This document shows, piece after piece, positions 1 through 37,139 of a DNA stretch of 37,139 nt. Position 1 is the stretch's first letter, and each line of letters begins with the position of its first letter. The notes under the pieces are model-generated. The model was not told the DNA's origin. It did no database searches and saw only the letters and a list, made by a program, of their open reading frames with translations. The translations under genes were made by a program, and so were the position numbers. The stretch covers positions 1-37,139 of the forward strand of contig NZ_JAIMAV010000021.1 in the NCBI RefSeq assembly GCF_023511815.1, in the 5' to 3' direction. The DNA comes from Alicyclobacillus sp. (GTDB taxonomy: Bacteria; Bacillota; Bacilli; Alicyclobacillales; Alicyclobacillaceae).

Positions 1-849
1 ATGCCGCCGGAGGTGATTGAACAGGCGCGCCACCACCTGCGGACGGACGATGTCCGGGTGGAGGATATGATTGCCCAACTGGAGACGGCCCGCCGCGAGG
101 CGGAACGGCTGCGCCAGGACGCGGAACAGGAGCGCCGGGCGGCGGTGGCGGAGCGTGAGCGGTTGGCCCGGGAGCGGGAGGCGTTCGAACAGTCCCTCGA
201 GAAGGCCCGGGAGGCCGCCTTACGGGAGGCGCGGGAAGTCATCGCAAGGGCCCGGTCGGAGGCGGAACGGGTCATCCGCGAGCTGCGCCAGCGCCAACGG
301 GCCGCCGCGGTCAAGGATCACGAGTTGGTGGAGCTGCGCAAGGCCCTGGAGGACGCCCTGCCGGAGACGCGGCCGAAGGTGCGCCGCAGGGCCGAGGGTG
401 CGCGCCGGCCCAAGGTCGGCAGCACCGTGCGCGTGTTGACGGTGGGCCAGAAGGGCGAGGTGGTGGAGGTCTCCCCCGACGGACGGGAGGTGACCGTTCA
501 GCTGGGGATGTTGCGGATGAAGGTCGCGGCCGACGAGGTCGAGGTGGTCGCGGGTGGCCAGGCACCGGCGGACCCCGTCCGGTCCGTGAGGCGATCGGTG
601 CAGACGGTCCCGCTGCAGCTCGACATCCGGGGGCACACCGTGGAGGAGGCCCTGCCGCCGGTCGACCGATACCTGGATCAGGCCGTGCTCAGCGGCCTCG
701 CCCGGGTGACCATCATCCACGGCAAGGGCACGGGGGCGCTGCGCAACGGCATCCGCAGGCATCTGTCGAAGCACCCCCACGTCGCATCCTGGGCGCCGGG
801 CGGCCCCGGGGAGGGCGGCGACGGGGCCACCGTGGTTGAACTGAAATGA
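1..849 (+). CDS. mutS2: Endonuclease MutS2, C-terminal part (5' end outside window)
   Basis: This is the last 282 residues of MutS2, a MutS-like ATPase with a C-terminal nuclease domain, linked in the family to control of recombination and rescue of collided ribosomes. The visible order is the end of the ATPase domain (MPPEVIEQAR is the usual junction), a long charged coiled coil (about residues 20-115 of the fragment, rich in Glu, Arg and Ala), a KOW-like beta segment (about 138-182), and a Smr domain (about 203-282) with LDIRGH at 207-212 and HGKGTGALR at 240-248. The ATG at base 1 is not a real start, because the upstream MutS core domains are missing. The stop codon lies inside the first copy of a 37-bp direct repeat. 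The gene converges on the penicillin-binding protein gene. Confidence 0.95.
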   Translation: MPPEVIEQARHHLRTDDVRVEDMIAQLETARREAERLRQDAEQERRAAVAERERLAREREAFEQSLEKAREAALREAREVIARARSEAERVIRELRQRQRAAAVKDHELVELRKALEDALPETRPKVRRRAEGARRPKVGSTVRVLTVGQKGEVVEVSPDGREVTVQLGMLRMKVAADEVEVVAGGQAPADPVRSVRRSVQTVPLQLDIRGHTVEEALPPVDRYLDQAVLSGLARVTIIHGKGTGALRNGIRRHLSKHPHVASWAPGGPGEGGDGATVVELK

Positions 850-936
850 GGGAGGGCGATGCGCCCACGCCGAACAGCGGAGGCGTCGGATACGTCGGCG
901 CCACCGTGGTTGAATTGAAATGAGGGAGGGCGATGC
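826..936. repeat. 37-bp direct repeat, two copies, at the mutS2 stop
   Basis: Copy 1 is 826-862 and copy 2 is 900-936. They differ at one base (C841 against T915) and start 74 bp apart. Copy 1 encodes the last residues of MutS2 (ATVVELK) and its stop; copy 2 repeats the same codons and stop in non-coding DNA. The right part of copy 2 forms the left arm of the terminator; copy 1 carries the same arm without its partner. This looks like a short duplication of the gene end. Confidence 0.9.
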
Positions 937-950
937 CCTCCCTCTATTTT
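922..950. terminator. Bidirectional intrinsic terminator between mutS2 and the pbp gene
   Basis: A perfect 10-bp stem (GAGGGAGGGC at 922-931, GCCCTCCCTC at 935-944) closes a three-base loop. TATTTT follows on the plus strand. On the minus strand the hairpin is followed by a weaker ATTTCAATT tract. The position between two converging genes fits termination in both directions. Confidence 0.8.
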
Positions 951-982
951 CAGTCGGCTGCCGGGCCGGCGCGCGATTGCCC

Positions 983-3922
983 TCAGGTGCGGTTGCCCTC
1001 GGGAAGTCCGCCCGGCCACAGCAGATCCGGAAGCGCGGTGCTGTTGCCGCCATCCGTGCCGTGCTTGCCGTGGCCGTGCCCGGGCTTGACGGAGCCGTCG
1101 GTGGTGTTGCCGGTCCCAGTGCCGCCTCCGGTGCCCCCCGCGCCGCCGGTCCCGCCGGTCGCGTTGCCTGTCGACCCATCGCCGGACGATCCGGTGGTGT
1201 TGCCCGTCCCCTCCCCCGGGGCGCTGGCCGGAACGACGACGGGCACCGGCTGCGACGGCGGAGAGATGCCGCTGGCCGACATGGCGTACACCTGGTAATA
1301 CACGGTGCCTCCCGCCGGGGGCAGATGGGTGTCGGTGAACGCGGTGCCGGAGATGGGGCCGGCGATGCTGACGTACGGTCCGCCCGGCGCGTCTGCGCGC
1401 CAGACGGTGTACCCGGTGGCACCGGGCACCGCGCTCCACTGGATCCGCACCCCTGTCGGGGTGAGGGCCGCCTGCACCTGAGCCGGGGCGGGCAGCGGCG
1501 GTTGAACCGTCGCCTGGCCGGAGGGCGTCAGCACCTGGCCGCCGCGCGGATCGGCCTCGGTCGGCAGGTACTCGGCGCTGTCCGGGGTGACGGTGCCCGG
1601 CGGGACCGGTTCCGGCGGGATGATGAAGATGCCCGTCCGGATCTCACCGGGCGGTGTGTTGGTCGTCGCCAGATAACGCTTGCCGTTGACCACCGTGTAC
1701 AGCGCCTGAACGTGCGCGGTGCAAGGGCTGGCCGGCTCCGTGCCCTGGATGAACAGCTCTGTGTACACGTCCCCGTCCTGTTTGCACAGGTCGGTCGGCA
1801 GCATCCCCGACTTCTTGCACACCGCCAGGCTGACGATGCCGGGCGGCTGCGGGAACGGCGCCTTCGGCGGGTCCGCCTTCAGGATGGGATCCATGATCTT
1901 ATTCCACACCGTGAACTTCAGGTTGTACACATTGCGGTCAATCACCTGATGGTGGTTGTACCCCATCCAGATGCCGAGGGTGTATTTCTGCGTGTATCCG
2001 ATGAACCAACCGTCGCGCAGATCGTCCGTTGTCCCCGTCTTGCCCGCGATGTAATCGCCCGGGAAGTGCGCGCCGACGGCCTGCGCCGTCCCGCCCGGGG
2101 CGTACACGACATCGTGGAGGATGTCGGTCATCACGTACGCGGTCTGCGGCGAGAACACCTTGGTCGCCGTGGGCTGGAACTGGTAGAGCGGGTTGCCGTC
2201 GCGATCGACAATCTTGCTGATCAGGTACGGGTGGCGCCACACTCCCTGATTTGGAAAAACGGTATAGGCGCTGGTCATCTGCTGGACCGTCAGCCCGTTG
2301 GTCAGACCCCCGATGGCCGAGGCGAGATTCTGCAGATCGCCCGGTGCCAGGGTCGGCCGGCCATTGAGCGTCTTCGCGTCGGGCGAGATGCCCATCTTCT
2401 GCAGATAGCTCGATCCGATGGATCGGCTGTACCGGTCGTACACCTTGATGGCGGGGACGTTGTACGACGAGGTCAGCGCCTGCCGCACGGTGACGACGCC
2501 GTGCCACTCTCCGTCGTCGTCCTGCGGTGACCACGGCCCGTCCGACCCGGGATACGTCACCGGGGCGTCCAGGATGGGCGTGGCGGCGGTGATCCGGTGC
2601 TGGTCGATGGCCGGGCCATAGTCCAACAGCGGCTTGATGGAAGAGCCCGGCTGGCGCGGAATGATGGTGTGGTCCACGCTGTCCCGGTTGTAATCCCGCC
2701 CGCCGCCGACGGCCAGGATGCCGCCGGTCTCGTTGTCGATGAGCGTGACGCCCGCCTCGTACAGGTCGACGACCGGTTTGCCGTTTTGGGTGATGACCCG
2801 GTTGCGCTCATCCTTGGCGACCTGGTTGGTGTTGCCGAACAGTTTGTCGTCCGATAGCACGCCCTCCACCTGGTTTTGCAACTTCAGGTCGATGGACGTG
2901 TAGATCTTGTACCCGGCGGTCGGCAGCGCCTTCAGCGCGTCCTCCTCCGAGGCGTAGCGGCCCGACTGGACCAGATACTGCGCCACCAGCGGCCGGATCT
3001 CGTCAATCATCAGGTACGGGTGCTGGGCGTAGGCGCTCGTCTTGGGTTCGGGTTGAATGTCCTTTTTGATGTCGTAACGCAGCGCCGCCTGATACTGCGC
3101 CTCGTCGATCATCCCGTTGGCCCGCATCTGTTCGAGGATATAGTGTTGCCGGGAGATGGTGTTGTCCAGGTGATCGTACGGAGAGAACAGGCTGGCGTTG
3201 TTCGGGATGGCGGCCAGCAGCGCGGCCTCGGGCAGATTCAGATCCTTCGGGTCCTTGTGGAACAGAATCTGAGCGGCCGCCTTCACGCCGTACACCGGGT
3301 TGGAGCCCATCTGCCCCATGTACACCCAGTTCATGTAGTCCGTCAGGATCTCGTCCTTGGTCAACATATGATTGACCTCCAGGGCGAGGGCGATCTCCTG
3401 AATCTTCCGTTTCAAGGTGCGTTGCTGATCCGGGAATAAGGCCAGTTTGACCGTCTGTTGCGTGATGGTGCTGGCGCCGCTCTCAATCTGGTGATGCAGC
3501 ACGTCCTGCACGAAGGCGCGCGCCATCGCCATCGGGTTGATCCCGATGTTCTTGTAAAAGGTCTTGTCCTCGGCGGCGATGAAGGCGTTGACCAGGTTCT
3601 TCGAGACCTGGTTCACCGAGGTGATGGGCTCCCGGTCGCCCTCCGCCGTGAATCGCCCAATCACCTGACCGTGCACATCGTACACGACGGTGGGTTGGCT
3701 GAGATTGGTGAAGGTCTGCGGACTGATGGCGGGCAGCCCCTTGAGCATGGACGCGGCGTACCCGACTGCCGCGCCCGCCCCCGTCACCAGGAATGCCCCG
3801 AGCGCAGACGCCGCCACGGCCAGGCCACGCCACACCCAGCGGCGCGCTTCCCGTTTGGCGGCCCGCTCCCGCTGCCGCTCGGCCGGACGGCGCCCGGACG
3901 GTGGTCTGGTTGGATTGGCCAT
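983..3922 (-). CDS. Class A penicillin-binding protein (bifunctional transglycosylase/transpeptidase) with FN3 domain
   Basis: A 979-residue PonA-like enzyme that polymerises and cross-links peptidoglycan outside the membrane. A basic N-terminus is followed by one membrane anchor (about 33-57). The GT51 transglycosylase domain has the catalytic Glu in EDKTFY (E118) and ESGASTITQQ at 147-156. The transpeptidase domain has SSIK (nucleophile S427), SYN (486-488) and KTGT (628-631). A fibronectin type III domain (about 810-897) and a disordered Gly/Thr/Ser/Asn tail, with a His-Gly patch, end the protein. The ATG has an AGGAG-like site about 13 bases upstream, rather far. A good minus-strand promoter lies at 3952-3960, back to back with that of tyrS. 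Both catalytic domains look intact. The exact paralogue (ponA, pbpF or pbpG type) cannot be settled here; the FN3 plus Gly-rich tail favours the ponA type. Confidence 0.95.
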   Translation of the reverse strand: MANPTRPPSGRRPAERQRERAAKREARRWVWRGLAVAASALGAFLVTGAGAAVGYAASMLKGLPAISPQTFTNLSQPTVVYDVHGQVIGRFTAEGDREPITSVNQVSKNLVNAFIAAEDKTFYKNIGINPMAMARAFVQDVLHHQIESGASTITQQTVKLALFPDQQRTLKRKIQEIALALEVNHMLTKDEILTDYMNWVYMGQMGSNPVYGVKAAAQILFHKDPKDLNLPEAALLAAIPNNASLFSPYDHLDNTISRQHYILEQMRANGMIDEAQYQAALRYDIKKDIQPEPKTSAYAQHPYLMIDEIRPLVAQYLVQSGRYASEEDALKALPTAGYKIYTSIDLKLQNQVEGVLSDDKLFGNTNQVAKDERNRVITQNGKPVVDLYEAGVTLIDNETGGILAVGGGRDYNRDSVDHTIIPRQPGSSIKPLLDYGPAIDQHRITAATPILDAPVTYPGSDGPWSPQDDDGEWHGVVTVRQALTSSYNVPAIKVYDRYSRSIGSSYLQKMGISPDAKTLNGRPTLAPGDLQNLASAIGGLTNGLTVQQMTSAYTVFPNQGVWRHPYLISKIVDRDGNPLYQFQPTATKVFSPQTAYVMTDILHDVVYAPGGTAQAVGAHFPGDYIAGKTGTTDDLRDGWFIGYTQKYTLGIWMGYNHHQVIDRNVYNLKFTVWNKIMDPILKADPPKAPFPQPPGIVSLAVCKKSGMLPTDLCKQDGDVYTELFIQGTEPASPCTAHVQALYTVVNGKRYLATTNTPPGEIRTGIFIIPPEPVPPGTVTPDSAEYLPTEADPRGGQVLTPSGQATVQPPLPAPAQVQAALTPTGVRIQWSAVPGATGYTVWRADAPGGPYVSIAGPISGTAFTDTHLPPAGGTVYYQVYAMSASGISPPSQPVPVVVPASAPGEGTGNTTGSSGDGSTGNATGGTGGAGGTGGGTGTGNTTDGSVKPGHGHGKHGTDGGNSTALPDLLWPGGLPEGNRT

Positions 3923-3951
3923 CCTGCGTTCACTCTCCTCTCGTTGGACCG

Positions 3952-3960
3952 ATTATACCA
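3952..3960 (-). promoter_or_regulatory. Extended -10 promoter for the penicillin-binding protein gene
   Basis: On the minus strand the sequence reads TGTGGTATAAT: a perfect -10 hexamer (3952-3957) preceded by the TGn extension. No clear -35 is seen, which is usual for extended -10 promoters. It is about 30 bp upstream of the ATG and 30-60 bp from the divergent tyrS promoter. Confidence 0.65.
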
Positions 3961-3989
3961 CAGGGTTGGAAACGCTCCGCGGGACGGCG

Positions 3990-4019
3990 TTGACACCCCC
4001 TTGGCGGCTCTGCTATACT
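3990..4019 (+). promoter_or_regulatory. Vegetative promoter of the tyrS T-box transcript
   Basis: TTGACA (3990-3995), an 18-bp spacer and TATACT (4014-4019), with TG one base before the -10. This is a near-consensus sigma-A promoter. Transcription would begin at about 4026, just ahead of the T-box leader. Confidence 0.85.
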
Positions 4020-4039
4020 GACCCCCAAATCAGACGGGA

Positions 4040-4300
4040 CGCCGGCGCGGCCCCTCCCGGACGGGACGGGCCGGCGGCGAGCCGAGGAACGGGTTGCAGT
4101 ACGCGCGCACGGGCCGTCTCAGAGAACCGGTGGACGGTGCGAACCGGTCGTCCGGCGTGCGGAAGTACGCCCCGGGAGGCGTGGCGGCGCCAGTCGCCAC
4201 CGGTGGCTCCGTTATCGCCGCAGAGTGGCCGCAGGTTGCGGCAAGCAGGGTGGTACCGCGAGCGACACGCCTCGTCCCCGCATGGGGAGGGGGCGTTTTT
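4040..4300 (+). promoter_or_regulatory. T-box riboswitch leader, tyrosine-specific, with terminator
   Basis: The T-box core AGGGTGGTACCGCG is at 4247-4260. Its TGGT can pair with the ACCA end of an uncharged tRNA with discriminator A, as bacterial tRNA-Tyr has. The terminator follows: a 12-bp stem with one mismatch (4268-4279 against 4284-4295) and TTTTT at 4296-4300. In stem I, AGTA (4098-4101) and GAAGTACG (4163-4169) face each other across a helix formed by GCAC (4107-4110) and GTGC (4157-4160). That is the layout of a specifier loop, and the TAC at 4166-4168 is a Tyr codon. Uncharged tRNA-Tyr should favour the antiterminator and switch tyrS on. The exact 5' end is estimated. Confidence 0.93.
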
Positions 4301-4327
4301 CATTTCGACGAGAAAGGGTGTTCCGGT

Positions 4328-5596
4328 GTGACAGAGGACCGCGCAATCCGTACGCCAGACGGCGAATCCATCGAATTGACCGCCGAGCAAAAACGGGAGG
4401 TCGACCGGCAGCTGGAGGTGATTCAGCGCGGTACGGCGGAGATTGTCCCCGTCGAGGATCTGGTTCACAAGCTCCGGAGATCCGTCGCCACGGGTCAGCC
4501 GCTGCGGCTCAAGCTCGGCATGGACCCCTCCTCCCCGGACATCCACCTGGGCCACACGGTCGTTCTGCAGAAGATCCGCCAGCTGCAGGACCTGGGCCAT
4601 TGCTGCCACCTGGTCATCGGGGATTTCACGGGCCGCATCGGGGACCCGACCGGGAAATCCGAGACAAGGCGCCAGCTGACCGCCGAAGAGGTCAACGAGA
4701 ACGCGCGGACCTACGTGTCCCAGGTGTTGAAGGTGCTGCGCCCGGATCGAACCGAGATTGTGCGCAACGCCGATTGGCTCGCCCCGTTGACGTTTTCGGA
4801 CGTGGTTCGCCTCGCTTCCACTTTAACGGTCGCGCGGATGCTCGAACGGGAGGATTTTCAGAAGCGATTCCAGGAGAACCGGCCGATTCACATCCACGAG
4901 TTTTTCTATCCTCTCATGCAGGCGTACGATTCGGTGCACCTGCACACGGACATTGAGTTCGGGGGCACCGATCAGAAGTTCAACCTCCTGATGGGCCGGA
5001 CCCTGCAGCGCGAGTTCGGCCAGGAGCCGCAGGTGGCGGTGATGATGCCGATCCTCGAGGGGCTGGACGGGGTGCAGAAGATGTCCAAGAGCCTCGGGAA
5101 CTACATCGGGATCGACGAGCCGCCCCGCGAGATGTGGGGGAAAGTGATGTCCATACCGGACGACCTGATGCCGAAGTACTACGAACTGCTCTCCGGGGTC
5201 TCGGTGGAGGAGTTGCGCCGGATTCAGGCGGGGCTGAAGGACGGCAGCCTGCACCCGAGAGACGCCAAGATGCGCCTGGCGCGCGAGTTGGTCACGCGCT
5301 TTCTCGGCGCGGACGCGGCCGCGGAGGCGGAGGCCAACTGGAAGGCGGTGTTTCAACAGGGCGGGCTCCCCGAGGACATCCCGGAGGTGCGGGTGACGCC
5401 CGGTCCGCAGTGGGCGGTCAAGGCGTTGGTGGACCTGGGCCTGGCCGCGAGCAACAGCGAGGCGCGGCGCGCCATCGAACAGGGCGGGGTGCGCGTCGAC
5501 GGCGAGCGCCTGACGGATGTGCAGGCCAACATCGACCTGCGGGATGGCCTCGTCGTGCAGGTCGGAAAACGCCGGTTCGTCCGCTGTCGGGTGTGA
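4328..5596 (+). CDS. tyrS: Tyrosine--tRNA ligase (TyrZ-like type)
   Basis: This class I synthetase activates tyrosine with ATP and charges tRNA-Tyr in the cytosol. The 422 residues match the family length. The HIGH-type motif is HLGH (73-76, in PDIHLGHTV) and KMSKS is at 251-255. GDFTGRIGDPTGKS is typical of the branch that holds B. subtilis TyrZ rather than TyrS. A C-terminal S4 RNA-binding domain spans about 355-420. I chose the GTG at 4328 because AAAGGGTG lies 8 bases upstream and the reading frame further up runs through the T-box terminator. Expression is controlled by the T-box leader. The gene name follows function; the sequence type is closer to tyrZ. Confidence 0.96.
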   Translation: MTEDRAIRTPDGESIELTAEQKREVDRQLEVIQRGTAEIVPVEDLVHKLRRSVATGQPLRLKLGMDPSSPDIHLGHTVVLQKIRQLQDLGHCCHLVIGDFTGRIGDPTGKSETRRQLTAEEVNENARTYVSQVLKVLRPDRTEIVRNADWLAPLTFSDVVRLASTLTVARMLEREDFQKRFQENRPIHIHEFFYPLMQAYDSVHLHTDIEFGGTDQKFNLLMGRTLQREFGQEPQVAVMMPILEGLDGVQKMSKSLGNYIGIDEPPREMWGKVMSIPDDLMPKYYELLSGVSVEELRRIQAGLKDGSLHPRDAKMRLARELVTRFLGADAAAEAEANWKAVFQQGGLPEDIPEVRVTPGPQWAVKALVDLGLAASNSEARRAIEQGGVRVDGERLTDVQANIDLRDGLVVQVGKRRFVRCRV

Positions 5597-5610
5597 CCCG
5601 GGGACCGGGC

Positions 5611-5706
5611 GGCCGAGTATCTTGGGCTGGTCAGGCGCAACCGGTCGCGAACCGGCCGGCCGCATACCTTGGGCTGAGTAGGCGAATCCGGTCGCGAACC
5701 GGCCGG
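5611..5706. repeat. Two-copy tandem repeat, 47-bp period, downstream of tyrS
   Basis: Unit 1 starts at 5611 and unit 2 at 5658; each is 49 bp with a 2-bp overlap, and they match at about 41 of 49 bases. Both contain CTTGGGCTG and end with the identical segment CCGGTCGCGAACCGGCCGG. That segment includes CCGGT-CGCGA-ACCGG, which can form a small hairpin. No coding capacity is apparent. Its role is unknown. Confidence 0.8.
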
Positions 5707-5747
5707 CGTGTCCCCTGATGGGCGCGCACCGGTTTGCGGCTCGTCTC

Positions 5748-5790
5748 AATCCCCCCTTTGCCGCGTATACATCGGCGAGGGGGGATTTCT
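5748..5790 (+). terminator. Terminator-like hairpin whose right arm carries the yunB ribosome binding site
   Basis: AATCCCCCCT (5748-5757) pairs with AGGGGGGATT (5778-5787), with an inner GCCG/CGGC helix (5760-5763 with 5773-5776). TTTCTTTG follows. It could end the tyrS transcript. The right arm GAGGGGGGA is also the only good Shine-Dalgarno sequence for the TTG start at 5791, so when folded the hairpin would hide that site. Confidence 0.65.
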
Positions 5791-6495
5791 TTGTCCAGCC
5801 GGACGTTTCGGCCGATGCGCCGGCGCCTCGGCGGCCGGCCCCGCGGCCGCGGGTCCGGGCGGCGTTGGGGCTTCGCCGCGGGGGGGCTTCTGGCCCTCGC
5901 CGGCGCCTGGATGGCGGTGGAGTGGAAACTGCGCCCGGCCTTGGCCGCGGCGGCGCAGGCGGTGGCGGTGCGCGCCGCGACCGAGGCGCTCAACGCGGCG
6001 GTGACGGAGGAGATGGTCGCGGGCAACGGGGTCTCGCGCGTGCTGGTCGTGGATGAACGCGACGACCACGGGGTCCGGGTGGCGCACTTCGACTTCACCG
6101 AGGTCGCCCGCGTCCAGACGGAGGCGACCGAACGGGCCGAGGGGCACCTGCGGGCCCTGTCGTCCGAGACGTTGCGTCTGCCCGTCGCCCAGGCGGTCGG
6201 GGGGCTCGTCCTGACGAATGTCGGCCTGACCCTCCCGGTGCGCGTGTACATGATGGGCACGGCGCACACCTCCGTGTCGGCGGAGGTGCGATCGGTCGGT
6301 GTCAACCAGACCGTCCACACCCTGTATCTCGATCTCGCCGCCGACGTGCAGGCGGTCGCTCCCCTGGTGACGGCGCCGGCGCACGTCAAGACCCGGGTCC
6401 TGCTCGCCTACATCGTCCTCAACGGCGATGTGCCCGGCTCCTACTGGGGGGCGTCCGGCGGCGGGGGAGCGGTGCAACCCGCCCCGGCCCGCTGA
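5791..6495 (+). CDS. yunB: YunB-like sporulation protein
   Basis: A 234-residue protein with an Arg-rich N-terminus, one membrane segment (about 26-45) and a soluble domain outside it. The order of features matches B. subtilis YunB, a mother-cell (sigma-E) sporulation protein of unknown biochemical role. They are N-terminal anchor, long helix, a TLPVRVYMMG strand (compare IPVRFNLIG), VNQTVHTLYLDLAADVQ, and a VPGSYWGASGGGG ending (compare VPQFYNGSGGSG). The TTG at 5791 is chosen because GAGGGGGGA is 5 bases upstream. ATG 5815 is the alternative and has no good binding site. The similarity is recalled, not computed. Confidence 0.8.
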   Translation: MSSRTFRPMRRRLGGRPRGRGSGRRWGFAAGGLLALAGAWMAVEWKLRPALAAAAQAVAVRAATEALNAAVTEEMVAGNGVSRVLVVDERDDHGVRVAHFDFTEVARVQTEATERAEGHLRALSSETLRLPVAQAVGGLVLTNVGLTLPVRVYMMGTAHTSVSAEVRSVGVNQTVHTLYLDLAADVQAVAPLVTAPAHVKTRVLLAYIVLNGDVPGSYWGASGGGGAVQPAPAR

Positions 6496-6599
6496 TCCAG
6501 AACCCGTCGGCGAACATGGCCGATCCCCCCGACGCGCCGATGCCGCGCGCCTTCCCTCTGTGACCACGCGTTGCCATCATCAGAGGAGATCTGGTCGCC

Positions 6600-8453
6600 A
6601 TGGTCGAATATACCGGGGGACATTCGACACATGGGCAGGTGGCAGACATGGAGGAAGGGCAGAAAGAACACACCCGCGCGTCCACGGAATCCGGCGGTTC
6701 GTCCGCCGGGCGGGGGATTTGGGCGCGGTGGCGGGACTGGTTGCCGGATTTCATCTCCATCCGGTGGAAGGTGGGCGGCGCCTTCATCGCGGTGCTCGCG
6801 CTGTTGGTCGTGATCGGCACCATCAGCGTCGTGCGCCTCACCCAGATGCAGAGCGAGGTGCAGACCTTGACGGACCACGACCTGAAGGTGGTCCAACAGG
6901 CGAGCCAGCTGATGTCGGACGTCGAGGACATGGACACGGGCATGCTCGCCTATCTGGCGACGGGCAACGACACGTTGCTCGCGCAGACGTACGAAGCTGC
7001 GAAACAGCGCTATCCGAAGGACATCGCCGATCTGCGCGGACTGTTGTCCTCGACCAGCGCGTCGCGCTCGTATCTGGAGAAGGCCGCGCCCGTCATCGAC
7101 GACTGGGTCAAGGTCGCCGACGAACTCATCAACATGCGCCGGACGGGACACGGGGAGCAGGCGAACAACGCCATGGCCTCCGGCAACAGCCGGGTGATGG
7201 TGCAGACGATTCACGACAACATCCAGAACCTCATCGCGCGCAACCAGAACAACGCCGCGCAGCGGGCGGCGACGCTGCACCGGATGGTGACACAGACCGA
7301 GATCCTGATCATCGTGATCACGCTGCTCGCGGTCGCCATCGCCGCGGTCATCGGGACCGGGGCGTCGCTTGGCACGCCGCGCAACCTGCGCAAGGTGATC
7401 CGCGTGCTCGAGGACATCGCGTCGGCGGGCGGCGACCTGCGCCGGCGGATTGAGGGGGTCACCAGCCGGGACGAGGTGCAACAGCTGGCGGAGACGACCA
7501 ACCGGGTGCTGGAGAGCATCGGATCGTTGGTGCGGCAGGTGGCCGGGGCGTCGGAATCGGTCGCGGCGAGCGCACAGGAGCTGACGGCCTCCACCGACGA
7601 GACCGCGCGGGCGGTCGGCGGCATTGCCGAGACGGCGAGCGAGTTCGCCGCCATCGCGGACAAGGCGACGCAGGCGTTGGGGCAGATGCAGGGCGCGCTC
7701 AGCGAGACCAAGCGCCACACGGACGAGGTGGCCGAACGGGTGGACCGTGTGGCCCAGGCGATGCAGGCGGTGGTCGGTTCGACGAACCGCGGCCAGTCCT
7801 CCATCGAAGAGGCGCGGCGGACCATGGGGGCGGTGGAGGCGGCGGCCGTGTCCACCCGAGATCAGATTCAGCGGCTCGCCGATTCGGCGCAGCAGATCTC
7901 GAAGATCTCCGGCGCCATCCGCGGCATCGCCGACCAGACCAATCTGCTCGCCCTCAACGCGGCTATCGAGGCGGCGCGCGCCGGTGAGGCCGGGCGCGGG
8001 TTTGCCGTGGTGGCGCAGGAGGTGCGCAAGCTGGCCGAACAGAGCCGGGAGGCCACCCGGGAGATTGCGCGGATCATCCAGGAACATCAGAATCTCACCG
8101 AGCAGGTGGCGCAATCGATGCAGGCCGGCGTCGATGCCGTGCAGAAGGGCGTGCGGGTGACGGAGGAGACCACCGAGGCGTTCGGCGAGATCGCCCGTTC
8201 CGTGGAGGTCGTCGCGCCGGCGACCGAGGACATCCTCGCGCGCATTCGCGAACAGACCCGGCTGACCGGCGAGTCGCTGGCGGCGGTGGCGTCCGTCGCC
8301 GAGTACATGGAGCAGGTGGCGGCGGGATCGCAGGAGAATGCGGCGAGCACCGAGGAGAGCCTGGCGACGGTGGAGGAGATTGCGGCCTCCGCGCAGGAGT
8401 TGGCGCGCCTGGCGCAGCAACTGCAGGACATGGTGGGAAGTTTTCAAATCTAA
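6600..8453 (+). CDS. Methyl-accepting chemotaxis protein with CHASE3-type sensor
   Basis: A 617-residue chemoreceptor that passes an outside signal to CheA/CheW. A charged N-terminal extension of about 50 residues precedes TM1 (about 58-80). The all-helical outer domain (about 82-230) resembles CHASE3 and holds [17 protein letters not shown]2 (about 233-254), HAMP (about 255-308) and a long coiled-coil signalling domain follow. The conserved hairpin tip [20 protein letters not shown] is at about 443-462. The ATG at 6600 has AGAGGAG 11 bases upstream; ATG 6648 is an alternative that would shorten the unusual N-terminal extension. No che genes lie nearby, so this is an orphan receptor followed by its own terminator. 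The ligand is unknown. Confidence 0.93.
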
Positions 8454-8517
8454 TCCAACACGCAGTGGCCGTCGAAGGCCCGGATCGCGAGGGGATGCCG
8501 GGAGAAGGCGGGCATGG

Positions 8518-8546
8518 GGCCGCACCGAACGAGGTGCGGCCTTTTT
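8518..8546 (+). terminator. Intrinsic terminator after the chemoreceptor gene
   Basis: A perfect 9-bp stem (GGCCGCACC at 8518-8526, GGTGCGGCC at 8533-8541) with a six-base loop is followed by TTTTT (8542-8546). Confidence 0.92.
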
Positions 8547-8641
8547 GCCCATTTTTGACCGGGAGCGGGCACACGGTGGGCGCGCGCATATACTGGCAGC
8601 GTCGAACGTCAGGATGGGCAGGCGCCATGAGGAGGTTGAAG

Positions 8642-9814
8642 ATGAAGAAATATGTCGTGAAAAAGGGTGACACGATGTGGAGCATCAGCAAGGCGACCGG
8701 CGTACGGTTGAACCTGCTGATGGCGGCGAACCCCCAGATCACCGATCCCAACCGCCTGCAACCCGGTCAGGTGATCCTCATCCCGGAGCTGGAAAAACCC
8801 GCGGCCAAGCCGGCGGCCGACGCACTGCCGGCGGCGCCCCCGGCCAAAGGACTGCCGGGGACCGCGGTGCCGCCGTATTTCGGATTTGTCTGGCCGCACG
8901 TGGTGCAGTCGGGGGAGACGTGGGAGCGGATTGCGCAGCGATACGGGGTCCCGGTGGCGGAGCTGAAGCGCATGAATCCAAATCTCGGGCCGCAGCTGGC
9001 GGAGGGCGACATCGTGTATGTACCCGGCCTGAACCAGGCGGGGACAGCGGGTGCGCCGGCGAGCGCCGCCGCGCCGGCGGGGCCGGGCGGGCCGGGCGGG
9101 CAGCCGGTTCCGGGCGGGCAGCCGGGGCCGGCGACGGTGCCAGGCGCCGGGATGCCGGGCCCCGCGGCGGACCAGGGGGTCCCCGGTGGGATGGCGCCGC
9201 AGCCGATGCCACCGGGGATGCCGCAGGGTTTTCCCTCCGCCCCGCCCGCGGGCGTGCCGTACACCGAGTACCCGGGTGCGTTCGCGCCGGGCGCCGGTGT
9301 GCCGTACGGAGCGCCGGCCGGAGTGCCGTACGCGATGCAGCCGGGTCCACACCCGGCCACCGGTGGCCTGCCGTACGCGGTGCCGTCCGGCATCCCGTAT
9401 CCCATGCACCCCGGAATGCCGTACGCCGCTGCGCCGGATGCGGTCGGATTGCCCGGTCCGCACACGCACTATCCGTACCGGAGCATGGCATGGGGCGGGC
9501 CGATGGCCTATCCGTGGCGACCCGGCCTTCGCCCGATTCATCCGATGCACGCGGCGGGTGCCGCCTGGCCGCCGCAGGCGGGATTCGGGTACTTGCCGAT
9601 GAGCCCGTGGCCGACGCCGCTGACCTGGTACACCGTGCTGGATGAGAGCTCCTCCTGGGAGTCGTGGAGTTCGAGCGTGCCTCATCCCCGCCGGGCGGAG
9701 GCGGCCGGGCCGACCGAGGCGGCCGATGAGGCCGAGGAAGACAGCGGCAGCGAGGCCTGGCGAGACCTGTACCGGGAGTCGAGTTTTGATGACCTCGCCG
9801 CGTCCGGCCCGTGA
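8642..9814 (+). CDS. Spore coat/cortex-type protein with two LysM domains (SafA-like)
   Basis: A 390-residue protein without a signal peptide. LysM 1 is at residues 4-48 (KKGDTMWSISKATGV) and LysM 2 at about 86-128 (QSGETWERIAQRYGV); these bind peptidoglycan. A Pro/Gly/Ala-rich middle holds six G-x-P-Y motifs (204, 219, 227, 242, 250, 258). The C-terminus is acidic and Ser/Trp-rich. The N-terminal LysM, Tyr/Pro-rich body, and location between NAD synthesis genes and yebC resemble B. subtilis SafA, which organises the inner spore coat. Start: ATG 8642 has GAGGAGG 6 bases upstream; the in-frame ATG 8627 overlaps that site. CATATACT at 8587-8594 resembles a sigma-E/sigma-K -10, but I see no convincing -35. 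The kinase gene overlaps its end by 26 bp. SafA identity is inferred from architecture and position. Confidence 0.82.
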   Translation: MKKYVVKKGDTMWSISKATGVRLNLLMAANPQITDPNRLQPGQVILIPELEKPAAKPAADALPAAPPAKGLPGTAVPPYFGFVWPHVVQSGETWERIAQRYGVPVAELKRMNPNLGPQLAEGDIVYVPGLNQAGTAGAPASAAAPAGPGGPGGQPVPGGQPGPATVPGAGMPGPAADQGVPGGMAPQPMPPGMPQGFPSAPPAGVPYTEYPGAFAPGAGVPYGAPAGVPYAMQPGPHPATGGLPYAVPSGIPYPMHPGMPYAAAPDAVGLPGPHTHYPYRSMAWGGPMAYPWRPGLRPIHPMHAAGAAWPPQAGFGYLPMSPWPTPLTWYTVLDESSSWESWSSSVPHPRRAEAAGPTEAADEAEEDSGSEAWRDLYRESSFDDLAASGP

Positions 9815-10802
9815 CCAACACGACGCGCGTTTCGCGCAGATGCTACGCCACGCCTACGGTCTGAGGGCGGCGGCCGTGATCCGGCTCAAGACCGTCACCG
9901 GGATCGTCGACGAGGACGGCCGGCGATGGGTCTGGAAACCGCTGCGGGACGGTTGCGCGGAGGAACGGTTGGCGGCGGTGGCTGAGGCGGCCGAATTGCT
10001 CACGGCCGCCGGTCTCCCGTTTGCGGGGCCCGTCCCCGGCCGCGGCGGGCGCTATCTCACCACGCCCGGGGATGGCCCGCCCGGTTGCCTGCAGCCCTGG
10101 TTGCCGGGCCGCCACGCCGATTACACGGTCCGCCAGGAACGGTTGGCGGCGGTGGCGACCCTGGCCGCGATGCATCGCATCGCGCACGGAACGCAACTTT
10201 CCGCCCGCGCCGCGCTGTACCGCGGCAATCTGTACGAAAAGCTGTGGCTCAAACGGCGGCTCCTGGATGCGCTCTGGCCGCGGGCGGCGTCGTCGGTGCC
10301 CGCCCTCCGCGAGCTCCGGGAGCCAGCGCTGCGGGCCGCGGACCTGGCGCTCCATTCGGTGCATCCGGGGGGCGCCGGCGAGGATGCCCCGTGGGCGCGG
10401 TTGACCTTCTGCCACCGCGACGTCGCGCCGCACAACCTGTTGTGGCAGGGGGCGGGCCCGCTCGCCGTGATCGATTTTGACCTGTGCGGGATGGACGATC
10501 CGCTGATTGACGTGATGCAGCTCTCCAACCACGCGCTCTTCCTTGGCGTGCCCGCGGCGGGGCATTTCACCGAACTCACGGAGGTGTATCTGCGCGGCTT
10601 TCCGCTGTCGAGGGCGGGGGAACGGGCGCTGTGGCGCGTCCTCGCCTTCCCGGATCTGTTGGCTCGGGCGGTGACGGAGTGGGTCCGAGCCGATGAGGGG
10701 CGGGATGTGGAACCGGCGCTCCGCCGCCTCGTTCACGCGGCGCGCCGGCAGGCGGAACATCTGGAGGCGTGGGCCAAGGCGACGCGCGGCCTGCCGGTGT
10801 GA
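9789..10802 (+). CDS. CotS/YsxE-family spore coat kinase-like protein
   Basis: A 337-residue protein of the aminoglycoside phosphotransferase (APH) fold. The catalytic loop is CHRDVAPHNLLW (H209, D211, N216) and the metal site is VIDFDLCG (D229, D231). K50 in RWVWKPL is the probable nucleotide-binding lysine. These residues suggest an active enzyme, not a dead homologue. It overlaps the end of the LysM gene by 26 bp, with GGGAG 10 bases before the ATG, so the two are probably translated together. In Bacillus, CotS, CotI, YutH and YsxE are coat-associated members of this fold, and ysxE lies beside the LysM gene spoVID. A role in coat assembly is therefore likely. The substrate is unknown. Confidence 0.85.
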   Translation: MTSPRPARDQHDARFAQMLRHAYGLRAAAVIRLKTVTGIVDEDGRRWVWKPLRDGCAEERLAAVAEAAELLTAAGLPFAGPVPGRGGRYLTTPGDGPPGCLQPWLPGRHADYTVRQERLAAVATLAAMHRIAHGTQLSARAALYRGNLYEKLWLKRRLLDALWPRAASSVPALRELREPALRAADLALHSVHPGGAGEDAPWARLTFCHRDVAPHNLLWQGAGPLAVIDFDLCGMDDPLIDVMQLSNHALFLGVPAAGHFTELTEVYLRGFPLSRAGERALWRVLAFPDLLARAVTEWVRADEGRDVEPALRRLVHAARRQAEHLEAWAKATRGLPV

Positions 10803-10810
10803 CGGCGGCC

Positions 10811-10935
10811 GCGCCGGCGCCGAGCTTGCGGGGGCGGCCGCTCGGGCGGTCGCGCCGGCACCGGGCTTGCGGGGGTGGCGTGCGAGGGCGGTTGCACCGG
10901 CGCCGGGCTTGCGGGGGCGGCGCGCTCGGGCGGTT
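10811..10935. repeat. GC-rich tandem repeat, three copies of 41-42 bp
   Basis: Copies run 10811-10851, 10852-10893 and 10894-10935, with a trace of a fourth (GCGCCCGCG). Each contains CCGG(G/A)CTTGCGGGGG or a one-base variant, then CTCGGGCGGT or a variant. The array fills most of the 209-bp gap before the amidase gene and stops just before its promoter. It lacks a long open frame that belongs to a neighbour. Confidence 0.9.
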
Positions 10936-10964
10936 GCGCCCGCGAAGGGCGATAGTATTATACT
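10934..10964 (+). promoter_or_regulatory. Probable promoter of the NAD synthetase gene pair
   Basis: TATACT (10959-10964) sits in an AT-rich patch (ATAGTATTATACTGAAAG) that stands out from the GC-rich repeat beside it. The best -35 is TTGCGC (10934-10939), 19 bp away, which is weak and far. The -10 is about 48 bp upstream of the GTG start. Confidence 0.55.
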
Positions 10965-11011
10965 GAAAGGCGGACCATGCGCCGCTTTGGCGCGACGAGG
11001 AGCGTGACAGC

Positions 11012-11887
11012 GTGACGCAGCGCATCCAGGTGGCCCTGGGGCAGGTTCGCCCCGTCCTCGGGGACGTCGGGCGAAATGTGGACAAGCACCTGCAGTACAT
11101 GGCGAAGGCCAGGGAGCAGGGGGCCGACGTGATTGTGTTCCCGGAGCTCGGCCTGACCGGTTATCAGGTGCAGGATCTGACGCTGGAGGTGGCCAGGCCG
11201 CTCTCCCATCCGGACATCCATCGTCTGGTGCGGGAGAGCCGCAGCCTGGACGTCGTGTTCAGCTTCGTCGAGGAGTCGGACGCGCACCTGTTTCACATCA
11301 GCAGCGTCTACGCCGCCGAGGGCGAGGTGCGGGCGGTGCACCGCAAGGTGTACCTGCCCACGTACGGGATGTTCGATGAAGGCCGCTATTTTGCCGCGGG
11401 CGGAGGATTTCAGGTGTTCACGAGCCGCCTGGGCGCCACCGGGATGCTCGTCTGCGAGGACGCCTGGCACGCCACCAGCCCCTACCTGTTGGCGATGGGC
11501 GGGGCGTCCGTCCTGATTCTGCCGGCGGCGAGCCCGGCGCGCAACGTGATGGAGCAGGGGGATTTCGGCTCGCAGGCCTTCTGGCGCCAACTGCTGCAGG
11601 TCTACGCCCAGCTGTTTGGCACCTACATCGTGTTCGTCAACCGGGTCGGATTGGAGGACGGCGTGAATTTCTTCGGCGGGTCGGGTGTCGTCTCGCCACA
11701 GGGCGAGTGGCTGGTGGAGGCGCCCGCCCTGGAGGAGGGACTGTATCTGGCCGAGGTGAAGCCCGACGCCGTTCGCCGGGCGCGCTACACGACGCCGCTG
11801 TTGCGGGACGAGCGCGCGGATCTGGTCTGGCGCCAGCTGGGGAATCTGCTTGACGGCCGGACGCCGAAGGGGGGCTTGGCGCGATGA
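11012..11887 (+). CDS. Nitrilase-fold amidase, probable glutaminase subunit of NAD synthetase
   Basis: A 291-residue carbon-nitrogen hydrolase. The Glu-Lys-Cys triad is visible as E45 ([13 protein letters not shown]), K112 ([15 protein letters not shown]) and C148 (LVCEDAWH). [10 protein letters not shown] and PTYGMFDE are typical of the glutaminase domain of glutamine-dependent NAD synthetases, which release ammonia from glutamine. The GTG start has GAGGAG 9 bases upstream. The stop overlaps the nadE start (ATGA), so the subunits would be made together. In most glutamine-dependent enzymes this domain is fused to NadE; here it is a separate protein. The glutaminase role follows from motif and context; another amide substrate is possible. 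Confidence 0.88.
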
Positions 11888-12735
11888 GGCCAGAGATTGA
11901 ACAGCGCCTTCGGCTGAACACCGATCTGGCCCGGCGGGTCCTCACCGCGTTCATCCGCGAGGAGGTCGAGAAAGCCGGATTTCAGCGCGTGATTTTTGGG
12001 CTGTCCGGCGGGATCGACTCCGCCTTGGTGGCCTATCTGGCGGTGGAGGCCCTCGGACGCGACCGCGTGCAGGCGGTGATGATGCCGTATCGGACGAGCA
12101 GCCCATCCAGCCTTGAGGACGCGAGGCGGGTAGTGGAGGATCTGGGGATGCCGGCCCTGACGGTGCCCATCACCCCGGCCGTCGACGCGTACTTCGAGCA
12201 GATGGACCGGCTGCTCGGCGGCGCGGCCCCTGTACTTCGGCGCGGCAACCGGATGGCGCGCGAGCGGATGGCCACGTTGTTCGACCTGTCGGCCCATTTC
12301 GGGGCGCTGGTGCTTGGCACCAGCAACAAGACGGAGCTGCTTTTGGGATACGGGACGCAGTTCGGGGATCTGGCGAGTGCGCTCAACCCCATCGGGGACC
12401 TGTACAAGTACCAGGTCCGGCAGATGGCCGCCGCCGTGGGGGTGCCCGACAGCATCCTGAGCAAACCGCCGAGCGCGGATCTGTGGGCGGATCAGACGGA
12501 CGAGTCGGAGCTCGGGTTCGGGTACGACGAGGCGGACGAGGTGCTGTATCAACTGGTGGATCAGCGATTGTCCGTGGCGGAGCTGGCGGCGCGCGGGTAC
12601 GAGGAACGGTTCATCCGGCACGTCGCGGAGCGTGTGCGGCGCAACCAGTACAAGCGCCGGACGCCCGTCATCGCCAAGCTCTCCGGGCGCACCATCGGTG
12701 TGGATTTCCGGTACCTTCGCGACTGGGGGCTGTGA
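11884..12735 (+). CDS. nadE: NAD(+) synthase, synthetase subunit
   Basis: An adenine nucleotide alpha-hydrolase fold enzyme that adenylates nicotinic acid adenine dinucleotide and amidates it to NAD. The ATP-binding loop SGGIDS is at 41-46. [18 protein letters not shown] and [18 protein letters not shown] are NadE signatures. At 283 residues it has the length of ammonia-dependent NadE and lacks a fused glutaminase domain. Its start overlaps the stop of the nitrilase-fold gene by 4 bp, which suggests that the partner supplies ammonia from glutamine. Confidence 0.96.
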
Positions 12736-12775
12736 CGGGGGCGTCGGCGCGCGAGTTTGGGCAGGAGGGATGACG

Positions 12776-13510
12776 GTGGCGGGACATTCCAAGTGGCACA
12801 ACATTCAACGGCGCAAGGGGAAACAGGACGCGGTGCGCGGCCAGTTGTTCACGAAACTCTCGCGCGACATCTACCTGGCCGCGAAGGAGGGCGGGGGCAA
12901 CCCGGAGACCAACTTCCGGTTGAAGACGGCCATCGAACGGGCGCGGCAGAACAACGTCCCGGCGGATAACATCGCGCGGACCATCGCGAAGGCGACGGGC
13001 GGGATCCAGGGGGTCACGTACGAGGAACTGATGTACGAGGGGTACGGGCCGCACGGGGTCGCCATCATGATGGACATCGTGACGGACAACCGCAACCGCA
13101 CCGCGGCCGACATTCGCCACATCTTCGCGAAGCGCGGCGGGAACCTGGGCGAGAGCGGCTGCGTGGCGTGGATGTTCAAACGCGAGGGCCAGATCACCGT
13201 CCCCAAGGAGGAGTACCGGGGGACGGCGGACGACCTGATGCTCTTGGCCATTGACGCGGGGGCGGAGGATCTGCGCGAGGAAGACGACGCGTTCGTCGTC
13301 GTCACGTCCGTGGACGCGTTTCGGGCGGTTCGGGACGCCCTCGAGCAGGTTGGTGTGCCGGTGGCGGACGCGGAGCTGACGTATGAGCCGCAGACCACCG
13401 TGCCGCTGTCGGGCGAGGCGCTCGAGCAGGTGCTGGACCTGGTGGATGCCCTTGAGGCGCACGACGATGTGCAAAACGTGTACGCGAACGTCGAGGCGGC
13501 GGACAGCTGA
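12776..13510 (+). CDS. yebC: YebC/PmpR family protein
   Basis: A 244-residue cytosolic protein. The family start AGHSKWHNIQRRKGKQD is followed by the three-domain YebC body (NPETNFRLKTAIERAR, YEGYGPHGVAIMM, NRNRTAADIRHIF). YebC proteins were described as transcription regulators; YebC2-type members have been tied to translation through proline-rich stretches, and I cannot tell the subtype here. The GTG at 12776 is chosen over the ATG at 12770 because AGGAGGG (12763-12769) touches that ATG but lies 6 bases from the GTG, and because V-AGHSKWHNI aligns with the usual M-AGHSKWHNI. Confidence 0.95.
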   Translation: MAGHSKWHNIQRRKGKQDAVRGQLFTKLSRDIYLAAKEGGGNPETNFRLKTAIERARQNNVPADNIARTIAKATGGIQGVTYEELMYEGYGPHGVAIMMDIVTDNRNRTAADIRHIFAKRGGNLGESGCVAWMFKREGQITVPKEEYRGTADDLMLLAIDAGAEDLREEDDAFVVVTSVDAFRAVRDALEQVGVPVADAELTYEPQTTVPLSGEALEQVLDLVDALEAHDDVQNVYANVEAADS

Positions 13511-13574
13511 GTGCATGGGCGAAGGGCGGCCGTGGCAGGATAAGCGCAGGAAAGCGAGTGGAGAGGTGGATGCC

Positions 13575-13994
13575 ATGGCTGCGCGAGCTGCCGCGCGCCC
13601 GTCGCGGACGCGGCCGGTTCAGGGACAGATGAGACGTTGGCGGAAGCGAGGGATCGCCACGGCCGGCGTTATGGCCGCGGTGTGGATGGCGATGACGGCG
13701 TGGGCCCCCGCGGTCCTCGCCGACGCCCCGGCGGTGACCGACTTTGGACTCGACGAAGCCGTGCCCGCCTTCACGGTGGAACTGGACGACCGGGGTCAGG
13801 CGGCGTTCGTGACGCTGTATGCGGACGGACGGGGCCAGTGCGTCGTGAAGACCGTCCGCGGCGACGCGGTCAACGGGTTTGTGGCGGAGCACCCCGCGTG
13901 GCAGCTCGATCCGGCGCTGATGTGGTTCGTGCAGATGCCGGTGTACGTGCGGCATGTGCCCGCGCCGCGCAGCCCGGGCGTGGAATCGGTGTAG
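13575..13994 (+). CDS. Small secreted protein in the bofC position
   Basis: A 139-residue protein with a clear signal sequence: basic RRWRKR, a hydrophobic stretch, and an AVLA-DAP cleavage site at about residue 48. The mature part is about 90 residues (FTVELDDRGQAAFVTLYADG, then AWQLDPALMWFVQMPVYV). The ATG at 13575 has GAGAGGTGG 5-6 bases upstream; ATG 13629, with AGGG 4-5 bases before it, would leave a more normal signal peptide. I do not recognise the sequence with confidence. In B. subtilis bofC, a forespore-secreted regulator of sigma-K processing, lies just before ruvA, and the mature part could be a diverged BofC C-terminal domain. That assignment is inference. Confidence 0.6.
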   Translation: MAARAAARPSRTRPVQGQMRRWRKRGIATAGVMAAVWMAMTAWAPAVLADAPAVTDFGLDEAVPAFTVELDDRGQAAFVTLYADGRGQCVVKTVRGDAVNGFVAEHPAWQLDPALMWFVQMPVYVRHVPAPRSPGVESV

Positions 13995-14034
13995 TGCCGC
14001 AAGTTCACAGAAAGTTCCCCGGTAGGAATCCCGG

Positions 14035-14070
14035 CCCCGCACAGCGAATCCTGTGCGGGGAGGTTTTTTT
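14035..14070 (+). terminator. Strong terminator-like hairpin directly before ruvC
   Basis: A perfect 10-bp stem (CCCCGCACAG at 14035-14044, CTGTGCGGGG at 14051-14060) with a six-base loop is followed by AGG and seven T (14064-14070). It looks like the end of the upstream unit. GGGGAGG at 14057-14063, half of it in the stem, is also the ribosome binding site for the ruvC ATG at 14071. Confidence 0.85.
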
Positions 14071-14604
14071 ATGGCGACGATTCGCATCCTCGGCATCGAC
14101 CCGGGGTTGGCCCGAATGGGATACGGCGTCGTGGACAGCGATGGCATCCGCCTCCGCCCGGTGGCGTACGGATGCATCGAGACCCCGGCGCACACGCCGC
14201 TGCCCGAGCGCCTCAAGACGCTCTACGAGGCGGTTCAGGAGGTCATCCGCCGGCACAGGCCGGTGGCGGCGGCCGTGGAACAGCTGTTTTTCTACCGCAA
14301 CACGACCACGGCGTTCGCCGTCGGACAGGCGCGCGGTGTGGCCATTCTGGCGGCGGTTCAGGCCGGGCTGGAGCTGGCCGAGTACACGCCGATGCAGGTG
14401 AAGCAGGCCGTCTCCGGGTACGGGAAGGCCGACAAGGGCCAGGTGCAGGAGATGGTGCGGATTCTGCTCGCCCTGCCCGCGCGCCCGACGCCGGACGACA
14501 CGGCCGACGCCCTCGCGGTCGCCATCGCCCATGCGCACGCGCGGCCGGGCCATTCACGCGGCGAGGCCGGGGCGCCCGGGACGGGGAGGCAACAGGCGCC
14601 GTGA
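14071..14604 (+). CDS. ruvC: Crossover junction endodeoxyribonuclease RuvC
   Basis: A 177-residue Holliday junction resolvase that cuts junctions moved by RuvAB. The four acidic metal ligands are visible: D10 ([13 protein letters not shown]), E70 (AAVEQLFF), D143 and D146 (DDTADALA). The ATG at 14071 gives the standard [12 protein letters not shown] start; GTG 14053 would put the start inside the hairpin stem. The stop overlaps the ruvA GTG by 4 bp. Many Bacilli use RecU instead of RuvC, so a ruvC in this ruvAB cluster fits a lineage such as the Alicyclobacillaceae or deeper Bacillota. Its message must be made despite a terminator-like hairpin a few bases upstream. Confidence 0.96.
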
Positions 14605-15215
14605 TTGCATTTGTGCGCGGTCGGGTTCACGAAACCGGCCCGGGGATGGTCACCGTGGATGTCGGGGGAATCGGTTATCGGGTGTTCGTCACCGAACGGT
14701 GCGCAGAGGCCCTGCGGATTGGCGAGGAGGTCCTCCTGCACACGCATCACCGGGTGCGCGAGGACGAGGTGAGTCTGTACGGGTTTTTGACCCCCGAGGA
14801 ACGCGATTGGTTCGAGCTTTTGATGGGTGTCTCCGGGGTCGGTCCGAAGGGGGCGCTGCAGATTCTGTCGGCGGCCGACCCAGCCGCGTTCGCCGATGCC
14901 GTGGCGCAGGAGGACGTGCGTTATCTGTGCACGCTCCCCGGGGTCGGGAAAAAGACGGCTTTGCGCCTGGTGGTGGAATTGAAGGACCGATTGGAGACCC
15001 TGTCCGGCCGGGTTGCGGGCACGAGGATGCGACCGGCGACGACGGAGTCGGCGGAGACGGGCGACGGGCGGGCGGCGGACGTCGTTGAGGCGCTGGTAAC
15101 CCTCGGATATAATGAAAGGCAAGTCGCCGCGCTGGTGCAGGAGACGCTCCGCGCCCATCCGGACGCGGGGGTGGAGGACGTGTTGCGCCGGTGCCTCCGG
15201 CAGCTGGCCCCTTGA
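14601..15215 (+). CDS. ruvA: Holliday junction branch migration protein RuvA
   Basis: This junction-binding subunit of RuvAB forms tetramers on four-way DNA and loads RuvB. Its 204 residues match the family. It has an N-terminal OB fold ([23 protein letters not shown]), two helix-hairpin-helix motifs ([16 protein letters not shown] and [16 protein letters not shown]), an acidic flexible linker, and a C-terminal RuvB-binding domain ([19 protein letters not shown]). The GTG overlaps the ruvC stop (GTGA), with GGGGAGGC 10 bases upstream. Open frame upstream of it is only ruvC in another frame. Confidence 0.97.
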
Positions 15216-15256
15216 GGTGCGCGGGCGCCGGGGCTTGCGGCGGCGGGAGGAACGAG

Positions 15257-16279
15257 ATGCCGGAACGGTTGATATCATCCGATTGGAGCCGGGAGGACCT
15301 GGCGTTTGACACGCTGCGGCCCCGGTTCCTCGACGACTACATCGGGCAGAGCGGCGTGAAGGAAAACCTGCGCGTGTTTATTCAGGCCGCGAAGGAGCGG
15401 TCGGAGCCGCTCGACCACGTGTTGCTGTACGGTCCGCCGGGGTTGGGGAAGACCTCGCTGTCGATGGTGATCGCCAACGAGTTGGGTGTGAATATTCGCA
15501 TCACCTCCGGTCCCGCCATCGAGCGGCCGGGCGATCTCGCGGCGCTTTTGACCAACCTTCAGCCGGGGGATGTGCTGTTCATCGACGAGATCCACCGCCT
15601 CCCGCGAACCGTCGAGGAGGTCCTCTATCCGGCGATGGAGGATTTCGCGTTGGACATCGTGATCGGCAAGGGGCCGGCGGCGCGCTCCGTGCGCCTGGAT
15701 CTGCCGCGGTTCACGCTCATCGGGGCGACCACCAGGGCCGGATTGCTGTCCTCGCCGCTGCGGGACCGGTTCGGCGTGATCATCCACCTCGATTACTACC
15801 CGGTCGCCGACCTGGCGCGCATCGTGCGGCGGACGGCCGACATCCTGCGCGTGCCGGTGGACGAGGACGCGGCGGAGGAGATCGCCCGGCGGTCGCGCGG
15901 GACACCGCGCGTCGCGAACCGCCTCCTCAAGCGGGTGCGCGATTTCGCCCAGGTGGCGCAGGCGGCGGTGTTGACACGCGAGTTGGCCCAGGCGGCGCTC
16001 GCGAAATTGCAGGTAGACGAACTGGGACTGGACGAACTGGACGACCGGGTGTTGCAAACCCTCATCCACAAGTTTTCCGGCGGCCCGGTGGGGCTGGAGA
16101 CCCTGGCGGCCGCGGTCGGGGAGGAACCGGGCACGATTGAGGACGTGTACGAGCCGTATCTGATCCAGATGGGCCTCATCCAGCGCACTCCCCGCGGCCG
16201 GGTGGCGACGGCGCTGGCGTATCGCCATCTGGGGGTGCCCTTGCCCGAATCGAGGAATCCCGCCGAACGGCCCCAATAA
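15257..16279 (+). CDS. ruvB: Holliday junction branch migration ATPase RuvB
   Basis: A 340-residue AAA+ motor that drives branch migration with RuvA. Walker A is GPPGLGKT, Walker B is FIDEIHRL, sensor I is IGATTRAG, and the arginine finger lies in [11 protein letters not shown]-terminal winged helix ends in [15 protein letters not shown]. The ATG has GGGAGG 6 bases upstream; 41 bp separate it from ruvA. The next gene, sigI, is 41 bp downstream with no terminator between them, so read-through from the ruv genes into sigI is possible. Confidence 0.98.
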
Positions 16280-16320
16280 AGCGGCGCGCGGCCGCGAATC
16301 TGTAGAGTGAGGTGGCGAGT

Positions 16321-17061
16321 TTGCGAGGACTGCTGTTCGGCAGAAGGTCCGAGGACAAAAGCCAGCTCGACTCGTTGCTGGCTCTCGCCCAGGCGGGAGA
16401 CGCGGACGCGCGCAACGCCATCATCGAGCAGTACACCCCGTTCATTCTGAAGGTCGCCTCGCAGGCGGCCCATCGGTATATCGATCGCGAGCGGGACGAT
16501 GAGTACAGCGTGGCGCTGATGGCCATGAACGAGGCCATCGACCGGTTCGATCCGGCGCGCCGCGTGAACTTCCTCGGGTTCGCGGAGACCATCATCCGCC
16601 GCCGTCTCATCGACTATTTCCGCGCTCAGAAGGCGCAGGCCAAGGCGGTTCCCTGGACCGAGTTCGATGTGACCGATGAAGAGGACAACGTGGTCAACTT
16701 CGTCGAGGTCAGGACCTCCGTCGAGGCACATGATGAGGCGCAGACGCGCGCCGAGCGCCAGACGGAGATCGCGGAGTACGCGCGGACGCTCGCCGAGTAC
16801 GGCCTGTCCTTCGCGGAGCTGGTGGAGGTCTCTCCGAAGCACGCGGACGCGCGGGCGAACGCCATCTCGGTGGCCAAGGCGGTGGTGGCGGACGAGCAGT
16901 TGCGCAACTATGTGCTGGAGCGAAAGGCGCTGCCGTTGAAGCTGTTGGAGGAACGCGTTCACGTGTCGCGCAAGACGATGGAGCGCCAGCGCAAGTACAT
17001 CCTGGCGGTCGTGGTGTTGCTGGCCGGCGACTTTCACCACCTGCGTTCATACATCTCGTGA
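16321..17061 (+). CDS. sigI: RNA polymerase sigma factor SigI
   Basis: A 246-residue SigI-type sigma factor, known in Bacillus for heat and cell-wall stress. Region 2 (about residues 15-105) has QYTPFILKVASQAAHRYID, then DDEYSVALMAMNEAIDRFD and FLGFAETIIRRRLIDYFR. The SigI C-terminal domain has FAELVEVSPKHADAR and a LLEERVHVSRKTMERQRKYI helix-turn-helix. I favour TTG 16321, 6 bases after GAGGTG; GTG 16312 overlaps that site but is possible. The anti-sigma gene rsgI starts 18 bp downstream. B. subtilis keeps sigI elsewhere; here it sits between ruvB and queA. Its activity should be held down by RsgI. Confidence 0.95.
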   Translation: MRGLLFGRRSEDKSQLDSLLALAQAGDADARNAIIEQYTPFILKVASQAAHRYIDRERDDEYSVALMAMNEAIDRFDPARRVNFLGFAETIIRRRLIDYFRAQKAQAKAVPWTEFDVTDEEDNVVNFVEVRTSVEAHDEAQTRAERQTEIAEYARTLAEYGLSFAELVEVSPKHADARANAISVAKAVVADEQLRNYVLERKALPLKLLEERVHVSRKTMERQRKYILAVVVLLAGDFHHLRSYIS

Positions 17062-17078
17062 GGGGAGGAGGGCGGAAC

Positions 17079-18527
17079 GTGCGAAGGAACGGCATCGTCC
17101 TGGAACTGCATCCGGAGTACGCCATCGTGCTCAGCCGGGATGGCGAGTTTTGCCGCATTCCGGGTACCGCCGCGATGGATGTGGGCGTGGAGGTGGTGTG
17201 GGACGCCGCGGCCGCGCCGGACGCGGGGCGGGACGCCGTGCGACGCCGAGTTCGCCGATCCCGCGCCCCGTGGCGCCGGCTGGGCTTCGCCGGAATGGCC
17301 GCGAGCCTGGTGGCCGCCGCCGGGATCTGGTTCGGCACGGGCATCACACGGCCGTCGGACGCCTACGCGTCGGTGGCGGTGGATGTCAATCCCAGCGTGA
17401 CGCTGCAGGTGGACCGCAATCTTCGGGTTCTCAACGCCTGGGGCAATGACGCGGATGGCGCCCTGCTCGTCAAGGGTCTGCAGTTGACGGGCCATCCCCT
17501 GCGCGTCGCGGTGCAGGAGGTGGTTGAGGCGGCGGGGGCTCGGCACGCGCTGGACGGCGAGGACGCCATTTTGGTCTCGGCCGCGCCCGCCACGGGCACG
17601 GCGGACGTGACGCGGGTCGAGGAGGCGGCGGCGGCCGCCCTGGCGCAGTGGACCAAAGCCACCGCGGCCGCCCCGCATCTGTACACCATCACCCTCTCGC
17701 CCGCCATCTGGCAGGCGGCCTCCACCGCCAAGATCTCTCCCGGCCGGTTGGCCGCCTATCTGGTTGCGGAGAAGGAAGGCGTGCACGTCGCGAGTGTGAA
17801 CGATCTGTCCGGCCCATCGCTGGTGCAGGTGCTGTCGAATCCGGTGGCGACCTCGGTACTGCAGATGTTGAGCGCCGCCGATGTCCGGGAGCTGGAGTCG
17901 TTCATCGACAGCCTGCACCTGGATCAGGGCGGTGCGGCGGTCGGCCCGAAGGATGGTGCGCCGAGTGGCTCAGGGCACGCGAATGCATCCGCCCCGTCGA
18001 CGGGCGTCGGGTCGCAGCCGGGCGCCGGCGCGCCGCAATCGCATCGAAACGGAACCGGAAACGGGCAGGGCAACGGACACAGCACCGCGGCGCACGGTTC
18101 CGGGAGACCGTCGGGCGCAGGGAGCAACGATGGTTCTTCCACGGACAACGGGCGCGGAAAGGGACAGGGGACGGGCGGCGCGTCCCGCGGGGATTCGAAC
18201 CCCCCGCATGACGACGGGCCCGGCGGCGGCGGGATGCGCATCAGCGGATCGGTCCACTCGGATGGCACCGTCGAGGTGCAGATCGGCGACCGGGTGATCT
18301 CCGTCCCGGTCGCCTCCGGCGTGTTGGGGGCCCTGGGGCAAGGGCGCTCTGGGAACCCGCCCTCCGGCAACGGCCAAGGGGCGGGGGTGATCATCACCGT
18401 ACCGGGGGCGGCCACCCCCGGTTCTGGGTCGGACAAGCCCGAAGGCCAGGGTAACGGACGTGGAAATGCGAATGGAAACGGAAATCACCGAGGAAATGAC
18501 GGTGGTGTTGGCCGCGATCACGGCTGA
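17079..18527 (+). CDS. rsgI: Anti-sigma factor RsgI with long disordered outer region
   Basis: A 482-residue single-pass membrane protein that binds SigI in the cytosol. The N-terminal anti-sigma domain (about 1-60; GIVLELHPEYAIVLSRDG) is followed by a TM segment (about 69-88). The outer RsgI domain has the conserved SVAVDVNPSVTLQVD; its Asn-Pro bond (N104-P105) is the autocleavage site described for RsgI proteins. A helical region to about 280 is followed by a 200-residue Gly/Asn/Ser/His-rich tail with no carbohydrate-binding module. Inside the tail, residues about 384-420 look ordered (MRISGSVHSDGTVEVQIGD). In B. subtilis a disordered RsgI tail is needed to sense wall defects. GTG 17079 has GGAGGG 6 bases upstream. 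A terminator follows the gene. Confidence 0.92.
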   Translation: MRRNGIVLELHPEYAIVLSRDGEFCRIPGTAAMDVGVEVVWDAAAAPDAGRDAVRRRVRRSRAPWRRLGFAGMAASLVAAAGIWFGTGITRPSDAYASVAVDVNPSVTLQVDRNLRVLNAWGNDADGALLVKGLQLTGHPLRVAVQEVVEAAGARHALDGEDAILVSAAPATGTADVTRVEEAAAAALAQWTKATAAAPHLYTITLSPAIWQAASTAKISPGRLAAYLVAEKEGVHVASVNDLSGPSLVQVLSNPVATSVLQMLSAADVRELESFIDSLHLDQGGAAVGPKDGAPSGSGHANASAPSTGVGSQPGAGAPQSHRNGTGNGQGNGHSTAAHGSGRPSGAGSNDGSSTDNGRGKGQGTGGASRGDSNPPHDDGPGGGGMRISGSVHSDGTVEVQIGDRVISVPVASGVLGALGQGRSGNPPSGNGQGAGVIITVPGAATPGSGSDKPEGQGNGRGNANGNGNHRGNDGGVGRDHG

Positions 18528-18576
18528 TGGTTCGGTGACTTCGAGGGGCTTGCAGGATGTTGCAGGGTGTTGCGGG

Positions 18577-18599
18577 GCCGCCCGGTGGGCGGCTTTTTT
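18577..18599 (+). terminator. Intrinsic terminator after sigI-rsgI
   Basis: GCCGCCC (18577-18583) and GGGCGGC (18587-18593) form a perfect 7-bp stem with a three-base loop, followed by TTTTTT (18594-18599). The T-run overlaps the -35 of the queA promoter. Confidence 0.88.
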
Positions 18600-18626
18600 G
18601 CGCCCGCACCAGCCTCGGATTATAAT
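18598..18626 (+). promoter_or_regulatory. Promoter of queA-tgt-yajC
   Basis: TTGCGC (18598-18603), a 17-bp spacer and a perfect TATAAT (18621-18626), about 37 bp before the queA start. The -35 uses the last two T of the preceding terminator. Confidence 0.75.
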
Positions 18627-18662
18627 GGTTGGCATGCGCAGGAGATGGAAGGTGGGGAACAG

Positions 18663-21185
<2,523 letters not shown>

Positions 21186-21303
21186 TCGACACCCGGCTCG
21201 GAAATGGACGGCCCCTCCAACTTCGGAGGGATGCTGCATCGTTTGCGCCGCCCCCCGTTGGACGACGGACGCCTTTCGCAAAGACCCGTCGGGGTGGAAC
21301 CGG

Positions 21304-21329
21304 GCCCCGTCCGCCGCGGCGGACGGGGC
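21304..21329. repeat. Perfect 26-bp palindrome between yajC and the yrzE-like gene
   Basis: Both halves are exact complements: left half GCCCCGTCCGCCG (21304-21316), right half CGGCGGACGGGGC (21317-21329). No T-run follows in either direction, so it is not a classic terminator. It could be a cruciform, a protein site, or a weak terminator between convergent genes. Confidence 0.8.
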
Positions 21330-21370
21330 GGTGTTACAGGCGGCGCTGCGATGTGGCCGGATTGCGGGAT

Positions 21371-21388
21371 GGCGCCCGAGCGGGCGCC
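21371..21388. terminator. Short GC-rich hairpin at the end of the yrzE-like gene
   Basis: GGCGCCCG (21371-21378) pairs perfectly with CGGGCGCC (21381-21388), with a two-base loop. It lies just beyond the stop of the minus-strand gene ending at 21399. The T-run is poor on both strands, so termination is uncertain. The rest of 21186-21398 holds only the 26-bp palindrome and a CCCTCC/GGAGGG hairpin near 21212-21229. Confidence 0.4.
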
Positions 21389-21398
21389 TTCCGGTGCA

Positions 21399-21794
21399 TC
21401 ATCGCACCGTGTTCACGCCGATGATGCCGCCGAACGCGCCGATGAGGATCATCACCAGGACGCGGAAGAGGCCCCCCGGATCCATGGAGAACGTATTGTA
21501 CACGACGACGCCGATGAGGATCATGAGGAACGCGTAGCACAGTCCGACAAGGCCGCCGTAATACCAGCCGCGCTCCGCGGCGGCGCGGCTGCCGGCCAGC
21601 GCGCCGGCCAGAATGGACAGGCAGTGCAGAACGTAGGCAATCAGGACGGTTCGGTCGGGGGAGACGGTCCCAAAGTGGGCCCACAGGGAGACCAGGAGCG
21701 TGCCCAGGGCGGCGACGAACAGCGCCCAGGTCAAGCCGTAGAGGACCGGGAAGCGGCGCAACGTCTGAAGGGTACCGCGTAGGGAAAGATCCAA
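21399..21794 (-). CDS. yrzE: YrzE-like membrane protein (TIGR04086 family)
   Basis: A 131-residue integral membrane protein with about four TM segments (VLYGLTWALFVAALGTLLVS; IAYVLHCLSILAGALAG; GLVGLCYAFLMILIGVVV; LFRVLVMILIGAFGGIIGVN). The size, the SRAAAERGWYYGGLVGLCY loop and the location after yajC match the TIGR04086 family, called YrzE in B. subtilis, whose function is unknown. The TTG at 21794 has GGAGG 8 bases upstream; the GTG at 21803 overlaps that site. It is transcribed against yajC and away from the GGDEF gene. Confidence 0.85.
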   Translation of the reverse strand: MDLSLRGTLQTLRRFPVLYGLTWALFVAALGTLLVSLWAHFGTVSPDRTVLIAYVLHCLSILAGALAGSRAAAERGWYYGGLVGLCYAFLMILIGVVVYNTFSMDPGGLFRVLVMILIGAFGGIIGVNTVR

Positions 21795-21812
21795 GATTTT
21801 CACCTCCGGAAA

Positions 21813-21840
21813 TTGAAATGGTTTATACTATACGTATTCT
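21813..21840 (+). promoter_or_regulatory. Possible promoter for the GGDEF gene, in an AT-rich divergent region
   Basis: TTGAAA (21813-21818), a 16-bp spacer and TATTCT (21835-21840). The region GGTTTATACTATACGTATTCT also offers -10-like hexamers on the minus strand (TATAGT) for the yrzE-like gene, but no matching -35 is clear. Confidence 0.4.
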
Positions 21841-21962
21841 CGCAGTGGACGCGCTATGATGGCCCGCATGGCGCGGGCGACGAGAGAGAACGAAATGCGC
21901 GAGTCAGGGGTTTGGTCAACCTGCTGCGTGATTTCGCCCTCCCTGGTGTCGGGAGGAAGAGG

Positions 21963-24128
21963 GTGACCAACTTGGAATGGAACCGCGTGTACAAAGCCAT
22001 TGTGTACGAACTGGTGGTGGCCGTGGCCGGTTTTGCCATCGCCGTGGCCTCCTTGCCGAGCATCGATCGGCACCGCGTGCCCTTGGCGGTGTTGTTGGTG
22101 CTCGTCGCGTCCTTTTTGGAAGCCATCCCCGTCCCGCTCGGTAAAGCGTTCGGCAGCCTGATGCTCGTGGTCCCCCTCGGTGTCCTGGTGCTGTACGGAG
22201 GGCCCGCCGCCGTCAACCTGATCCTGTGCGCGGAACTGATTGGGCAACTGTTGTCCAGGCGGCGCACGATGTGGTCGACCTGGGCGTTCAACGGCGGACA
22301 GTACGCCATCAGCGCCTGGGTGATGTGGCGCGTGTACGCCTGGGTGACGGGCGGCCAGAACCTGATGATGACGGATGTGCGGGTGTTGGTCGGCGCGGTG
22401 GCCGGGGTCGTGGCGTTCCTCCTCGTCAACCACCTGTTCGTCAACATCCTCCAGGCGTTGCGCGGGAAGTTCTCCGTCAGCGAGATGCTGGAGCTTCTGT
22501 GGCATGACGGGTTCAACGTGATGCTGTGCCTACCGCTGGCGTTCATCATGGTCGTGGTCAGCCTGCCGTTCCCCTACCTGGGGGCGCTGATCACCCTCCC
22601 CATCGCCCTGGTCGGCCAGACGCTCCGGGTCTACCGGCAGGTGGCGGAGCTGCAACACGTGCACCGGGTGACGGCGCGGTTGGCCAGCGAATTTGACATC
22701 GACCGCATCTGTCAGGAGGCGGCGGAGACGGCGTGCGCCATCACGTACGCCGACGCGGCGGTCGTGTGGATCATGAATCCGGACGGAGACACGCTCATCC
22801 CCAACGCCATTCACCCGCTGTCGGAGGCGGAGCGGTTCACCATGTCGGGTCTGCGGCGCGAGGGCGGCGGGGTCATCTGGCATGTCACCCAGCAGGGATC
22901 GGGCTGGGTGTACATTCCCAACACGCTCAAGGATCCGCGGGTACGGTTCCGGCCGGAGGGGACCCTGTACCGCAGCATGGCCATCTTTCCCATGAACGCG
23001 CATGGGCAGGTGCAGGGGGCCATCGTCTGCTACGGAGAGCGACCCTACCAGTTCGGCCGGGATCGCGCGCAGCACGTGGAGACCCTGGCGGCGCAGGTCG
23101 GGGTCCTGCTGGAGAACGCCAAGCTCTATCAGTCTCTGCAGGAGCAGTCGTGGCGCGATGCGGCGACGGGCCTGTACAACTACCGGTATTTTTACCAGGC
23201 GCTCGAGCAGCACGTGCGCGAGGCCCGGGCGGCCGGGCGAGCGCTGTCGGTGGCCATTGTCGACGTGGATCACTTCAAAAAGTTCAACGACACCTACGGT
23301 CACCTGGCGGGCGACCAGGTGTTGCGCTCCCTGGCCGGAGTGTTGCGGACCCTGGCCGGACCGGACGCCGTGGTCGCCCGCTACGGGGGAGAGGAGTTCG
23401 GCATCATCTTTCCCGTCGGCACCGAGGAGGCCCTGGCGCGACTGGAGACGATCCGCCACGCGGCGAGCCGCCACGTCGTGGAGTACGATGGGTATCATCT
23501 GCAGGGGATCACCGTCAGCTGTGGAGTGGCGACCTTTCCCAACCACGCGGAGAACGACCGCGACCTCTTGGCGAAGGCCGACTCCACCCTCTACTGGGGG
23601 GCCAAGCAACGGGGCCGCAACCGCGTCGCGGTATACGGCCCCGAGTACGAGGCGCAGCTGTTCGTGGACGAGCTGACGGGCCTGTACACCTATCACTTCG
23701 TCACCATCCGCGTGCGCGAGGATTTTCAGCGCGGCTTTCGAACCTGGGGCGCGGTGTGCCTGGATCTCGACAACTTCTCGTTCGTCAACTCCGCCTTCGG
23801 CTTTGAGGTCGGCGACCGGGTGTTGAAGGAGACCGCTCTGCTGATGAAGGAGGCGCTGCGGCGCGACGAAATCGCCTGTCGGTACGGCGGGGATGAGTTT
23901 CTGGTGCTCATTCCCAACACGGGGCCGACGGAGATCGGCCACGTCGCCGAACGGATTGCGCGCATCATCAGCAATCACCGGTTTGAGTGCGGCGGCAGCG
24001 TGATGATCAACCTGCGGGCACGCGTGATCACGGCGTGTTATGACGATGTCGAGGATGTCACGGACCTGTTCGATCGCGTCGGCGCGGTGTTCGCCAACCT
24101 GAACCAGCATGTGACGGAAATGGCGTGA
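21963..24128 (+). CDS. Membrane GAF protein with two tandem GGDEF domains
   Basis: A 721-residue predicted diguanylate cyclase. Five or six TM segments lie within residues 12-215. A GAF-like domain (about 240-390) follows, then GGDEF 1 (about 395-555) with VDVDHFKKFNDTYGHLAGD and signature GGEEF (475-479). GGDEF 2 (about 565-715) has LDLDNFSFVNSAFGFEVGD and GGDEF (642-646). Both keep the metal-binding Asp and the GG(D/E)EF loop, so both may make cyclic di-GMP. Neither has an RxxD inhibitory site at the usual spacing. There is no EAL domain. The GTG at 21963 has GGGAGG 6 bases upstream. The neighbours are unrelated, and a strong terminator follows. The input signal is unknown. Confidence 0.9.
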   Translation: MTNLEWNRVYKAIVYELVVAVAGFAIAVASLPSIDRHRVPLAVLLVLVASFLEAIPVPLGKAFGSLMLVVPLGVLVLYGGPAAVNLILCAELIGQLLSRRRTMWSTWAFNGGQYAISAWVMWRVYAWVTGGQNLMMTDVRVLVGAVAGVVAFLLVNHLFVNILQALRGKFSVSEMLELLWHDGFNVMLCLPLAFIMVVVSLPFPYLGALITLPIALVGQTLRVYRQVAELQHVHRVTARLASEFDIDRICQEAAETACAITYADAAVVWIMNPDGDTLIPNAIHPLSEAERFTMSGLRREGGGVIWHVTQQGSGWVYIPNTLKDPRVRFRPEGTLYRSMAIFPMNAHGQVQGAIVCYGERPYQFGRDRAQHVETLAAQVGVLLENAKLYQSLQEQSWRDAATGLYNYRYFYQALEQHVREARAAGRALSVAIVDVDHFKKFNDTYGHLAGDQVLRSLAGVLRTLAGPDAVVARYGGEEFGIIFPVGTEEALARLETIRHAASRHVVEYDGYHLQGITVSCGVATFPNHAENDRDLLAKADSTLYWGAKQRGRNRVAVYGPEYEAQLFVDELTGLYTYHFVTIRVREDFQRGFRTWGAVCLDLDNFSFVNSAFGFEVGDRVLKETALLMKEALRRDEIACRYGGDEFLVLIPNTGPTEIGHVAERIARIISNHRFECGGSVMINLRARVITACYDDVEDVTDLFDRVGAVFANLNQHVTEMA

Positions 24129-24209
24129 TGCAAGCTGTGCGAGGGCGGCCGGGGGGCGGCGCATCCCCGGGGCCACGGCCCGTGGGGCCGGTGCAACAAC
24201 GGAGTTGCG

Positions 24210-24257
24210 AAACGGTGGAGCCCGCACCCAAGACGGGCTCCACCGTTTCTAGTTTTT
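24210..24257 (+). terminator. Strong intrinsic terminator after the GGDEF gene
   Basis: A perfect 15-bp stem (24210-24224 with 24234-24248, core GGTGGAGCCCG/CGGGCTCCACC) with a nine-base loop is followed by CTAGTTTTT (24249-24257). A smaller hairpin, GCAAC/GTTGC, lies just upstream (24193-24208). Confidence 0.92.
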
Positions 24258-24309
24258 GCAAGGTTCCCCAGCGCTTCGGCCATACTATCCCGACGAGGGA
24301 GGGATGGCC

Positions 24310-25062
24310 GTGCTCGAGATTCCCATCTGGCGGTTCTGTCTGCGAATTCTCATCCTGTACATCGCGGTGATGCTCGCGCTGCGATTGATGGGAAAGCGGG
24401 AGATTGGACAGCTGTCCGTGTTCGATTTTGTGGTCTCCATCATGATTGCGGAGCTGACCGCCGTCCCGATGGAGGACGCCCGCCGGCCGCTGTGGATCCC
24501 CCTGTTGGCCATGGGCATCCTGGTCGCGCTGCAGCTTCTGGTCGCCATCGGACAGCTGAAGAGCCACCGCTTCCGCCACTGGGTGGAAGGGGAACCGACG
24601 GTTCTGGTGGAGCACGGTCAGATCCGGGATCGGGAGATGAGAAAGACGCGCTACACCATGTCCGACCTTTTGATGCAGCTGCGCGAACAGGGCATCGCCG
24701 ATGTAAGGGACGTGGAGTTCGCCATCCTCGAGACGTCGGGGAAGCTGAGCGTTCTGCCCAAGTCCCAGGTGCGACCGGTCCGCCCGGCGGATCTCGGGGT
24801 TCGGACCGAACGCGAGATGATCCCGATGCCGCTGGTGTCCGACGGCCAGGTGGTGCAGAAGACCCTGCAACAGCTGGGCCGGGACGAACAGTGGTTGCGC
24901 GACGAGCTGCGCCGCCGCGGGTACGCCCGGTTGGAGGACGTGTTCTACGCATCCATCGACGGCAACGGAAGTCTGTTCATCGATGCGGTGGACGGAACCA
25001 GCTCGGTCTGCCGAGGGGGCGCCTCAGACCCCGAACGGCATCCACCGCACGAGCGCCGCTAG
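24310..25062 (+). CDS. DUF421 membrane protein (YrbG/YetF type)
   Basis: A 250-residue protein. Three TM segments lie in the first 85 residues (RILILYIAVMLALRLMGKRE; FVVSIMIAELTAVP; LWIPLLAMGILVALQLLVAI), with the GKREIGQLSVFDFVV signature. Two small cytosolic domains follow, the first with VEGEPTVLVEHGQI. Family members occur in spore-formers and some are forespore-expressed; the function is unknown. GAGGGAGGG abuts ATG 24304 and is 6-7 bases from GTG 24310, so the GTG is preferred. CATACTA at 24281-24287 resembles a sigma-F/sigma-G -10, but the -35 is unconvincing. The last 39 bp overlap the end of convergent spoVB. The location is that of yrbG in B. subtilis. Confidence 0.92.
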   Translation: MLEIPIWRFCLRILILYIAVMLALRLMGKREIGQLSVFDFVVSIMIAELTAVPMEDARRPLWIPLLAMGILVALQLLVAIGQLKSHRFRHWVEGEPTVLVEHGQIRDREMRKTRYTMSDLLMQLREQGIADVRDVEFAILETSGKLSVLPKSQVRPVRPADLGVRTEREMIPMPLVSDGQVVQKTLQQLGRDEQWLRDELRRRGYARLEDVFYASIDGNGSLFIDAVDGTSSVCRGGASDPERHPPHERR

Positions 25063-26607
25063 CGCGCCGCCGACCTTCGGGATGCGGCGCATGGCGTTGG
25101 ACGTGATGACGCGAAACGCGCAACACAGAGCGAAATACACCAGTCCGCCGCCCGCCATCGCGGCCAACATGCGGCCGACGCCGAGCGGGTGCCGGTCGGG
25201 CGTGAGGAGGTCGCAGACGACGAGCATCACCAGGGATGCGATGGCGATTTTGGCCGTGTCCGCGACGTCGACCGGCAACCCGATGTACCGATACAGGGCG
25301 GCGCAGTACAGCACGAGCGTCACCACGTTGGCGGCCGTCGTCGCCCACGCCACCCCGAGCACCCCGAGGTGGGGCTGCGACGCCAGTTCCCAGATGAGTC
25401 CGAGCCGCATCACCCCGCCGAGGATGGAGATGGCCATGGCGATGGTGGCGTGATTGAGCCCCTGCAGGATGGCGGTCAGCGGCCCCTGCAGATAGATGAG
25501 AAAGCCGATGGGCGCCATCACCTGCAGGATGGGCGCGACCCCGTCGTCGTGGTAGATGGCCCAGCACAAAGGATGCGCGAACAGCGTGAAGAGGACGGAC
25601 ACCGGCATCCCGATGAGCGCCGTCGCGCGCCAACTCTGCGCGAATCGGATGCGGACCCGGCGCACGGCGTCCTCCGCCATCGCCTCGGACACCGAGGGGA
25701 CCAGGTTGGCGGCCAAGGACGCGGTGAACACCGTTGGGAACACCAAAAGCGGGACGGCCATGCTGCCGTACTGTCCGTACATCCCGGTCGCTTCCGATCC
25801 GGTGGCCCCCGCTCTCATCAGGGCGCGGGTGACGAGAATGGGCTCGACGGCCCACAGAAACGACCAGATGAGGCGGCTCACGGTCACCGGTACCGCCAGT
25901 TCGGCCATGGCGCGGATTGTCTGGCGCACCGTCTCGAGGCTGCGCGCCGGAGCTTCCGGCAACAGGTCGTCCAGCCGTCCCCGGCGCCGCTGCTGCAGGA
26001 TGAGATAGCCAAGGCCCACCACCTCCCCGCACACCGTCCCCGCCATCGCGGCCGCGGCCGCGGCGGCAATCCCGTACCGGATGAAGTACCCCGCCAACGC
26101 GTACACCACGCCGATGCGGGCGATGGTCTCGAGGACCGAGGCCCAGGCGGTCGGAGACATGTCCTGAAGTCCCTGGAAATAGCCTCTGTAGATGCTCGAG
26201 ATGGCGATGACCAGCACGATGGGGATCATCACCTGATAGGTCAGATAGGCGCGCGGGTCGGTGAACCAGTGGTGCAGGATGAACCCCCTGAGCCCCCACA
26301 TCAGGAGGACGACGAGGATGGCCATGGTGACGATGACGCCGGTGCTGATGCGCATGATGCGGGTGATGCGCGCGCGATCCCGCTGGACGTACGCCTCGGC
26401 GACGAGTTTCGAGATGGCGATGGGCAGCCCGGCGGTGATGAAGGTCAGGGCCAGGCTGGTCAGCGGCCACACCATTTGGAACAGGCCCATGCCCTCGGCG
26501 CCAATCAGACGAGACAGATAGATGCGGTAGACGAAGCCGAGGATGCGGGTGATCACGCCGGAGAGCATCAGGACCAGGGTGCCGTGCAGAAACGAACGTT
26601 GGATCAT
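25024..26607 (-). CDS. spoVB: Stage V sporulation protein B-like flippase (MATE/MOP superfamily)
   Basis: A 527-residue membrane protein with about 14 TM segments. Its motifs closely follow SpoVB: FLHGTLVLMLSGVITRILGF at the start, GLPIAISKLVAEA, AISSIYRGYFQGLQDMSPTA, PSVSEAM, and VMAPIGFLIYLQGPLTAILQ. SpoVB is needed for spore cortex formation and probably flips a lipid-linked peptidoglycan precursor in the mother cell. The ATG at 26607 aligns with the SpoVB start and has GAGGCG about 8 bases upstream; an ATG at 26670 would add 21 residues but lacks a binding site. It is transcribed away from comN and its end overlaps the DUF421 gene by 39 bp. Confidence 0.93.
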   Translation of the reverse strand: MIQRSFLHGTLVLMLSGVITRILGFVYRIYLSRLIGAEGMGLFQMVWPLTSLALTFITAGLPIAISKLVAEAYVQRDRARITRIMRISTGVIVTMAILVVLLMWGLRGFILHHWFTDPRAYLTYQVMIPIVLVIAISSIYRGYFQGLQDMSPTAWASVLETIARIGVVYALAGYFIRYGIAAAAAAAMAGTVCGEVVGLGYLILQQRRRGRLDDLLPEAPARSLETVRQTIRAMAELAVPVTVSRLIWSFLWAVEPILVTRALMRAGATGSEATGMYGQYGSMAVPLLVFPTVFTASLAANLVPSVSEAMAEDAVRRVRIRFAQSWRATALIGMPVSVLFTLFAHPLCWAIYHDDGVAPILQVMAPIGFLIYLQGPLTAILQGLNHATIAMAISILGGVMRLGLIWELASQPHLGVLGVAWATTAANVVTLVLYCAALYRYIGLPVDVADTAKIAIASLVMLVVCDLLTPDRHPLGVGRMLAAMAGGGLVYFALCCAFRVITSNAMRRIPKVGGALAALVRWMPFGV

Positions 26608-26788
26608 CCGAAACGCCTCGCTCGCCGCGGTCCGCGGCCAAAGGTCTGTCCGTATCATGCCTATGCGCACGCCGATGCGGATAGTCCAAGGCAGGATTCG
26701 CGGCCCATGGCGGCGAAGAGGACCGGGTGGAGGACGTTGCGGCCTGCGGCCGGCGGAACGGACGGCCGGGGGGAAGGGGTGGTGGAGC

Positions 26789-27076
26789 GTGGGACCCGAG
26801 GAGGAGAAGGCAATCCGCTGGGAGGATTACCGAACTGAACTGATGACCCTGTGTCAGGTGAAGGCGGAGGAGTTTCACCTGTTGGGCTACCGCGAGGTGA
26901 AGGCGGAGGAAATCTGGCGGTGCGTCCAACAGATCACGAAGGGGCGGGGCCCGCTGCACGAGGTGGTGGCGGCCATCCTCGGCCTCAACATCGGTCGTTT
27001 CATGACCTACCTGACCATGAACGCCTTCCAGGGGAAGCTGGACGGGGATGTGTTTGACGCTCCGAAGCAGGGTTGA
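26789..27076 (+). CDS. comN: ComN-like post-transcriptional regulator
   Basis: A 95-residue cytosolic protein. KAEEFHLLGYREVKAEEIW, then LHEVVAAILGLNIGRFMTYLTMNAFQGKL, match the ComN/YrzD family, which in B. subtilis acts on comE mRNA and binds DivIVA. The GTG at 26789 is the best start, after the G-rich stretch AAGGGGTGGTGGAGC; longer open frame upstream is antisense to spoVB. The location between spoVB and secD is the same as in B. subtilis. The secD promoter overlaps its last codons. Confidence 0.85.
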   Translation: MGPEEEKAIRWEDYRTELMTLCQVKAEEFHLLGYREVKAEEIWRCVQQITKGRGPLHEVVAAILGLNIGRFMTYLTMNAFQGKLDGDVFDAPKQG

Positions 27077-27083
27077 TTATACT
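27054..27083 (+). promoter_or_regulatory. Promoter of secD-secF
   Basis: TTGACG (27054-27059), an 18-bp spacer and TATACT (27078-27083), overlapping the end of comN. Transcription would start at about 27090, leaving a leader of about 140 nt before secD. Confidence 0.8.
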
Positions 27084-27089
27084 GATGAA

Positions 27090-27229
27090 GGTTGTTGGCA
27101 CAGGCCGGCTTGCGCGGGGTTCGCCGCCGGGGCCGGGAGAGGGCCCTGCCGGGGGGATGGACCATCGCGGCCGGATGCCAGGCCCGCCCTGCGGCGGGCC
27201 ATTACCTTGTGGATGGGGAGACTCGTGGT
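27090..27229 (+). other. Untranslated, structured leader of secD-secF, function unknown
   Basis: About 140 nt lie between the promoter and the TTG of secD. The leader is very G+C rich and can fold into several helices. The clearest is a perfect 8-bp hairpin, GGCCCGCC-CTGC-GGCGGGCC (27181-27200), 15 bases before the GGGGAG ribosome binding site. There is no T-run after it. I recognise no known riboswitch class. Open frames through it are in-frame extensions of secD or out of frame, and lack ribosome binding sites. Confidence 0.5.
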
Positions 27230-28516
27230 TTGAAAAAGAAGCGTCATCGAAAGTGGGGCCGGTTTCTGGCTTTTCTCGCCATTGTCGTGGTGGTCGTCGG
27301 ACTGACGGCGGGCACCGGGCAGCGGCTGTGGAAGAACATCCCGCTCGGGTTGGACCTCAAAGGTGGGTTTGAACTCCTCTATCAGATTCAGTCCAGTCCG
27401 GACAAGCCCCTGACGCCGGACGGCGTCAAGGCCGCGGTGCAGGCGGTGGAGCTGCGCGTCAACTCGCTCGGCGTCGCCTCACCGGTGATTGAACTGGAAG
27501 GGTCGGACCAGATCCGGGTTCAGCTGGCCGGCACGTTCGACCAGCAGCAGGCGGAGCGGATCATCGGACAGACGGCCGATCTGAAGATCTATGGAAACGC
27601 CACGCAGGACAAGAACGGACAGTGGGTGCCGGATGCGAAAACCCTGTTGGCGACCGGTGCGGACCTCAAGTCCAACTCCAAGTGGGCGCAGGACCCGACG
27701 ACCGGTTCCAACGTGGTCACCCTTGAGTTCAAGGACCCGAAGAAGTGGCAGGACATCACCACCAAATATCTTCAGAAACCGATCTACGTCTTCCTGAACG
27801 GTCAACTCCTGACCGCGCCGACCATTCAGTCGGTGATGTCGGACGGGCGCTCGGAGATCTACGGTCCGACGCTCAACACCCCGGAGGCCTGCATCGAGCT
27901 GGCGAAAGAGCTGAACGCCGGCGCGCTGCCGTATCCCCTGAAGCTGATCAGCTCGACGAACGTGGGGCCTTCGCTTGGATTCGCGTCCCTGAAGGCGACC
28001 CTGTGGGCAGGCGCCGCCGCCATCATCCTGATCTTTTTGTTCATGCTGGTGCTGTACCGGATGGCGGGGTTCATCGCCGACATCGCGTTGGTGGCCTACC
28101 TGTATCTGGTGCTGGTGACGTTCGCCGGGATGCACGTGGTGTTGACGTTGCCGGGGCTCGCCGCCCTGGTGCTCGGCGTTGGCATGGCGGTGGACGCCAA
28201 CATCATCACCTACGAGCGGATTAAAGATGAGATGCGAAACGGCAAAAGCCTGCAATCCAGTGTGATTGCGGGGAACAAGCGGGCGCTTCGGACCATCATC
28301 GACTCGAACGCGACCACCTTCATCGCAGGGGCGGTGATGTACTGGTTCGGCCAGGGCGACATCCGCGGGTTCGCGGTGGCCCTGATGATCTCCATCATCG
28401 TCAGCATGCTGACCGCGGTGCTCCTCAGCCGTGCGATGCTGCTGTTGTTCACCAAGTCGGGTGTGGCCGACCGGCCGTGGTGGTACGGCGTCGGGAAGGG
28501 GGTCGTCCAGTCGTGA
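27230..28516 (+). CDS. secD: Protein translocase subunit SecD
   Basis: A 428-residue membrane protein that, with SecF, uses the proton gradient to aid export by SecYEG. TM1 (about 11-28) is followed by LGLDLKGGFELLYQI, the SecD hallmark, then a periplasmic-side region shorter than in E. coli. Five C-terminal TM segments include the D4-type motif GMAVDANIITYERIKDE. The TTG at 27230 has GGGGAG 9 bases upstream and gives a normal basic N-terminus (LKKKRHRKWG). The frame is open further up, but that stretch is GC-rich leader without family similarity. secF starts inside its stop codon. B. subtilis has one fused SecDF; here the two are separate. Confidence 0.96.
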   Translation: MKKKRHRKWGRFLAFLAIVVVVVGLTAGTGQRLWKNIPLGLDLKGGFELLYQIQSSPDKPLTPDGVKAAVQAVELRVNSLGVASPVIELEGSDQIRVQLAGTFDQQQAERIIGQTADLKIYGNATQDKNGQWVPDAKTLLATGADLKSNSKWAQDPTTGSNVVTLEFKDPKKWQDITTKYLQKPIYVFLNGQLLTAPTIQSVMSDGRSEIYGPTLNTPEACIELAKELNAGALPYPLKLISSTNVGPSLGFASLKATLWAGAAAIILIFLFMLVLYRMAGFIADIALVAYLYLVLVTFAGMHVVLTLPGLAALVLGVGMAVDANIITYERIKDEMRNGKSLQSSVIAGNKRALRTIIDSNATTFIAGAVMYWFGQGDIRGFAVALMISIIVSMLTAVLLSRAMLLLFTKSGVADRPWWYGVGKGVVQS

Positions 28517-29424
28517 GGGCGCGGTTTGACATCGTCCGGCGGCGGCGCTGGTTTTTCCTGTTGTCGGGCGCCATCACGGTGCTCGGCCTGGCGGCGTTCC
28601 TGCTGTTTGGATTCAATCTGGGGGCGGACTTCAAAGCGGGTTCGCGCGTGCAGCTGCAGTTGAACGAACCGGTGGACGTGAGCAAGGTGCGCGAGATGTT
28701 TCAACAGATCGGGCTGTCCGTCCCCGAGGGCGGCGTGACGGTCGCCGGCACGCGCAATGACATGGCGGTCGTACGCTTCCCAGAGGTGTTGACGCAGGAT
28801 CAGATCGCAAAGATCAATCAGGCGGAGAAGCAGACGTTTCCGAAATCGGCCGGGGCGGATGTGCGGACGGTCAATCCCATCGTCGCCCAGCAGACCTCGC
28901 GCAAGGCGGTCTGGTCGGTGCTGTTGGCCAGCCTGTTCATCGTGGCGTATGTCAGCATTCGGTTCGAGTACCGGTTCGCCATCTCGGGCATCGTGGCCCT
29001 GTTGCACGACGCGTTCATCGTGATGTCGGTGTTCGCCCTGCTGCGCCTCGAGGTCGACCTGACGTTCGTCGCGGCGATTCTCACCATCGTGGGCTACTCC
29101 ATCAACGACACCATCGTGATCTTCGACCGCATTCGCGAGAATCTGCGCATCGCCCGGCCGCGCACCTTCGACGACCTGGAACACCTGGTCGACAAGAGTC
29201 TGTGGCAGACGATGTCGCGGTCCATCAACACGGTGGTGACGGTGCTCATCGCGGCCGTGACGCTGTACTTCTTCGGCGGCCAGACCATCCACAACTTCAA
29301 TTTGGCGCTGATTGTCGGCCTGGTGAGCGGTGCCTACAGCTCCATCTTCATCGCGAGTCCGCTGTGGGTGTCGTGGCGAGGGCGGCAGATGCGGCGGGCG
29401 GAGGCGGAAAAACACACGGCGTGA
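28513..29424 (+). CDS. secF: Protein translocase subunit SecF
   Basis: A 303-residue, six-TM partner of SecD. Signatures are GFNLGADFKAGSRV after TM1, LFIVAYVSIRFEYRFAISGI, and IVGYSINDTIVIFDRIREN. The basic C-terminus is in the cytosol. The GTG overlaps the secD stop (GTGA), which should keep the subunits balanced. A GC-rich hairpin follows the gene. Confidence 0.97.
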   Translation: MRARFDIVRRRRWFFLLSGAITVLGLAAFLLFGFNLGADFKAGSRVQLQLNEPVDVSKVREMFQQIGLSVPEGGVTVAGTRNDMAVVRFPEVLTQDQIAKINQAEKQTFPKSAGADVRTVNPIVAQQTSRKAVWSVLLASLFIVAYVSIRFEYRFAISGIVALLHDAFIVMSVFALLRLEVDLTFVAAILTIVGYSINDTIVIFDRIRENLRIARPRTFDDLEHLVDKSLWQTMSRSINTVVTVLIAAVTLYFFGGQTIHNFNLALIVGLVSGAYSSIFIASPLWVSWRGRQMRRAEAEKHTA

Positions 29425-29440
29425 CGGAGATTCGTCCGGG

Positions 29441-29470
29441 GCGCGCTCCTGCGGGAGCGCGCTGTGTGTC
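29441..29470 (+). terminator. Possible weak terminator after secF
   Basis: GCGCGCTCC (29441-29449) pairs with GGAGCGCGC (29454-29462), a perfect 9-bp stem with a four-base loop. The following TGTGTGTCT is only moderately T-rich, so termination may be partial and the CDF-recJ genes could be read from the secD promoter. Confidence 0.45.
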
Positions 29471-29503
29471 TCGCGGGCAGATTGGAGACAGGGGGGTGCG
29501 TCC

Positions 29504-30418
29504 GTGACGGATGCCAAGGAGCATCGCCAGGCGCAGGCGGGGGCGTGGGCCAGCGTGTTGGTCAATCTGGTGCTCACGGTGGGCAAGGGCGCCATCGGCA
29601 TCCTGGCCGGCAGCCGCGCCCTGGTGGCGGACGCGATCCATTCCGCCGCGGATCTGGCCGGGTCGGTGGCCGTCATCGTGGGACTGATGGTGGCGCGCAA
29701 GCCGCCGGACAGGGACCATCCGTATGGACACGGGAAGGCGGAGCTGATCAGTTCCTTCATCGTGGCCGGCCTGCTCGCCGCGGCGGGCCTCGATGTGGCG
29801 GCGGGCGCCGTTGGCGCCCTGTTCCGGCCGGCGGAGCAGCCGCGGGCGTCGGCGGCGTGGGCGGCGGCGGTCGCCGTCGTGATCAAAGAGGTGATGTTTC
29901 AGTACAACTACCGTCTCGGCAGGCGGCTTCGCAGCCGCAGCCTGATGGCGTCGGCCATGGACCACCGCTCGGATGTGTTCTCGTCGCTGGCCGCGCTCGT
30001 CGGCATCCTGATGGCGCGCGCCGGCGCGGCGTGGGGCATGCCCTGGATGCTGCACATGGACGCGGTGGCGAGCCTCGTGGTGGCGTTGCTGATTTTGAAG
30101 ATGGGCTACGAGGTCGCGACGGACGCGGTGCACGTGCTGATGGACCGCGTCGTCGAAGGAGAGGCCATCAAACCGTACGAGAGCGTCATCCTGTCCGTTC
30201 CCGGTGTGGAGCACATCGACGAGTTGCGGGTGCGGGATCACGGCCGGTACGTGGTGATTGACGCCAAGATCAGCGTGGATGCGCACATGTCGGTGGCGGA
30301 GGGACACGGCATCGCGGCCGAGGTGAAGGAGCGGTTGATCACCCGGCAGCCGCGGGTGCTGGATGTCCTGGTTCACGTCAATCCGTGTTATCCGGATGAG
30401 GAGGAGGGCGGCCGGTGA
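29504..30418 (+). CDS. Cation diffusion facilitator family transporter
   Basis: A 304-residue antiporter that likely exports a divalent metal (Zn, Mn, Fe or Co). Six TM segments are predicted. Metal-site motifs are ADAIHSAADLAGS (D43, H46, D50) in TM2 and MDHRSDVFSS (D153, D157) in TM5, with the conserved DHPYGHGKAE loop (71-80) between. A C-terminal cytosolic domain includes VPGVEHIDELRVRDHG and DAKISVDAHMSVAEGH. The GTG at 29504 has AGGGGGGTG about 6 bases upstream. Its stop overlaps the recJ GTG. The metal cannot be told from sequence alone. Confidence 0.94.
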   Translation: MTDAKEHRQAQAGAWASVLVNLVLTVGKGAIGILAGSRALVADAIHSAADLAGSVAVIVGLMVARKPPDRDHPYGHGKAELISSFIVAGLLAAAGLDVAAGAVGALFRPAEQPRASAAWAAAVAVVIKEVMFQYNYRLGRRLRSRSLMASAMDHRSDVFSSLAALVGILMARAGAAWGMPWMLHMDAVASLVVALLILKMGYEVATDAVHVLMDRVVEGEAIKPYESVILSVPGVEHIDELRVRDHGRYVVIDAKISVDAHMSVAEGHGIAAEVKERLITRQPRVLDVLVHVNPCYPDEEEGGR

Positions 30419-32388
30419 CCGGTGACCAACAGGCTCGAGGACTTTGGCGCACGGCCGCCGTCGACGACCAAGCGGCCCTTCAGCTGGCGGAGTCGTGCGG
30501 CGTGCCACCCCGCGTTGCGCGCTGGTTGTTGGCGCGCGGCATCGGGTCGGACGCGGTGGCGCGGTGGTGGGACCCGCGGTCGGTGTCGTGGAGCGATCCG
30601 TTCGCGTTTGACGACATGGGCCGGGCAATCGACACGGTCCTGGCGGCGGCGCGGGAGGGCCGTGTGGTGGCCCTGGTCGGCGACTACGACGTGGACGGGG
30701 TGACCGCAAGCGCCATCGCCGCCGAGGCGATGGCGCTTGCCGGGATTGTCTGTCGGGTCATCCTGCCGCACCGCGTGCGGGATGGGTACGGGCTCTCCCC
30801 GAACCTGGTGGAGCGGGCCGCCGGGATGGGGTGCGCGGCCATCGTCACGGTGGACAACGGGGTGCGCGCGCACGACGCGGTGGACCGCGCGGCGGCCCTG
30901 GGGATGCCGGTGGTGGTGACGGATCACCACGAGCCGGGAGACGAGCTTCCCGAGGCCGCGGCCGTGGTGCACTGGGCACGCGCGAGCGGGGAAGGTCTTG
31001 GGGCCCTCTCCGGCGCGGGGGTGGCGTGGAAATTCGCCCTCGCCCTGTGCGACCGGGCCGGGATTCGGGTACCGGAGGAGACGGCCGATTGGTGGCTCGG
31101 GCTGGCGGCGCTCGGGGCATTGGCCGATGTGGTGCCGGTCACCGGGGAGAACCGCAGGCTGCTGGTCGAGGGCGTGGACCGGCTCCGGCGCGCGCGCCGA
31201 CCGGGGTGGCGGGCTCTGTGCGCCGAGGTCGGGCTTCATGCGGATCGCGTCACGGGCGACCTGTTGCAGTGGACGGTCATCCCGAGGCTGAACGCGGCGG
31301 GCCGGATGGATACGGCACAGCTGGCGTATCAACTGCTCACGGCGCCGGATGCGCTCACCGCGGCCCGGTTGGCCGGGGAGGTGGAGGCTTGCAACGACCT
31401 GCGCAAACGCGAGACGGACCGGGCGTTTGCGCAGGCGTGCGCGGACATCGATGCTCGCTGGGCGGATGGTCTTCCCAGCGGGGGCGTGGCGGTGTGGGGA
31501 CCGTGGCCCGTGGGGGTTGCCGGGATTGTCGCGGCACGGCTGGCGGACCGCTACAACCGGCCAGCGGTGGTGCTCGCCGACGACGGTGGCGAGGTGCTGC
31601 GGGGGTCTGGCCGCGCGCCGGAGGGGGTGCACCTGTACGGCATGGTGGAGGCGTGCGCCGCTTGGACCGACCACTTCGGCGGCCACGCGGGCGCCATCGG
31701 GCTCGGGGTGCACCGGTCGGCGCTGGATGCGTTCCGCGCCGCGTTTGCCGCTCTGGAGTGCCCGCGGCCGGCCGAGGCGGCGGTGATCGCCGACGACTAT
31801 CTGCCGCTTGACGATGCGAATCTGGAGACCCTCGAGTGGGTGGAAAGGTTCGCCCCGTTCGGTCCCGGCAATCCCCCGTTTCTGTTTTTCATCGGACCGG
31901 TGATGGTGGTTCAGGTCACGGCGCTCGGAGACGGCCGTCATCTTCGGTTGCGTGTGCGGGAGGGGCGCCACGAGGCGGAATTGGTGTGGTTTCGCGCACC
32001 CGACGAAGCGCACGGTTGGCAGCCCGGGGACGTCATCGGAGCGGTGTGCCGTCTGGACCGAAACGAATGGCAGGGAATGGTTCGCCCGCAGCTTCGCGTT
32101 ACGACGGGGCGGCGCCTGCACCGTCCGCTGATGCGCGAGGATTTCGGGGCGGTGTACCGGCTGTTGCGGGCGCGCCGCCGGCTGATGGACGAGGACCTTC
32201 ACCGGCTCGGTCCCCGTTGGACGGCGGCGGATGCGCGTCTGATGCTCGACACGTTTGTCGAACTCGGGTTTGCTCACCATCGGGAGAGCGCGTATCATGT
32301 TGTTGACCATGCAGACGCCAAGGATCTGCGGGAATCTTTGCATTATCAATCGCACCTGCGGCAGGCCGGTCGGCGCCGCGAAGCGTGA
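30415..32388 (+). CDS. recJ: Single-stranded-DNA-specific exonuclease RecJ
   Basis: A 657-residue 5'-3' exonuclease of the DHH family, used in recombination and mismatch and base excision repair. It has motif [12 protein letters not shown] (90-95), VTVDNGV, DHH (170-172), [37 protein letters not shown], the DHHA1 region ([27 protein letters not shown]), and a C-terminal OB-type domain. It is shorter than B. subtilis RecJ (786) and longer than that of E. coli (577). The GTG overlaps the stop of the transporter gene (GTGA) with GGAGGAGGG 6 bases upstream. apt begins 11 bp after its stop. Confidence 0.95.
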
Positions 32389-32399
32389 GGAGCGAACAT

Positions 32400-32915
32400 A
32401 TGGATTTGGAGAGCAAGATCCGGGAGATTCCGGATTTCCCGCAGCCGGGAATCCGGTTTAAGGACATCACCCCGCTGTTGGCGGACGGGGCCGCGTACCG
32501 CCAGGCCATCGACGAGCTGGCCACCTTCGCCCGCGAGGTCGGCGCGGAGTGCGTGGTCGGCCCCGAAGCCCGCGGGTTCGTCGTGGGGGCGCCGCTGGCC
32601 TACGCGCTCGGGGCCGGTTTCGTGCCGGTTCGCAAGCGGGGCAAACTGCCGCATCGGACGGTGGCGGTGGAGTACGCGCTCGAATACGGAACCGACGTCC
32701 TGGAGATCCACGCGGACGGCGTCGAGCCGGGGCAACGGGTGATTGTCGCGGACGACCTTCTGGCCACCGGCGGAACGATGGCCGCCACGGTGGAGTTGGT
32801 GCGCAAACTGGGCGGCCAGGTGGTCGGCGCGGCGTTTCTGATTGAGTTGGGCGCGCTCGGCGGCCGCCGGCGCCTGGAGGGATTGCCCATCCGGACGTTG
32901 ATCCATTACGACTGA
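32400..32915 (+). CDS. apt: Adenine phosphoribosyltransferase
   Basis: A 171-residue purine salvage enzyme that makes AMP from adenine and PRPP. The start [48 protein letters not shown] and the PRPP loop [14 protein letters not shown] are all present. The ATG at 32400 has GAGGAG 7 bases upstream, inside the end of recJ. The recJ-apt-rel order is the same as in B. subtilis and links purine salvage with (p)ppGpp metabolism. Confidence 0.97.
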
Positions 32916-32947
32916 GTTGGATGTCGCGGGAGGACGGGGGTGAGCCG

Positions 32948-35104
32948 ATGGACATCGAGCAGCTGTGTGAGAAGGTGGCGTCTTACGCCAAAGCGGAGGA
33001 CCTGGAGCTGATTCGGCGGGCGTACCGGTACGCCGAAGAGGCGCATCGCGGGCAGCTGCGCCGGTCCGGGGAGCCCTACATCACGCATCCTGTGGCCGTG
33101 GCGATGATCCTCGCCGACCTGCGTTTGGACGCGACCACGCTGGCGGCGGCGCTGTTGCACGACGTCGTCGAGGACACGAAGGCGACGGACGAGGAGATCG
33201 TGCGCCAGTTCGGTGCCGAGGTCGCCACCCTGGTGGATGGCGTCACGAAGCTCAAACGGATCAAGTTCGATTCGACGGAGGAACAGCAGGCGGAGAATCT
33301 GCGCAAGATGTTCATGGCCATGGCCAAGGACATCCGCGTGCTGCTCATCAAACTGGCGGATCGACTCCACAACATGCGCACCCTGCGCTATCAACCCCCC
33401 GAGAAGCAGCTTCGCACAGCGCGCGAGACGCTCGAGATCTTCGCGCCGCTCGCCCACCGGCTCGGCATCTACACGCTCAAGTGGGAACTCGAGGACCTTT
33501 CGCTCCGTTACCTCAACCCCCAGCAGTACTATCGGATTGTCAACCTGATGGCCCAAAAGCGCAAGGAACGCGAGACGTATGTGGGCGAGGTCATTCAGGT
33601 GTTGCGGGAGAAGCTGCGCGAGATTGACATCCAGGCCGAGGTCTCCGGCCGCGCCAAGCACATCTACAGCATATATCGGAAGATGGTCACCCAGAACAAG
33701 GAGTTCAACGAGATCTACGACCTGTTTGCCATCCGGGTGATTGTCGACAGCGTCAAGGACTGTTACGGGGTGCTCGGCGTGGTGCACACCATGTGGAAGC
33801 CGATGCCCGGCCGGTTCAAGGATTACATCGCGATGCCGAAGGCGAACATGTACCAGAGCCTGCACACCACGGTCATCGGTCCGCGCGGGGAACCGCTGGA
33901 GATTCAGATCCGCACCTGGGAGATGCACCAGACGGCGGAGTACGGCATCGCGGCGCACTGGGTGTACAAGGAGGGCGGCCAGAAGGCGGAGGGCAAGTTC
34001 GCGCAGAAGCTCGCCTGGTTCCGCGAGGTGCTGGAGTGGCAACAGGATTTCCGGGATGCCCAGGAGTTCATGGAGACGCTCAAAATTGACCTGTTCTCGG
34101 ACGAGGTGTTCGTCTTCACGCCCAAGGGGGATGTGATTGAACTCCCGGCCGGGTCGGTTCCGATTGACTTCGCCTACCGCATCCACACCGACATCGGAAA
34201 CCGCTGCATCGGTGCGAAGGTCAACGGGAAGATTGTCCCGCTCGACTACCGGCTGCGCACGGGCGACATCGTCGAGGTCCTGACCTCCAAACACAGCTAC
34301 GGACCGAGCCGCGATTGGCTGAAGATTGTCCAATCCTCGCAGGCCAAGAGCAAGATCCGAGCCTGGTTCAAGAAGGAGAAGCGCGAGGAGAACATCGCCC
34401 GGGGACGCGACCTGATTGAGAAGGAACTGTCGCGCCAGCGCCTGGAGCCCCACCAGCTGATGACCCCCGCGTACATGGCGGACGTCCTGCAGAAGTTCAA
34501 CTTCTCCAAGGAGGACGACCTGTACGCCGCGGTGGGCTACGGCGGGCTCTCGCCGGTGCAGGTGGTCACGCGCCTTGTGGAGCGGTATCGGCGCGATCAC
34601 GCCGACGCCGCGGTGGACCGGGTGTCGTTGGAAGGCCGGGATCGCGGCAAACCGTCGCACAGCGGCGTGCGGGTGCGCGGCGTGGACAACCTCCTCATCC
34701 GGTTCGCCCGCTGCTGCAATCCGGTTCCGGGGGATGAGATCATCGGGTTCGTCACACGCGGGCGCGGCGTATCCGTCCACCGCGCGGACTGTCCGAACGC
34801 GCTGCAACTGAAGGCCGACCAGGAGCGGGTGATGGAAGTCGAGTGGGTGGGCGCGCCGGATCAATCCTATCCGGTGGACATCGAGCTCATCTCCATGGAT
34901 CGCCACGGGCTCATCAACGAGGTGATGAACGCGGTGGCGGAGACGAAGACCGACATCCAGGCGGTGCACGCGCGGGCGGACGACAAGCGGATTGCCCACG
35001 TCAACCTGACGGTGCGGATTCGCAATCTCGACCACCTGCGGACCGTGGTGGAGCGGTTGAAGCGCATCAAGGACGTGCACAGCGTGCGCCGCATCGTCCA
35101 GTGA
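32948..35104 (+). CDS. relA: Bifunctional (p)ppGpp synthetase/hydrolase, Rel
   Basis: A 718-residue long RSH protein that makes and degrades the alarmone (p)ppGpp. The hydrolase domain has an intact HDVVEDT (71-77). The synthetase domain has the RFKD motif (289-292), typical of bifunctional Rel, and GRFKDYIAMPKANMYQSLHT. TGS (about 387-447), helical, zinc-finger (FARCCNPVPGDEIIGF) and ACT (about 645-718) domains follow. The ATG at 32948 has GGGGGTG about 6 bases upstream; ATG 32921 lacks a site. dtd follows at 63 bp. Both activities should be functional. Confidence 0.97.
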   Translation: MDIEQLCEKVASYAKAEDLELIRRAYRYAEEAHRGQLRRSGEPYITHPVAVAMILADLRLDATTLAAALLHDVVEDTKATDEEIVRQFGAEVATLVDGVTKLKRIKFDSTEEQQAENLRKMFMAMAKDIRVLLIKLADRLHNMRTLRYQPPEKQLRTARETLEIFAPLAHRLGIYTLKWELEDLSLRYLNPQQYYRIVNLMAQKRKERETYVGEVIQVLREKLREIDIQAEVSGRAKHIYSIYRKMVTQNKEFNEIYDLFAIRVIVDSVKDCYGVLGVVHTMWKPMPGRFKDYIAMPKANMYQSLHTTVIGPRGEPLEIQIRTWEMHQTAEYGIAAHWVYKEGGQKAEGKFAQKLAWFREVLEWQQDFRDAQEFMETLKIDLFSDEVFVFTPKGDVIELPAGSVPIDFAYRIHTDIGNRCIGAKVNGKIVPLDYRLRTGDIVEVLTSKHSYGPSRDWLKIVQSSQAKSKIRAWFKKEKREENIARGRDLIEKELSRQRLEPHQLMTPAYMADVLQKFNFSKEDDLYAAVGYGGLSPVQVVTRLVERYRRDHADAAVDRVSLEGRDRGKPSHSGVRVRGVDNLLIRFARCCNPVPGDEIIGFVTRGRGVSVHRADCPNALQLKADQERVMEVEWVGAPDQSYPVDIELISMDRHGLINEVMNAVAETKTDIQAVHARADDKRIAHVNLTVRIRNLDHLRTVVERLKRIKDVHSVRRIVQ

Positions 35105-35167
35105 ACCGATGGCCTTGGTGCATTGCGGGCGGTCGGATCGAGCGACGGTGGAACAAGGAGGAATGAG

Positions 35168-35617
35168 ATGCGAGCGGTCGTTCAGCGCAGCGGCCCGGCC
35201 AGCGTCCGGGTGGACGGGGAGGTGGTCGGGCGGGTGCCGTTCGGATTGGTGGTGTTGCTCGGGGTGCGCACCGGAGATACGGCGGAGGACGCCCGGTATC
35301 TCGCGGACAAGGTCGCGCATCTGCGCGTCTTTCCAGATGAGACGGGGAAGATGAACCGCGACGTGAGGGAGGCGGGCGGCGCGGTGTTGTCCATCTCGCA
35401 GTTCACCCTGTACGGGGATGTCCGCAAGGGGCGCCGTCCCAACTACATGGAGGCGGCGCGCCCGGAGGAGGCGGAGGCGCTGTACGAGCAATTCAACGCG
35501 CATCTGCGCGAGTACGGCCTGCGGGTGGAGACGGGCCGGTTCGGAGCGATGATGGAGGTCTCGCTGGTCAATGACGGGCCCGTCACCATCCTGCTCGACA
35601 GCCAGCGGTTGTTCTGA
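35168..35617 (+). CDS. dtd: D-aminoacyl-tRNA deacylase
   Basis: A 149-residue homodimeric proofreading enzyme that frees D-amino acids from tRNA, including D-Tyr. [18 protein letters not shown] is the family start; active-site motifs are [10 protein letters not shown] and [20 protein letters not shown] lies 6 bases before the ATG. The position after rel is that of dtd in Bacillus. Confidence 0.97.
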
Positions 35618-35699
35618 CCGGCGCCCGTCCGGATCTCCGCCCATCGCTCGGTGTGGGCGCGCGTTGGACAGGCATGGAACCCGCGAAGGAGGAGAGGTC

Positions 35700-36335
35700 A
35701 TGCGCATCCAGGGATTTGTCATCAGCCCGTTTGGGTCCAATTGTTACGTGTTGGCGGAGTCGGAGGAACCGGGCGCCCGCGCGGTGATTGTCGATCCGGG
35801 CGACACCGCGGTGGAACCGGTCCTCGACTACGTGGCGCAACACCGGCTTGCGGTGCAGGCCATCTGGAACACCCACGCGCATGTGGATCACGTGATGGGG
35901 GTCGATGTGGTGCGCGACCGGCTCGGCGTGCCCGCCTGGTTGCACCCGGACGACCTTCCGGTGTGGAATGAGATGCCGACATCGGCGCGGATGTGGCTGA
36001 ATCAGACGGTGCCGCCCCTGCGGGCGCCGGATCACCTCTGGGCCGACGGGGATGTGGTGAAGCTGGGGTCGCTGTCTTTCACGGTGTGGCATACGCCGGG
36101 CCATTCCCCGGGCAGCGTGTGTCTCATCGGGGAGGACATCGCCTTCACGGGAGACACCCTGTTCGCCGGAACCATTGGCCGAACCGACCTTCCCCTGTCC
36201 GATCCGGAGGCCATGCGGCGGTCTCTCCAACGTCTTCAGGCGTTGCCCGACGCGCTGCTCATTTATCCCGGGCACATGGGCAGCTCGACCATCGGCCGGG
36301 AGCGTCAGACGAATCCGTTTTTCCGCGAGGCGTGA
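35700..36335 (+). CDS. Metallo-beta-lactamase-fold hydrolase (glyoxalase II-like)
   Basis: A 211-residue cytosolic enzyme. The metal site is complete: THAHVDH (H59, H61, D63, H64), PGHSPGS (H135), FTGDTLFAGTIGRTDLP (D152) and YPGHMGSS (H192). It resembles the short glyoxalase II-like (YqgX/GloB-type) hydrolases of Bacillota, which lack the glutathione-binding C-terminal domain. Thioesters of a low-molecular-weight thiol are likely substrates, but this is unproven. AAGGAGGAGAGG lies just before the ATG. It starts 82 bp after dtd with no terminator between, so it probably shares the rel-dtd transcript. Confidence 0.92.
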   Translation: MRIQGFVISPFGSNCYVLAESEEPGARAVIVDPGDTAVEPVLDYVAQHRLAVQAIWNTHAHVDHVMGVDVVRDRLGVPAWLHPDDLPVWNEMPTSARMWLNQTVPPLRAPDHLWADGDVVKLGSLSFTVWHTPGHSPGSVCLIGEDIAFTGDTLFAGTIGRTDLPLSDPEAMRRSLQRLQALPDALLIYPGHMGSSTIGRERQTNPFFREA

Positions 36336-36347
36336 ATCGGCTTAAAA

Positions 36348-36374
36348 TTGACAAGACTATTACATTGCTGTCAA
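36348..36374. promoter_or_regulatory. Inverted repeat TTGACA-N15-TGTCAA, possible operator
   Basis: TTGACA (36348-36353) and TGTCAA (36369-36374) are exact complements, centred 21 bp apart in an AT-rich patch. Three bases later lies another TTGACA, the -35 of the lipoprotein promoter. This may be a binding site for a dimeric regulator, or a second upstream -35 without a good -10. Confidence 0.4.
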
Positions 36375-36377
36375 GGT

Positions 36378-36406
36378 TTGACACACCTCCGATCCTCTTC
36401 TATCAT
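36378..36406 (+). promoter_or_regulatory. Vegetative promoter of the lipoprotein gene
   Basis: A perfect TTGACA (36378-36383), exactly 17 bp, then TATCAT (36401-36406). Transcription should start at about 36413, 36 bases before the GTG. Confidence 0.85.
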
Positions 36407-36448
36407 GAGTTCCGTGCATCGAAATAGATAGAACAGAGGGGATTGGAC

Positions 36449-37030
36449 GTGAACAGTTGGATGAAACGGCGCGCCGCGGGTCTGGTGGCCCTGGCGGCGA
36501 TCTCGGTCCTGGCGGGGTGCGGCACGGCTGGGAATGGCACTTCCAACGCTGCGGCGACGAACACCGCGGGTGCCGGTTCCAGCGCGGTGACGGACGGGTT
36601 GAAGCAGACGTTTGTGTCGGTGAACGCGGCGGCCCACGCCGCGATGCAGGACCTGCACCACGGCTCCACCATCAACGGGCCGATGGACCAGGTCAAGATC
36701 GGCGGCCAGACGTATGACTTGGTCGCGAAGAACCAGCAGGAGCTCGACACGCTGAAGACGCGGTATCTCGACTTTTTCACCCCCGCGGCGGTGGACGCGA
36801 TGTTCAAGGACGTCCAACAGAAGGACGGCCAGTTCGTGATCACCGAGGACGCTTCGACGGATCCGCTCAACTGGTACAAGGCGACCGTCTCCGCCGTGAA
36901 GGATCAGGGGGACGGCACCTACGTGGTGACGTTCAGCGTCCCGACGCAGGACGGCAAGAAGAGCGAGACCAAGCAGGTTCTGATGGCCAAGGACAGCAGC
37001 GGCAAGGTGGTCTTCGCGGGGGATCAGTGA
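36449..37030 (+). CDS. Predicted lipoprotein of unknown function
   Basis: A 193-residue protein with a lipoprotein signal peptide: MKRRAAGLVALAAISVLAGC, lipobox LAGC, lipidated Cys at 24. An Ala/Thr/Ser/Asn-rich linker (about 25-47) leads to a globular domain of about 145 residues with no family I can name for sure. KTRYLDFFTPAAVDAMFKDV and DGTYVVTFSVPTQDGK faintly recall small wall-enzyme inhibitors or NTF2-like folds (IseA/YoeB was considered), but this is a guess. GTG 36449 has GAGGGG 8 bases upstream; ATG 36461 would also keep the signal peptide. It has its own strong promoter and no obvious partner gene. Confidence 0.8.
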   Translation: MNSWMKRRAAGLVALAAISVLAGCGTAGNGTSNAAATNTAGAGSSAVTDGLKQTFVSVNAAAHAAMQDLHHGSTINGPMDQVKIGGQTYDLVAKNQQELDTLKTRYLDFFTPAAVDAMFKDVQQKDGQFVITEDASTDPLNWYKATVSAVKDQGDGTYVVTFSVPTQDGKKSETKQVLMAKDSSGKVVFAGDQ

Positions 37031-37099
37031 CGCCGTGGGCGTCCATCGACGCCGCGCTTGGGCAGGCCCCCCGGGAGGCACCCCCGCCGCCAGCCCGGT

Positions 37100-37105
37100 T
37101 ATAAT
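37100..37105 (+). promoter_or_regulatory. Lone TATAAT near the window end
   Basis: A perfect -10 hexamer in an AT patch (GGTTATAATTAG) with no good -35 17-18 bp upstream. It may belong to the next gene beyond the window. In B. subtilis the hisS-aspS genes, which have a T-box leader, lie downstream of dtd, but too little sequence remains to test that. The remaining 34 bases show only CCCCCACC...GCGGGGG pairing. Confidence 0.3.
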
Positions 37106-37139
37106 TAGACCCGGACAAAGCCCCCACCAGGCGCGGGGG

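Follow-up and report, generated by a model that had tools for sequence, protein, structure and literature searches.

The window analysed here is a stretch of 37,139 nucleotides from Alicyclobacillus sp., for which a first-pass annotation had proposed an amidase gene overlapping a short NadE gene. Both open reading frames are present on the forward strand. The upstream gene (11012-11887, GTG start) encodes a nitrilase superfamily protein of 291 amino acids, the putative glutaminase (G) subunit of an NAD synthetase, and the downstream gene (11884-12735, ATG start) encodes a NadE of 283 amino acids with a C-terminal extension, the putative synthetase (S) subunit. The two share four bases in an ATGA stop/start overlap (11884-11887), and overlaps of 1 to 17 bp are found in most relatives. 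By eye, each gene has a probable ribosome-binding site about 9 bases 5' of its start, which is GAGGAG for G (10997-11002) and AAGGGGGG, residing within the G gene, for S (11867-11874). A stop codon and a new start separate G from S, and so the products are not one polypeptide of the fused (type F) kind.

On one side of the pair lies a gene for an APH-fold kinase (9642-10802), and on the other side lie yebC, ruvC, ruvA and ruvB. Promoter and terminator scans gave no result. A GC-rich tandem array with a period of 42 (3.4 copies; 10804-10944) sits directly upstream of the pair, and another repeat, a 47-bp unit in about 2.2 copies (5604-5707), is found directly past an open reading frame resembling tyrosyl-tRNA synthetase. 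Ahead of the kinase gene is a reading frame (8465-9814) for a LysM-domain protein whose long middle part is rich in Pro and Gly, which is reminiscent of spore-coat proteins.

Several features suggest that G is a glutaminase that serves NAD synthesis. First, the protein matches the Pfam family CN_hydrolase (PF00795, E 2e-37) over residues 7-259, and its best NCBIfam model is that of the fused NAD+ synthase (NF010588), of which only the glutaminase part is covered; the score lies under the model's cut-off because half of the model is missing. Second, the residues of the Glu-Lys-Cys triad noted in the first-pass annotation (E45, K112 and C148) never vary, neither among 28 relatives at the level of family and order nor in a set of 39 sequences from several phyla. 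Third, G carries the residues that gate the ammonia tunnel in fused enzymes. Codons 118-123 (11363-11380, forward strand) encode YGMFDE, which by alignment is the counterpart of the YRE loop, Tyr127-Glu132, of the Mycobacterium tuberculosis enzyme. The reference residues in that enzyme, which cover its catalytic triad, YRE loop and constriction 1 (PMC6946656), are Glu52, Lys121, Cys176, Tyr58, Tyr127, Phe130, Glu132 and Pro204; the correspondence to G is our reading of the alignments, supported by motif identity. Y51, Y118, F121 and E123 of G are likewise invariant in both the 28 relatives and the 39-sequence set, and P175 is invariant in the relatives and at least 90% conserved across the 39 sequences. 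With the triad and the Tyr, Phe and Glu of the YRE loop all in place, G is predicted to be an NAD synthetase glutaminase (class IV, nitrilase-like).

Many nitrilases have other functions, and G might instead be an unrelated amidase, such as an N-carbamoylputrescine amidase (CPA) or a deaminated glutathione amidase, that happens to lie beside an ammonia-dependent NadE. The second-best matches to G do point in this direction, being TIGR03381 (aguB) in NCBIfam and a plant CPA among solved structures, and CPA (TIGR03381, 5h8i) shares with G both the nitrilase fold and the triad. Fold comparison is likewise unable to separate the nitrilase families. The AlphaFold model of G alone (mean pLDDT 92.2) matches 5kha (Z 34.4, rmsd 1.8, 244 aligned) and 1j31 (PH0642; Z 35.3, rmsd 1.8, 253 aligned), and many nitrilases tie at Z 32-36, so the comparison adds nothing to the assignment of G. 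Against CPA, however, stand the score, the motifs and the phylogeny. G reaches 111.9 bits with TIGR03381, for which the equivalog threshold is 410. It has CED at the catalytic cysteine and a Y-x-x-F-D-E loop, whereas CPA-like proteins have CWD and GPGYEE and lack a loop of the YRE type. In a tree built from 31 type C G subunits, 9 fused-enzyme G domains and a further 19 nitrilases, CPA-like proteins included, all 31 G subunits, that of the window among them, form one clade (97/97). This clade joins the G domains of fused enzymes (100/98), and the 19 other nitrilases fall outside. We therefore rejected CPA as the identity of G, and we consider any unrelated amidase to be very improbable.

The same tree bears on whether the pair is merely a fused NAD synthetase gene that was recently split by frameshift or fission. 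The order G then S is the domain order of the fused enzymes, and fused forms are common in Bacillota. Yet the clade containing the window G stands beside the fused G domains and not within them, two families and several phyla keep the split, and both genes come with a start and a probable ribosome-binding site of their own. The tree led us to reject recent fission, which is, if anything, even harder to credit than an unrelated amidase.

The S protein matches NAD_synthase (PF02540, E 7.7e-79) over residues 19-261 and exceeds the curated cut-off of NF010587, the NCBIfam model for single-domain NAD+ synthase. Its predicted G-binding element is an extended C-terminal tail (codons 261-283; 12664-12732, forward strand). 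Single-domain enzymes that use glutamine can be told from those that use ammonia by an extended C-terminal loop of S, the part that makes contact with G when the two are fused (PMC3376133), and the window S possesses this loop. An AlphaFold model of S alone (mean pLDDT 88.2) has a confident core and resembles NAD synthetases at Z 30-33, the closest being 1xng (Z 32.9, rmsd 1.6, 244 aligned) and 2e18 (Z 32.6, rmsd 1.6, 242 aligned). Helices near its C-terminus span residues 214-226, 231-236 and 241-253 and may include a counterpart of alpha18, a helix of S that is a mark of type C enzymes. Confidence is low at residues 271-283 (pLDDT 43-51), as would be expected in a model of the lone protein for a tail that orders with a partner. 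A C-terminus of low confidence is common in ordinary proteins as well.

We searched 61 related genomes, from the window's family, its sister family and other families of the class, for G and NadE. G is found in 49 of these, all belonging to the two sister families, and in every one of the 49 the next match is a NadE that lies no more than about 200 bases away, shares the strand of G and is matched through the end of the tail. This adjacency is no chance occurrence. Eleven genomes have NadE without G, five of them from the window's family and six from other parts of the class; their NadE proteins are about 28-43% identical, are matched only to about residue 220-262, and all end without the tail. 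The one remaining genome is incomplete and has neither. Given that the genomes are related, the figures of 49 and 11 are not independent counts. The presence of the tail on S only where G is also encoded is a further argument against G being an unrelated amidase.

Both states occur even within two genera of the set, namely g3 (G019 versus G004 and G025) and g4 (G020 and G026 versus G005). We tentatively propose that, in the window's family, G with a tailed S is exchanged as a complete unit for the ammonia-type NadE and vice versa, although we place this somewhat below even odds. One genome with the pair (G026) also has a second NadE match of the ammonia type (C84, 1645-2406), which crosses a TAG codon on a contig of 4.9 kb and may represent a transitional state or a stray contig.

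In the source genome, whose assembly is 99% complete, a search recovered a single full NAD synthase match, which is the S of the pair; the PF02540 matches that rank next are confined to short segments within other open reading frames. Since this is the only NadE in the genome, the pair must make its NAD. The only other G-like sequence there is one remote nitrilase of about 28% identity. The NadA and NadD families are both present, and a second, shorter NadA match (C5, 8545-9255) occurs in addition to the full one on contig C99.

To place the pair more widely, we searched 84,980 species genomes and examined the best 80 loci. In 68 of these S follows G in the same orientation; they come from Alicyclobacillus, Thermoactinomycetaceae and many Chloroflexota, and also from metagenome-assembled genomes of Acidobacteriota, Desulfurobacteriaceae, Omnitrophota, Zixibacteria and Armatimonadota. 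A search of the genomes behind the remaining 12 loci turned up a full-length S elsewhere in eight, and all eight of these distant S proteins keep the tail, which argues that the tail follows the partner and not the gene neighborhood. The eight loci (L187-L194), in which G and a tailed S lie apart (type R), are mostly from Chloroflexota.

The first-pass annotation had called for a survey of fused versus split enzymes in Bacillota, and this shows how uneven the distribution is. Among 199 genomes sampled evenly across the phylum, only two hold the pair, one of them the source of the window, and about 39 matches fall in open frames of at least 540 amino acids, long enough for fused enzymes; 15 of these were classed as fused, with both domains in one frame. 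The pair is thus standard in the window's family and its sister and rare across the phylum.

Five NadE loci from another family (f58; L222-L226, in G108, G182, G238, G147 and G213) were considered as a possible counterexample, being 44-54% identical to the window S and matched by the type C profile to about residue 278 in the absence of a type C G. No G lies in the roughly 4 kb that flank each of them to the left and right, and two of the five genomes also hold a fused enzyme. We rejected them in this role and count them as lacking the canonical tail because the tail sequence is altered, to ARI..GVGGDFRYWES.. versus AKLS.RTIG.DFRY.RDWG; as read individually, the tails have ..GGDFRYW or GDYRYW... 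These proteins may descend from type C enzymes whose G has been lost, or they may be paralogues that serve a different role.

Pairs of this kind have a name and a precedent. The implication that a split enzyme would be new does not hold, as S/G pairs were defined as 'type C' NAD synthetases by De Ingeniis et al. (2012; PMC3376133), who predicted two-subunit enzymes across genomes and verified them with the pair from Thermus thermophilus. There the subunits co-purify at about 1:1 in a tight complex, which uses glutamine or ammonia, whereas the synthetase alone uses only ammonia (PMC3376133). The T. thermophilus genes (TTC1538-TTC1539), like those of the window, form one operon in which S and G are encoded separately, and by their published description they encode a nitrilase-type G and an S with an extended C-terminal loop. 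They differ in belonging to another phylum, in having been tested biochemically where the window pair is known here from its genes, and in their order, which, as judged from the description of the His tag, is apparently S then G, in contrast to the overlapping G then S of the window. Because the arrangement was shown in T. thermophilus in 2012 and is standard in the window's family, the pair is a well-conserved but ordinary instance of type C.

Other known enzymes bracket this assignment. Fused type F enzymes (M. tuberculosis 3dla and Acinetobacter baumannii 5kha) share with the window pair the triad, the YRE loop, the S tail and the order G then S, but are single polypeptides, and the window G is only about 32% identical to 5kha and falls in a separate clade. 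Ammonia-dependent type N NadE (Helicobacter pylori 1xng, Bacillus subtilis) shares the synthetase fold with S but has neither a glutaminase partner nor a C-terminal tail. Sequence searches of solved structures returned enzymes of the fused type, NadE proteins that stand alone and nitrilases of other kinds, but a two-subunit NAD synthetase was not among them; a literature search combining Alicyclobacillus, NAD synthetase and glutaminase found no paper.

Taken together, a single-domain S clustered with a G that is homologous to the G domain of fused enzymes suggests, with a probability we put at about 0.92, that the pair encodes a glutamine-dependent NAD synthetase of type C, made of two subunits that associate and pass ammonia from G to S. 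This agrees with the function first proposed for the pair and is well supported at the level of sequence by the phylogeny, the tunnel-gate residues, the interface tail and the genome-wide association. G would hydrolyze glutamine to glutamate and ammonia via its Cys-Glu-Lys triad, and S would activate nicotinic acid adenine dinucleotide with ATP and then amidate it to NAD+. The C-terminal tail of S would pack against G, and on its way from C148 to the active site of S ammonia would pass a gate made up of the YRE loop (Y118-E123) together with Y51 and P175. Through the ATGA overlap, translation of the two genes is probably coupled, which would balance subunit amounts. The precedents of T. thermophilus and the fused enzymes lead us to infer, for this organism, a physical complex that depends on glutamine, has a tunnel and retains some use of free ammonia.

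How much glutamine matters to the cell is a question of degree that is compatible with this assignment. It is possible, though we think it less likely than not, that the complex forms but draws mainly on ammonia in vivo, with G supplementing S only under nitrogen limitation. The T. thermophilus complex favors ammonia about 50-fold, and its S alone is active with ammonia (PMC3376133). On the other side, G and its triad are strictly retained wherever a tailed S occurs in the family and order, which implies that the use of glutamine matters.

To what is known of the type C enzyme, this analysis adds that G and the tail of S are co-inherited almost perfectly, along with the placement of G at the level of clades and the distribution of the pair. 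An arrangement for which we found one biochemically tested example in the literature is now extended to a large set of bacteria, and the co-inheritance supports the 2012 rule that tells glutamine-using from ammonia-using single-domain enzymes. Cultured species of Alicyclobacillus and Thermoactinomyces are candidates for studying how the subunits are coupled and how ammonia is channelled across a non-covalent interface. If the two kinds of NAD synthetase do take each other's place as complete units, the window's family would offer a natural experiment that shows under which conditions cells require glutamine instead of ammonia to make NAD.

Follow-up and report, generated by a model that had tools for sequence, protein, structure and literature searches.

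A tandem-GGDEF protein of the Alicyclobacillaceae with catalytic and putative I-site residues in different GGDEF copies

In tandem GGDEF-EAL proteins, a degenerate GGDEF domain acts on a neighbouring catalytic domain; there the partner is an EAL domain, whereas in the protein described here it is a second GGDEF domain. PopA is another degenerate GGDEF receptor alongside PssE, PelD and BcsE; none of the four is known to follow immediately on an active GGDEF domain in one chain. The role of degenerate GGDEF domains as cyclic di-GMP receptors is already established for PssE, BcsE and PelD. The degenerate GGDEF domain of Listeria PssE binds cyclic di-GMP by its I-site with a Kd of 0.79 µM (available part of PMC4125290), and those of BcsE and PelD also bind it via the I-site (accessible text of PMC7439463). 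A degenerate signature is compatible with activity, as in VCA0965, which carries AGDEF and is still active (according to the accessible part of PMC3974145), so we did not judge a domain dead from changes in its signature alone. The GAF-GGDEF cyclase Dcsbis (PA2771), for which the available part of PMC4937426 describes unusual product inhibition, resembles the present protein in having GAF directly ahead of GGDEF but has a single GGDEF domain, whose RxxD is blocked by a GAF loop. Among the open-licence papers listed by our searches, judged by their listings and passages, we recognised none on two GGDEF domains in one chain that divide catalytic and I-site residues between them.

The gene lies in a 37,139-nucleotide contig of Alicyclobacillus sp. 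(the window, meaning the whole stretch analysed), where it is flanked by yrzE and a DUF421 gene. Its features are as follows, with residue numbers of the window protein unless PleD is named.

21951–21959, forward strand: Shine-Dalgarno-like GGGAGGAAG, read from the sequence, just 5′ of the GTG start
21963–24128, forward strand: whole gene, GTG start, 721 codons plus stop
21969–22682, forward strand: membrane region, residues 3–240, helices in the AlphaFold2 model; MASE9-like in some orthologues
22695–23114, forward strand: GAF domain, residues 245–384, Pfam GAF_2 4.7e-12
23151–23624, forward strand: GGDEF1, 134.1 bits; catalytic residues complete, no I-site
23385–23399, forward strand: GGEEF signature of GGDEF1, residues 475–479
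23661–24080, forward strand: GGDEF2, degenerate, 84 bits
23859–23870, forward strand: GGDEF2 motif RRDE, spaced as an I-site, residues 633–636, corresponding to PleD R359–D362
23886–23900, forward strand: GGDEF signature of GGDEF2, residues 642–646
23952–23954, forward strand: Arg664 of GGDEF2, equivalent of PleD R390 by alignment to PleD
24209–24249, forward strand: probable terminator of the tandem-GGDEF gene, 16-bp perfect inverted repeat, 9-nt loop, then TAGTTTTT

The open reading frame is a real gene; a chance frame or a mis-assembly was rejected by the full-length orthologues described below. The start at 21963 given in the preliminary description was confirmed as a GTG with a ribosome-binding-like site just ahead of it, and a longer TTG frame from 21813 had no Shine-Dalgarno-like site ahead of the TTG. 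The hairpin and the T-rich tract after it, which lie between this gene and DUF421 (24209–24254), scored z = −5.8 against shuffles and are probably a strong terminator, suggesting that the gene is probably transcribed apart from DUF421. No cyclic di-GMP riboswitch was found in the window, which gave zero Rfam matches anywhere. Elsewhere in the window, positions 17058–18527 encode an RsgI-like anti-sigma factor (Pfam RsgI_N, RsgI_M) with a long Gly/Asn/His-rich C-terminus.

The domain order is membrane region, GAF, GGDEF1, GGDEF2. Pfam GGDEF matched the protein at 1.7e-62, and GGDEF1 and GGDEF2 scored singly at 6.7e-39 and 1.7e-23. Of 19 orthologous N-termini, six matched MASE9 (Pfam PF20972), the best of them at 5.4e-6, and the N-terminus of the window protein itself gave no match to it at E ≤ 1. 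The structure prediction proposed earlier for the tandem yielded a helical membrane region, a GAF domain and two folded GGDEF domains (mean pLDDT 86.4; GGDEF2 blocks mostly 81–91), with the Dcsbis structure 4zmu as the best Foldseek match. The relative placement of the domains is unsure in this model because the pTM is 0.53.

Of 41 genomes from the family to which the window genome belongs, sorted into classes from tables of matches, 35 carry a full-length orthologue. The orthologue was short or cut at a contig edge in two genomes (G031 and G039) and lacked GGDEF2 in one (G021). In the latter (locus L120, about 1498–3200), the frame stops after GGDEF1 and DUF421 is directly next; yrzE was matched only partly. 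Three genomes (G017, G028 and G037) had no tandem-GGDEF gene, and in these yrzE directly adjoins DUF421; G028 gave only a weak partial match, at another place in the genome. The named relatives with the gene are Alicyclobacillus species and Tumebacillus permanentifrigoris. All 20 named loci that extend upstream of the gene, that of Tumebacillus among them, have the order queA-tgt-yajC-yrzE-gene-DUF421; a 21st named locus, L042, begins inside the gene and is outside this count. In each locus except L048, spoVB comes next. A recent insertion of the gene was rejected on this synteny. The preliminary description of an insertion between yrzE and DUF421 thus holds on a long time scale, given the three gene-free genomes, and not as a recent event: the gene already stood at this place in the ancestor of the family.

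In a wider class sample, at least 35 of 398 genomes matched (28 of the window's family and seven of another, six of which hold a second, more distant copy), and in a phylum sample at least 1 of 398 matched (E 1e-40), the window's own genome; these are lower bounds, with up to two candidates scored per genome for the class and up to eight for the phylum. By eye, there were no other same-frame tandem GGDEF pairs among the best matches listed. Four proteins of the window genome contain five GGDEF stretches between them, and the genome gave one match each to EAL and PilZ. Two of its three other GGDEF proteins were compared by residue, L004 being left out by a coverage filter; one of them, L002 (G000:C87), has SGEEF, R in place of K332 and no I-site arginine.

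Conserved positions are numbered hereafter as in PleD, by alignment, and their catalytic and I-site roles are taken from that protein. Several of these residue roles are listed in PMC12943098. The two domains stand in series as first described, each with a signature and the first metal aspartate. In GGDEF1, D327, K332, N335, D336, H340, D344, GGEE and K442 were kept in all 50 distinct sequences, paralogues included, so that the metal, guanine and phosphate residues accompany GG(D/E)EF throughout as in a diguanylate cyclase. Among 30 orthologues every catalytic position examined was invariant, except that R446 was K in one. An RxxD-type I-site was missing from GGDEF1: none of the 50 sequences combined R at −9 with an acid at −6 or had RxxD five residues ahead of the signature, and R at the R390 position was present but unconserved (12/50). 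Judged by sequence, GGDEF1 is very probably the only catalytic domain.

GGDEF2 showed a complementary pattern. The preliminary description regarded both domains as apparently intact, a view not borne out: GGDEF2 of the window protein has K332S, D336S and H340F and is missing the K..GRN motif (K442/R446). Among distinct GGDEF2 sequences, K332 and H340 were found in 0 of 48; among the 30 orthologues, D336 was kept in one and the K..GRN motif in none. This domain therefore lacks what a diguanylate cyclase needs (K332 and the K442/R446 motif) and cannot be expected to catalyse, because its catalytic residues are lost. In contrast, R359, R366 and R390 were each present in 48/48, and position 362 was an acid in 48/48 (Glu in 42, window protein included; Asp in 6). 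The numbers of GGDEF1 and GGDEF2 sequences differ because the domain search gave no second domain in L029, where a very degenerate one was seen by alignment, or in L120, which has none. Residues by which other GGDEF domains bind cyclic di-GMP are part of the conserved core of GGDEF2. The earlier statement that both domains are without RxxD at the usual inhibitory spacing is correct to the letter, but GGDEF2 has R-x-x-E at that exact spot together with the R390 equivalent, family-wide. The preliminary description suggested that product inhibition may be missing. Because GGDEF1 has no I-site and GGDEF2 keeps R359, the 362 acid and R390, inhibition may instead be exerted through GGDEF2; the RxxE could just as well be an I-site that is weak or dead. 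PMC12805367 names RxxE as one of the I-site variants that previous work reportedly found to relieve autoinhibition in cyclases.

Most GGDEF2 orthologues still have GG at 368–369, and G368 and G369 were changed in 8/48 and 9/48, respectively. The six paralogues (L126–L131), which form a second, more distant tandem-GGDEF line in a Tumebacillus-type family, have LD or MD in place of GG (LDDEF or MDDEF), all with exact RxxD. The orthologue L029 has AD in place of GG and K in place of N335, yet it keeps R359, D362 and R390, again an exact RxxD. The most degenerate GGDEF2 domains are therefore the ones that carry exact RxxD. In 62 other GGDEF domains, a comparison set chosen by similarity to the tandem family, R359 was found in 60, RxxD in 58, RxxE in none and R390 in 28. 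Since R359 and R366 occur very widely among GGDEF domains anyway, their retention in GGDEF2 may be ancestral.

GGDEF1 and GGDEF2 formed separate supported clades (100/94 and 100/100) in a tree that took in 34 of the 62 other domains, all but two of which (both from the window genome) were picked at random, and in which GGDEF2 was a long branch. Forcing both into a common clade cost 18.4 log units and was not rejected (AU p = 0.142). The domain phylogeny proposed earlier as a check for duplication therefore gives separate clades without rejecting a common one; both internal duplication followed by fast change of GGDEF2 and recruitment of another GGDEF domain are possible. Compared with A. macrosporangiidus (L036), dN/dS (NG86) was 0.131 for the membrane region, 0.127 for GAF, 0.059 for GGDEF1 and 0.152 for GGDEF2, values that are rough because dS (0.78–1.18) is near 1. 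GGDEF2 is under purifying selection and less constrained than GGDEF1.

GGDEF2 is most likely a degenerate regulatory domain, and what it would respond to is less certain. That it is a product sensor is a tentative reading, somewhat short of an even chance. Product sensing by the second copy would give just such a complementary pattern, with an active site but no I-site in GGDEF1 and the reverse in GGDEF2, and exact RxxD where the GGDEF2 active site is most damaged also speaks for it. The purifying selection on GGDEF2, its confidently modelled fold and the precedents of PssE, BcsE and PelD agree with this reading as well. Against it stand the Glu at 362 in 42 of 48 sequences, counterevidence as clear as the complementary pattern, and the one relative that has lost GGDEF2. 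The I-site is also not singled out in GGDEF2, since N335 and an acid at 370 are likewise kept in 48/48. The guanine-contact N335 and the 370 acid, with D327 (41/48) and G368 (40/48), leave room for nucleotide sensing. GGDEF2 could sense GTP or GDP and activate or hold GGDEF1, much as is reported for Caulobacter PdeA (CC3396) and its GGDEF domain. We consider this unlikely, as the phosphate-contacting K332 is lost in 48/48 and the K442/R446 motif in 30/30 orthologues, D344 is kept in just 29/48, the GG of the six paralogues is replaced and L029 lacks N335. An equally unlikely role is a structural or protein-contact one, with the conserved arginines and acid used for salt bridges or an interface. 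The retained fold, the purifying selection and RxxE instead of RxxD in most sequences agree with it, and the available text of PMC12805367 refers to growing evidence for I-sites in protein-protein contacts; R359 and R390 are, however, invariant together and RxxD is exact in the copies that have degenerated most.

The preliminary description also suggested that the two GGDEF domains could build a single intrachain active site. Although both have a signature and the first metal aspartate, GGDEF2 of the window protein is missing K332, D336, H340, K442 and R446, its triphosphate-binding and catalytic-loop residues are absent in every relative examined, and a natural version has a single GGDEF domain. 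An active site built from both domains is thus unlikely, and we give the intrachain arrangement very little probability. Slightest of all is the chance that GGDEF2 is a decaying remnant without function: several relatives have degenerate signatures and G021 has lost the domain, but 35 full-length orthologues, a dN/dS of 0.15 and the invariant residues argue against it.

The product-sensor reading corresponds to a membrane-bound sensor diguanylate cyclase with catalytic and product-binding sites in different GGDEF copies, a proposal that we rate a little below even odds. The membrane and GAF regions would bring two chains together, and GGDEF1 would pair with GGDEF1 of the other chain and make cyclic di-GMP, as its intact residues suggest. 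GGDEF2, judged by its lost residues, would not catalyse. In the least certain step, it would bind cyclic di-GMP or a related nucleotide via R633, E636 and R664 of the window protein and thereby keep the C-terminal ends in a state in which GGDEF1 is slowed, giving feedback by a neighbouring domain. With PleD/WspR-type cyclases, the protein shares the GGDEF fold, the GGDEF1 catalytic residues and the aligned I-site positions R359, 362 and R390, but it divides the catalytic and I-site residues between two GGDEF copies, and the acid at 362 is mostly Glu. PssE, PelD and BcsE have, like GGDEF2, lost catalytic residues and kept the I-site arginine and acid; GGDEF2 mostly has RxxE where those have RxxD.

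The broader proposal, that an I-site-free active GGDEF1 is controlled by a catalytically dead, I-site-keeping GGDEF2 and that two paralogous lines have kept this arrangement throughout the Alicyclobacillaceae and the Tumebacillus relatives, is more doubtful, perhaps one chance in three. If GGDEF2 senses product for GGDEF1, enzyme feedback would have been transferred to a pseudo-enzyme copy, whether duplicated or recruited, where inhibition could be altered without touching catalysis, and the role of RxxE versus RxxD would become testable in natural proteins. If GGDEF2 is no product sensor, the protein would be a lineage-specific cyclase with an accessory GGDEF domain.
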